Made by a program: the position numbers and the translations under genes | Assembly (NCBI RefSeq): GCF_032362555.1 | Contig: NC_083513.1 | Span: 1,922,001-1,986,000 of the forward strand | Direction of reading: 5' to 3' | Length of the DNA: 64,000 nt | DNA from: Amyelois transitella | Lineage: Eukaryota; Arthropoda; Insecta; Lepidoptera; Pyralidae | Shown here: piece after piece, positions 1 to 64,000 of the stretch | Position numbering within the stretch: position 1 is the first letter of the stretch | Layout of the letters: every line of letters starts with the position of its first letter | Notes under the pieces: model-generated | What the model was told of the DNA's origin: nothing | The model's database searches: none | Seen by the model: the letters and a program-made list of their open reading frames with translations, nothing else

Positions 1-215
1 AGATGGTTGTCAGTTTGTTGTGTTTGTGTATGTGTCTTTGTATGTATGTATGTTTGTCCGCGATTATCTCGCGTTTCACTGAACCGATTTTCAGGAAAGT
101 GTTTGTTACACACGAGAGAAAGTTTCAGAAATTTAATCGACTTCAAAAAAGCAGAATATCGATTCGAAGAGTCATTTTTGGTGGAGGGATAGCTCATTGT
201 GTTTATCAAATTTAA
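1..215. repeat. Dispersed repeat end with (GTAT)-rich start, in Cdc16 intron
   Basis: The segment starts with a TGTATGTATGTATG microsatellite, then a stretch with 'actgaaccgatttt', a phrase that recurs in the dispersed repeats near 32700 and 34190. It probably belongs to the ACTAGC-type repeat group and is cut by the window start. The rest, to 1284, is AT-rich with no coding signal and is presumably Cdc16 intron. Confidence 0.4.
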
Positions 216-1284
216 AATTCCTTTACTAATGTATCTTTAGTGTGCACTTAAAAATGGCTTGTGTTTAAACGCCTACCAGAAATGCACCTATATTACTTCC
301 AATAAATTCGAAGTGCCTGCCATAACGGATAAATGCTCACCAAATTGTGTATCACAAAATATTCTAGAAATAAAGCTATTTTGCTTTTTATTACATTCTA
401 TAAAAATAAATACACACCTTTAAAGTCAATTTGAGTCCAAATTTTGTAAATTATCGCTAAGGAGATGTTACCAATATTTTATTTTATTACTTTCATTTTA
501 GTTATCTATGCTGAGGGAAAAAATTACAGTCAACCGCAAATATTTTTTTCATACCAAATATAATATTGATTACACCAAACACAAGTTACATAATTAATGC
601 ATTATGCATTTAATTATATATTTTTATGCAGTTACATAATTACTTTGTTGTCAATTATTGCAACAGATAATGACTAAGGTATACAATGAAACAAACCATT
701 GGTAGATGAGGAAATAAAAAATCTAAATTAAAACAGAAATTTTATTAAAGTGTTCATAAGATTAATTTAAGAATAATCAATGGCACTTCAAAAGGAACAC
801 AATAATTACAGTCTTATACAATCTTATCTTATAAGATTAATTTGTACTTAAAAATAATCAATGGCACTTTATATTTTACGTATATATTACGTTTATATTA
901 CGTAATCTTAGCTTGACCATAATATATTTTGGATTTTGGTTACATAATTTGATTACAATAAAGCAAATTTGAACTGTACATTTTGGTATCAATGTTACTG
1001 TTTTAGTGAAACAATATTTGGTGAGCATTAATCCATTTTGGCAATCAAAAAGAATATTTGTACACAACGTACGATTATTCTGACGTGTGTATACTTATTT
1101 TGAAGCTTAATACGTTTTACTTTGGGAAACTAAGTATAGATTGATTTTAATTTATATGGAGTTAATTTATTTTACTGGGTACTAAAATTTGGAAAACAAA
1201 AGCTATTTTGGTGAGCCCTTAAATTGTTGTATAGCAAAAATAAAAGATGCAATTGCCATTGACTGAGCACCGCATGACCCCCAG

Positions 1285-3752
1285 CTGGACGCGCGCTGGG
1301 CGCCGACGCTGGACGCGCTGGGGCACGCGGCGCGCGCGCTGGGCCGGGCGGGCGAGGCGCTGTCGTGGCACTCGCGCGCGCTGGCGCTGCGGCCGGCGCG
1401 CGCGGCGTCGCTGGCGGCGGCCGCGCTGTGCCTGGCGCTGCTGGGCCGGCCGGCCGACGCGGCGCGCTCGGCGCACGCGGCGCTGGCGCGCGACCCCGAC
1501 GACGTGGTCGCGCACACGCTGCTGGACGCCATTCTGGACAAACTGGACGCTGCCGCCGCTGGTAACTTGTTTTCTTAATTGGATACAAGGTGTCACTTGT
1601 TGACGTCGCATCACTTAAATCTTATTGTAACTACTGACGCTTTCGAAGCGCATGTGTAGAAGAAGCGGCGGAACAAACTACACTGCAGCATTTTCATCGG
1701 ACGTCAATATAAAAATATAGATCTCTTAAATCTAAATCGTGGAAGAATGCACATTGTCTACATTAAGAAACATTAATACTACAGTACTAGTTATATACAT
1801 ACTATATAACACCTACTTCTCATAAGTTATGGTTGCTAGTTGAATATTGATGACAAAAGTACAAGACTAAGGAGAATCGTCTTTGTGGAATGAAAATGGT
1901 TCGTAAACTGTTAGGGCAATGTCACACTGGCGTATTACAAGCGTTTGGGCGGAACTGCTTACTGCCTGGCCTTCGCAACCATGCAAGGAATCTATTCCAC
2001 ATTGAATCAAGTAATATGTATACATGGTGTTATACTCGTATATACCTAATATACTGTTAGAATACTATGTGTGTAGCGAGCATCGTGTGCGTGATGCGCA
2101 TAAAGGCACAGGTTCAAATCCCACCCCGTTTAGGCGCGATTGGTCCAATTCGCGATTGGTCCAATTGTCCAATTCGCGATTGGTCCAATTCGCGGTTGGT
2201 CCAATTCGCGACTGGTCCAATTCGCAGTTGGTCCAATTCTCGGTTGGTCCAATTCGCGGTTAGTCCAATTCGCGATTGGTCCAATCATAACAATGAACAA
2301 GCTGTCCGCCCCAGCGTCGCCTGTGAAACATCTTTCCAACGATGAAAGACTTTTTTAATATGAGGACAGTAGTTTATGAGTTTATTCATATCAAACATAC
2401 ATACATACATACAAAAATATAAATTTTTCCTCTTTGTAATATTAGTAGGTATAGATGTATAGATTAATAATTATACAATTACACATTTTTATGTACATGT
2501 ATTGTTTATTTATCATAATCATATTACCAATCACATATGTGTTACAAGCTTCTTATAAATTATAATTGTGTAAGTACTTCGTAAAAAATGAACCAAGTTC
2601 AATAAAAATCAAAAATATACTATGATCGTAAACTTAACACATTCATCACATCTTTCATCAAATATATAAGAGAAAAAAATGTTTATACTCTTACTTATCT
2701 CAAGATAAGGTAGAAAAAAAATATGGCTTTATATAAATATATACATACGTATTTTTAGTCAAAATTATAATAATGTTCAAAGATATAAATAAATGTGACA
2801 AAAATACGTTTTTTCTCTTACTTATCACAAGATAAGGGAAAAAAACTATGGCCACATATTTATATATTCATACGTATTTTTAGTCAAACGTATGATATTA
2901 CAATAATCTTCAAAGATATACATAAATATGATAAAAATATGTTTTTTTTTCTCTTACTCATCACAAGATAAGGGAGAAAAAAAGATTACCATATTTATGT
3001 ATACATTATACATATCAAATCAAAAGTATGTTAAGAAAATTAACCTTAAAGATAATATAACAAATTTTTTTTCTTACTTATTACTAAAAAAAGGAAGAAA
3101 AAAATAAGACAGACTTATTTATGGCACTAGAAAATACTAGTATCGTTGAGTTAGTATCCCATAACACAAGTCTCTCTTACTTTGGGGCTAATTCAATCTG
3201 TGTGATTTCCCATTTATGTATTTAAAAAATAAGATTTTGGACCAATCGCGAATTGGACCTATCGCGAATTGGACCAACTGCGAATTGGACCAAACGCGAA
3301 TTGGACCAACCGAGAATTGGACTAACCGCGAATTGGACCAACCGCGAATTGGACCAACCGCGAATTGGACATTTTTTGCATCTTTGGACCAATCGCGAAT
3401 TGGACCAATCGCGCCTAAAAGTCCCACCCCAGCCATGTACCTTAAGTTATGTACCTACATTAGTTTGAATACTTACTGATGCTCCTACGGTGAAGGAAAA
3501 CATCGTGAGGAAACCTGCTTCTATTATATTAATACCCCGAGGGAGAGGTGAAGATGCAACTGGGGCTTAAAGCCAGGAGGAAGATTATATGTGTATACCA
3601 TTCTCCACATTGTTCCAGTGTTCGCGGACGAGGAGATCCCGCAGTTCCCGTTCCCGGAAGTGGCGGTGCCCCCCGCGCCGCTCACCCCCGCCACGCCCCA
3701 CCCCCGCTCCGACCACACCAACACCTCCGACATGAGCATGAGTTTCGACTGA
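1285..3752 (+). CDS. Cdc16: Cdc16 (APC/C subunit 6), last two coding exons, 5'-partial
   Basis: These are two coding exons, 1285-1561 and 3619-3752. They have an AG acceptor before each and a GT donor at 1562. The junction closes as G|TG (Val) and the stop is TGA at 3750-3752. The first exon encodes about 92 residues of TPR helices with the Cdc16 pattern: a start like LDARWAPTLDALGHAARALG, then EALSWHSRALALRP, then a third helical pair ending LLDAILDKLD. The second encodes a proline-rich tail ending TNTSDMSMSFD, as expected for the phospho-regulated Cdc16 C-terminus. Cdc16 is a TPR scaffold subunit of the anaphase-promoting complex ubiquitin ligase in mitosis. Upstream exons lie outside the window. 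The first exon is extremely GC-rich against an AT-rich background. The intron between the exons carries a foldback-like transposon. The assignment rests on recalled similarity to animal CDC16; another TPR protein is possible but less likely given the tail. Confidence 0.8.
1587..1690 (+). repeat. Dispersed repeat F, copy 1
   Basis: Contains the phrases 'gcatcacttaaatct', 'gcgcatgtgtagaagaagcg' and 'gaacaaactacactgcagca'. The same phrases recur near 20100, 45740-45880 (opposite strand) and 57190. It is a moderately diverged interspersed repeat of unknown class. Confidence 0.55.
2130..2285 (+). repeat. 16-bp minisatellite, left foldback arm
   Basis: About nine imperfect copies of a 16-bp unit (GGTCCAATTCGCGATT with ATT/GTT/ACT variants), one of them with a short internal deletion. 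It is the inverse of the array at 3238-3415. Confidence 0.9.
2680..3105 (+). repeat. Four tandem units of about 125 bp inside the foldback loop
   Basis: A conserved core CTCTTACTTATCACAAGATA recurs at about 2687, 2814, 2951 and, degenerate, 3072, giving spacings of roughly 127, 137 and 121 bp. Each core is bounded by T-rich and A-rich runs that can pair as a hairpin. AT-rich sequence with 'tttttagtcaaa' and 'caaagatata' fills the spacers. Confidence 0.8.
3238..3415 (-). repeat. 16-bp minisatellite, right foldback arm
   Basis: About ten imperfect copies of the same 16-bp unit on the opposite strand, interrupted by a short TTTTTTGCATCTTT segment near 3370. Confidence 0.9.
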
Positions 3753-3753
3753 A

Positions 3754-3759
3754 AATAAA
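3754..3759 (+). terminator. Polyadenylation signal AATAAA of Cdc16
   Basis: AATAAA lies only one base after the TGA stop, so the 3'UTR would be very short if it is used. Confidence 0.5.
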
Positions 3760-4161
3760 CTTGTAGCAGGTGGTGTCATTTTCCACACGATGCAGGTTTC
3801 ATATATGTTAGATGATAACCATATTATGTTGGTAATTAATGTATGCATTAAACAGGAATTAACACGAACATACCGTTATTCTCCTGACGTTTCGGCCGGG
3901 TTGCACCGACAGTGGTCACAGGATGACTCTACTTTCAGACATTTGTAATGTCTAAAAATTTTACTTTTACACTAGGTGATGTCATTATGAAATTGTAGAT
4001 TCCCTTGATACGATGTACTTTTACTATTGAATGTTTGTATGTATGTCTTTCCAGACAAAACATTGCACCGATCTCCATGCTTTTTTATTCTATGAATATT
4101 CCGAAAATCCTCAATACGTGTACAATATGAAGGAATTACGGAAGTTATCACTTGGCTCATA

Positions 4162-4381
4162 GACGTAGGAAAAAAGGCGGACACAGCGTGGCTTAAAGTG
4201 AAGCATCGTAATGGCGGCATTGTACGCATGTGTGAGTGACGGAAAACTTGCATTCGTGAGATAATCTGTGACGCACCTATTACGTAATGGCGGCCAACTG
4301 TCACATTGGCGCGAGGCATGTATAGTGGGCCGACTTCATTTTGCCGAATCGTAAAACTCCGTCTGCCTTTTTTTCTACGTC
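4162..4381. mobile_element. Stowaway-like MITE, about 220 bp
   Basis: The left terminus GACGTAGGAAAAAAGGCGGA is matched by the inverse complement of the right terminus (GACGTAGAAAAAAAGGCAGA), two mismatches in about 21 bp. TA dinucleotides flank both ends (4160-4161 and 4382-4383). This is the layout of a short non-autonomous Tc1/mariner-type element. No coding capacity. Confidence 0.7.
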
Positions 4382-6496
4382 TATGACATGATTAATTAAG
4401 AATCACCTTGCTTCCCTTTTGTATAAACGCGTAGCTGTATACTAGTTTTTACTTTTTTTTTCTATCAACATCTATTCATCCTTCTTGGCGGATATATACT
4501 TGAGACTGGTTGTCAAAAAATCATTTACTTGCATTCATAGATGTGCAAGTTAAAGCCTAATAAATAGTATACTCATTTAACCTAGGTGGACCAACCCGGG
4601 TGAATTAAGTCTACTTTATGTTTTTAAGTAAATGGTAATTCGTTGATCGTGAATAGACAACTTAAATATTCAAAAATAAATAAAAATAACGTGAATTTTC
4701 AAATGACACTTTGAAAATTTACGATACTCGTCTCATGCATTATGTAAATAAGGCTTTTTTGGGTATTTAAAGTTTACATAGGTACCATTGCATTTCTTGT
4801 AAATAGGTTAATGTAAATATTGGTTTCCGTTTAATTCTTTACAAAATAAAGATATACCTAAATATGAAAAAACGTTTCTTTTTTACTAACGTTTTATACC
4901 CCGTCCCCTAGTTTTACTTAAACTTCGCATTTATTTGAACATACATACATAATTATATGTAATCATGCCTATATCCCTTACGTAGACAGAGCCGACGTTC
5001 TTGAAAATGCCCAGTTATATTTATGTGCAAACTCATCGATATATTTAAAAAAATATAACACAAAATTTTTATAAAGATGGAGATTTTGATAAGGATAAAT
5101 TATAAAAAAAATTGTCTAGAAAATATATTTTATTACGTAGATACATCAAGTTCCAACAGACGTCTATGTTAATAAAAGAAAAAAATACAAAATAAAGATG
5201 GCGCTCGATTGCAAACGAGGCCGACGAACGATTACACAAAACGCTACAGACCGACTACACATTTATACAATACTGGAATAGGGTGGCCCCACACATACCT
5301 TTGTGGGGTAGGTATTCTTATTAAACAGAATCTTTTTCTGGCATTTGGGTCTTATATGAAAAGGCTTTACACTGTCTACCGTGTTTGCTCAAGGTTATGC
5401 CGTGACTAAAAAAATACATTAGGGAGTCTCATATCGTATCCCGCATAGTGTAAGGGGTTTTCTAAACGTTTAACAGTATTCATAAAACGAAAGACGTTGA
5501 CTATAAACGAAGATATGTGTGTAGGCACCCCAACCCTCATTGCAGTTGTGAACTCACTGGCACTCAATTTTCATAATTAGGCCGTGCATGTACTAAAAAA
5601 AAAAGTTATTCCAAAATTCTAAATAACATAAATGCAACATACAAATTGATATATTTTTCGAGTTCTATTTTGGCGTTGCATGAGTTCACAACTTATAGAT
5701 ATTTAGACAAAATTACTATGCTAAAACTATTTACATTTGGCAACTTTTATCTTAGTCTATGTGTGGTGATATGCACACGGGCGAAGGGAAATCAAATGAA
5801 CGATTCCCTCTGATATATGCGTATTATATAGTCTATAAATCACATGTTTTCAATGATATAAAACTGATATTTTTAGCCTGACTGCAATTGATTTTACACG
5901 TTAAAATATTAAGCAAGAAGATGCGACATATCATTTATTTTGTGCACTTCAACGATTATTACAAGATGAAGCAAAAATATCAATTCAAAACTAAAGTGAG
6001 ATTAACACTGAACGATACAATATGGGTTGGGTACGTGTGATAATTCGAAATTAGGATTTTTTGCAGTCAGGCTGTCAAATAAAAATATAATAAAGACACA
6101 TAATAATTCCAAAAATGTTTAGAATCAAATAATTTACTCCTAAGTAGTGCCACCCACATATTTAACATTAGATATCTCCTGAAAATTACATTATTTCGTA
6201 GATGATATCTTTAATTTTTATAACAGTGTTTTCGTCTAAATTATGTACTCTCTGGTAGATTTATAGTATTTTATTGCCTATTTTGTAAATGTTTATCGAA
6301 ATAAATTAAATAAAGAAATAGGTTAAATTTATTTTTGTACAGATACTGAAATATGAGATCAAGGATACATTATACTCATACATATGTAGGTAAGTTCTTG
6401 GTGAAAAGAGTGGCTTCCTTATTTCATCAGCAAAAGGCTTCTTTGACCAATTTGGTTTATTCCTCTTTCAAATATGCTCTGTTTTGGGCAGTAAGT

Positions 6497-6712
6497 GTAA
6501 GTCCAGTCGTGCTCTCCGTCTCATTTCTTCCAACAGATCTTTTAGAAGAACAGACGGTAAAAGTGTCGTCAGGTAAGGGATGCCATGTTTGAGCCAGAAT
6601 GCTGGTAAGGCTATGAATACATCATTATTTGACAGTGAAACGTCGTCAGTGCTAGAGCGGCACGAGGAGATGAAACTGAAGGATTTTCAGAGAATGTATA
6701 GCCCCGTGACTA
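6497..6712. other. Coding-like patch, unassigned
   Basis: Base composition is more balanced than its surroundings. A roughly 72-codon frame is open on the minus strand, with a stretch like LPAFWLKHGIPYLTTLLPSV and a basic EEMRRRARLDL segment. A plus-strand frame with SETSSVLERHEEMKLKDFQR is also open. I do not recognise either. It could be an exon, a decayed gene or chance. Confidence 0.2.
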
Positions 6713-7515
6713 TAATAAAAAAAATAAAGAAGTTACAAAACATAATTACGTGGATAGTTTAAGTTTTAAAAGTTATTACATATTTACGAAACCATTTACA
6801 AAATAGGCAAAAAAATTATTAAGGGTGTACTTTTCGAATAACGGCTTAAAATTACGCGACTATACTAACAGACTGACAAAGCGCTAACTTACCGTGTTAC
6901 ATCTATACTAGTTCATTGCTTTCATATCATTTAGCGCTAAATTATTATCAACTAAAAGAAAAGCCAATTAAAAATAAACAATAAAATAAGGCAGTCTTGC
7001 TAATGGCCTTATGCTTACGCATCGTAAACTAAAATATTTTGACAAAATAAAACCAAATAACTAGTGGCGACTTATTGTACGACTTTAGGCCGAAATTATC
7101 ATTTCGTTAAATGTCAGTTACTTGAAAAATTTTAGAAATAAAAAATTGGTATGATCAACGATAGGTACCTAGATACATTTTTTTTTCCTAGAATACAGTA
7201 CATAAATTTGTTTAAATCAGTCCTGCTGATTATTAACACTTTATTGTTAAGGTACCTACTCAAAAATGAACATATTACATTATAAGAATTTTTAGTGGGC
7301 CGGTCTTATCGTGAATGGTGGATAATATCTTTATTTTCAGTAAAACATAGTTTGATCTACGGTAGTAGGATGAAAAACAACAATTAAGTATGTGCGAAAG
7401 AGACAACAACATACTTTAGTTATACTCTTTCGTACATATTATTATTTGACCTTGGCCTAAGTGCGGACCAGAGCAAGATATTTTTGTATTTTTTAAGTTG
7501 AACTGACTCGCAAGA

Positions 7516-7548
7516 CCCGTCCATTATAATGGACGGGGGGGGGGGGGG
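7516..7548. repeat. Perfect 22-bp palindrome abutting a 14-base G run
   Basis: CCCGTCCATTATAATGGACG and its completion form a perfect palindrome at 7516-7537. It runs directly into an uninterrupted G run ending at 7548. Confidence 0.85.
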
Positions 7549-10288
7549 TATACCCCTTTACCTTACCACCCAGCTAAGCGCATTAGTGCAGGAAGACAAT
7601 ATTTTAATAAGTAGTTATTAATTGAATTCAACATTCAGTTAATAATATTTTCTGCAAATCAAAACTTTAATTTAAAAAAAATACGTTCTACGTTTCCAAA
7701 GCCAATTACCATAAATCAATAGAAGTTAGATTCTTGATTGGCTTGATTCTTGAAAAATTATTGATTTGAAGAGTAAGGCAAGCGTAAAGCTAATGCAAAA
7801 AAAATATAACGAAATCTTTACACAGAAAAAAAACCCGACAATTTAATGATTTTGACGTCATACTAGTTTAAAAAAAATATATAAACGGGGGCCAATCAAG
7901 AAAATTGTAGTTAATATTTACATTTATATAGCTTCAGCGATAAAGAATTCATCTCTCAATTTATATTTAATCCCTAAGACGAAGATATAATTAGGTATTA
8001 TTACACGTCAAAAATTAAAAATAATATTACAAATGTAATAAAATAGCAAGTTTTGCAAGATGAAATAACTGAAGCTAAATACACTTTAAATGGATTAAAA
8101 ATATATTGTTTTTTTTTTATCTCAACATATTTCACAAATAGTGAAATCTCTTTAAAACGAAGTGAATGGTTTTTGCAAAATTGTGTTTTGAAAAAAAGTA
8201 TTAGAAATATATCATTAGTAATACGATTTAAAGGCTTTAAAAATACAGTATGCAAATACACGTAGTGGCTAACTACATTAAAAACAAATCAAAAAATTTA
8301 TATAAATTGATTATTCTATACAAAAATAATGTACTAAAAATTAATATGAGAAAAATATATATTTAAATTACTTATTAAATACTTTGATACAGCAATTCCT
8401 TATTAAATTGTCTCTCTAAGAAATGTTTACATCTTATTGGACCTTATCGCTATAGATTTAAAGTCGGAATTGTGCAACTAGCTAGATAAGCACATTTGTC
8501 TCTGTTTTCATAAACAATTGTTTTGAATTCCATTCGTACGAAATATATTTACACTATTATGTGAGTATTTAACTGACTCTATAATAATAAAAAAAATGGG
8601 GACCCCAAATTCAATTCTAATTTAAAAAAATCTCCATTGAAATTAACATCCGATGTAAACTAGTAATGTTGAAATAAATGTGTCTATCTAACTACCACAT
8701 ACCGTCAAAATCGGTCTACCATATGCTACCAAAAATCTTCTAACAGTTTACTGGTACGGACAGACGTATTGCAAACTAGTGGCAAGTCAGTAGATTTCTT
8801 TCATAGTTTGTTTTTAATTGACGCCTTGAATAAAATAAAGTGGACTCAACTCTGCCCATTCCATGATGACAATTGAAAAGTAAATAAGTTTAAGAAGTAA
8901 TGCCACTAGAAGAAGTATTAAGACAATTAGGTCGAAGTTTAAGGAACTGTCCCTGTGAATGAGTTAATTTGTACTGATGCAGAATAGTGCTGACAATGGT
9001 TAAAGATGGATTAAATGAGAAGTTCGGAGAGTATAAGTCGCCTTGCAAATTCATTGGGTACCTATTTTAATTCAATTTTTAATTTTATTAATAAACCTTT
9101 TGATTCGTTACTTTCAAAGCGACGTCATAAGTTGACAGCTGTCAAAGTGACATGGCGATTGAACGTTTGAAAACAAATTTAATGCGAAACAAGCCCTTAT
9201 TTATCTAAAAGAAGAGCCAAGAGCTAAGAGAAAAGAACAAAATAGTCAATCAATAATTATTTACAACACACATTTTATATTCATATAGTAAGAAGTCAAA
9301 TCAATACGTTAGGTATGCGTAGCGCCTATAGGTACCACTCCGTTTATAGGCCAACCAAATCTTTTGATGCCTAACCTATGAAAAGGACGGATAGTTTATA
9401 TGAATACGAAAGAAAATGTTTCTATGGCGACTTTAAAAACAATAAAAAAAAATTATTTTGTTTTTAAACAGAAATTCTCAAATGTAACTTTCGGGGTACC
9501 CTAAATAAACATGTATTTATGTCTATTCCCTAATTCTTATTTATTAAGAAGAAGATGAATTTATTTATATAAATTTATTATTGACAAAAGACTTTTTCGT
9601 TAAGACTGATAGGTAAAATTTGTGATTTCACTTCATGCAGTAAAAAACACTTTCTTTTTACTTTAAAAACTAATAACAATACTACATATTTTATGAAATC
9701 TTATGAAAATTTCATCAATCGTTTATTTTACAATTTATTTGGAAATGAAAGCAAAACAATGTACGAAATTTTGAGGATATAGGAGTCTTACTCTGGCTGA
9801 CATGGATTAGCTACATAGTTAAATGGCTAAACTAGAAAAATTATATGTAACATTCCAAGTTCATAATATGTTTTATACCTTGACAAAAACCTTCATACTC
9901 ATGGTATGTGATACTTTTTTGAAGCTCACTGCGAGCGTGTAGTGGCATAAAGTTAGATGACCCTATTTCAAGTGACTTTTTAGTCAGTATAAAATTTTTC
10001 ATAATATATAATCCGAACAAATTGTACTAACATGAGGCTATGAAAAATTTATTATCCACTCAAATGCAACTTTACATGTTCATATACACCTTGCAATAGA
10101 TAAATTGGTGAAAATTTAATTATAAATCGATCTTATTCTTTGGCGATAGTTGAACTTCACTATTGAAATACAAATACCATCTTAAATTTGACATTACTCT
10201 ATGATAAGGTTCGGAACATTATTTTACATTTTTTTAAATTCTGTACACTCACCTACAGATCAAACTGTATGAGCGGCAATTCCACAGG

Positions 10289-13200
10289 TCAGCATACTTG
10301 GCTGTCCACCAAATCGTTGATGAGCAGCGGGATGGTGTCAGCGGTGGGACGCGGGCGGGCGGCGGGCGCGGCGAGGGGGGCGGCGGGCGCGGCGTGGGGG
10401 GCGGCGGGGGGAGCGGAGGGGCGCTGCGCCGTCACGCGCTCGAGGACGCACGACGCCGACAGGCGCGCCTCGGCGTCGTGGTCCCAGCACTCCTCCATCG
10501 TGTCGCAAAGAACGGACAGACCCTTGTGGATGAATGGTCATGGATTAAATAGAGACAATTGTTATCCATTACCTGACTAAACATGTTAAAAACTTGATCA
10601 AGATCAATACTAAATATTTAATGGCACTAAAACTATCACTTGGCATCAACATTGCAAAAGGTTCCAGTTGTGTTAATTAATATTTAACTTATTCATAAAA
10701 AAGTCCTATTACAACCAATGTGGCACAGTTATTCAGGTGAGGTGTCTAAAATCTTCAGCATCTCTGTGGGCCGTTGAATATTTTCTTTCACACATATAAT
10801 CACAGCTATATTCCTTACGGGTTAGACAAAACCAACGCCTTTAAAAGACTGTAAGACCACATTCAGCTGTATGGATGACGAAATTCAGATTCATTTTAAT
10901 CAAGAAAAATATAGACAAGCAAGAGATATAAATGTGAGTATTTGTTAGTATGTTTGTAAGAAAAATATATAATTACCGGATGACGGCGCCACTGCGGTGG
11001 GATGTGAGGGCGCAGTTTCCTTTGGACAACAGCCTCCTGCATCTCTTCCAGGCTGGGATGAGAACCCACTTCCTCTTCCAAGGGCAGACGGTATAACGTT
11101 TTTGGCTCCGTACCTGCGTCCGCGCACCTAAAACGTAAAGATGCTTTATGTATTTTATAAAGATAACAAAAGCGACGCAGTCATCGCAAGATAAGCCATG
11201 AACAAGCTATCGAGAAAGGGGTCATCCTAACTAAAATTATAAATGCGAAAAAAGTTTGTTTGTTTGTAGCTATCTTCTTGCAATTCCGCATATCGCTATC
11301 CGTGGCGCTATATTCGCGCGGGTGGAGCTACGAGTAAAGTCCGATTAGTGAGAGCTTCAGTGTTCCCCATATTTTTTTTGGCGAGTAATCGTGGACTTTA
11401 CAGAGCAAGAAAGACATGAGCATTGACGCCATAGAGATGTCCTAGATACAGATGTTATGTTGCTTATATTGTACTATGTTTTATAAAATAACTAGCGACC
11501 CGCCCCGGCTTCGCACGGGTGCAAAATTATAAATGTTATTATACATAAAAACCTTCCTCTTGAATCACTCTACCTGTTACAAAAAACCGCATCAAAATCC
11601 GTTGCGTAATTTTAAAGATTTAAGCATACAGACAAACAGACTAAAATAGCGACTTTGTTTTATACTATGTAGTGATGAAGAAGAACTAATCTTACCTAGA
11701 AGCGATTTCCCACAACACCAGAGCGCACGCGTACATATCTATCCTTAAGAATGCATCCTTTGTGAAATTGATCGCTCCATCCAACACCTCCGGAGCCATG
11801 TACCGCCTTGTTCCGACTTGTCCGTGAGCATCCCCACAGCCTCGACCGGCCACGAAGACCAGAGCTAATCCGAAATCAGCTATACAAGCTGTCATGTCCG
11901 CTTTGAGTAGGACATTCTTCGATTTGAAGTCGCGATGAGCCACTGCTGGCTTCTCCCCTCCCTCTTCATGTAGGTGAGCTAGACCCCGGGCGACGCAGGC
12001 GGCTATACGCCATGCCTCAGCCCACGTTAGAGTGTGGGCTTTGAGGTAGTCGCATAGTGAGCCCTGGAATTTATTTATGGTTATAATACAGTCAATACAA
12101 GAAATGTAAGTATACAAAATAGGAAAATCAACAATAATTTAATCAGTAACTAATTGGGTGTAGCGTTGAGCTGACCACCACAAAGGGAAGATCTTCACTA
12201 TGATGCTCGTAAAATGGCAAGAACACACAGGGGTTTAAGTGGGTATTCTGGTACACACTAGGTGCCACTGTAAATTAGCCGTTTTTTCCATGTTTTCCCT
12301 CACTTTAAGAGTTCAATTAGTAATCTACAAAACTTGACAAGCAGTTATTGCCTCATGGAATGCGACGCTTTTTTTAGACACTACCCACCTATAACTGTTT
12401 GATCATCAATGCACAAAATGTATATAATGACGATTTTATCCCTTGCGGGGTAGACAGAGCCAACAGTCTCACAAAGACTTAAAGGCCATTATCACCCATG
12501 TGGTTTAAAGATGGAATTGAGATTCAAATAGTGACAGGTTGTTATGTATGTATGATAGCCCATGGGCTAAAAGAAGAATCCTAAGTTTATTAGCCTATCC
12601 CTAAGTCGCCTTTTACGAGCTCTCTAGCCTTCTTGAGAAAGAGTTGGAGTGGTCCTATTTTAGTGCAGGAAACAGGAAACAGGAAGGAATTGTATAATTT
12701 GCTCCTAAAACACCATGCATACTAAACATTAGTATTGCTGATTGTGTGAACCTACTGTTATTAGACACAAATACCTAACTACAGTTTCAAATCGCCTAAT
12801 GAGGTACCTAATCGATATTTAGTGGCATGTGCTTTTCAAAGTGATTCAGAAAACAAATTACGAAACATACTTGTAACTTGATACAGTTGTTGACTAGTTT
12901 TAATCAGGCAACTGTTAAACAGATTTGTAATTATAAATTGTGTAATGAAATTTTTTAATGTATACATAGAACCATTTAAGCATTTTAAATAAGTTTATTC
13001 TTTTAGGAGTCATTGCAATGTCACATTTTGCTGTTGATGTTTCAATTTTGGATTATTCTTAGTTTCTTGGAAAAGATATAGATTTTTTTTTAAACTGCAT
13101 AAAAATGATTTGACTCCCATTTTCCACCCCAAAATGTGATTAAATAACTTACATTCTATTTCTATATCTTACCTTCTCATGATAGGAAGTTATGAGCCAA

Positions 13201-14502
13201 TATTCAGCTTGTAGATTATCGCCTTTCTTGTCGACACCAATGTAATGAAGTATATCTGGGTGTTCCATTCTCGCCAGTCGGTAGATCTCCTGCTCTGCTA
13301 GCCAGGACTGCTTGTCTTGCAACGGAAACACTTTCACTGCAACATCTGCTTGCCCCAACTTAGCCCTCCATACTGCACCAAATCTGCCCCTCGCTCGTAC
13401 TTCGCACAGTGTCACTTGACCTACCAAGCCAATCCCTTCATTCTCCATCCCTCCCCCAGCAGATGGTGGCCTGGACAATGATGGCTCACCATTCGCAAGC
13501 TCAGCAAATGAGCTGCCTTTGCGACGTCGATACAAAAAGTAACACGCAATGAGTACAGCAAACAGCAGGAATAATGGAGTCAATGTGTAAATGATAACCG
13601 CTCGGGTGTCATCTTCAGCTGTTGGTAAGGCTGATGCCGGTATTATTTCTGGGGGAGCTTCAGTGAGGGCCAGGACAGCTTGTAAGCCAGGGAAAGTAAC
13701 ATTTTGGTTACACATGTCACCTTCACAGCAGCAATGGAGGAGAGGCAGCTTAATGTTGTGTAAACGACAGCTTGAAATCCGATCTGTGCAAGACACTGTG
13801 TCAAGGAAGCACCCTTTAAACTTTGGTTCTCCGGTGTTAGTGACATTGTTGAATTGCCACAACACAAAGCAATGGTTGCTCTTATCTGTCTCAGTGGGCG
13901 GACACTCTTCTCTCTCTGGAGGTGCCGGTACACAAATACCAGCTTTGTCACAGATTTTGGAGCCATTGAAGAATTCACAATAACGGGTGGTTATGCCTCC
14001 TTCTTTAGGTCGAGGTGGGACATTCTCCTCTGTTGGTACGGCAGCCAATGCGGTTCCTGAAATGACAATAATTTAAACTTCTTCCGGTTGCATGAAATTA
14101 GATATGGGATGCTCAATTAAAAAAAGTAAATCAAATCATCCCTTCATTGTTCAAAAACCATGGACTAGCAATTGACCACAATGGAGAATTCATTTTCAAA
14201 CAAAGATTTCATTAATTCTTAAATTAATGAATGTATCTAGTTAAATATAACAAAGAATCTGTTATTTTTGTTACAAAGAAAAGTGCACATTAAACTATGC
14301 AAATTGTGTAAAAAATATTATTAATAGATTTTAAATTCGTATAATTTATTTGGTTCCGAATTTTTTTAATGGACCAACCCACTCAAACAAAAGTAGAATA
14401 AGCTTTTATCATTGATGCTAATGCAATTCTTTACTACTTACCAACTAACAGGAGTGTATAGAGTACCATCTTCTGGGGCATCATCAGTGCCAGAAATGCC
14501 AT
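10289..14502 (-). CDS. put: Activin/BMP type II receptor serine/threonine kinase (punt-like)
   Basis: Five coding exons on the minus strand: 14502-14442, 14056-13173, 12063-11696, 11127-10977 and 10522-10289. All junction phases close (G|GA, codon-end, AG|G, codon-end), giving 565 residues. Order: signal peptide (about 1-25), cysteine-rich activin-receptor ectodomain (about 45-143, with the CCCEGDMCN box), a transmembrane helix (about 173-193), then a kinase domain. Visible kinase features are the ARGRFGAVW glycine loop, VAVK (Lys262), HRDFKSKN (Asp360), DFG (Asp378) and APE (405-407). The [13 protein letters not shown] block near the end is diagnostic of the type II activin receptor group. 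It binds TGF-beta/BMP ligands at the cell surface and phosphorylates type I receptors that act on SMADs. Odd point: the C-terminal tail is an alanine/proline-rich stretch encoded by very GC-rich DNA. ATG 14502 was chosen because it gives a good signal peptide; later in-frame ATGs could also serve. Confidence 0.93.
10790..10885 (-). mobile_element. Family A element, partial, diverged
   Basis: Recognisable phrases are 'gggttagacaaaaccaacg', 'aaaagactgtaagaccac' and 'ttcagctgt'. It is the 3' third only, in an intron of the receptor gene. Confidence 0.5.
11225..11660 (+). repeat. ACTAGC-type dispersed repeat pair in receptor intron
   Basis: A first block (about 11225-11400) holds 'ataaatgcg' and a TTTGTTTG run. 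A second block starts ACTAGCGACCCGCCCCGGCT at 11494 and continues to 'agacaaacag' near 11640. These are phrases of a widespread insect dispersed repeat. I cannot place its class from the sequence alone. Confidence 0.5.
12418..12660 (-). mobile_element. Family A short interspersed element
   Basis: Runs from 'ggggtagacagagccaacag' through 'gagattcaaatagtgacagg' to 'ggagtggtcctatt' near 12658. It is diverged and carries an internal TATG insertion near 12545. It lies in receptor intron 2. Confidence 0.75.
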
Positions 14503-15850
14503 AGCGCAGGCGGGATTAGTCTTCCCGACCCTTTGCGACAATCCAATGTTATTTTTAAATTCAATCCCGACATGAAATGTCTATTTATGAAATCTCAACA
14601 TAAGTACATGTCAGATAAACAACGCAAATTGGATTTTTAATGAAAAAGACTTAATCACATCACAATAATGGTTAAAACAAACAATAATGTCCGTAGCAAA
14701 CCTTTTAGATCACTTGATTCATTTAAATAACATAGGTTTACTACGTATTTCCGAAAATAATACAGAAACAAGCAATGCACAAACTTGCTGTGCTTTGCTT
14801 CCTCAACGCTAGGGATGGCGTTATCTGAGACCGATTAATCGAAGAATAGATTTTTGTAGCCCATTAGATCGATTTTTTAAACTGATATGCAATACTGAAT
14901 CGATCCAGTGAATCAACATTTCACCCTTAAAAATCGTCTTTCGATTTTTTTAATGTGTAGATATGAGATGTTGGGAGCCTTAATTTTATCATGTAATTTA
15001 TTTATTTATTTATATATTTATGTACATCAAGGAAAATAAAAAAAACCTTTTTAATTTATATACATATTAGTAAGTAATATACATTTTAAATTAATGTTTT
15101 CTTTCATACTTGATCTGACTTTGATATGGTAATAAAATTATTGTTATTATCGAATTCCCTGACCTAAAAAACGGATAATATTGGTGAGAGATTAGTTATT
15201 ATGCAATCTATCTTATTTTTCATAAAATAGATTATATTTACATTATAAACGCTTTATCAGAATTCGATATTTTAGATTTCGATTTTGTTGTAAATCGATA
15301 CCTACGCTAACGATTCGCATTGATGAAAAAAACCGATCTTTTTTTTGGAATGAATCTCCATCCCTACCTCAACCAAGCAATTGCTCACAGATTATTAATA
15401 TTAGACCAGGTTTAACTTTAAACCCCTGGTTTTTAAGAACAAGTACGTAAACCAGGGTTCAGCCCGAAATACTTATTACCCGCTTCAAAATATTTTGCTC
15501 GGAAGCGTTCGACGCGCTATATATAGGAAATTTATATTTCTTACCAACAGGTTAATTATCGTAATTTTAAAGTACCCGGTTATACGCGGTGTCATTTGAC
15601 ACTTAACATGAAATAAGTTTGTAAACAACAGACTAAAGCAACCTGAAAAAGTGAAGAAAAAAACGATTAACAAAATAAATATATATTGGTTGCTTGTACA
15701 ATACACTAACTTAAGAATAATCAATGGTAAAAATATGACAAGAAAAAAACTATTTAACCAAAACGCAACGAAATTCAGAGAAGACTCCGCGATTTCAAAT
15801 TGTCGGGCGCTAGGTCTTCCATTAAGAGACGGGACCATATTCTAGGGGCC
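14503..15850. other. Receptor 5' flank and AT-rich spacer
   Basis: This holds the presumed promoter and 5'UTR of the receptor gene (minus strand), with no TATA box I would defend. Beyond about 14810 come diverged AT-rich repeats, with 'atcgat'-rich and 'tttatttatttat' segments. No gene seen. Confidence 0.4.
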
Positions 15851-15857
15851 GGACTCA

Positions 15858-15953
15858 GCAGAAACTTATATAATATATAAGTTTCTGCTTACATTATTAT
15901 TACATATATATATTGTATTATATTATATAATACAATATATATATATATGTAAT
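15858..15953. repeat. Two adjacent AT-rich palindromes
   Basis: The first, 15858-15888, is perfect, with 15-bp arms (GCAGAAACTTATATA) around one base. The second (about 15898-15953) pairs TTACATATATATATTGTATT with its near-complement around a TATA-rich centre. Both could extrude as cruciforms. Confidence 0.85.
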
Positions 15954-16309
15954 TATATTAAATATTATATTGTACAAATAATAAATATCTTTAAATATTA
16001 ATTAAAATGCAAATTTTAAATTTAACCTAATACCCGCTACAAGACCAGTCAATCGATGGCTGTCATAGTCGTGTGTGCTCTTAAACCATTAAGTATTTTT
16101 TTTGCCAAACCCTATTTAAGCTTTGTGTCTATAACTATTGGGATTATTTTACTCACACGGGCGTCTGTGACTCCTAAATCCTATTCGTACTTCTAACACT
16201 TCGTATTGAAGTATTTCCTTACCAAAACGAATTTAAGGGTGTGATTAATTCATCGTAAATTACTTTTTAAAAATTTCATTATGTCGGACGGCTTGCTATG
16301 TAGGTACCT

Positions 16310-16420
16310 ATATAATAAAGAGTCTGGAGAAAGTCATAGGGTATTTTTAATCTCGGTAAAAACTAAAGTTCCCGGGAAATTTGTGAAATTCCTATAAGTA
16401 TTTCTTTTCAAGGTGTCGCT
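16310..16420 (+). repeat. Dispersed repeat H, copy 1
   Basis: Shares the phrases 'gtctggagaa', 'catagggtatttttaatc', 'aaaactaaagttcccg' and 'atttcttttcaaggtg' with 19190-19310. Confidence 0.55.
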
Positions 16421-16808
16421 TAATTCATATTAAGAAATATGACATCTATTTTGACATCTATTTTGCGCTTTGTTTTGAACATACCTATATTATGTTATAG
16501 TGAGCCCGCAACATCAGTTTTCTTTGCCTGGGCTAATAAAAAGCAATTTAAAAAATAACTAAACGTCATCGACTGTTGTGGTAGCCCCAATGAGCGCGCA
16601 GCAATGGCTGGGCAAATGGGGAAAGGGAGAGGGGGGCAAGTCTAGAAATTTTATTAGGCACATATCGGTCTGATACAGAGTATCTCTATTTAGTTTGTGA
16701 TTATTTATTCTACAAAGATACATAAGTTAAAATATATGACAAATTAATTGAAAAACTTAAAATGAAGTCGAAGTCGCATAATTAAAACTAATTAATTAGT
16801 TTGTCAAA

Positions 16809-18074
16809 ATGTCGTTCTTCTATTTATCTCCAGTAAAAGGTAACTTGCCGGTGCATATATTGGAAGAAATTACTACAAGCAGACTGCAATATTTGCAAGA
16901 ACTTTTAAAGAGAGAAATTGTTGAATACAATCAATATACCGTGGAAGGAAGTATCTATGATAATGTTGGTCACTTTATGCTGTGTATCGCAGCTATCCTC
17001 AACAAAAGTATAGGTCTGACACAATTTTTATTGAATGGCGAGGTGGAACTATTCAAACGACGATTGGGGTCACTCACTGCCTATGATTTTAGATGTTTTG
17101 TAAAAAAATTATTGAGGAACATAAAAAAGTATGAAATGGCTCCATTATTTATACACCCTTTGCAATGTTTATGTCAACATTTGATGCTCAAAGATATGGC
17201 ACAGCATATTTGCAACTCAAATCATTTAAATGAATGTTCACATTATCATATAAAATTGAATTTCAAGCACTGTCTAAATTTCATTGCCAAAAGGCAGGTT
17301 GAACTAAAAGAAGGGTTAGTTTTATTGCCTTGTGGCAAATGGAGACAATATTTAGTCTTGTTATTCTCAATGAATTTGAAATATAGACTAAGCAATACAG
17401 ACTTAACACCACTCAGGAGTGACCCTAGGATCAATGAATTATTATTTAAAATAAGAAGAGAAACACAATGCTTTCAAAATGGTAGTAATGCAATAAATAA
17501 ATTAAGAAGCATAGAGGTGGATTCAGCTTCTGCATTTTTTCCACCTTGTATGTTAAACTTACACAAATACTTACGTAATAAACATAGGCTATCTCACACT
17601 CAGCGATTCTATTATAGTTTGTTCCTAAAGGATATTGGCTTGAGTGTGGATGAAGCTGTGAATTTTTGGAGTGCAGAATACCGACAAAATCCAAACGGAA
17701 AACATACATGTTGTCACAGTTGGGATAAAGACGAGAAAAAATACCTGTATGGTATTAGACATATGTATGGCCTGGAAGGAGCTAGGAAGAATTACACATC
17801 ACAAAACTGTACTCGCATACAGAGCATGGATATTTCTTGTTCAGAGGGTGGCTGTCCGTTTAAATCTTTTGATGCAGAAAATATGATGAAAATACTGAAC
17901 CTTAGAAGAGAAGATGTTCTTCTGTCACAAATAAATGAACTGAAAGCCAAAGGCATGTACACCTCAGCATGTATTTTGTTCCTGGAGAAAAAATGTGATA
18001 TTATCTGTGATAACAATTTGAGTTTTAATTTTTCCCCTGTGAAATTCTACCAAAAGTCTACAAAAAAAATGTAA
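16809..18074 (+). CDS. PRIM2: DNA primase large subunit (PriL/PRIM2), intronless
   Basis: This is an uninterrupted 421-residue frame. An in-frame TAG lies 12 bases before the ATG, so Met16809 is the first possible start. The C-terminal half carries the iron-sulfur domain of eukaryotic primase large subunits. The four ligand cysteines are present: Cys247 in SAFFPPCM, Cys334 in YTSQNC, Cys349 in GGCPFKS and Cys388 in TSACILF. Their spacings (87, 15, 39) are close to those I recall for the human protein. The N-terminal half has the DNVGHFML helix and the helical VEL/PLRSDPRINELL region. With the catalytic small subunit and DNA polymerase alpha it makes RNA-DNA primers at replication origins and on the lagging strand. 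It is shorter than the usual length of about 500 residues, lacking some N-terminal sequence, and has no introns although neighbouring genes do. It may be a retrocopy that kept its frame, or the normal lepidopteran gene. Confidence 0.88.
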   Translation: MSFFYLSPVKGNLPVHILEEITTSRLQYLQELLKREIVEYNQYTVEGSIYDNVGHFMLCIAAILNKSIGLTQFLLNGEVELFKRRLGSLTAYDFRCFVKKLLRNIKKYEMAPLFIHPLQCLCQHLMLKDMAQHICNSNHLNECSHYHIKLNFKHCLNFIAKRQVELKEGLVLLPCGKWRQYLVLLFSMNLKYRLSNTDLTPLRSDPRINELLFKIRRETQCFQNGSNAINKLRSIEVDSASAFFPPCMLNLHKYLRNKHRLSHTQRFYYSLFLKDIGLSVDEAVNFWSAEYRQNPNGKHTCCHSWDKDEKKYLYGIRHMYGLEGARKNYTSQNCTRIQSMDISCSEGGCPFKSFDAENMMKILNLRREDVLLSQINELKAKGMYTSACILFLEKKCDIICDNNLSFNFSPVKFYQKSTKKM

Positions 18075-18120
18075 TTCTATTAGTAGGAGGTATAAGTTTT
18101 ATAATGAAATTAACCATGTT

Positions 18121-18126
18121 AATAAA
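18121..18126 (+). terminator. Polyadenylation signal of the primase gene
   Basis: AATAAA lies 47 bases after the TAA stop, at a typical distance. Confidence 0.6.
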
Positions 18127-18367
18127 ATATATTTTATGTTTTTATAATATTTATTTTATTTCTATGTATCCTTAGACAGGGTAATGATTTGTTATATATT
18201 TTTGTATTACCTATAAAGTTTGCACCTTATGATATTTTAATAAAGATAAATGAGATGGATACCAACAAAAGTCACTATTTGGATTATTAATAGTTTATAA
18301 TTCAAATTCAATTTTTCATTTGCATTAGCATAGTTAATTGACATAAATAAATATACCTATACTGGAT

Positions 18368-18560
18368 GTAGATTGAGCTAGTGCCGAAGTTCAAGACATG
18401 TGTTACGAGATACTAACTCAACGTTAAGTACTATATTTTATCCCTAAATATACTCTAATAGATAAAAATACCAGATCCCGGTCGGAAATACTGTTTATCA
18501 TAATGACTCGGATGGAGATCGATCCCGGTACCTTAAATTTCGAGGCGGGAATCTGACTAC
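18368..18560 (-). mobile_element. tRNA-headed SINE (family B), diverged
   Basis: Contains 'gtgttacgagatactaactc' and, further on, a degenerate B box ('gatcgatcccggtacc', antisense) and 'tactgcgcca'. These are the parts of the better copies at 48137 and 57682 in the same order. Confidence 0.65.
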
Positions 18561-19084
18561 TGCGCCAAACAGTTCGACAAAGACAAAAATGGATGATATT
18601 ACATGAACTGAGACTCAGAAGTGTTAACAGAATAAAGACATGAAGATGATGATGCCACTAAAAACGCCTTGAACTCAAATCTAGCTATAAAAAGTAATCA
18701 ATATTGATCAGTTTGCAACCGACAACCCGGCGTCATGTATATGCAGCTTGTAATTCAGCCGCATTTATAATTCAGCGCACCTTGAAGACAGCCACGTAAT
18801 TACGTTGTTACCACTTTATGTCCTATGTATGATGTGCTTATGAGAATCTTGATGGTTGAAGTTTCCACAAGGGAAAACGCGTTCGGAGTGACCACAGAGC
18901 TTTGTTCTTGTAAGACAGGATCCTTTCCTTGCCGGTTACCTTCAGGAATCAGATCCACAAAATACCTACAGCTCCCTTATTTGGTGTTAATTAAAACAAT
19001 CGTTTGTAACATTGTCAGGCAGAGTAAACGTTGTTCTTGTAAGACAAAATACTACATATCCTAACTAATTAGATATATAAATGC

Positions 19085-19310
19085 GAAAGTAAGTTTGTTT
19101 TTTTGTTTTCTTTTCATGCGTTATTTTATGTACTAAATCAATCTTCATAAAATTTTGTGTGTTGTTAGGTAGGTACCTATAGGTATAATTAACAGTCTGG
19201 AGAAGTGCATAGGGTATTTTTCATCCCGGCAAAAACTAAAGTTCCCGTAAAATTAGGGTAAAACCTAGGTATAAGTAGATATTTCTTTTCAAGGTGATGC
19301 TAAATTCGCG
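19085..19310 (+). repeat. Dispersed repeat H, copy 2
   Basis: Starts with 'atgcgaaagtaagtttg' and contains 'gtctggagaagtgcataggg', 'aaaactaaagttcccg' and 'atttcttttcaaggtg', matching 16310-16420. The rest of 18127-20400 shows no gene. Confidence 0.55.
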
Positions 19311-20099
19311 GACAGACAGAGAAATAAGACAATACAAATACAACTAACCATAGCAATAATTTGTCGTCGTCTTGCATCGCACACAGTTAATCAAATAAAA
19401 CTTAGAATTGAGAGATTCAATATGAATTAGGTACCACTTTCACTTCATAATATCTTGTTCACTTACTGTGGGTAGGTATACATTTTTAAAATTCTTCACC
19501 TTCTAAAATAGAAATCGCAAGCATTTGATTTCCTTATAGCTGCAAAAGTTTACCGAAGTAGGTAGACATAGCGCCACCCAAAACTGTGCCAAACTTTTAT
19601 TTATAGGAGTCTTGACCTTGTCTTGACTATTAATACCTGCCGTGGATTATAGAAAGCACTTGTAAGTGTCGAATATTATGCAGACTATTTCCATCTAGGC
19701 ATCTATCAAACGTTAATACAAGTTTCTTTATTTTGTTTTTCTTATTCATTACAGTATGTACATACGCGGTTTCATAAAGCGAGGTTGTTAGCCCATCGCC
19801 TTGAAAGAAAAATCCCAAGCCTTACTCTCAGTTGCGTTTCTGAAAGGCGTTTCACGATATCCATGGGTAAGAGGATTCGTATTTTTTATTTACTATCATC
19901 CATCTAGGACTATTTTTAGGCATTTTCCTTGGTGAGGAGCTTAAAGTTCATCTATAACCATCTTAGAATGACCATGATTCAGAAGTACCTATTAGGTAAG
20001 TCAAGTACGTAACTAATTTGGTTGGAAATTCATGGGTTCATGCATTTTTGCGTTGTAGTTATCCGCCTATAAATTACTTAAAACTAAGTTTACTGCCGC

Positions 20100-20160
20100 T
20101 TCCAAAGCCTCAGAGCCGAAGATGCTGTAACAAACTGCACTGCAGCATTTTCCTCAACAC
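20100..20160 (+). repeat. Dispersed repeat F, copy 2
   Basis: Has 'gccgcttccaaagc' and 'aacaaactgcactgcagcat', as in the copies at 1587, 45740 and 57190. Confidence 0.45.
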
Positions 20161-20414
20161 CGTCAACTTAACAATTATGCAAACTTAGGATAGAAATGTG
20201 GACGAATGAATTCATATCCCATATTTAATGGTTATTTTAAGTAAGTAAGTAACTTTGAAAATGTTATAAGGTCCTGAAAATAAAGTTTACTCAGGTACTC
20301 TAAATATACTTACATATATTTTTTTGTGATGATTGTTGATCGCTAACAGATTGAAACACAATACAGATACAACGATTAAAGAACGTTCTAGCCTTGTAGA
20401 TCGTGTCGTTTATA

Positions 20415-21733
20415 CATTCAGTCAGAAAAGTATCGGGAATGGATTATTTATTTATGGTTCCAAATTCAAATTTTTGTTTTTTTTGTTGTTGTAGATTGGC
20501 ACAACTGTTTTTCATTTTGGCGCGGAGTTTGAGTTGCATCTGTTGTTTACATTAAATACAGTGCTATTTTTAGTTATATCATATCTAGTGTGTATTGCTA
20601 ATTTCATAATGGATAAAAACATCGAACAAAGAGTTTGTCTTAAATTTTGCATTGCCAATGGAATATCGTGTTCGGAGTCACTGAAAATGTTACAGAAGGC
20701 TTACGGTGAATCGACTTTATCAAAAACTCGTGCTTATGAGTGGTACAAAGCGTTCAAAAGCGGTCGAGATGTGATGGAAGATTTGCCTCGCTCTGGTAGG
20801 CCATCAACGTCTGCAACTGAAGTTAACATCGCAAAAGTGAAGGAAATAGTGACTGAAAATCCTCATTCAACTTTGAGAGAGATAGCCACCGAACTTTCTG
20901 TATCTCACGAGTCGATCCGTACCATTTTAACTAATAATTTGGGTATGAAACATGTTGCCGCTCGGCTAGTCCCAAAAGACCTGAATTTTTTTCAAAAACT
21001 CAATCGCATGAGAGTCGCTGAGGACATGCTAGAACGAGTCAATTCCGACCCAACATTCATGAAACGCATTGTTACTGGTGACGAGATGTGGGTTTACGAG
21101 TTTGACATGCAAACTAGTCAACAAGCTTCGGAGTGGCGTCTTCCAACTGAACCGAAACCGAAAAAACCACGCCAAAGTCGTTCAAAAGTCAAAGTCATGT
21201 TGACTGTTTTCTTTGACTATCGCGGTGTTGGGCACTCGGAATTCTTGCCGGAAGGTCAAACGGTAAATAAGGAATATTATTTGAGTGTTATGCGGCGTTT
21301 AAGAGAGCAAATCCGACGAAAAAGGCCAGATTTGTGGAAAGAAAATTCTTGGATTTTACACCATGATAATGCACCTTCGCACAAGGCCATCATTGTGAAC
21401 GAATTTTTAACCAAACACTCAACAAATACCATCGAGCAACCACCATATTCACCAGATATGGCTCCAGCCGACTTTTTTCTTTTTCCTAAACTCAAATTAC
21501 CACTTCGTGGCACCCGTTTTCAATCGGTAGAAGACATAAAAGAGAATTCGCGGCGAGAACTGACCTCAATTCCGGAAACAGCGTTTAAAAAATGTTTTGA
21601 TGATTGGATTATTCGTTGGCGTAAGTGTATCGTTTCTAAAGGAGCATATTTTGAAGGTGATAAAATAAATTTGGATGAATAATAAACAGTTTGTGTATTA
21701 TTGATCTTTTCCTGCTACTTTCTTGACAGAGTA
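20415..21733 (+). mobile_element. Mariner-family DNA transposon, apparently intact
   Basis: A left terminal sequence near 20415-20438 (CAGTCAGAAAAGTATCGGGA) is matched imperfectly by the inverse complement of 21709-21733 (CTGTCAAGAAAGTAGCAGGA). TA dinucleotides lie just outside. It encloses a single full-length transposase frame. It is about 1.3 kb, the normal size for mariner, and sits between the primase and Fa2h genes. Confidence 0.85.
20609..21682 (+). CDS. Mariner transposase, full length
   Basis: An intact 357-residue frame from ATG 20609 (MDKNIEQRV) to TAA. The N-terminal part is a paired-like helix-turn-helix DNA-binding region with the linker PRSGRPSTS. The catalytic DDE/D core shows Asp in VTGDEMW, Asp in HHDNAPSH and Asp in MAPADFFLF, with 34 residues between the last two, the DD34D signature of mariner. 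It would cut and paste the element at TA sites. The frame is open further upstream (to 20534), but the internal ATG gives the family-typical start. There are no stops or frameshifts, so it may be recent or active. The subfamily is not assigned. Confidence 0.92.
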   Translation: MDKNIEQRVCLKFCIANGISCSESLKMLQKAYGESTLSKTRAYEWYKAFKSGRDVMEDLPRSGRPSTSATEVNIAKVKEIVTENPHSTLREIATELSVSHESIRTILTNNLGMKHVAARLVPKDLNFFQKLNRMRVAEDMLERVNSDPTFMKRIVTGDEMWVYEFDMQTSQQASEWRLPTEPKPKKPRQSRSKVKVMLTVFFDYRGVGHSEFLPEGQTVNKEYYLSVMRRLREQIRRKRPDLWKENSWILHHDNAPSHKAIIVNEFLTKHSTNTIEQPPYSPDMAPADFFLFPKLKLPLRGTRFQSVEDIKENSRRELTSIPETAFKKCFDDWIIRWRKCIVSKGAYFEGDKINLDE

Positions 21734-21735
21734 GT

Positions 21736-22328
21736 ATAATAAATAGTACTATAGTACTATGCACCCTAAATTAAGGATAAGTTATCACAAGATCATTGAT
21801 AAGGAAAGTTGTAAGGTAGGTATAGAGAAAAAAAGCTGAAAATTTAAATCTACTTTGGTATACCTAGTTACTTTTTTATCTAAGTAGTATGATTTCCGGC
21901 AATAAAGTAAAATTTATTTTTTAACCTGTGGCTGCCGTAGGAGGCGACTAATTTATACCGAAAGTCGATTAACTTTTGTCAACTTTGACATAAGTACCTA
22001 CTGAGTTTAGTGGAGCCCCAGCTTTGGAGTTAAAATGGATTATTTACTTTATTGAGAGAGATAATTAATTATTTTTTATTCCACAATATTCTATTTCTGT
22101 CTCGCGGTCAACCAATCACGACAATCATTCCAATCACATTATTTACGTTCACTAAATCTGATAAATTACATCAAGGGCGAGAGTCCCTGAGAATCGAGGC
22201 GAGACACTGTCGAGATCCATCAGTACCTGTCCGCAACATCTGTTCGTATCGCACCGGAGCTGATAAGGAACGTAGTACGATCATTTACGTAGTCCCCGAA
22301 TAGTTTCAGTCGTAAGCAGTCGCTCGCC
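21736..22328 (+). promoter_or_regulatory. Fa2h upstream region and probable 5'UTR
   Basis: The last 180 bases before the ATG are more balanced in base content and contain no in-frame coding extension, so they are probably 5'UTR. The start context is CGCCATGG, a good animal initiation context. No confident TATA box is visible. Confidence 0.4.
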
Positions 22329-25300
22329 ATGGCGGAACAATTCCATGTAAAATTTGCGGGCGCGAATTATGACATAAAACAATTTCTACGCGACCATCCC
22401 GGCGGGGTGAACACTTTGAAAAATTTCAGAGGGAAAAGTATTCTAGCCGCTATGCAGAAATTTGGACACAGTTCGGGCGCCTATCACATGTTGAGTGACT
22501 TCAAAGTGAGTGAAGTGGATGTGAATTTGACTGGTGCTGTGAGTGAGAACGGCAGGATTATAACGAAAGGGGAGGCTGGAAGGGATTGGCAGGAGGTCGC
22601 GTTTCTTGAGGAGTTAGAGGTACTTACCTAGTTACTTGAATTAATGAAATTTGCATAAATATAGGAAATCCGCCAATGGGATTTAATTTTATTGCATTTT
22701 TGCATGTGGATGAAAGGAAAGAAGTAAGTAGTTAAGCATGGATCGTGGCAAGTGGAAAGATATAGTCTCTGCCTACCCCTCCGGATAAGAGGAGTGATTT
22801 TATGCATGTATCTACGGGATAGTTATTCTGAAGATACACCATCACATAGAACTAAGAAATAAAAGATAGATGAATTAAAGCGTTGTCTAAAAGATATAAG
22901 TGCGTGTAAAAGCGTCATAACAACGTGCTCGTATCACGCCTCTTTCCCTGAGGGGAAGGCAGAGACTACACCTTTTCAGTTGCCACAATCCCTGCCTATT
23001 TTTTTGCATCATCCACACTAACGTCGCATGTAAACTTCGTCAGTTTAGGGTACTTTTCTTTTATATTATTTTATTTTTATTGTTTAAGTTACATAATTTA
23101 ATTTAAAAAATGTTATTAGGTATACATTGGGCTCTGTCTTTTTGCTATGCCTGTAAAAGGTTGCTAAGTTGTAAGAACCATTAGTCATTTTAAGACTAAG
23201 TACCTACACTTACTTGGCAAATAAATGAATATGGAAATGACATTTCACCAAAACGTACCCATTTTATTACGGCAAGTTTGTCTAGTCTAGGCCCTTTCAA
23301 CATTTTTTTTCTCTCAGATTAAGCTATATTACACACTTATCCTGTAAGTATATTTAGTTTACTAACTACTTGGTAGTTCGGCGCGAACTTGGACCTCACA
23401 ATTTTTTTTTAATTTTTACAAAATTGTGAATGTCTCAGAAATGACCGTAGTCTATTTTGTTGCCGTGCCGTGGGACAATTTAAAAATTATATTGACAGAA
23501 TCTAAATACTTGTTACACATACATGGTACACAGGTAGGTACTTGTTTAATTTCATCAAAATCAAACAAGCGATTTGTATTGTAGTGCTTAATTTAAAAGC
23601 ATCAGAATGAATTAAAATTGACGTAAGTAAATCAATATCAGAAAATATCATTTTCGCGATATTAAGTATACTTACTTATTAAAGGTTGTTGTAATTGAAA
23701 CTGCTAACCATCATTCGTTTATTTTAACGCCTGTTTCTCTATTTATGTAACAAAAATATAGCCATTTAAAGACCTTTTCTCCTGCTAGTTAAATCACGTC
23801 ATGATCGATTTAGTTGTTTTGGAGAGGTTGCAATTTTTTATAATTTATAGTCCTAATAATAATTTGGATATCAAAATACTTACTTGAAATAAAACAAGAG
23901 GAAACACAGAAATAGATGTTATAAAATTTCCGTGAAACAAACAAATTCATCGATATTATTCATATGTAGGTATATGATGTTCGTGAAAATTTGCAATGAA
24001 CTTTTCATGTAAACTAAGTAGGTATGTAGCCAAAAAGCCATGACCTAAGTTAACATACAAATAAACAAGGCCTTTTCTGTAAAATGTATGCTATTTTGAA
24101 ACAGGTTTTATGTTTATAAGATAATTCAAACAAATGGACAAATATTTTAATGATTTCTGGCCTTTCAGTCTGTCTCTGTCTGTCGAGACTGTTGGCTCTA
24201 TCTACCCCGTAATGGATAAAGACGTAATTATATCTATGTATAAAAACCGGTCTGTATTGTAAATTAGTTTGTTAACCTTACGGTTAGGGAAAACATCGTG
24301 AGGTTAGAACCCAGTACATTCACACATCAAGATGTGTAGCCATCTAATATGGGTTTACAAAGGTTGCGGATGTCAGACTGGAATCGCTTCGACATGACTT
24401 ACCCGATTCAGGATCATGGTTTTGGGTCTCTTTTTTAAATAGGTGACTCACAAGTTTTGCTTATTTCAGCCACCAGTCTTGTCTTAGATCTATGATATAT
24501 TTTTAAACAATAGAATTTGTAGACATATGCATAGGTATTATTTTACAAGAAAACCATTCTTTTCGTGTTAGGTCCCTTACATTCCGCGCAATATTGGGCT
24601 CAAAGAAGACTAACTGCCGACGTTATCTGAAAATATGGTGAGTAGTCACGACCGCATTAATATTACATTACGATAATAGGCAACAGTTGTCGTAAATTAG
24701 TCTGTAGGGGACTTAGGCGGCTTTTCAGGCTTAGGTACCACGACGATAAAAAGCAGGACTTGTTTTTTTTTATTACAATTAAAATTTAAATAAAATCAAT
24801 AAAGTAATGGAATGAAAATTATTAGTCTTTTGGTTCCTGGAACGTTTGAATAGGTCATCTTGCCGTTGACGTCGTGCGAGGCGACTAAGGGAACAGGCAT
24901 TGTCACAACGAGCTATAATACTTAGTTATTATAGCTTCGGGCGGTGTATGGCGGTGGTGGTAGAGGGTCAACCCGGTTCATCACGATTAAATTAAATTTA
25001 TCATTGGCCTGGGTATTCGATGTTTTTCTAAATAGTATCCATAACATAGTTTTGAAATCGTTTTTTAGGGCTCAATCTCTGCAATTTGTCCTGTATCATT
25101 TGTTGATACTCGGATGCATCTACATACAAACCTACCTACCCAGGTAGGATGCATTCGAGTGCATGGAAATTGCGCGTTTTAAAATCTTTTGAATTCAAAG
25201 ACACTCAGTGAAAATGGTTTCCTCTAGAACCAAACTAAGTAGAAGAAGACAAACTAAGTATAAATAACTAGCTGTGCCTGCAACTTCGTCCGCGTTTAAT

Positions 25301-28300
25301 AGTTATTTTGGGCATCATTAAAGCCCTCAGGGATGAATAATTTCCCCCGATTTTTTTCAAATTTTCCAGTATTTCTTCGCTCCTAATAGTTGCAGTGTGA
25401 TGTTATATAGCCTAAAGCCTTCCTCGATAAATGGTCTATTAAACACAAAATTACATTTACACGGGAGAATACACACACAAAACTTACAAATTCTAATCCC
25501 ACGGTGATAAATCTGTTGTTTTTTTACTTATTATTTATTATTCATCATTCAAAAACCACTTATGACACCACTTATGAGTTTATGAGTGGTGTTTCAGAGC
25601 TCGGAATTTATTTCGACCCGAATAAATGTAATTAATACTTCAATCACTCTTGAACTAATATCAGGCAATAAATTACACCTTTTTTTTAAACAATGTCATA
25701 AATAAGTTAAGTTATTTGAACTAAATCTTTCATTGGACTGTTTTCATAAACTTACCAGGTATTTTTATTTTTAAGTGATGCGTAATCTATACAGCTTTAT
25801 AAAGGTATAGAATACTATTACATTTTCGAATGAATTTGTAAGTGCAGCTGAAACAATTCAATGAGAAGAATATTAAAACCTGAACATGGTGCTTTATTTA
25901 TTAAAAAGTGAATATTCTTATGTTTTGATATCCAAATTACTTAGATGCTTAAAACTACCAATGCACTTGGGTCGAAAATACATTTTTGTTATATTTAGTT
26001 ATGTTTGTAACGCGATTTCTTTTAAACCGCGTCTGGTTTTGATGAAATAAGGTTTTGTCAATAGAATTTTCAAGTTAATGGGGCAACAACATTTGATTTA
26101 CTTAGGTTAAAAAAAAACTCTTTTGGTTCCTGGGACGTTTGAAATTATAACTCTGGTTAAAATTATAACTCTTTTGGTTCCTGGGACGTTTGAATAGGTC
26201 ATCTTGCCGTTGACGTCGTACGAGGTGACTAAGGGAACAGGCATTGTATTTAAAAAATAGTGCTCGCGAGGTTTGATAATGACTTTTTATAAATAGGAAA
26301 GTGTGTTTCTTATGTGTGTTTCACGATACGCGAGCGAAGCTGCAAGTAAATGCGTCTTTTTATAGACGATATCCTATTCAAAGCTACATTGTAAGCCGCT
26401 TAGGTGAAACTGACTTTTTACGACAAAGATTTTAAGTATCTTTTGAACAAAATCTGAATAATTAGTTCTTAGTCCTTTTAGGGCACGCCTCTTCAACCAT
26501 TCTGTAAGTATCTAGTAAAATCCTTTTTTTAATACTAGGTTTTGCCCATGAATTCATTTATTGATATACTAGGTCTATAACCCTTGCGTGGTAGTCAGAG
26601 CCAGTATACTGAAATACTGAAAGGCCACGTTCAGCTGTTAGGGTTAATGAAAGAATTGAGATTCAAAGGCCCGTCGCCCAAAAGCAGAATGCCAAGTTTA
26701 CAAGCGTAGCCCTTAGTAGCCCTTGACGACGTCCATGGGAAAGGGATGGAGTGGTCCTATTATTTTTTATATTGACTTTATACATACTTAAATCGGTTTT
26801 ATAAAATCCGAATCTCAATTCCATCCTGCTGCTAAACGTAGCGTTAGAGCCTTTCCGAGACTGTTCGCTCTGTCTACCCCGAATGGGATAAATTTTTATT
26901 TCGCGATTAAACATATTTCCTGTGTTCAAGTCTAGACGGAATTTATTTAGTGACGTTTACGTCTGTTTTGGTTCGTGACGTCACGGTTTGACTTTGTGCC
27001 AGTTTCTGCCAGGCGCACGCGCATGCATCGTCTTTGTTGTCACAACTTGACTTCTGTGACAACTAGCCTGTCTTACAAACCGTTACAAATGAACAAGTTT
27101 ACATATAAATATTAAAAAAAAAGAGTACGTTTAACCGACGAGTTTGCACGAAGATACAAATCGATGAAGTAGGTAAAATTGGTATGCAGGGATCGTGGCA
27201 AGTGAAAAGATGTGCTTTCTGCCTAGCACTCCGGCAAGACTTGATTTTATGTTCGTACCTTCGTGTCGGTAATAAAAGTAGCAGTAGGTAGGTACCTTAT
27301 TAAAGTGTCAGAACACATTTTTTTTTTAGAAGGTTGTTGGGAGGGGTTTTGTATAATATGTATATTGTATTTATATGTGTTATATGTAAGGATAATTAAA
27401 AAAAAATAAGAACTAGCTTTCAGTAAAAGTCCCGTTTTGGGAATCTTGCGGCATATAATTATACCTGCGTCAATTTTTTGTTTTCACTGTCTGAAAGTTT
27501 TTGGCGGGAATAGAAACATCATTGGTTTTTGTTAAACACTAAAACATCAGTTGATCGACCTTCACCATTTTTAATGTTTATGGTGTTACCAGTATTATTT
27601 TATTTATATACTACTATTGTCAATCAAAACCGAATGATCAGTGATAGTAAGTTATTGTTCGAAAATAACCATTTATAATTTCCCCTATGGATTTCCTAAT
27701 CTACAAAACTACCTATCCAACTTCGTCGATATTTGGGCAATCACTTTACCAATTAAGAAAGTACCTGCCTGCGTACTATTCCCAATGCGGCACATATGTA
27801 TATATACCAATATTAATTAATTGATTTCTCTTCACAAACAAATAAGGGTTCTTTATGCAATAGTTCACATCTATTCGTGCCAATTTTTTATATATGGACC
27901 ATAGTGCGCTATAAATAAAATAAGACCAGTTTCATAAACTTACCAAGTATATTTTCTATTATTAATAAATTTTGTGCGTTAGAGTTATTCATTGTCTGCG
28001 TTAGATAGATCACAATCTGACGGATGGGAAGCAAGATAAAGCTTCAAAAAAACCCACGTAAAGAAAAAAATGGGTGAGCTTAAAACTGAGGCAGGACAGG
28101 ACCTGATTTCAAGCAGAGCGAAAACAGTGAATTTTCTCTTTTAGATGGAAAATACATACCTACATATGGTCACGTCTATATCCCTTGCGGGTAGATAGAG
28201 CCAACAGTCTTGAAAAGACTGACATTTGACTTAATGATAGAATTGAGATTCAAATAGGGACAGGTTGCTAGCCCATCGCCTATAAAGAATCCCAAGTTTG

Positions 28301-29233
28301 TAAGCCTATCCCTTAGTCGCCTTTAACGACATCCATTGGAAAGAGATGGAGTGGTCCTATTCATTTTTGTATTGGTGCCGGGAACCACACGGCATAGATG
28401 GAAAATGGATATGACGGAAGATCTTCCCTTTGGTGGCGGTCGAGCCGAATCATCGCTCGCGCTACAATTTTTTTTATATTACGCGGGTGGAGCCGCGGGT
28501 GCTCTCTTGTTTGTTGATAAAACAATTTGGAAGATACGCGACTGAATCACCGTACAGGTGCACTCCTATCCGGCCGCATCGTATCAGCAATTCCGTGATA
28601 ACGTCACTAGATATCCTTTGATAGTAAAATTAGTGAGCAATAAAAAGTCAAACAGCTAAACGTGGCCTATCAGTCTTTTCAAGGTTGCAGGCTTTGTCTA
28701 CCCCACAAGGGATATAGACGTGATTATGTAGAAATGTGTTTGTGTAGAAAAACAACGCGAAGAACCTGCACATTCAGACAATTAGATGTGTAACCATGAT
28801 ACAATATGGATTGGATAAGGTTCGCATATAGAAGATGCCGAGGTCACATAAGATTGTGTAAAAAAAATTCATAAGTAAAAGATATTTCATAAAACAATCT
28901 CTGTAGGAACATATCAAAAGATGTGCAACCGGGATCACAGATACATACATCTATCACGTTTTTATCCATTACACGGAGTGAACAGAGCCAACAGATCCAA
29001 AAAAATTGAAAGCCCACTTCGATAATGTTAATCACGGTGGAAATTTCGTAACATTTCCAAAAGCTATGAAATGAAATGCGTGTTATGAAATCTTAGGCTT
29101 CGGGCCACCATTAATCTATACTTATAATAAATCTGTAGAGAGGTCAATTCTGTACATGGAATATATTTTCAAAATAACTATCAGGGGGTGATTAGTGATC
29201 GATACTGATGCCAAAAATGCAATCAGTAAAATT

Positions 29234-29282
<49 letters not shown>

Positions 29283-32200
29283 ATGTTCTTTATAGAAACA
29301 AAAACTACTTGACGGATTTTAACGAAACTTGGTACAGTTATTCTTCATACTCCTGAGCAGGTTATAGTATACTTTTCATTATGCTACAATCACTAGGAGA
29401 AGAGCAGTGAAAGGAAATGTTGAGAAAACGGGAGAAGCTACTTGATTTTTTAAGCTTCCGTCGCGTGTGCAGCCTTAATGGTTAAAGATGCAGCAAAACC
29501 ATGTATATGGGAAATATTCTACATAAAATTATGAAAAAAATATCCCAAGACAGCATAAGTCTATCTTTTATGGTTGACTCACAATAACACATGTAATTCC
29601 TAACAGCTTAGCAATTCGGAGATTTCTGATTATATTTCTTTACTCTGATGTTTATAATACCAATAACACTCACACTCATTCATAATTCTTAAAAATTAAT
29701 ATAAATACCTATTCAATAAAAAAAGAATCATCGAAATCGGTATAGAAACACCAAACTTATACATGAAATAAAATACCCTAACAAGCCATCGCGCGTAAAT
29801 ACTGAATCATGCTATATGGATTATTTTTGCGTAACGGTTGCCGCGCTCGACGCGGCTAGCGGCGGCAGGGTAGAAAAGGAGCGGGAGGCGAGCGCAAGCT
29901 TCATGACCAAGGCAGCCAGGGGAGACTTCACGCAGTTCTCTCTTCCAGCCTCCCCCTGAGGACGAAGCTCGGGATCTACCAAACGTACGTCAGATCCCGC
30001 CTCACGTACGCGGCCCCGGCGTGGTACGCATTCTGCTCTGAGACCAACAGGAGAAGACTCAGAGCCCAAGAGAACCAAAATCTCAGAGCAGTCGTCGGAG
30101 CCCCGCGCTACGTGAGGAACTCGACGATGCTCAGGGACTTGAAGTGGGAGAACCTAGATATTCGAGAGGGCGGACGCGTCATCACACAGCCACCTGCGCG
30201 GCATCGCGCCGCTTCACTCCGCTCCCTCCGGGCCGTCGGGGGAAACCCTTCCCTCGCTGCCTTGCGGCTGACGACATCAACCAGTGACGACGCCGCCGCT
30301 GATGGGAACTCCCAGTGTATGAAGACGTGAAGACCCAGGCCGTCACGGCCGCCCCATCGACCTGCCTACAGTCGTAGGCAGCGATGATGCCATTGAAGGG
30401 GGCCAAAAGCCCTGACCAATCTACTCCGACTCCACTAAGGGAGTATGGGAAGACCCGACGACGGCAAGACAGTATTGCACAGGCGTTTCAACTTTATTTT
30501 CATTTCTTTTTCTTTTGTAAGTTGTAGGTACATATTTCTGGTTATAATTCTATTAGAATATTTTTTTTAGTTTAAATAGGCACTTAGATTTATCTATACT
30601 AATATTATAAAACTGAAGATATTGTTTGTTTTTTTTTAATGTGCTAATCTCAAGAACTACTGGTTCGAGTTGAAAGATTATTTTTGTATTGAATAGACCA
30701 TTTATCGAGGAAGGCTTTAGGCTATATACCGTCTAGATGCAACTATTAAACTATTAGGAGCGAAGAAATAATGGAAAATGTGAAAAAAATCGTGGAAGAA
30801 GCATCCTTGAGGGCTTCAATGATGCCCAAAATAACTATTCCACGCGGACGAAGTCGCAGGCACAGCTAGTACTGATAATAAAATTAAATTATCAGTTTAC
30901 AATGTGGATATGTAAATTTATCAGCATGATAATCTGTCACATACTTCGATTACATAGGAACGGAACAATTGTATATCGGTGCGATTTACCTAGACTGATA
31001 ATATGCTATTGCACCAAAAACACAATCATGAAGATGGAATGTTACGCGCATAGTTTATAATCAAATAAATGATTATTAATAACATACATATATCTATACA
31101 TTCATAAAATCACGTCTATATCCCAGGCGAGGGTAGACAAAGCTTTGAAAAGACTGATAGGCAATGTTCATACGAGATTCATACAGTGACAGGTTGCTAG
31201 CCCGTCGCCCGTAGAATCCCAAGTTTAGAAGCCTATATCTTAGTCAGCTTTTACGATATCCATGGAAAAGTGATGAGAGTGGCCCTATTATTTTTTCTAT
31301 TAATGCTGGAAACCACACTACTTGATAGCACAGCTATTACATAAGTATGTTGGTATTGTCGTAAAGTTCCTAAACTTGGAATTTTTGCGCGATGTGTTAG
31401 CAACCTGTCACTTTCAATTTTAATTTCAAACCCTTAATAACCTTCTTTGATAATGAAGTTAGTGTGCAATAAAAAGCCAAACAGCTGAACGTGGCGTATC
31501 AATCTTTTCAAACTGTTGGCTCTGCTTCTCCGCAAGTGATATAGGTGATTTATATCTAGGTATTTATGTATATTAGAAAATAGTTACCTACCTACAAAAA
31601 AAAATATAATAGAAAGAGATTATTTTGAGAGATCTCTCTCAATGTAATTTCTTTCTGTGAATATCTGAGACAAATACAGTCGACGAAGGATCTACCAATA
31701 TTACCGATCAAGTATAGTTAACGGAATAAAGAGGCATAAAAACCGTTCAATCTTTTTGTAAATTACGTAGAAGGCGCCTAAAGAATAACAAAAAAACGAA
31801 AAGGATCTACTTTCAAACATTCCCAAGGAAGAGAGCTTATGACCAAGGGTGCAACTGGGAAAAGTTTGTAGGAGCCACCGAAAACCGAAAATCCTCTTTT
31901 TACCGCCATGACGCCAGTAGCATTTACAAAATATAATTCCTTACATACTTATGCATATTGTCAAAGTAAACATGTAGAATGTAAGTCATAATTAGTTAAT
32001 TTTAATTAATTTTCTTTCCTTATCTGTATCCGCACCAATAGGTGTGTCATAAACAGATTTGTAGGTACATAAAGCGATTGCTTTGCTTGTGTTTTCTTGG
32101 GAAAAATATTTATAAACTGATGTTCTTATTGTGTTATATTAGTGCCGTGTGGTTCCCGGCACCAATACCAAAAAAGAATAGGACCACTCCATCTCTTTCC

Positions 32201-35200
32201 CATGGATGTCGTAAAAGGCGACTAAGGGATAGGCTTACAAACTTGGGATTCTTTTTTTAGACGATGGGCTAGCAACCTGTCACTATTTGAATCTCAATTC
32301 TATCATTTAATTATCAAAATAAGTAAACGTGGCCATTCAATCTTTTCAAGACTGTTGGATCTGTCTACCCCGCAAGGGATATAGTCCATATGTATGTATG
32401 TATGTTCTTATTTTTTTCTTTTCAGGCTCGACTCGACTGGTCCAAGCCTCTTTTACGGCAGCTGGACGCCATCGCACCTGACTACGACACCTGGGTCAAC
32501 AGCCCGGTCTATAGGAAGTGCCGCCTCTTCGAAAGCCCCATCTTGGAGAGCATGACCTTCACACCCTGGTTCCTGGTACCCATGGTCTGGTTACCCATTA
32601 TTTTGTACCTCGGGGTAACGCAATTTCGGCAGTATGTTGCGTGTGGAGGTTAGTCCTACTACTTCCTACTACTATTATAAAGGCGAAAGTTTGTATGGAT
32701 GTTTGTTACTCTTTCACGCAAAAACTACTGAACCGATTACCATGAAATTTGGTATGTAGGTAGCTGAAGACCCAGAATAACACATAGGCTACTTTTTATC
32801 CCAGAGTTCCCACTGGATTGATAGGGTTTCCATGCGGACGAAGTCGCGGGCGGCCTCTAGTTTTTTAATAAAGGTTTTTGTTAATGAGATGTCATCTTTC
32901 AGATTTGGGTCAACTGTTGGGAAAACAGGGAGAGCTGCCTATTCGGGTTCGAATCCCGGCCAGGACATGATGAGAAACGAACTTTCTCTGATTGGGTTTT
33001 GGTGAATTGGGTGGTTTCTCTTTCTTGATGGGAATAAACATCCAAGACCCTGGGTCTTGGAAGTTTATTTATATAAGTATTTATTATAAAATATATTATT
33101 GTTGGGTTAGTATCTCGTTACTCAATCTGTGTAATTTGTCCCGTATATATTTATTTAGTTTTATTTACTTGTCAAAATCCTTGCATATTTCTTTGCACAC
33201 ATTCATCATATTTTAATGCAAAATCTAGAATAGTAATAATCTTGATATGAATCAAGAATGCAAATAAATTGCTTGTTCATTTATAACCAGCTTTTGCGCG
33301 GGGCTTCTCTTTCGTGGTAAATTGCACAAAAAGTGGCCTTTTCACTACAGCAGGTCTATTCTATATTTGTGTTTAATTTTGTAAAATCGGTCCTGTAGTT
33401 CTTGAGTTTATTCGTTGCAAAGTTCGTTGTAAAGCTATTATTTTAACCCTCTATTATTTTATTCACATCAGACAATGTCAGTCGCCTATGTTACATAAGA
33501 CAAAGGGGTTTTCCCCGTTATAGACGGATAGAGCACGTATGTACATAAGTAAATTGGACATAAGAAATCTCCCATACTAATTTGTGTACAGACCTTGTGT
33601 GAACGAGCAATTCACCACCTTATCACCAGCAATAAAATACTGGGTCTTGTAACGATGACTACGTGGATACTCTAGACATACTTATATCTATACTCTACGC
33701 CTACAGAGATTAAGTAGAAAAAGAAAAAAACAATAAAAAAATAAAAAAATCAGGATTAATATTATAAATGCGAAAGTAAGTTTAACTGTTTGTTTGTTTT
33801 CTTTTCACGCATTATCTAATTCACTAATGAAATTTTGTGTAGGTATACATATATGTAATTAAGAGTCCCTTCTTCCAACTACTAGGGGACAGTAATTTAA
33901 AATTACACGTTACTCGCATATTCTGTGTAAAAGATTACCCATTCGATAATGACAGCTTATCATCAGTCGAAATAAAGGAACGCCATAAAAGGAAAGTAAA
34001 CCGTAAACTATGAATGCACTTTTTTTTTACTTATGACATTATATGATACTAGAGGCCGCCCGCGATTTCGTCCGCATGGAAACCCCATCAATCCCGCGGG
34101 AATTCCGACCCAGAATAACATAAAAAGCCTAGCAGTAGCCTATATGTTATTCTGGGTCTTCAGCTACCTACATACCAAATTTCATCGTAATCGGTTCGTA
34201 GTTTTTGCGTGAAAGAGTAACAAACATTCATACTGACATACTCAAAAACTTACGCATTTATAATATTAGTAGGATGATTGTAAAACATACATACATATGT
34301 ACCTATAGTCACGTTTTAATCCCGCACGAGGACGACAGAGACGACAGTCTTGAAACGTCTGTAAGGCCACGTACAGTTGTATAAATCAATAAACAACCTG
34401 CACGTGGCTTTTCAGTCTTTGTGATCCTGTTGGCTCTGTCTCCCCCGTAAGGGTAAAAGCCGTGACAATTGTATGTACCTACGTCATAGATCTCTCGTTC
34501 TAAAATTTATTTTAAAATTTCAGATGCCTGCCCCAAGGACTCTATATTATTTTCTACGTACTTGTTGCACGTAGTATGCGGTGTGGGTATCTGGACGGCA
34601 TTGGAGTACTCGCTGCACAGATGGGTATTCCATCGTAACCCTGGGAAGTCAGTGACCATGATCAGGATACATTTCTTGATACACGGGATGCATCACAAGG
34701 TGAGTCGAGACTATGTTAAGTATTCTGTTAAGCAGTTTGTGGCAGTGATCTGATCCAAGATGGTTTGATACTGCAAATTTTAGAGTTTGTTAATTTCGAA
34801 GAGCGTTTGTGCTGTAAGTGTTATTAATCGAGATTACAGGGTGACCTATTATTTAAACCATTAAGATCGATAGATAAACTCTTTAATGCATCATAAGAAA
34901 AAGAAAAACAGAAATAAAAACACAGGTTAATATAAATATACACAGATGCCTGCAACTCTAAGATAAAAAATATATAACGCTTTAGTTGAGGCGAAATACT
35001 AGTATAATGTAAATATTTGATTAATCATGATTCAATATGGAAAAGGTTTCTCTGAAAAGGTCGCGGAGGTCAGATGGGAGTCTTTCGTGTAAAAACATGA
35101 CTTACCCAATCTAGGATCTTGGCTAAAAGGCGTACCCCGCGGTCTTCCTCAGAAGTGAGGATTTCGACCTGATTAACGGCGGGAATGAGGAATATTTGTT

Positions 35201-38200
35201 CTTGACGAGTGAATTAGACAAGAAGGCTAGTGATTTGTTTCTTTTATAACTATGTACTTACTATTTTCTTGTAACTGTGTAAATTTTTATGCAATAAAGA
35301 TATTACAAACAAACAAACAAGGCTTTGAAGAAGGAGACTGCACATACGAAAGTTGCTTCGTGTAGTTACCTCATTTACCGACAAGCAAAGCAAACATTTA
35401 TCTTTAAAGACCAGTCTAAGAGTCCAGTGCCGTGTGGTTCCCGGCATTAATACAAAAAAAAATAGGATCACTCCATCTCTTTCCCGTGGACGTCGTAAAA
35501 GGCGACTAAGGGATAGGATAGCCCATCGCCTAAAAAATAATCTCAAGTTTGTAAAACTTGGGATTATTTTTTAGGCGATGGGCTAGCAACTTGTCACTAT
35601 TTGAATCTCAATTATATCATTAAGCCAAATAGCTGAACGTGGCCTTTCAGTCTTTTCAAGACTGTTAGCTCTGTTTACCACACAAGGGACACACGTGACC
35701 ATATGTATGTATTTATGTACTATTGTCCAATCAGGTGCCATTCGACGGGCTAAGGCAGGTGTTTCCCCCAGTGGCAGCAATGGTCCTCACCTGCATCATA
35801 TACACGCCTCTGCAGATGGTCTTCACTTATCCAGTCATCAAGTTAACCGGAGGTCTTATAGGTATGTATACTTTGCAAAAAATGGTGCCGTGTGGTTCCC
35901 GGCAGTGCCGTGTGGTTCCCGGCAGTGCCGTGTGGTTCCCGGCAGTGCCGTGTGGTTCCCGGCAGTGCCGTGTGGTTCCCGGCAGTGCCGTGTTGTTCCC
36001 GGCAGTGCCGTGTGGTTCCCGGCAGTGCCATGTGGTTTACCGGCAGTGCCGTGTGGTTCCCGGCACCAATACAAAAAAGAATAGGACCACTTCATCTCTT
36101 TACCATGGATGTCGTAAAAGGCGACTAATGGATAGGCTTACAATCTTGGGATACTTTTTTAGGCGATGGGCTAGCAACCTGTCACTATTTGAATCTCAAC
36201 TCTATCATTAAGCCAAATAGCTGAACGTGGCCATTCAGTCTTTTCAAGACTGTTGGCTCTGTCTACCCCGCAAGGGATGTAGACGTGACCATATATATGT
36301 AGGTATGTATGTCATTACCAAATAAGCTTCTATCACGGCCCATGACGCATCACTAATTGATTAGTCCAATTTCATTCAATATTTAACTGGTAAAGTCTAA
36401 ATATACGTTTACGATGACCTCCATAGCGAATTCCATCTTCAATTTATAATAACTTATTATAATTGTTGAATACGCATTGGACCTATAAACGTCGCCTCTT
36501 CATTTCATTCAAGGTTGAAAACTACATAAGTGCGACTATTAATTTATTGTTTGCGGTAGTGCCAAAGATCTTATGTCTAGTTTTTTTTTATTGTTTGTTT
36601 GTAAACTTTTTATTGCACATAAAAATAAATATAACAAATGACAAAACAGTTATTGGATTAAGAAGAATATGTACATTTAGTATTTTTATTTGTTTTTATT
36701 TTGTCATTGTTTAGCTTTCTAGTTTGTTTGCAATCTGATACAATTCAAACTAGTTGGCTAATGTTTTAGTTGTTTTGAAGACACAAATGATTCTTATGTC
36801 TAGTTGATAGAAGGAGGCGTGTGCCATACAGCTGAACTTGGCCTTGCAGTCTTTTCGAGACCATTGGCTCTGTCTACCCCGCAGGGGATATAGACGTGAC
36901 TATATGAATGTATGTCGATAGAAAAGTATACCGTCTAGTGGACTGAACTTCTGAGGACGAAAAATTTTGTCGTCGACCACATTATCGTCTGAGAACAGTT
37001 TCAGACTACTCGTAAGATTTATGGTGCCCTTTGCCAGTAGCAATGTCCAACATTATAAACTCTGACACAATAACGATGTGAAGTGTCATTTAATCTGAAC
37101 TAGATTTCCTCCTTACCTATAAATCAATTATTTGCTCACTGTCGCTAATATGTTCACGAAACATAAATACTTAAAGGTATGCTATAAAACAGACATTTAA
37201 CCGCGACATTTGTGTTAGTTGTTATGACATCGAGGTTACAATGCTAAATGTCTAGATCGCGGGGCAAATTTTATGGCAAACAGAAACTGTAAGCTCAAAG
37301 ATCGAGCCACGATCAGGTCAAGGAAGTTAAAACATGAACATATTGTCCAGTAATAATAGGTAAAGAAAGAAAGAAAGAAAATCAACAAACTTTTCGACCA
37401 ATTACAAAAACAGTGGAGTATCTGAATTCGTCAAATCTCATTGATTATCTCACGAAGGTAGATATTGTTTATATCAATGTGTACCTACCTATAATTATCG
37501 TATGAATGTAAATTATCAATTAGCGTTATTTATTTAGGTATAATAAACTCATTCGTTACTTAGTCATAAAGTGTGAATGATTAACAAATAATGAATGAAG
37601 TGAAAGATGCAAAGATCGTTGCAACTGGAAACTGTCTTTGCCTACCCCTCCGGAAAAGAGATGTGATTTTATGTATACATACATACATACATAAGATCAC
37701 GTCTTTATCCCTTACGGGGTAGACAGAGCCAACAGTCTTGAAAAGACTGATAGGCCACGTTCAGCTGTTTGGCTTAATGATAGAATTGAGATTCAAATAG
37801 TACTTGCTAGCCCATCGCCTAAAAGAAGAATCCCAAGTTTATAAGCCTATCCCTTAGTCGCATTTTACGACATCCGTGGGAACGAGATGGAGTGGTCCTA
37901 TTCCTTTTTTTTATTGGTGCCGGGAACCACACGGCACTGATTTTATGTAGGTATGTATGTAAAATTTCTGGGGTTCAAATTTTACTTTAGTGAAAAATAG
38001 TTTAGTTTAAATTTGGTTTTAGTGATCGGACTGAGCGAAAAATTTCCAATACTCCCGCGGGATTTTAAACAAGGGGATTTTACGTTTTACGTGAGCAGAC
38101 TCGCAAATAAGCTAAGTCACAGATAATACGCTTTATTGTACGTATCATAAAAGTGCAATAATTACGGCATCAAAACTAGAGATAACAGTACAAAGGCGGT

Positions 38201-39147
38201 TCCATAAGTAAAGAAAGCAATTTGTAGTCAGTCTCAGAGTGGAAGGAAATGGAGTTTGGTTGTATATTTAACTTTTTTAGATCCAATCTTCTTGAAATTT
38301 TGCGTATATAAAATTAAGACTTTTGTTTGTGACGCTAAATTCGCGAGTGTAGGGCCTTAATTAAAAATAAATAGTACTTATAGGCATAAAAGCCCTTATA
38401 AATCATCTAAATTCGCGCGTGTACATGGGGCTTAATTGCCGTGGGCTAATCTGCGGTTAAAACTGGTTAATATATACAGTGCACATATTTCATCTACTCA
38501 TGGTACATTTGGTTTTGACCAGGTTACTTGACCTACGACATGATTCATTACTACGTGCACCACGGGTCACCCAAAGATGGCACCTACTTGTATTCGATGA
38601 AGAGGTATCACTCGAACCATCATTTTGTCAATCATGATAAAGGTAAGGAAGGGCACACTAGACACTTACTGACTTTATCCGATAAAAATATTTTTTTTTA
38701 TAGATTTAAAAATAAATCTGAATTAATTTCTATCAGTACCTAGTCAGTTAATTACGCTTTATATGATGTGAGAGAGGAATGAAGTAATTATTTGACTTAA
38801 CCGGTCCATGATTGTGGTTATAGGCTGACCCTGGACTCTTTCCTGGAGAGGAAGCGACCGAGAAAAAAATCCAGAAGATGTCGTCTTATTAAAACTTGAT
38901 CACAAAATAATTAAAATCCTTGAGCGTTTTCTATCTGTCAATCGAGTGGGTGATGATAATATAGGTTGGCGGGAACTGTTGTACTTTTTTTTCTTCTTTT
39001 TTAAAAACGATATTTTTTTTATAAGTTTTTAATTATTCTTCATGCAACCCTTTTGTTTCAGCATTCGGTATCAGCAGTAAGTTGTGGGATTACGTGTTCA
39101 AGACGTTTGTGAAAGTTAGACAGTTGGGTTTCAGTTTACAGTGGTAG
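22329..39147 (+). CDS. Fa2h: Fatty acid 2-hydroxylase (FA2H)
   Basis: Six coding exons: 22329-22619, 32426-32648, 34524-34699, 35735-35861, 38523-38642 and 39062-39147. All junction phases close, giving 340 residues. Residues 1-70 form a cytochrome b5-like domain with the heme-ligand motif HPGG at 23-26. After a linker, residues 140-340 form a membrane-bound fatty acid hydroxylase domain. Its iron-binding histidine clusters are HRWVFH (203-208), HFLIHGMHH (221-229), HYYVHH (281-286) and YHSNHH. The ending GISSKLWDYVF is typical. The enzyme adds the 2-hydroxyl group to fatty acids for hydroxylated sphingolipids in the ER membrane, and in insects it is linked to cuticle and membrane lipids. Intron 1 is nearly 10 kb and, like introns 2-5, is full of short interspersed elements. 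One intron contains a nine-fold 20-bp repeat just after its donor. Confidence 0.94.
22738..23000. mobile_element. Two inverted 3' ends of non-LTR element D
   Basis: A plus copy (GATCGTGGCAAGTGGAAAGA to 'gattttatgcatg', 22738-22812) faces a minus copy (22920-23000, 'cgcctctttccctgagggg'). They match the end of the longer copy at 48600-48885. Similar short ends occur at 27187-27262, 37598-37678, 49112-49165 (-), 53092-53150 (-) and 53715-53752. Confidence 0.6.
24160..24240 (+). mobile_element. Family A, 3' end fragment
   Basis: Phrase 'gactgttggctctatctacc' followed by 'gacgtaattatat'. It is a short tail fragment in Fa2h intron 1. Confidence 0.5.
24283..24440 (+). repeat. Dispersed repeat C
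   Basis: Contains GGGAAAACATCGTGAGG, 'gatgtgtagccatctaatat', 'ggttgcggatgtcagac' and 'cgattcaggatcatggt'. Other copies lie at 28752, 35025, 48393, 60262 and 63146. Confidence 0.65.
24815..24905 (+). repeat. Dispersed repeat E, copy 1
   Basis: Carries TTTTGGTTCCTGGAACGTTT followed by 'aggtcatcttgccgttgac' and 'actaagggaacaggcattgt'. The second copy is at 26110-26250. Confidence 0.65.
25268..25450 (+). repeat. ACTAGC-type dispersed repeat
   Basis: Starts ACTAGCTGTGCCTGCAACTT and runs through 'ttttgggcatcattaaagcc' to 'ccttcctcgataaatggtct'. The same order is seen at 49645-49925 and, inverted, at 30595-30870. Confidence 0.7.
26110..26250 (+). repeat. Dispersed repeat E, copy 2 (partly duplicated)
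   Basis: The 5' phrase CTCTTTTGGTTCCTGGGACG occurs twice, about 49 bp apart, before the remainder of the repeat. Confidence 0.65.
26570..26768 (-). mobile_element. Family A short interspersed element
   Basis: Matches the family from the tail side through 'aaggccacgttcagctgtta' to 'gggatggagtggtcctatta'. It is truncated before the terminal hairpin. Confidence 0.7.
28153..28400 (-). mobile_element. Family A short interspersed element, full length
   Basis: Runs from 'cacgtctatatcccttgcgg' to 'ggtgccgggaaccacacggc'. All family blocks are in order and it ends at the GTGCCG hairpin. Confidence 0.8.
28655..28850 (+). repeat. Family A tail fragment followed by repeat C
   Basis: 28655-28735 has 'aaacagctaaacgtggccta' and 'tctaccccacaagggatata'. 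28752-28850 has 'agaacctgcacattcagaca' and 'gatacaatatggattggata'. Confidence 0.55.
29125..29390 (+). repeat. Dispersed repeat with (GTCT)n microsatellite
   Basis: About eleven uninterrupted GTCT units lie at 29237-29282 inside a repeat with 'tacttgacggattttaacga', a phrase typical of dispersed insect repeats. Confidence 0.7.
29821..30480 (+). pseudogene. Jockey-like non-LTR retrotransposon remnant (RT C-terminal end)
   Basis: The plus strand reads TKLGIYQTYVRSRLTYAAPA, then WYAFCSETNRRRLRAQENQN and LRAVVGAPRYVRNSTMLRDL. This is the C-terminal block after the catalytic core of Jockey/R1-type reverse transcriptases. It is 5'-truncated, has stops upstream and decays after about 30180. GC content is far above the surrounding intron, consistent with an inserted retroelement in Fa2h intron 1. 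Confidence 0.75.
30590..30875 (-). repeat. ACTAGC-type dispersed repeat, inverted copy
   Basis: Ends with 'gacgaagtcgcaggcacagc' plus TAGT and holds 'aggaaggctttaggctatat'. It is the inverse of 25268-25450. Confidence 0.7.
31083..31316 (-). mobile_element. Family A short interspersed element, diverged
   Basis: Blocks from 'aatcacgtctatatcccagg' to 'gaaaccacac' are in family order. Confidence 0.7.
31470..31560 (+). mobile_element. Family A tail fragment
   Basis: Phrase 'gccaaacagctgaacgtggc' then 'aaactgttggctctgcttct'. Confidence 0.5.
32142..32404 (+). mobile_element. Family A short interspersed element, full length
   Basis: Begins GTGCCGTGTGGTTCCCGGCA, continues through 'atggatgtcgtaaaaggcga', and ends in a TATG-repeat tail 21 bases before the Fa2h exon 2 acceptor. 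It is the best + strand reference copy in the window. Confidence 0.85.
32673..32862 (-). repeat. ACTAGAGGCC-type dispersed repeat
   Basis: Read on the minus strand it starts CTAGAGGCCGCCCGCGACTT. It includes 'ctactgaaccgattaccatg' on the plus strand. It forms an inverted pair with 34050-34277 in the same Fa2h intron. Confidence 0.7.
32895..33165 (+). mobile_element. tRNA-headed SINE (family B), 5'-truncated
   Basis: The B box GGTTCGAATCCCGGCC is followed by 'aggacatgatgagaaacgaa', 'tatttattataaaatatatt' and 'tttgtcccgtatatatttat'. The A box region is missing. Confidence 0.75.
34050..34277 (+). repeat. ACTAGAGGCC-type dispersed repeat
   Basis: Starts ACTAGAGGCCGCCCGCGATT and ends 'ttataatattagtaggatga'. 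It is inverse to 32673-32862. Confidence 0.7.
34285..34480. repeat. Two family A tails joined in inverted orientation
   Basis: A minus-strand tail fragment (34285-34400) is followed at once by a plus-strand tail fragment (about 34400-34478), so the segment can fold back on itself. Confidence 0.6.
35025..35170 (+). repeat. Dispersed repeat C
   Basis: Has 'catgattcaatatggaaaag', 'ggtcgcggaggtcagatggg' and 'gacttacccaatctaggatc', ending near 'agaagtgagg'. Confidence 0.6.
35427..35718 (+). mobile_element. Family A element with internal inverted duplication
   Basis: Begins GTGCCGTGTGGTTCCCGGCA and ends in a TATG tail. The middle contains the segment GCCCATCGCCTAAAAAATAA followed closely by its inverse complement (35520-35583), which is absent from other copies. 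It ends 17 bases before the exon 4 acceptor of Fa2h. Confidence 0.8.
35885..36064 (+). repeat. Nine tandem copies of a 20-bp unit
   Basis: Unit GTGCCGTGTGGTTCCCGGCA, nine copies with only a few substitutions (copies 6 and 8 differ; copy 8 has an extra base). It starts 24 bases after the Fa2h exon 4 donor. The unit is the terminal hairpin of family A, and the last unit runs into a family A body. Confidence 0.92.
36045..36312 (+). mobile_element. Family A element body following the 20-bp array
   Basis: Family order is kept, from GGCACCAATACAAAAAAGAA through 'gcgatgggctagcaacctgt' to 'gacgtgaccatatatatgta'. Confidence 0.85.
36815..36910 (+). mobile_element. Family A tail fragment
   Basis: Phrase 'acagctgaacttggccttgc' then 'ctctgtctaccccgcagggg' and a TATG tail. 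Confidence 0.6.
37676..37937 (-). mobile_element. Family A element with 12-bp target duplication
   Basis: Full length, minus orientation, with a TATG tail at the left and the GTGCCG hairpin at the right. TGATTTTATGTA occurs directly on both sides (37664-37675 and 37938-37949). The target was the 3' end of a family D copy at 37598-37678. Confidence 0.88.
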
Positions 39148-41221
39148 TGTAGTGGTGCTATTGTAAAATATATGAATAATTAATTATTGTTAAATGTGTT
39201 ATGTTAAGGTCAGTGAAAGTAACGGTGCATAAAGGAACTTAACGGAAAAAAAGGTTTGTCCTGATGGTATCGTACTATTAATATTTATCTAGGTATTTAT
39301 AACGGACAAAAAATGCTTGAAGTAGAGTTTACCATATAAAATCCGTCATTTGTACCATTTTTGTTATAACTAAGCCAAGTGCGTGTTTTTAGTTTAAGCA
39401 CAGAACACAGTTTTGTGAGACACTAGCGAGTAGAAATAAAATATTGTTTGTAAAGTATTTTATCACAATTATTATTTTAATTGACTATTGCAGCTTACGC
39501 GATACTACATGAAAAAAATAAAAAGAATTCTTTGTCAGAGTTTGCGTAGGTAAAAGTTTCTAAATAAATTTATTACGTTGTTATGAGACTGTTTTTACAA
39601 TATTACAAAGGAAGAAGCTATTATTGTAGGCTGAATGGAGTTTAATTACATACGACGAAAAATGATTATATTTGATCAAATAATCATAAGTAAACGTACA
39701 AAATATACCAGCAAATAAAAAAACCTTACGGACTAAATTAATGAATGAAGCTCCAATTAACTCCTTAACTTGTTATAAGTTGCCTCTTAAAAACATCAGA
39801 AAAAAACACGACAACAGCGAGAATATTTTCAGTTTTGTACAAAATAATTTTAATTTAATGCTTTAACACTATGTAAATATTTTTATAGCTTCATGTTTTA
39901 CACACATAAGCAGGTTTATTGATATTATTAATTATCAATGTTATAAATTAGTGCTAGAATATTAGGAATTTTTTATTTATAAACAGAAAACAAGTTAGTT
40001 CGGCAAACAAATGCAAGTGTGATAGGTATGTGGGATCACACCAAGATGTTACAGGAAATATGAAACCATACAATTAATTATTAAACGCACTGGTTATGTA
40101 ATAGGTTATGTACGTTCGACGGGTTAATTAAGGAAATAAATAAAAAAGTACAAATTTTCACCACTGCTTTTTGCAAAGTCACAACAAGATTACAACTTTA
40201 TTTTAGGTATGATAACATATTTTTTTTTATTTCGCAAACATTTCGAATTGTATTGTTATTGATAATACATTTTAAAGTATATCAGTACTGAAATGTAGTA
40301 AAGTCTATTGTACGTACAAACGTTGTTATTTAGTTAATAAAATATTATCCTTTTTTTAGATGTTTTGTTTTTATTACAATAATAATTTTGTTTATACTAA
40401 CATATATAATAACATTAGTATATGAAATGATTAAAGTATAAAGTACTTCAGTACTCTAACATTATTAAATAAAGTTTTTTGTTTACTAAGTAATGAAAAA
40501 TTAGTAAAAAAAAAAATAAGCTGTATCGAGCATTTGTGGCTAGACCATCACATAGATAACGCAAAGAAATCGTCATTTTTATCGATTAATCTTTCAACAA
40601 TTAGCTATTCCAAAAATTACAATATAAATCCACCCGAATGAAGAATGAGTCATTGTTGTTATTACATAATTAGGTATTACTAAGTATCTAAATTATCGAT
40701 AACATCGGTGATAATGATAAATCACCCAATAAGTGCCGGGACCGTGAGTCATTTGTTTGAAATACCAAAGATTATCTAATATAGTATTTGGTACCTATTT
40801 ATATTTGTATAAACAATAGGTACAAGTGCAATACATGCGTTATCGGTTTTAGTAATTATGAAGTCAGATGTAACGCAATTTCTGGAGTATTGTGAAACTC
40901 AGCCCTACGCTGATATTAAAATAGATGGAATATATTAAAGCTTATTGAAAACAAATAAAACTCATATTACATTAACTACTGCCATTGAAACACCTATTTT
41001 TGTAATTTGTTACTACGTGACTTGATTAGATGAATACTTTTGCGATAGTAAAAAAAAAGAGTTATTTTAGTTCCATTTTCAAACTACCGTGAAACGCAGT
41101 TTTTTATTTTTTAATTATTTAGATTAATAGCGATGGTATCTCGCAGTTACGGCTATTAGTTTAATGAAAACATGCGCAAAGATTTTTTCAACGTATACAT
41201 GACTCGAATTCATTTTGATTA
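39148..41221. other. Fa2h 3' flank and peroxidase upstream region
   Basis: AT-rich, no coding signal. AATAAA near 39435 and others nearby could end the Fa2h message. No recognisable promoter element for the peroxidase gene. Confidence 0.4.
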
Positions 41222-44200
41222 ATGCCAATGATGCGCCTGAAAATTTCTTTTGGTGGAAGTTATACTGTTTTAGTGATTTTATTGTTGCTATGTTGTGTGA
41301 CAGTTATAGTTAGTGGATGCTTTAGCACTGGGCTGGAGTTTTTGACAGAGGAATTACTACCAGCAGTATGTCCATTGCTGGCAGCAACGACTTCCACGAT
41401 AAAGGATTTATTTCAAGCACATTCTGTTGGTAAGTAAATATGATTCCCCTAATAATATAAACTAACTTAATATTATATATCTAGTATTTATCTTAATAGT
41501 TAGGTAGTTACTTACCTACTTTTATAATCAAAACCAATAAAAAAATAACATTTACCCGTCTGCTAGCTGATCTGAAAATACAAAGTAAAAAAACGGTTGT
41601 TTTTGAGGAAACATTTCATTCAAGTTTTTTTTTATAAATCTATTTTCTCACCTACACGGAATTTGTTTATGAAAAAACAATACCTATTTAGTTACCCTTC
41701 TGCTAGCCGATCTGAAAATATAGACTAAAAAGACCGTTGTTTTTAAAAAACATTTCATTCAGCGTTTTTTTTAATAAATCTATTTTATTACACGGATAAA
41801 TTTTTCATAAACGAATATGAACATTTTGTGACTTTAGCCATACGGCATTTATACAAATAAAAACTTAACAGACGACGAACCAATTTCATCCGATCTGGTG
41901 ACCGAATGCATGCGGTGCGGTTGTGAACTGACCAGACAGTCTTCAAACCGGGGCAAACAGCTGGTCCAGAACGGAATTACCCTGGAATCATGCACCCCGG
42001 CCATGCTGCACTTCTACAGCGGGGAATTGCCCGCCGACATGAGGCAGGCGTCAGAAGCGTCGCAGGAAATATTGGCGGCGACTAAAGTTATGCAGATGAA
42101 GGTTTGTTCTAGGTAATACAACAGACTTTATATTAATTGTTAAAACTTAGTTGAGGACTAAAAGTTAATTTGTTAAACTCAGACTCACTCAAAATATTTG
42201 AAATTATTAAAATTTAGATAAGTAGGATAAGTCAAATTATATAATCAAATTCAAATTACATAAATATATAGTCAAATTAAATAAATTAAGATAGTAGGAT
42301 AAGTCCCGATACCTAATGAAAACCGCCTTGTTTATGCCACGCTCTTTCAATCTAACTCTTCACTAACTCTACTACTACTCATGTAGCTCTTTCACGTAAC
42401 GAATCGCGTAGCGTAGCGTTCCGTAGTATTTCGCTTTTTATTGACTTTCGACGCGAAACGGGACAGCTATAGTTTTTCGCGCGATAAAAACGGCGTCGCT
42501 CGTGCCATGCTACAGAGGCAGGTCCATTCTTGCTATACCCCCAACAGAAACTGTCTTCTTTAACAATTTTCCAATCGCAGTTCAAACGTCACTCCCAACA
42601 CGTTTATGTCATTTCTGGAGCACCAAGTCATCCGCTTGCGGGACGGTTCCACCTGCAAGCCGCTCCGAATCAGCTGCAGCAGCAGCAACTACAGGAGCAT
42701 TGATGGAAGCTGCAACAACCTTCGGAGGCCCGGCTGGGGCAGAAGAGGAGCCCCGTTCACGAGGATAGCCACGCCACGGTATGCTGATGGTGCGTTGCTA
42801 TAGGTTCGGTCTAGTTGGCGATACTATTATATAGATTTGTACTCTTGTGTCTTACCCATAGAATGTGTCAAGGTTAGGTCTATGACAAAGCCGGTTTTAT
42901 CTGGTTTGTCACCATTGTCGGATTAGTAAACGTAACTTGTGTTACAAAGTTGTATGGTAGTATGTGTTACAAAGTAGTATTGTAGTTTCGCAATGGACTA
43001 CAAGCTCCGACAGGCTATTTTAGAGCACGCCAAGATGAGAAGGACGTATTTAATAGAATGTAAAATTCTCCATTTTTCATGGCTAGATAGTTTTTATGCG
43101 TTTCTTTGTATCTTATTTGATCAGATTGTATAACAGACCAATGTGTTGGCGTGGTTCATTATAATAAGATTTTTTATAATTTGAATTTTATAAGAAACAT
43201 TACTCATAATCATAACGTAGTTTCATAAAAGTTCCAAAAATTTAACACGCGTAAGAACAGGAACATCACCTTCACTATCATACCTGTCCAGGTATATACG
43301 CGATGCCGGTCTCCCGAAGCGGCCGCGGTCTTCCAAACCCTCGCTCGTTGTCCACACGGCTCTTCTCCGACCAGACAATCCTGAGCCGGGGTCACAACTA
43401 CATGAACATGCAGTGGGGCCAGTACGTCACACATGATATGATGATGCGGGTTATGGAAGTCACTTGTGAGTTTTCTATATTTGACCACTGGTGAAAGGCT
43501 TTCGGGTTTCAAGCATAAGAATGCAGGTAGAATGATGCAGAGTTAGAGAGATAGAGATAAAGATATGGCCTTATTGGAAGCAGAAGGCAAAAAATCCTAA
43601 ACGAAATGGGGTTTTGGGCAACAGCAAGTGCGCATAGGCAAAGGCGCACACAGTGTTCTTTAAAACGTTTAATCCTTTTTCATTGGGAAAATCTATGGTC
43701 AGAAATGGAATTAACATATTTTCAAGATTAAGAAAACCTTAACATTGATTGAACAAAGCAGTTTGCAGTAGACCAAAATAAGAAATTTGAAACAAAAAAG
43801 GTTAGTTTTTTATGTACATACCAAGCACACATAATCACGTCTATATCTCTCGCGGGGTAGACAAAGCTAACAGGCTTGAAAAGACTGATAGGTCACGTGG
43901 CGCTGTTTGGCTTAATGATAGAATTAAAGTCATAAAACCATCATCATTAATAGGTACAAACCTTAAATTGATATTGTATATTCAGCAGAAGGCGGCATCC
44001 AGTGCTGTCTTGGTGATGGCGTCGACATGCTGCCCTCAGAGTGGCAGAACGATAAATGTATTCCCATTGCGGTTCCTGAAGACGACCCTTTCTACCGCTA
44101 CCACGGCATCAAGTGCCTGAACTTCGTGAGGAGTGTTACAACTCCGAGAGACGACTGCAGTTTGGGGTACGCTGAGCAGGTAAATTAACTCTGTTTTATT

Positions 44201-47200
44201 ATAATTTTCAGATAACTGAATTGATGCGATTAAACTATCATACGTGCCGATGAACTAGCCATAAATTAAGATTCTCTGATTGAAATCTTTCGTCTTAATG
44301 TGTCCTTCAGTAAAATCTATAGTGATGCTTTGTGGTGATTCACAGCTGAGAATTGATACATGAGTCGTTCAATCATATTTATCACCAGAAAGTAAAAAGC
44401 ATATTTTGTTTTGTATTGTTAAATATGTAATTTGCACAATGTGAAATGATTTGGCAGGTTTCCACGGTTAACCCTGATACTCGTACATCTTTTAGAAACG
44501 TCATTATCTACTTATTACTTTAATTTCCATCAATTTCAGATGAACACAGTCACCAGTTTCATAGACGGGTCGCCTATCTACGGATCTGACAAAAAGCTTG
44601 CTTCGCGACTCCGCACCAAAGTCGGTGGAAAGCTACGGCAAGAGACAAGGGAAAACTGTGTCAGAGGGTTCTTGCCAACAGTGAAGGATAAGGCTGCTGT
44701 TTGTGACTTGAGGAATTCATCGGAGCCTTGTTATTTGGCGGGTAAGATTCAAAATTATAAGTAAAAATTTGTTAAAAGTGTATGAATACCTAGTCTTATA
44801 GTTTGACATTTAAATCTATAACGAGCCAAAGATCGCGAGTAATGGCGGGAAATTGAGAAGATATTGGGTCGAGTGCTTTTCGACGCTCAGCAAACGACTG
44901 AAGGGGGCAAAAATTTGAATTTGAATAAGAAAATGGGGTTAAAACTCAGTATAAAAATATTTTGTGATATTTTGCTATAAAATCAGTGTAAGTAGATCTC
45001 AAATGAAAGTCTGAAGATGCATCCAACTGTTAATAACCACGTTAAGAATCAACCAAAAGATAGGAATCGTAGACGAAATGGACAGTGGTGGAAAAAAAAC
45101 TAAACAACATTGATGTACAACTTACTCATTTCATTTTCAGGTGACGGCCGTATAAACCAAACGCCGACCCTGGCTTTACTACATACTTTGCTTCTCAGAG
45201 AGCATAACCGAGTGGCCGATATCCTGGGTTCAATGAACCCGCTGTGGTCTGACGAGAAGATATACCAAGAGGCCAGGAGGATCGTGGTGGCAGAGATACA
45301 GCATATCACCTACCAGGAATGGCTGCCATTAAACTTCGGTAAGGGAAACAGCAAGGTACCTAAGGCTTTTAGGCGAAGGGTGGTGTGATAATCGAACACG
45401 TCATTATTTTAATCTGACTCGAAAGCGCATAATTATCTGATAGAACAAGCCATTTTCATCAGCAACTATGAATTGAAGATGCTGGCTTCGAGAGTCGTCA
45501 AAATTGTAAAGTCAATGACATCTTCTTAACAATTGGTTTTTTTAATAAGTTTGAACCAATTTTTATAAACATAATGATAGTATATAATCATAGCATCCAT
45601 AGAAACAGAGATTGCTTGTAGTCTCTGTATTCTGAGATTGTATACTTTTAAACATACCAATATTTAACAAATACATAGTTACAGCGGCAAACACAGTTTA
45701 TTAACTTCTTCACAGCAATGGTAAAAGTTCTACCATAAAATAACTGTTGCTGCACTGTAGTTTGTTCCGCCACTTCTTCTACACATGCGCTTTGGAAGCG
45801 GTAGTACCTACCTAGTTATAATTAGATTTAAGTGATGTGACGTCAATCAGTGATACGTTGTATACAATTTTGAAAATAAATCTATTCTATTCAACTGTAC
45901 GCAACAACATACCATCAACATACACTCGATGAACTCCCAACACTTTTTGGTCTTCCTAAATTTCATTTCAGGAGAGAACTACTTTCGTTACTACCGCATC
46001 GTGCCATCAACCTTATACAGCCACGACTACAGTGAGGAAGTGAACCCTGGGGTCATCAACGGCTTCGCAGCGGCTGCTTTCAGGAGCCTCCACTCCGTGA
46101 TTCCTGACTCCATCATGACGTTACCCTGGACTTATCATACGGCGTATGTATACAAGTAAGAGTGTTAACCAAGATTTTCTTTTAGCTTTGATCACGTGAA
46201 TGAAGTTGCTCCTACATTATCTTTTGTGTTCCACGTAGCCTCTAGGTAAAGAATCGCAAAGCAATTTCTTGCATTTAGAGGGTTTATAAAAGCAGAAAAT
46301 AAAAGGAGCGTGGGTTCGTTGTATGCATGTTAATTTCAGAATCATTTCACAAAGGATCGACCGGAATCGAAAATACATAGAATATTAAAACAGTGCATAT
46401 CGGTAAAATCCAGATCAATGCCATCTTGTGTAAATCTGTGAAACCACAAGCATTAATTTGCACGGCCACGTTGCATGTCCATTCCTAATAAGTTCTGACA
46501 AATTAATTAGATGGCGCTGTCGATAGACAATAGGGGTGGAGGAATCCACATAAACTTTCTACTTATTCTTAGACCCGATTTGCTATAATTATATGTAATT
46601 TGGTAATTATAATTTCGTACAGGTCGCTTAATACAGCAAATTTAAGATGAGTTAGATGCATTGGCTTTTGCCTTTGATGTACTCGCAAATATAGAAAGAT
46701 TACTGACATACATCTGTGACTAGATGCTCTGGTTGTGTGTCTTTAAACCATCCTTTTAATATGTTGATCTAACCTTGATGTCACCAATGTTGCGAATATA
46801 CAAAACATGGTAACGGCTTAATAATCAGCAATTTTATTATCCATGCCTTTTCATTTCTTTCAGGCTAAGCGACCACTACTTCAACCCAGGTCTCTTGGAG
46901 TATTCCACGGAGTCATTCGACGACATCGTCCGAGGCATCATAGCCCAGCCTTCATCGGACAATGACCCCTTCTTTACAGCTGAGATCACAAACCTTCTGT
47001 TCAAGTCTCATAACAGTTGGGGCCTGGATTTAATCGCTATGGATATACAGAGGGGCAGAGACCATGGCATCGCTTCTTATAATGAATACAGGTGAAGGAA
47101 CAGTTTAAGTTCCACGGATTAACTGGACGACTTATGGAATGCCAAATTTCTAGATCGAGTAGTTTAGGCTGACATGTTAGTCAATCAGTCAGTTAGTGTC

Positions 47201-49486
47201 CTCTTTAACATATTTAGATTTTTCTCGTAAACACCAGTTGGTACAACATATACGTAACCGTTTTCTTTTCCAGAGAAATTTGCGGTTTGACCAAAGCACG
47301 CACTTTCCAAGATTTTGCAGGGGAAATGACTCAAGATGTAAGTCTGTATTTTTTTATAAGAGCACCCTTATCATTGTGTTAGTTGCAGTACTGTTCTTCT
47401 TCTTTGTGCATCAGCTTCCACTGTAGAACATATTCCTCTTCCAATTTGACTTTTTCCGTGTGGTTCCCGGCACCAATATAAAAAAGAATAGGACCACTCT
47501 ATCTCGTTTCCATGGATGTCGTAAAAGGCGACTAAGGGATAGGCTTATAAACTCAGGATTCTTCTTTTAGGCGGTGGGCTGGAAACCTGTCACTATTTGA
47601 ATTTCAAATCTATCATTGAGCCGGGCAGCTGAATGTGGCCTACCAGTCTTTTAAAGACTTGGCTCTGTCTACCCCGCAAAGGATATAGACGTGATTATAT
47701 GTATGTATGTATTTGACTTAGATGCGGCGGTTCGAGTCCAGCTTGTTAGTCTTCAGTCCAGTCTTTAAATTATATTGTTACGTATCAAACAATGCTGTAA
47801 CGCATTCAACAAAGTGGACAAATTTCGATAAGGGTCCTATTTTGATATTTACAAATCCTTTCTACTTGATCAAATCGATCACTCGACTTAATTTTCATCA
47901 TCGATTTCAGCGCATCAACGCTCTAATCACGATGTATGAAAGCGTGGATGACGTCGACCTCTTCGTGGGTGGGGTGATGGAACGCAGCGTCCATGGTTCA
48001 GTTCTCGGGCACACCTTCCAGTGCCTTGTGGCTGAGCAGTTCTATAGGACAAGAGTCGGGGATAGATTCTTCTATGACAACGCTGAGATGCCACATTCGT
48101 TCACTTCAGGTAACTGTTATAACTCCATATAAATTTGACGGCCTCTGTGGCGCAGCGGTAATACGCTTGTCTGTGACATCGGAGGTCCCGGGTTCGAATC
48201 CCGGTCAGGGCATGATGAGGAACGAACTTTCTCTGTTTGGTCTGGGTCTTGGATGTTTATCTTTATAAGTATTTATTATAAAACATAGTATCGTTGAGTT
48301 AGTATCTCGTAACACAAGTCTCGAACTTACTTCGAGGCTAACTCAATCTGTGTTATTTGTCCCGTATATATTTATTTATTTATTTATATAAGTAAGGGAA
48401 AACATCGTGAGGAACCCTGCAAAGCAATTGAATCTGTAACCTTGATCCAATATGGGTCAGGTTCCCTTGCAAAGATTGCAAACCTGACTCACCAAATCCA
48501 GGATCCATGGTCGTAAAGGCGCACCCCGAGCTCCTCCTCCAGAAAGGCGAGGATGTAACAGCGAAGAAGGACTAAGTTCATAGCTTTTGTCACACCTTGC
48601 CTTATTGTGAAAATGGTTAAGACAGACCGCTTCTACGATTATTGGCAGTGTGGTTCTTGGAGAGTGTGGAGGGAAAGGAGTGGGAAAACCTAGACGAACG
48701 TATCTTGATCAAATTAAGGACGTCTCGGTAAAGGGTCAGGTCAAAAGCATCCGAAACCGCCGAGCTTGCATCAAGAGAGTTATGAATGTGGATGAAGCGA
48801 AGGAAGTATGCAGAGATCGTGGCAAATGGAAAGAGGTAGTCTCTTGCTTCCCCTCCGGGAAAGAGGCGTGATTTTATGTATGTATGGTTCTTGGCACTTA
48901 TTTAATAAAAAGCAAGAGAACCACTCCATTGCTTTCCCAAGGTTGTCGTTAAAGGCGACTTAGGGAAAGGCTTAACTTGGGATTCTTCTAATAGGCGATG
49001 CGCTATCAATCTGTCTCTATTTGTATTTCAATTCCAACATTAAGCCTAACAGCTGAACGTGGCCTGTCAATCTTTCAAGTCTGCTGGCTCTGTCTACCCC
49101 ACAAGGCTACATATATCACGCACGCCTCTTTCCCGGCAACGTGTAGGCAGAGACTACATTTTTCCAAAAACAAATCCTTTCCAAAAAGCCAATTCATTTC
49201 AAAGCATGTATCGTAACCGTTTCTCTCACTATCTTAAACAAACCTCAATCTTTGAAACCAGTAATTATATAACTTAATTTACTTTATATTTACAGAACAA
49301 CTACAACAAATAAAGAAAGCGTCTATGGCACGGCTGATTTGCGACAACACAGACAGAGTATACTACGTACAGCGGCGGGCGTTCGAACCCGAGACCCAGT
49401 ACAACCCCAAGTATAGCTGTGAAGATTTCATCTCTATACCTTACGTCGATCTGACGTCTTGGAAACAGCCTTCATTGTTTGACTAA
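41222..49486 (+). CDS. Secreted animal heme peroxidase (chorion-peroxidase-like)
   Basis: Twelve coding exons: 41222-41429, 41872-42112, 42581-42789, 43292-43465, 43986-44179, 44540-44741, 45141-45338, 45972-46155, 46864-47091, 47274-47337, 47911-48109 and 49296-49486. Every phase closes, giving about 763 residues. A hydrophobic leader (YTVLVILLLLCCVTVIVSG) suggests secretion. A roughly 120-residue extension with a CMRCGC motif precedes the peroxidase domain, which starts near CSSSNYRSIDGSCNNLRRPG. Visible motifs are distal WGQYVTHDM (His267, Asp268), catalytic Arg413 in AGDGRINQ, TLLLREHNRVA, proximal His516 in AFRSLHSVIP, and QRGRDHG. These enzymes use hydrogen peroxide to oxidise substrates such as tyrosine, for example in eggshell or cuticle cross-linking. 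The residues expected to bond the heme covalently are changed (Thr266, Gln416). Three start ATGs lie within ten bases. The exact subfamily is uncertain. Confidence 0.9.
43815..43935 (-). mobile_element. Family A partial, in peroxidase intron
   Basis: 'ataatcacgtctatatctct' to 'tttggcttaatgatagaatt'. Tail half only, ending 50 bases before the exon 5 acceptor. Confidence 0.65.
45740..45880 (-). repeat. Dispersed repeat F, inverted copy
   Basis: Contains GTAGTTTGTTCCGCCACTTC, 'tctacacatgcgct' and 'gatttaagtgatgtgacgtc', the inverse of the copy at 1587. Confidence 0.6.
47455..47713 (+). mobile_element. Family A short interspersed element
   Basis: Nearly full length, from CCGTGTGGTTCCCGGCACCA to a TATGTATG tail, in peroxidase intron 10. 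Confidence 0.8.
48137..48390 (+). mobile_element. tRNA-headed SINE (family B), best copy
   Basis: The RNA polymerase III promoter is visible: A box TGGCGCAGCGGTAA and B box GGTTCGAATCCCGG. A conserved body follows ('aacgaactttctctg', 'gttagtatctcgtaacacaa', 'tgttatttgtcccgtatata') and a TTTA-repeat tail. It lies 27 bases after the exon 11 donor of the peroxidase gene. Confidence 0.88.
48393..48555 (+). repeat. Dispersed repeat C
   Basis: AGGGAAAACATCGTGAGGAA to 'cctcctccagaaaggcgagg'. The fullest copy in the window, directly joined to the SINE upstream. Confidence 0.7.
48600..48885 (+). pseudogene. Non-LTR retrotransposon 3' end (family D) with C-terminal ORF
   Basis: A 73-codon frame (48650-48871) reads GKPRRTYLDQIKDVSVKGQV, then NRRACIKRVMNVDEAKEVCR and DRGKWKEVVSCFPSGKEA. 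The blocks have the character of a retroelement C-terminal tail, and short copies of the end recur across the window, so I treat it as a 5'-truncated retroelement and not a host gene. It ends in a TATG tail. Confidence 0.65.
48882..49112 (+). mobile_element. Family A, diverged
   Basis: 'ggttcttggcacttatttaa' to 'ctgtctaccccacaaggcta'. It abuts the family D end upstream and another inverted D end downstream. Confidence 0.65.
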
Positions 49487-49644
49487 AGTAATTGAAGGTT
49501 ATCCGGCTCGAAGGACCACAAAATTATGGGGCTAATTATACGTTATCGTTTAAGAAAATTGTTTAAATTTATAACATATCACCAAGTAGGTACGCGTTGT
49601 ATTTCTCTCTTGTAGTGCGCTTATTTATACATATTTCGTTTATA

Positions 49645-49930
49645 CTAGCTGTGCCCGCGACTTCATCCGCGTGGAATAGTTATTTTGGGCATCATTGAAG
49701 CCCTCACGGATGAATAATTTTCCCCGTTTTGTTTTTCACATTTTCCATTATTTCTTTGCTACTTATAGTTGCAGCGTGATGTTATATAGCCTTAAGCCTT
49801 CCTCGATAAATGCTCTATTCAACGCAAGAATTTTTCTATTCGAACCAGTAGTTCCTGAGATTAGCGCGTTCAAACAAACAAACTAACAAACAAACAAATT
49901 CTTCAGCTTATAATATTAGTAGGTATAGAT
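49645..49930 (+). repeat. ACTAGC-type dispersed repeat, long copy
   Basis: Starts ACTAGCTGTGCCCGCGACTT at 49647 and ends 'cttataatattagtaggtat'. It lies in the 3' flank of the peroxidase gene. Together with the AT-rich sequence to 50817 no gene is seen. Confidence 0.75.
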
Positions 49931-50817
49931 ATTTTGGCAATGTTTTTTCAACAACGCGTTACCATTAATAAAAACATACTTAGATAATGAATAATAATAT
50001 TTATTAGTGCCAAAAAGTATATATTTGTTATAACTTGTTTATATCAATTTAACATATTTTTACTAGGTATACTTTATGATAATCACAATAAATTGTCATA
50101 TACTTAGAAAAAAATGTAAAAATATTTTGTTTTATGAATGGTTTTTATAAACATGGATGGATAATGTTATCACAACCTTAAAATATGGTATAAAAATTAA
50201 TAATATTAAAATGTGATATTGTAGGTATTTGATCGTTATATACAAATAACTTTAAATTACTGTACAAATCGCCAGTCTTTTTAAACAGATTATTAAATTC
50301 GTTAAGTTATTGATTTACATTAAGCTCTCTTAGTGTGATTGCACAATTTTTCGTTACGTTAGAAAAGATTTTTGTAAAAAACAACTTAACTGAGTTGATA
50401 TTAGGTACCTTTCTGTATGAACGATATAATCTGATAACATTAAAGACTTACTTATTATGATATATGAAATACCTGTGTAGGTAAACCTACTTGACTAAAA
50501 TAAATATTCATATAAAGTATAGAGAGTCTTTGTTTATTTAATTTTTGTCATTTTTCATAATTTAGCCAAGTATGGCTTAATTTCTTTAAATAAACCCTTT
50601 ATAACCTTTGATTCAGGTAGCCCTCAATCAACAAATTACACTTGACAGTGTTAAAGTGGGGAACAAAAAGTTAATTTTGCACATTTCATGCCATTATCGT
50701 TAATTGACACCGTTTCAAGTAACATTTTGAAACTAATGATATTTTTACTTGGTACCTTTGATACCGGTACCAACAGTATGTCAAAGTCGTGGTATTTGTT
50801 CCCAAAAATACTTACAT

Positions 50818-53800
50818 CTAAATCAAAAGGTTCCTTTCATGAGCTCTGTCTTTTCCTAACAAAGTGGATAATTTATTTTGTACGGCGGTCCAAGTGACAG
50901 ATGTGTGTACTAACTGGCCGAATCCTGTGTTGCGGGATTTCACGAAGCGCTCCAAGAACGGAGGCTTGTACAGTCTTTGGGCTTCTTGTCTTTGGTCCTC
51001 GGTCACTTTCCTGTCGTCCAAGTGGGTCAGTGATGGGAATTGGGATATGACGAATAGTCTGAAATTAAAATTAATTGATATTCAAATAGTGACAGGTTGC
51101 TAGCCCATCGCCTTAAAAAAGGAATCTTAAGTTTTTACGAACTTTTTACGACATCCATGGTAAAGAGATGGGAGTACATACATATCATCACGTCTATATC
51201 CCTTACGGGGTAGACAGAGCCAACAGTCTTGAAAAGACTGAAAGGCCACGTTCAGCTATTTGGCTTAATGATAGAATTGAGATTCAAATAGTGACAGGTT
51301 GCTAGCCTGTCGCCTAAAAAAGAATCCCAAGTTTGTAAGCCTATCCCTTAGTCGCCTTTTACGACATCCGTGGGAAAGAGATGGAGTGGTCCTATTATTT
51401 TTTATATTGGTGCCGGGAACTACACTGCACATGTTTTAATACTTACATGCGAATTTGCTGTAATTTATTTTGGTGCAATAAACAGTTATATTATTGTATA
51501 AACTTAATTTTCGGCGGCATCGTGTCTCGTGTCGGTATGAACTTACGCTACGGTAAAGACTGAAACATTTCACAGACCTATACTGCAGGGACTCATAGTA
51601 AGTGCCTCCGTTGAGGTAGCTCGGCGCGGCCGGGTTCCCCATCAGACATAGATAGTTCAGATTCGGACAGGACTCCTTCAGCTTCCCCACCCACGGGAAC
51701 AAGGAAGCGATCTTGCAGTGGTTCAACCTGAACAATTAAGAGACATAACGTCGATATAACCAATGCTAATATTTTGAATGCGAAAGTCCATCTGTATGTT
51801 ATGATTTTAACGGCAAAACTTACGCCTTCGTGATACAGGTTCATTCCTAGTTCGATAGCGGGTTAGCTGATTGGTGGTCGGATATATTTAGAAGTGCTTT
51901 GTGTTAAATTTTGATGTAAGAAACAGTCTAATAAAAACCTTTTCATTTCCTAGCTGTACCAATTTTAATATTGTTAAAATATATCTAGAAGTCTAATTTT
52001 TATGTAGCGCGCAAATATTTGAGTAGCCTATTTACTGTCCGCTATTGTACCACTATTATGAGCGAGATAGCAAGACACAATTTGTTTTTGGATTTTAAGT
52101 TCGATATGGTTGTAATAGGGTTGTTATTCGATTGAGTTCTCATTCGGTTAGATTCGGCGGTAGGCTGCGCTGTCGAATATTGCCGATGCGACTTATAAAA
52201 GCGCGGCAGTACATTAATTGGATTATATGTATTCAACTTACCACAGCAGTTGCAATTTCGGTAGCGGAGGTAGCAGACAGTGTTCTGTGATAGGATTATC
52301 ATCAGCTATGAGAGATGTCAAGTGCTTGAAGTGTACCAAAGCATCTAAGTTGCTGTAAAAAAATATTGACAAAAAGGATATCAATTAAAAGTAAAGCACA
52401 AAAGGCAAACACTTGCAAATGTGTTCACCCTAAAAATATTTTGGCAAACTTAAAAATCTCTTCTTCTTAAATCCAAGTTAACTCCACCGGAGTTTGTTCT
52501 TAAAAATCTCAATGGAGACAAATACGTCATAGACTATAATCTAAAAACTTGAGACATTGCTGATTATTTTGTTCGTTTTCCTGGCCTGGTCGGGATTCAA
52601 ATCCGAGACCTATTGTATTTGCACACAAGCGCACTTAGGCGGGTCAAGTTTCTATCCAGACTGTACTCAAAAAGGCAAACAAAAAATAGACTGAATGAAT
52701 CAGCCAGTGTAAAAAAAACAAACAGTCATCTCTAATTCTATGATAGTATCTACATAAATGTTTTTTATGACTTACGTGATTTTGTTATGACTCAGATCCA
52801 AATATATAACATAGTCTGAAAACCTCTCCACTATGGTTCTCGGCACCTCATACAACTTTTCATAGGCCAGATTAAGTTTGGTTGAGTCTTCTTCATTTTC
52901 TACATGACTTTCCGTGGACCTGTAGAGAGACAGAATACTTTTTAATTACAATGTAAAAACACTGATTTTATGTATGTATGTATGTAAAAACACTGATTGA
53001 TTACATTACTGATTGTTTAGATTAAAGAGAGATAGAGGAGAATAAATGGTCATCAGTGGTTGAATTGCTAAGGCCCCTGTTTAACGCACGGGTTTACATC
53101 ACACCTCTTTCCCGGAACAGGGGTAGGCAGAGACTTCATCGTTCCACCAGCCACTACAGATTATTGTTAGTAAAACTAATTGAATTACAAATTTTTATCA
53201 TAATTATTGTAATTGGTATGGAAAAATTATTAATAGCTTTTTAATTATATTATGGAAATAAACTTTTTGGGAAAATTTTACTTTTTATATTGCTTGCAGG
53301 GTAGACAGAGCCAAGTCTTGAGAAGACTTGAAAGGCCATGTTCAGCTCTACGGCTTTATGATGGAATTGAGATTAAAATAGTGACAGGTTGCTAGCCCAT
53401 CACCTACAAGAGGAATCCCAAGATCTTAAGCCTACCCCTTAGTCGCCTTTTATGACATCCATGGGAAAGATATAGAGTGGTTCTAAAATGCCGAAAACCA
53501 CATGGCACTATTGTAACTTTTGGAAAATATTTTTTTGTCTGAAAAGTAAATATATTTTCTCTGAAAAGTAAAAATATGATTTAGGAGTAAATACTTGAGA
53601 CTTGTCCAAAAGGAAGTATCTCAAGTTCCTGTTGAAAGGTAGGATGATAATCATATCAATCATTGACAAACTCCTCCAGACCTATTGAAATAAATAATTG
53701 AATTGAAAACATACAAATTCTCTGCCTACCACTCTGGGGAAGAGGCATTATTATAGTTTTAATAAATAATTATTTACGGTACAAATAACACAGATTAAGT

Positions 53801-55575
53801 AGTTTGAGACTTATAACTTTATAACTTAACAAAACTATATGTTACAATAGATATTAAGATAGATAAACATCGAAGACCCAGTACATAATATGACTTCAAA
53901 ACTTACATGATTACATCTGGAGGTATAAGGGTTTCCGGAAGGTCTGTCATGGAATCTACAAGCACATTTTTGGTGACGTCCACTGTGAGCACAGCTTCCT
54001 CAGTCACAGATGTTGTTTGTAATCTGAAATATTACAGTAATACATACCTCAAATATCTTGTTAACAATGACGAAATCATTTCATAGACAATATCAACAAG
54101 GTTTTTTTATTACCCTTTCAGAATTTATTTCCCATGAACGACCGAAACAGACCACAAACAAAGAAACAAATGTAGCATCTGTAAATTTCACGATTTCCAA
54201 ATATTTATGAGTTTATTCTTATTGGGACATATGTACCTACTAACTGCACAAAAGATTTGGTACTACATTATTACCTAGAAAGTAGGTATGTGCTGATACC
54301 ACAGTCAGTATCTAGGAAGGTGTGTGTGAATAACTTCTTATTGAATAAATTAAATAAACAAAAGTGGAATGAACACGAATCTACGCAAACAAGAGAGAGT
54401 TTAAGACCAAAAATTAAACTTTTTCACTGTATGCCATAAGAAATTACATACCTACCTACAGAAACTAGCACAAAGTAGCAGCAGATTTAATTAAAAATTC
54501 ATATCGTTACTAAACCAGAAAACTAGTCCAATCGAAAAACAAAACAAACAAAAGTTTCATCAACTTCCATAAACGTCAAAATGTAAAGTAGTACCTACTT
54601 ACCTAACTTTTTGAAGTTGACTTTACCTACTTGACTGACAATCACAATGGTTTTGTTGGAGCGACCAACCTCTTTAGAGATTTAGAGGTTTTTTTTTCTA
54701 ATTTTATCTTTGAATTGATTCTATTTTTTTGATTGATTTTGTTTTATCTTTCATGTCAAGTCTTTGCCTCTCATCGTATATGTAATTTAAAATAAAATTT
54801 CTTTGATTTTACCGAGTGCTCCGTAATTTAAATTAAACCACTATGCTAAATTAGTATATCTCTAATCCAAACCTAGAGGTATACTAATAGGTTTTTATTC
54901 AAGTGAACTAAGCACAGAACATACATAGATACCTTAAAACACGACTATTTTTCCGGTAGAAGTAGGCAGATAGTACATCTTCTACATCTATCTACGCATT
55001 TATCACGATACGCACCTGAATTTCTTTTGCTTCATGCACATTCATAATTATTTAATCTCTCCATGCTCAGTGCCGTGTGGTGTACTTTAGAATAGAACCA
55101 CTCCATATCTTTTCCATGGATATTGTAAAATGCGATTTAGGCATAGGCTTATTCCTCTTGTAAGTGATGGGCTAGCAACCTGACACCATTTGAGTTTCAA
55201 TTCCATCATAAAGACACAGCTGAACGTGGTATTCCATTGTATACTAAAACAAGAGTCAAGAAAGACATTTAGTTGAACTACTTTTAAATAAATATTGGCT
55301 TTTTTGTTTGTAATGGATGAACTACTCCGCACGGTGGATGAGAAGACTATTACAAGTAACGAAGACTACCTCTACTTGATTTCTAGGAATTAGCACGAGA
55401 GCGTAGTCTCGGGTAATAGGTAAAAAGAGCGATCTCATTCCTTGCCTTTCTTTTTTTATTTATCTCAGTACCTACCTGGCCTTTAATAAAGAAACGTGCC
55501 ACTTATTTTCTTGGATACATTTGTAATAGGTACGAAAACAATCACTTACTCTCTTGATGTTGACGGAGTATCCAT
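50818..55575 (-). CDS. LRMDA: Leucine-rich repeat protein, LRMDA (C10orf11) family
   Basis: Six coding exons on the minus strand: 55575-55550, 54023-53907, 52919-52776, 52352-52242, 51727-51578 and 51058-50818. Every intron is phase 2 and the frame closes throughout, giving 262 residues. The N-terminal 60 residues are acidic and unstructured-looking. Leucine-rich repeats then follow (YVIYLDLSHNKITNLDALVH, LTSLIADDNPI, LPKLQLLWLNHCKI, LNYLCLMGNPAAPSYLNGG). They end in a capping block (RLFVISQFPSLTHLDDRKVT, EDQRQEAQRLYK) that matches the LRMDA cap. The human family member is linked to melanocyte differentiation and albinism. The insect role is not known to me. A C-terminal tail of about 45 residues is not shared with the human protein. 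It is divergent from CDK5RAP3. Confidence 0.85.
51075..51170 (-). mobile_element. Family A partial
   Basis: 'ttcaaatagtgacaggttgc' to 'gacatccatggtaaagagat', just upstream (minus sense) of the last LRMDA-like exon acceptor. Confidence 0.65.
51173..51430 (-). mobile_element. Family A short interspersed element, full length
   Basis: 'tatcatcacgtctatatccc' to 'ggtgccgggaactacactgc', in the last intron of the LRMDA-like gene, next to the partial copy at 51075. Confidence 0.85.
52560..52640 (-). mobile_element. tRNA-like fragment of a SINE
   Basis: On the minus strand it shows a degenerate B box (GGATTTGAATCCCGACC) and 'cgcctaagtgcgcttgtg'. It is short, with no convincing cloverleaf. Confidence 0.4.
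53283..53510 (-). mobile_element. Family A, diverged
   Basis: 'gcagggtagacagagccaag' to 'gccgaaaaccacatggcact', family order kept. Confidence 0.75.
55069..55240 (+). mobile_element. Family A, internally deleted
   Basis: 'gtgccgtgtggtgtacttta' then 'gtgatgggctagcaacctga' and 'cacagctgaacgtggtattc'. It lies in intron 1 of the LRMDA-like gene. Confidence 0.7.
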
Positions 55576-56190
55576 TATGAGTATGTAAGTACTAGAAACT
55601 TTTTTACATCGCAAGATCCAACTTTTTTCAAATTTGGTATAATGTTAAGTTTAACATATGATACAATGTATGTTTATCGATCCAGTCGAGGTAATACTAA
55701 CAGAGATAAGAATTCGTTGGAACTCGGTTGTTGTCATTGTGAAGTTAGATATCATATCAACACAGATATGACACGGTTTGGCGTCCTATCTCGAATATAG
55801 GCAGCAGTTAGTTTAATAACATTTATCATTTTGTTATTGTGTTTACAGTTACTGTGAAAAACGTTAATGACCATGTACTTACTTACATGAAATCCAGTAC
55901 GAGTTAAGGAAGTATGAGTGATAATGGATTATGGTACCTATACATATCTTTAAGTATTAAAAAAAAACCGAGCCTCTTTTCTAAATACATGATACCTTAT
56001 ATTTTGGGCAGTCGAGAACCTATGTAAATTTTTATTTCTGTGCCTTGCTGACACTTCAGACTGACTTTGACAATAACGTTACGTCATTTTTACGCTAAGT
56101 GTGTTGACACGTCAATGTTTACATCTGAGAACCTAAGTTTAATTCAAATTGGATAAATTTTAGGCACGGAAAAATAAAAACCTCAATAAA
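55576..56190. promoter_or_regulatory. Shared upstream region of LRMDA-like and CDK5RAP3
   Basis: 615 bp between two start codons on opposite strands. It must hold both promoters unless an untranslated exon lies elsewhere. It is AT-rich, with no clear TATA box or CpG cluster. Confidence 0.5.
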
Positions 56191-59100
56191 ATGGATGTAA
56201 GTATATCGCAAATCTCTGTTTAAATATTCTTGTAAAAATGACATTCTACCAACCACAAAATTCTCATTGTAACTTTGTTCTAGGAAAGTAACATTCCTAT
56301 CGACATTAATATTGGAAAGCTGCAAGACTGGCTTGTAAGTAGAAGACATGTTAATAAAGAATGGCAAAAAAACATCATAGCAGTAAGAGAAAAGATAAAT
56401 AACGCTATTCAGGACATGCCTGCTCATGATGACATTGCTTCCTTGTTGTCAGGTGAGATCTTAATTCGATACATACATACACATCTTCATCCCCTTACGG
56501 GGAAGACAAAGCCAACAGTCTTGATATTACTGTAAGCCACTCAGTTGTATGTGTAAATGATGTAATTGAGATTCAAATAGAGACATACATGTTGGCATCT
56601 TGTTTAAAAACTTATGACACTAATCAGCCTCCGCAGTGCTGTGGTAGCATGCTGGTATCTTCATATTTCACTGGCCATGACCAATTTACAAGACTTGATT
56701 TATAGCCACATTCAACATCTAGTGCAGCTTTTATTATGATCCACAAATGGTGAAGAGTGGGAAGATGATCTATGATGCAGAGGTCACACAATAATTATAA
56801 ATACATTTATTAAATTAAAAATAATATAAAATTGTACATTCAACTTAAGCACTACTATTTGACATTGTAATATTTTTTTCTTCCTTTACTACCAGGCACT
56901 TACATCAACTACTTCCACTGCCAGAAAATTATAGAGATTCTTAAAGAGACAGAAGCAGATACAAAGAACCTCTTTGGTCGATATGGATCCCAGAGAATGA
57001 AGGACTGGCAAGATGTAGTGAAGAGTTATGAAAAAGAAAACTTGTATTTGGCTGAAGCAGCTCAAATTTTGGTCAGGAATATAAGCTATGAGATTCCCGG
57101 GCTGAAGAAACAGATTGCTAAAGAGGAACAGTTACAAGTTGTAAGTAAATTTTAAAGCATGAAAAAAACTAGAATAGGTTTATTGTCAATATTGCATACA
57201 AGGTATCATTTATTGACATCACATCACTTAAATCTAATTATATCTACTTCTATTAAATCAAAGAATAGTAGCATTAAAAGCTTTCATATTCAATTAATAA
57301 GATTTGTTGCCATTTTATATTATTAATTATTGTGCTTTGTGGTTCTCAGTACTATGGCTAAAAAACTTGAAATTCTTGTAAGCGATGGGCCAGCAAGCAG
57401 TCACTATTTTATTTTAAATTCCATTCTCAAGCCATACAGCTGAACATGGCCTTTCAGTCAATATTTTTATTCTATTGCGCAATACAACATGTTTCATTGA
57501 TATCGCCAGGAATGTGAAAAGAAAAACACTGACTACTTAAAGAATGAAGCTTCAAGCAAATCAGAGTTCTTGAGTCTGTGCAAGCAGCTCGGCATCCAGG
57601 GCAACAAGATCAAGCGGGAACTCGTGGACAGGTTGATGGAGTTGCCCGAAATATATGATAAGGTAAGAATTTCATGCGCTGATTGAGTTAGCCTCAAAGT
57701 AAGTTCGAGACTTGTGTTACGAGATACTAACTCAACAATACTATATTTTATAATAAATACTTATATAGATAAACATCCAAGACCCAGGTCAATCAGATAA
57801 AGTTCTTTTCTCATCATGCCCTGGCTGGGATTCGAACCCAGGACCTCCGGTGTCACAGACAAGCTTACTACCGCTGCGCCAAAGAGGCCGTAAACTTTTT
57901 TTAAAATGAACCTTAGAGATGAGTCTCACCTAACTTAAGTAACCCTTGTAAAGAATAAAGAAATTTTGAATTTTGATTTTGTGGTGCAATCAAGAGTATA
58001 TAGTATTAGAATTCTAATTAAAAGAGAATGTAACTAGTTATTTTCTTTGGCTTTGTTATCTTGTACCCTTTTACTTGTTAGAATATATTGATAGAAGGCT
58101 TTGTTAGAAAACAACAATATTTTATAAAAATAAAAACAATATTTGAAGTAATAATCAAGCAAGAATTATACAAAAACAAGAAACTTACCAAAATACTTTT
58201 CAGGGCTAGTTTCTTCATGAAAATTCCAACTTAACATGTGTTGGTTATATCTCTTTCTAGAAAGACTTATTTATTTATCAATTCATGTACACAGAAAAGA
58301 TATAGGAATAATAAGCAAAAGAAACAATAGGTTTCAGTATTTCTAAAGAACAGAAAAGTGATAGAGATAGATAGAAGACTACCTATGTCCCATAGTAAAA
58401 TGGTGACAGGCGTCCACACAATTATTTATAAAATACATATTGTAAATACGAAATTATATACTAACACAAAAAATATACAAGAGATACCTAATTAGCCCGA
58501 CTTGTATATAGAATTAAGATTGATTAAACTGAAAAAAATATAATATTCTTTCACAGATTGGTAAATCTCTCAAGCCACTACTCCCAGCGATAGAACTTTA
58601 CACGGCATTCACAAAATATATACTCGGTGAGCGCGCCACGGAGGTGTTGCCATTATTGCAATACGTCATTCAGCATGGCAATACCACAGTCTATGAGTGG
58701 AGCTACGGTGAGCCCCCGTTGAGTGTGGAGCCCGATCCGGTACATATCGAGTTCGATGATGAAGAACAGGGTGGGGGGGATCAAGTGAGTATGAGTATTT
58801 TGTTTGTTTCATTCCCTCCTTAAAAAAAAGCAAAGCTTAACGCTTTTGCAATTTTTTGCAACACGTCATCGAATATGGCAACACTAACAGTATTTGTACA
58901 TATAGTTCTTAAGTGTCAAATACTCACTTATAAGAAAGTCGAGCAGGAAATTGTATGTTGACAAAAATAAAGTTTATTTGCAGATAGATTTTGGTGATTC
59001 CAACGAGATAGACTTCGGGTCCATAGACACCGGGGCCATAGACTTTGGTGATGGCGATGGTGCTGCGGAAATCGACTGGGGGAACATCGGGGAAGCGCCA

Positions 59101-61157
59101 GCCGAGAATGTGGTATGATAGCTTTTATACGTTAAGCTATAAAACATATAACATAACAGCTGTCCATCAACTACAACAGATTGTTTTCAGAAAAAAAATT
59201 ACATATGGAGTGCCCTTATTATTTCGAGCCGAAATAACTTCGCCGTAAAAGCTGTAAACATTTTTAGGTACTTTTATATTATCTCAAACATTACAAATTA
59301 AGTTTCTAAGTATCTTCTTCAGTCTGTTCGATAGGGCTTATATCAATCTTTTGGTGACAATGTTTGTTATCTTACAACAAAAGTCTTTGATGTGCTTGTT
59401 TGTATAAACAGATTTCATTTCTCACTACTTGAATTTCACAGGACCTATCAGCGAACATAGCGGAGATATCCTTGGAAGAGTCTGGCATTGTGGTGGAGGA
59501 CCAGGGTGTGCAGGGTGGGGTGGCGCGGGGGAAGGACGCCCTCACTCTCTTAGACAACCCCGCGACCAGGAACCAGGTCATAGATCAACTGCTGGAGGTA
59601 AGCACAGTGAGAATTGTGTGAGAAACACAATATGCCGTATGTTTCTCATTTACTGTGTTTTGTTTCTCGTATCGGCAGTGCCATTTCTCATATTTAGGTG
59701 TTTTCGGGTTTCCTTTTTATGCTTTTTATTTAATGAATACATATCCACTGAAAAAATCAATATTTTATACTTGAAATGTAATAACTTTTAAAAGCCTTCT
59801 ATATTTCGGATGATGTGATGCAAGATTGTTTTATATGTGTTGTATATGTATTTATTGCGAAAACATACAGTTATAATAAAAATAATACGTACTTACATAT
59901 TAAATTATTAAACAAGAGAGTAGAGAATTATTGAAAGTTGCCACTAGAATTCAACTTTTTCATTTCAGCTGGAATCATTCCTCAAAATGCGCCTATACGA
60001 AACGAACACATCGAACGAGCAGAGTTTCTCCCTGATCCAGCAGTTGCCCACGGAGAGTGCGGCCGCGTTGACGGCCATGTTGGACTCTGTCCAGGTCGCC
60101 TCTAGTCGCCTCACCGCGCCAGAGGTCAACCACCTTCATAACGTGAAACATTCACCCAGGTAACTAGTTGGTTGTAGTAGTATAAAACTTTTCAACATTG
60201 CTTTAAGTGGTGAATGTCGTAAAAGGCGACTAAGGGAATAAGAACTACCATCTGCTGCAGCATTTACCATGATCCAAGTGGGTTAGGTTGAGTTATCAAA
60301 ACTATTCTTCGCTTTGTGTACAAACCTGACTGCAGCATCATGGTTGACCTTGGGGTCCAAAGAGGTGAGGACATAATGGGAATAACGTCAGGGGATGATG
60401 AAATGACGTCTCACACCGCCGAGTTTTTACGATTATTTTTGAAATAAAGACAATATGATGTATATTTTTTCATTTATTCTTTATTGTACTTAACAATTAC
60501 AATTTGTAAAGTACAATAGGCGGATTTAAATGAGTTGATGTTATATGAGTTGAATAAAAATAAACAAAGATTAATTCTTGGTTAGGATGCTTTGAGATTC
60601 ATGATTGGCTTTAGTGAGAAACTCAGTCAGTAGGGAATAGTTATTCAGCAAAGTTGAGACAAAACGTAAATTATATTCTTTACAGATACGTAGACGTCTT
60701 AACGGCCCAATTGAAGCAGAAACTAGCGCTCTGCGACAAACTGAGCAAATTGGCGGCGCGCTCGGGCGAGCAGCGAGCACTGAGCACGGCGCGCGCGGCT
60801 CAGCTGCGACCCGCGCTCGCCAGGCTCGTGGACAGGACTAGGGAACTACAGGCCCAGGTATATAGTCATATAGATAAATAAAAGATTTTAAAATAAAGGT
60901 TTTTTTTTGGTGTGAAACCGAACTATGGGTAGCCCTTCGAAAAAGAAATCACGATTATATTGTAAAAGTCTAAAGAGTATTTAGCAATAACTGATGATCT
61001 GTGACAAATAGAGTTCACAGAGTTGAAGATTTAAAGTAAAATTTTGAGTAACCTTCATTTCAAATAAAATGTTTTTTTTTTACAGATCGAAGCCGATATC
61101 TCGAAGAAGTATAAAGGCAGGCCCGTGAATATCATCGGTGGTGTGAAATTTTTGTAA
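56191..61157 (+). CDS. CDK5RAP3: CDK5RAP3 (C53/LZAP), UFMylation adaptor
   Basis: Ten coding exons: 56191-56196, 56284-56452, 56896-57140, 57510-57662, 58557-58784, 58984-59112, 59442-59597, 59969-60159, 60686-60857 and 61086-61157. The frame closes at each junction. The product is 506 residues, the same length I recall for the human protein. Diagnostic blocks are PIDINIGKLQDWLVSRRHV, LFGRYGSQRMKDWQDVV, RNISYEIPGLKKQIAKEEQ, GNTTVYEWSYGEPP, VARGKDALTLLDN and the ending EADISKKYKGRPVNIIGG. Helical N- and C-terminal parts flank an acidic linker with three IDFG and one IDWG motif. The protein works with UFL1 and UFBP1 at the ER to attach UFM1 to ribosomes and to recruit autophagy machinery. The first coding exon contributes only Met-Asp. 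Confidence 0.95.
56468..56585 (-). mobile_element. Family A partial, in CDK5RAP3 intron 2
   Basis: A TATG-type tail, then 'cccttacggggaagacaaag' to 'gagattcaaatagagacata'. Confidence 0.65.
57190..57260 (+). repeat. Dispersed repeat F, fragment
   Basis: 'cacatcacttaaatctaatt' and 'caaggtatcatttattgac', as at 1587. Confidence 0.5.
57332..57465 (+). mobile_element. Family A, deleted and diverged
   Basis: 'gtgctttgtggttctcagta', 'gcgatgggccagcaagcagt' and 'catacagctgaacatggcct' in family order, in CDK5RAP3 intron 3. Confidence 0.6.
57682..57894 (-). mobile_element. tRNA-headed SINE (family B), full copy
   Basis: Inverse of 48137-48390: 'cctggctgggattcgaaccc' (B box) and 'taccgctgcgccaaagaggc' (A box) at the right, body and tail at the left. 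It lies 19 bases after the exon 4 donor of CDK5RAP3. Confidence 0.85.
60262..60375 (+). repeat. Dispersed repeat C, diverged
   Basis: 'tgatccaagtgggttaggtt' and 'gaggtgaggacataatggg' keep the order of the family. In CDK5RAP3 intron 8. Confidence 0.45.
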
Positions 61158-62100
61158 ATACTACAAAGTTTGTACATAAGAATATAAATATATATTTTGT
61201 TGACGGAATATAATATGTTTATGTTTATATTTAAAATGTTTTTTATTTTTCGTTGGCCCTAAGTTTGTGATTACCACGGAAGCGAAGTTCGGGCAACTGA
61301 TGGTTTAAAAAAATAATAAAGTAGATTAATAGTCTAAAGAAACTTTTTTTATATAGAGTTGTATATGACGGTGTTCTTATTGATAACTAGCGCTCCATCC
61401 CGGCTTTGCACCGGTGGGTATCTTTTATAGATATAAATTATTCAAGACCCTCTTTACAACATTTCAAACAAGACCAAAATTCGCCCACATCTGAGATTAG
61501 TGCAGATATTTTTTTTTTATTATTAATAATATTCTTGCGTTAGTGACTAACTGACAGATTACTTAGTACGTATGGTACATATACTACATAGTTTTTGCCT
61601 TTATTAGTAGGTAAGCTGAAAATTGACCTTTTTTGCTGAGAAATGTGGAGTGGATTTTCGTTAAAATATAAAAGAAATGTTAAAATAATAGAAAAGTAAA
61701 AAGTAAAAGCTTTACATTTTATTAGAGGATATATCATCATTAGTATAAAAGGCATATAATATTATGATTAATAAATCATTATTTAATACGGTTCGAAAAT
61801 CAATATTACGCTCTTGAGACATTTATTATGGTGAAGCCCAGTCTAATTTTTAGTTTTACCATTAGTCGGTTAAACCAAAAAATAATTTAATGACAATATA
61901 ACGGTCAGGAAACCGTATGCGACTCAGATTTCTCGCAGTTTTTCTGAAGTCAGTTTCTCGTACATGGAAATGAGGTTTTTTGTTCTTTAATACCGTTATT
62001 AATTAATTTCTTGTGTCACTAAATTCGTTTGCCGCAATCACATATCGTTCCTGACCAAATTTAACAGTGTTAATTGATTGGTCACCAATATCACCTTAAT
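61158..62100. other. CDK5RAP3 3' flank
   Basis: AT-rich, with an ACTAGC-type fragment near 61387 ('aactagcgctccatcccggc'). AATAAA near 61311 could serve as a polyadenylation signal. No gene seen. Confidence 0.4.
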
Positions 62101-62122
62101 TTTCTGATAACGCACGAGTCGG

Positions 62123-62130
62123 TATATAAA
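62123..62130 (+). promoter_or_regulatory. TATA box of the tyrosine-rich peptide gene
   Basis: TATATAAA sits 286 bases before the ATG and about 75 bases before a good splice donor (GTAAGT at 62205). This supports a short untranslated exon at roughly 62150-62204 joined to the acceptor at 62408. Confidence 0.6.
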
Positions 62131-62408
62131 ACAAATGAACTTAGTAAGAGCTTATTGTGTAGAAAATCCCCAAATTCTGGGGTTCCAGACAGGAGGTACC
62201 TGACGTAAGTTCACTTACGAAACAGAATATTTTTTGACGTGGCAACTCAGCTATTTACCAGTGTTGCCAACTAAGCGCTTTCGCCGCTGAGTGCATAACG
62301 CATAGCGCCCATTTTACCTTCAGAAACGTCGTACTTTTTTATATACTACTAAATAAGTATTCATAATACTACTAAAATCATGATTCCCTATATTTATTTT
62401 TATTACAG

Positions 62409-62666
62409 ATGTCTGCCCGATCAATTATATTATTTGTTACGTGCACTCTTTGCCTATTACTGTTACTATGTGAGAGTGAAGCGAGAAGCCCCTCGCAATG
62501 CGCTAAAACCCTCAGGAGCGCCGCCAGGGCACTCAGAACCGGCTCCAAGTCGGCCCTTCGAAAAAGCAAGGATGCTGACGATTGTGTTACTTACTATTTC
62601 CCTTCTGGATCCTCTTATTATTACCCATATTATTACTATCCATATTATTACTATTATTGGGGATGA
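62409..62666 (+). CDS. Small secreted tyrosine-rich peptide
   Basis: An 85-residue frame whose ATG follows directly after a splice acceptor (TTTTTATTACAG), so the leader is probably in an upstream exon. Residues 1-24 are a clear signal peptide (SIILFVTCTLCLLLLLCESE). The mature part has two cysteines, a basic serine/arginine/lysine region (RSAARALRTGSKSALRKSK), then a tail of YYYP-type repeats ending in Trp-Gly. I do not recognise a family. The composition fits structural secretions such as cuticle, eggshell, silk or glue proteins, where tyrosines may be cross-linked; an antimicrobial peptide is another option. Part of its upstream region is repeated near the window end. Confidence 0.65.
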   Translation: MSARSIILFVTCTLCLLLLLCESEARSPSQCAKTLRSAARALRTGSKSALRKSKDADDCVTYYFPSGSSYYYPYYYYPYYYYYWG

Positions 62667-63145
62667 AGTTTTGAAGAAGGATGTAAATACATTAATTTGA
62701 ATTAATGATCTTTGTTTTAATATCGTTAGTTTATGTAGTTGTGAAATTTATTCCTAGGTATATCAGGCCAATCCCAACAATGAAACACGTGTTGTCACGA
62801 CCTAACACATGCAACATTACCTGATGACAGCCACTGATGAAGTTGTAAATGGCAGAATACTTTTGGGGAAAGGAATGAAATCGAATTAGTTTTTTGTATT
62901 TTTAGTAGGTTGTTCCAGTTAAAAATAATGTGTGGATGTTAAGCTCGCGTTAAAGTATAATGTTTTTAAAGTTGAATCAGACTTAAAACTAAATTATTCT
63001 GCACACTTATTGTCGTTGCGAATTTCCGAATTCAATCTGTTGTTTTATTAACATATTATTTTTTATTGCCAGCAGCTTCGCTCTCGTGAGAATTTCTTGT
63101 TTTAAAATTAATCCTAAGGTTTGTTATGTCTGTTTTGGATCGTTA

Positions 63146-63325
63146 GGAAAACTGCACATTCAGGTAACTGGATGTGAGATCATGATCTGATATGTTTCCC
63201 TGCAAAGGTTGTGGAGGTCAGATAAAGAAACCTGAATCACCTAAATCAGAGTCATCGTCAATGGTTCTTCTTTCTCTCTCCCAGAGCTTCTCTCCACTCT
63301 AGAGAGGTGAGGATGAAGAGAGAAG
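63146..63325 (+). repeat. Dispersed repeat C
   Basis: 'aactgcacattcaggtaact', 'gcaaaggttgtggaggtcag' and 'gagaggtgaggatg' in family order. Otherwise 62667-63480 shows no gene. Confidence 0.6.
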
Positions 63326-63499
63326 GGACTCAGAAAGTGGTGATATTGTTAAATTAAGAGTTATCTGCGGGAATAGCATCGCTCAGGACCAAAAAGAGTG
63401 GAACATAGTTTCATACATTGCTATTATTTTTATATCCTTTTCGCCACACTGACAATGTCTTAATTAATTATTTCTAAAATCTGTTGCGTCACATAAATT

Positions 63500-64000
63500 A
63501 ATTATTCTTAGTGCTCAAATTAAGCAGTATATAATTGATTATTCAACAATATCTCCTTAATTATCCGATAACGCACTAGTCGGTTTGTACTAAAAGTCCA
63601 TTTATTAACAACACGTCCCGTGCCCGGCACCAATACAAAAAAGAATAGGACCACTCCATCTTTTTCCCATGGATGTCGTAAAAGGCGACTAAGATATATG
63701 CTTGTAAACTTGTGATTCTTTTTTTAGGCGATGGGCTAGCAACCCGTCACTATTTGAATCTCAATTCTATCATTGATCCGAATAGCTGAATGTGACCTAT
63801 CAGTCTTTTCGGCTGTTGGCTCTGTCGATGTGACTATATGTATGTATGTATTAACAACACGTTGTGGAGAAACCCCAAAAATTTTTGGTTCTCAGACACA
63901 CGTAGGCCTACCTGAAGTAAGTTTATTTAGGTACCTAATACGTTTCAGACCTGGCAAGTCGAACGTGCAAAGTAAAGTGACGACGCTTTCTTCGCAATAT
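63500..64000 (+). promoter_or_regulatory. Duplicate of the peptide-gene upstream region, interrupted by an element
   Basis: 63515-63600 parallels 62065-62135 ('ataacgcactagtcggt' against 'ataacgcacgagtcggt'). 63863-63920 parallels 62155-62210, including the splice donor ('acctgaagtaagtt' against 'acctgacgtaagtt'). The TATA box is not conserved. The coding exon, if any, lies beyond the window. Confidence 0.6.
63617..63849 (+). mobile_element. Family A element with 13-bp target duplication
   Basis: ATTAACAACACGT is present directly on both sides (63604-63616 and 63850-63862). The body follows the family order and ends in TATGTATGT. It splits the duplicated peptide-gene leader. Confidence 0.9.

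Follow-up and report, generated by a model that had tools for sequence, protein, structure and literature searches.

What kind of element is formed by the two inverted arrays of short direct repeats in the last intron of Cdc16 in the moth Amyelois transitella, and is there a source of the enzyme that could have moved it? We addressed this question in a stretch of 64,000 nucleotides (NC_083513.1, positions 1,922,001 to 1,986,000), here called the window, to which all positions given without a contig refer. Contigs and extracted loci of the genome are numbered with the prefixes C and L, respectively.

Structure of the element

The element is 1,294 bp in size (2128-3421, no strand assigned) and is bounded by two inverted arms built of 16-bp direct repeats. 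The left terminal inverted repeat (TIR; 2128-2286, plus strand) begins with the terminus GTTTAGGCGCG and the right one (3236-3421, minus strand) with CTTTTAGGCGCG. Each terminus is followed by 9 recognisable units of CGCGATTGGTCCAATT with at most 2 substitutions, placed in opposite orientation in the two arms and with one interruption in the right arm. TRF reported a period of 16 at 2135-2285 and 3237-3370, and a period of 48 at 3237-3413. All 16 matches to the 12-mer GGTCCAATTCGC in the whole window (up to 1 mismatch) were confined to the arms; shuffled sequences gave 0.14 matches on average, with 16 reached in none of 100 shuffles. In a predicted single-strand DNA fold, computed without a shuffled baseline, the arms pair over most of their length. 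Long TIRs that consist mostly of short direct repeats are the architecture of foldback elements, and the foldback-type anatomy described in a first-pass annotation of this DNA was exact to the coordinate.

In the AT-rich interior, a tandem repeat with a unit of 125-136 bp is present in about 2-2.5 copies (2660-3030, plus strand; TRF), and a CTTACTTATCACAAGATAAGGG-like inverted motif can be seen there by eye. Close to the right arm lies a segment (3138-3224, plus strand) with dispersed copies of 80-89% identity elsewhere in the genome; these account for at least 33 of 52 matches to the element, among 40 scored of 1,288 candidates. We refer to it as a nested SINE-like repeat of which the 3' part is retained, the SINE class being a label given by eye; ARAGORN and Rfam returned neither a tRNA nor a known RNA family for it.

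Upstream of the element, an open frame at 1267-1578 (plus strand, splice sites not fixed) corresponds to the TPR exon region of Cdc16. A phmmer search of PDB matched it to human CDC16 at 5.3e-9, and to an engineered TPR protein at a better value of 4e-11. The last coding exon of Cdc16, read by eye in the list of open reading frames, is located at about 3612-3752.

The insertion site

The element is flanked by the exact 9-mer TCCCACCCC on both sides (2119-2127 and 3422-3430, plus strand), and neither strand of the window contains a further copy of this 9-mer. Genomic matches and alignments showed that the flanks are the two parts of a dispersed repeat (2088-3518, plus strand) that was split by the insertion into 2088-2127 and 3431 to about 3518; it was likened by eye to a tRNA-type SINE. 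A 24-mer spanning the joined flanks, in which the duplication is present once, gave 1,154 genomic matches with up to 3 mismatches (589 + 565), and its reversed-pattern control none. All 30 of the copies that were fetched align over the join with nothing inserted. Since these copies were chosen by the 24-mer across the join, their emptiness follows from the choice; support that is independent of it comes from the abundance of the repeat, from the 20 alignments of the 30 that extend well past the 24-mer on both sides, and from two loci fetched for another reason (L041 and L042) that also align over the join. A third such locus, L044, aligns in two separate pieces.

The 9-mer region is single in each of the 30 copies, as the exact TCCCACCCC in 10 and as one-base variants in 20. 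Because uninterrupted copies of the dispersed repeat elsewhere hold the region once, the 9-mer is, on these alignments, a true 9-bp target-site duplication (TSD) and not a piece of a larger duplicated block. The duplication had been noted in the first-pass annotation, with membership of a larger block named as the finding that would overturn it; that reading is contradicted by the joined flanks, which match repeat copies with a single region. A length of 9 bp lies within the 8-10 bp of target duplications in Mutator-like elements (MULEs).

A longer sister copy with a transposase gene

Genome searches identified a longer, near-identical sister of 3,171 bp on another contig (G000:C32:9811253-9814423). 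A global alignment of about 1,290 bases of the two copies shows 2 substitutions, besides a one-base indel in a T-run and 1,877 extra bases in the sister; their left-most bases also differ (GTTTAGG in the window copy, CTTTTAGG in the sister). The extra bases hold an uninterrupted minus-strand open reading frame (ORF) of 457 codons together with the 5' part of the nested dispersed repeat, which is present in a longer version in the sister. The 125-136 bp tandem repeat lies downstream of the ORF. The sister (L009 3054-6224) is itself flanked by a BEL-like ORF on the left, with a match to DUF1759, and by LINE-like sequence, recognised by eye, on the right.

The bases missing from the window copy (L009:4064-5940) correspond to a junction at 3137-3138, without strand. 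With them the transposase ORF was lost in its entirety, as was the 5' part of the nested repeat, of which the window copy keeps the 3' part alone, ending abruptly at the junction. Because the junction falls inside the nested repeat, the alignment identifies the window copy as a deleted form that descended from one with both the ORF and the repeat. The earlier description of the element as a non-autonomous copy lacking a transposase is thus borne out, and the helper that it predicted elsewhere in the genome has its counterpart in the C32 sister, with matching arms and a 457-aa transposase.

The divergence of 2 in about 1,290 sites corresponds to 0.15%, with a Poisson range of about 0.02-0.56%. 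At an assumed rate of 2.9e-9 substitutions per site and generation, the two copies would have separated roughly 270,000 generations ago, with a wide error.

No target duplication was found at the C32 sister: no exact match was obtained at 7-10 bp and nearby offsets, and the best match had 2 mismatches in 7 bases. With the same offsets, an exact 9-mer was found in 4 of 500 random position pairs. The sister may be a rearranged copy, as judged from its ends.

The transposase

The sister transposase is 457 aa long and is encoded by a single open frame. It contains a MULE domain (PF10551; 9.9e-12, 45.6 bits against a cut-off of 27.6) and an N-terminal FLYWCH zinc finger (PF04500; 1.3e-7, 32.1 bits against a cut-off of 23.6). 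Three weaker Pfam models scored below their cut-offs, two of them transposase models and one a ZSWIM RNase-H-like domain. Up to E = 1, Pfam gave neither a P-element or THAP domain, as expected for Galileo, nor a PHD finger, as present in the transposase of Rehavkus (PMC6446971). Sequence searches of PDB returned no relatives up to E = 10, and one scan of IMG/VR with peptide patterns of this protein, which detects close relatives only, returned no viral ones.

By motif and spacing, D190, D256, H280 and E369 are the putative catalytic residues, and all four are shared in an alignment with two proteins that represent two other MULE families of the same genome. Their counterparts in the Muta1 transposase of Aedes aegypti, matched by spacing and local motif and not by alignment, are D214, D283, H307 and E419. 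The D-D distance is 66 here and 69 in Muta1, and the D-H distance is 24 in both, whereas the 113 residues between D256 and E369 are fewer than the 136 in Muta1 and also fall below the 120-135 given for 8 of 12 arthropod clades (PMC13359780).

Because the near-identical sister encodes a FLYWCH and MULE transposase, the window copy is, on sequence grounds, a member of the Mutator (MULE) superfamily, and its TIRs are common to a transposase-coding and a non-autonomous copy. The foldback label used in the first-pass annotation holds for the architecture of the element and is to be revised as to its superfamily. Within the superfamily, Phantom elements are described as having 8-10-bp TSDs and a zinc finger of the FLYWCH or SWIM type or none (PMC6446971); the N-terminal FLYWCH domain of the sister agrees with this, and is not exclusive to Phantom. 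In aphid Phantoms a minisatellite is listed after the transposase ORF, where the sister has its 125-136 bp tandem repeat (2-2.5 copies), a comparison of position alone.

Origin of the window copy

We are highly confident that the window element is a recently inserted, non-autonomous, foldback-like MULE of the type with a FLYWCH transposase (the Phantom/Muta1/Tm1 kind). A copy of a second MULE family in this genome, with long TIRs and a TSD (L080, below), is a further point in favour of this reading. Counting against it are the lack of a target duplication at the C32 sister, at most of the other paired termini and at a copy of another family (L079, below), the short D256-E369 distance and the absence of PDB relatives. 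The anatomy, the target duplication, the empty sites, the sister copy, its ORF and the protein domains are direct observations, from which the following history can be proposed. A full-length ancestor would have had tandem-repeat TIRs and a 457-aa transposase, with the nested SINE-like repeat inside. A stretch of 1,877 bp with the entire transposase gene would have been deleted from one copy, presumably by faulty gap repair, and insertion into a SINE-like repeat of the Cdc16 intron would have generated the 9-bp target duplication. The FLYWCH domain may bind the numerous 16-bp units in the two arms, and the transposase may cut at the (G/C)TTT(T)AGGCGCG termini, with staggered cuts 9 bp apart upon insertion. 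Deletion copies would be moved in trans by the transposase of a full-length sister.

The loss could have occurred before or after the insertion into Cdc16. If after, the element entered the gene at full length and the 1,877 bp disappeared in place. This would leave the identification of the element untouched, but the window copy as it stands would have undergone no transposition in trans. We assign this order of events a substantial chance, somewhat short of even. It is consistent with the outcome of our searches, in which the near-identical copies of the family numbered two and no second copy of the deleted form came up to show that this form moves. Nothing direct speaks against it; deletion derivatives, termed Tm1-D, have been reported for Tm1 of Meloidogyne (PMC3169594), and natural non-autonomous copies of Muta1 have been tested for excision in yeast (PMC5225508).

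Other explanations concern the nature of the element or the direction of change. The C32 copy could be the derived one, a short element like that of the window having captured the transposase gene and the nested repeat. The arms give no direction, since both are common to the two copies. The nested repeat of the window copy, however, is a 3' part that stops abruptly where C32 continues with the repeat and the ORF, and we regard such a gain as very improbable. Equally improbable is a foldback element of another lineage, either Drosophila FB with NOF or Galileo of the P superfamily, that resembles a MULE in anatomy only. In its favour, arms that are inverted and consist of short direct repeats, as well as duplications of 9 bp, are what would be expected of FB. 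The near-identical sister nevertheless carries a FLYWCH and MULE protein between the same arms, and Pfam detected no P-element or THAP domain in it up to E = 1. We have set the FB and Galileo lineages aside on the evidence of the protein domains of the sister. Finally, a satellite-like inverted array with an accidental 9-mer on either side has a negligible probability: no point in its favour was found, and against it stand the unit count that no shuffle reached, the uninterrupted paralogous sites and the near-identical copy on another contig. A suggestive anatomy has in this way become a resolved case, in which one genome provides the deleted copy, its target duplication, uninterrupted paralogous sites and a sister that encodes the transposase.

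Family copies and other MULEs in the genome

The terminus, searched as a 22-mer, gave 35 genomic matches with up to 3 mismatches, 5 of which were exact, as compared to a single match for the reversed control. We cut out 30 of the 35 as loci; besides the window and C32 copies, those examined were short and diverged in appearance. Ten loci had a possible partner terminus downstream, some of the partners being weak, and an abutting exact duplication was seen in the window copy only. Near-matches were found on C13 (9290101-9290396, 8 of 8 bases) and on C6 (2740045, 7 of 8 bases), both of which need a shift of up to 4 bases, and there was no duplication at the other 7 of the 10 loci. The ORF-bearing interior was found once in full and twice as a fragment (70% and 68% identity), each time on C32.

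On C13 (L040, C13:9282000-9291990), a MULE terminus and its flank occur twice in inverted orientation, at about 2464-2607 and 8083-8227 and about 5.5 kb apart (146 bp, 90%), as would be seen after a rearrangement. This pair and the C32 copy without a target duplication are hints, seen in sequence comparisons, in the direction of the earlier suggestion that the family could provoke rearrangements.

A genome search with the transposase as query yielded at least 95 matches, with 93 of 147 candidates scored. Among the matches were further MULE families with open frames: at least 13 copies at 38% identity (12 of one score) and at least 14 at 33% (13 of one score), in addition to at least 5 at 42% (3 of one score) and at least 7 at 34%, where an equal score is no proof that copies are identical. 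Seven copies at 34%, all of one score (on C1, C3, C10, C24 and C27, and two on C14), have one in-frame TGA in common, which could represent an intron, read-through or dead copies moved in trans.

We read one copy each of the 38% and 42% families. That of the 38% family (L080) has 183-bp TIRs with 84% complementarity, a weak 16-bp periodicity (62-64% matches), the terminus CCTTTAGTCGCAG and the exact 8-bp TSD GTTTTTTC. In that of the 42% family (L079), the inverted ends measure 66 bp and are accompanied by arrays with other periods; no exact duplication was found in the scanned range. With several further families, open frames and many copies of equal score, this genome is well suited for studies of how tandem-repeat TIRs are shared and retained.

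Short inverted arrays of related 16-bp units were also seen at L041 (2832-3030) and L044 (2587-2785), the two that we read, where the ends are GGGCGCATTATGTCC-like; arrays are present in L042, L043 and L045 as well. Arrays of this type possibly represent a sister group of MITE-like elements. Elsewhere in the window (35885-36065), nine head-to-tail copies of GTGCCGTGTGGTTCCCGGCA (95% matches) run into an apparent dispersed repeat with the same motif at its head. Similar motifs were noticed by eye in L028 and L036, and a reading by eye is that of a minisatellite seeded at the head of the repeat.

C32 as a probable W chromosome

The 19 contigs of C1-C29 for which lengths were compared are in size order, and both C31 (14.0 Mb) and C32 (12.4 Mb) are out of order. 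The Z marker TIM and the gene for 6-PGD were both located on C31. In several Lepidoptera, the latter gene is Z-linked and lies close to Masc (PMC13087858). Chiefly because these two marker genes place the Z on C31, C32 is probably the W. Weaker support comes from the distribution of the MULE matches, 13 of 95 of which are on C32 and 1 on C31; with neighbours within 5 kb merged, 8 of 86 loci are on C32, where 3.3 would be expected (binomial 0.016). In single 6-kb samples, C32 contained 6 frames of at least 120 aa, some transposon-like by eye, and C31 contained 1.

The only full-length transposase copy found for the family is thus probably W-linked. Were it the sole one and W-linked, deleted autosomal copies would be mobile only in females or through the maternal line, and the activity of a transposon would be inherited with a sex chromosome. 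We consider this unlikely, although far from negligible; a revised count, in which the excess of MULE matches on C32 was smaller, has made it slightly less probable. No report of female-limited mobility via a W-linked autonomous transposase in Lepidoptera was found in the open-access papers searched. If the W location is true, sex-limited mobility would be directly testable.

Comparison with known foldback-like elements

In the Foldback (FB) elements of Drosophila, the arms consist of short direct repeats and the target is duplicated over 9 bp. The moth element is like FB in both respects, a likeness of anatomy. FB elements are named in two of the papers considered here (PMC4079207, PMC3169594).

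The first-pass annotation had thought of a possibly undescribed lepidopteran foldback family. The kind itself is not undescribed: foldback-like MULEs whose TIRs contain short tandem repeats are in print for a mosquito (PMC5225508) and a nematode (PMC3169594), and MULEs have been reported from 88 lepidopteran species in a 2026 survey of arthropods (PMC13359780). For Lepidoptera, complete MULEs in the survey are 2,698-9,206 bp in size, with transposases of 313-518 aa and TIRs of 24-1,193 bp, and the sister falls within all three ranges with its 3,171 bp, 457 aa and arms of 159-186 bp (PMC13359780). The words foldback, FLYWCH and tandem repeat do not occur in the main text of the survey (PMC13359780), and one plant paper apart, no report of foldback MULEs in Lepidoptera was found in the open-access papers searched.

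The organisation is like that of Muta1, as compared by description of units, termini and proteins and not letter for letter (PMC5225508). Muta1 is described as 3,198 bp in full length, with 8-9-bp TSDs, a FLYWCH and DDE transposase, and TIRs of 145 bp in which a terminal motif of 10 bp is followed by a 12-bp unit repeated 9 times, with spacers of 3-4 bp and hence a period of 15-16 bp (PMC5225508). It has more than 300 putative non-autonomous derivatives and is classed by its authors as a type 2 Foldback TE; in the same study, 10 of 12 long-TIR families had short subterminal tandem repeats (PMC5225508). The Muta1 protein has 504 aa encoded in two exons, as compared to 457 aa in one open frame in the sister, and Muta1 is active in yeast, whereas the C32 transposase is known here from its sequence (PMC5225508).

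Tm1, a Mutator/Foldback family of Meloidogyne, has composite TIRs of mostly 14-bp tandem units, 9-bp TSDs, and one transposase-coding copy (496 aa, FLYWCH and MULE) besides deleted and MITE-like forms (PMC3169594). The moth family resembles it in the tandem-unit TIRs, the 9-bp TSD and the combination of a transposase-coding with a deleted copy, but differs from it in host, in that Tm1 resides in a nematode, has asymmetric 7-bp outer motifs and encodes a transposase split by introns (PMC3169594). Tm1 is inactive according to its authors (PMC3169594), whereas the two copies in the moth are only two substitutions apart. The element in Cdc16 is a new member of the kind known as Muta1 and Tm1.
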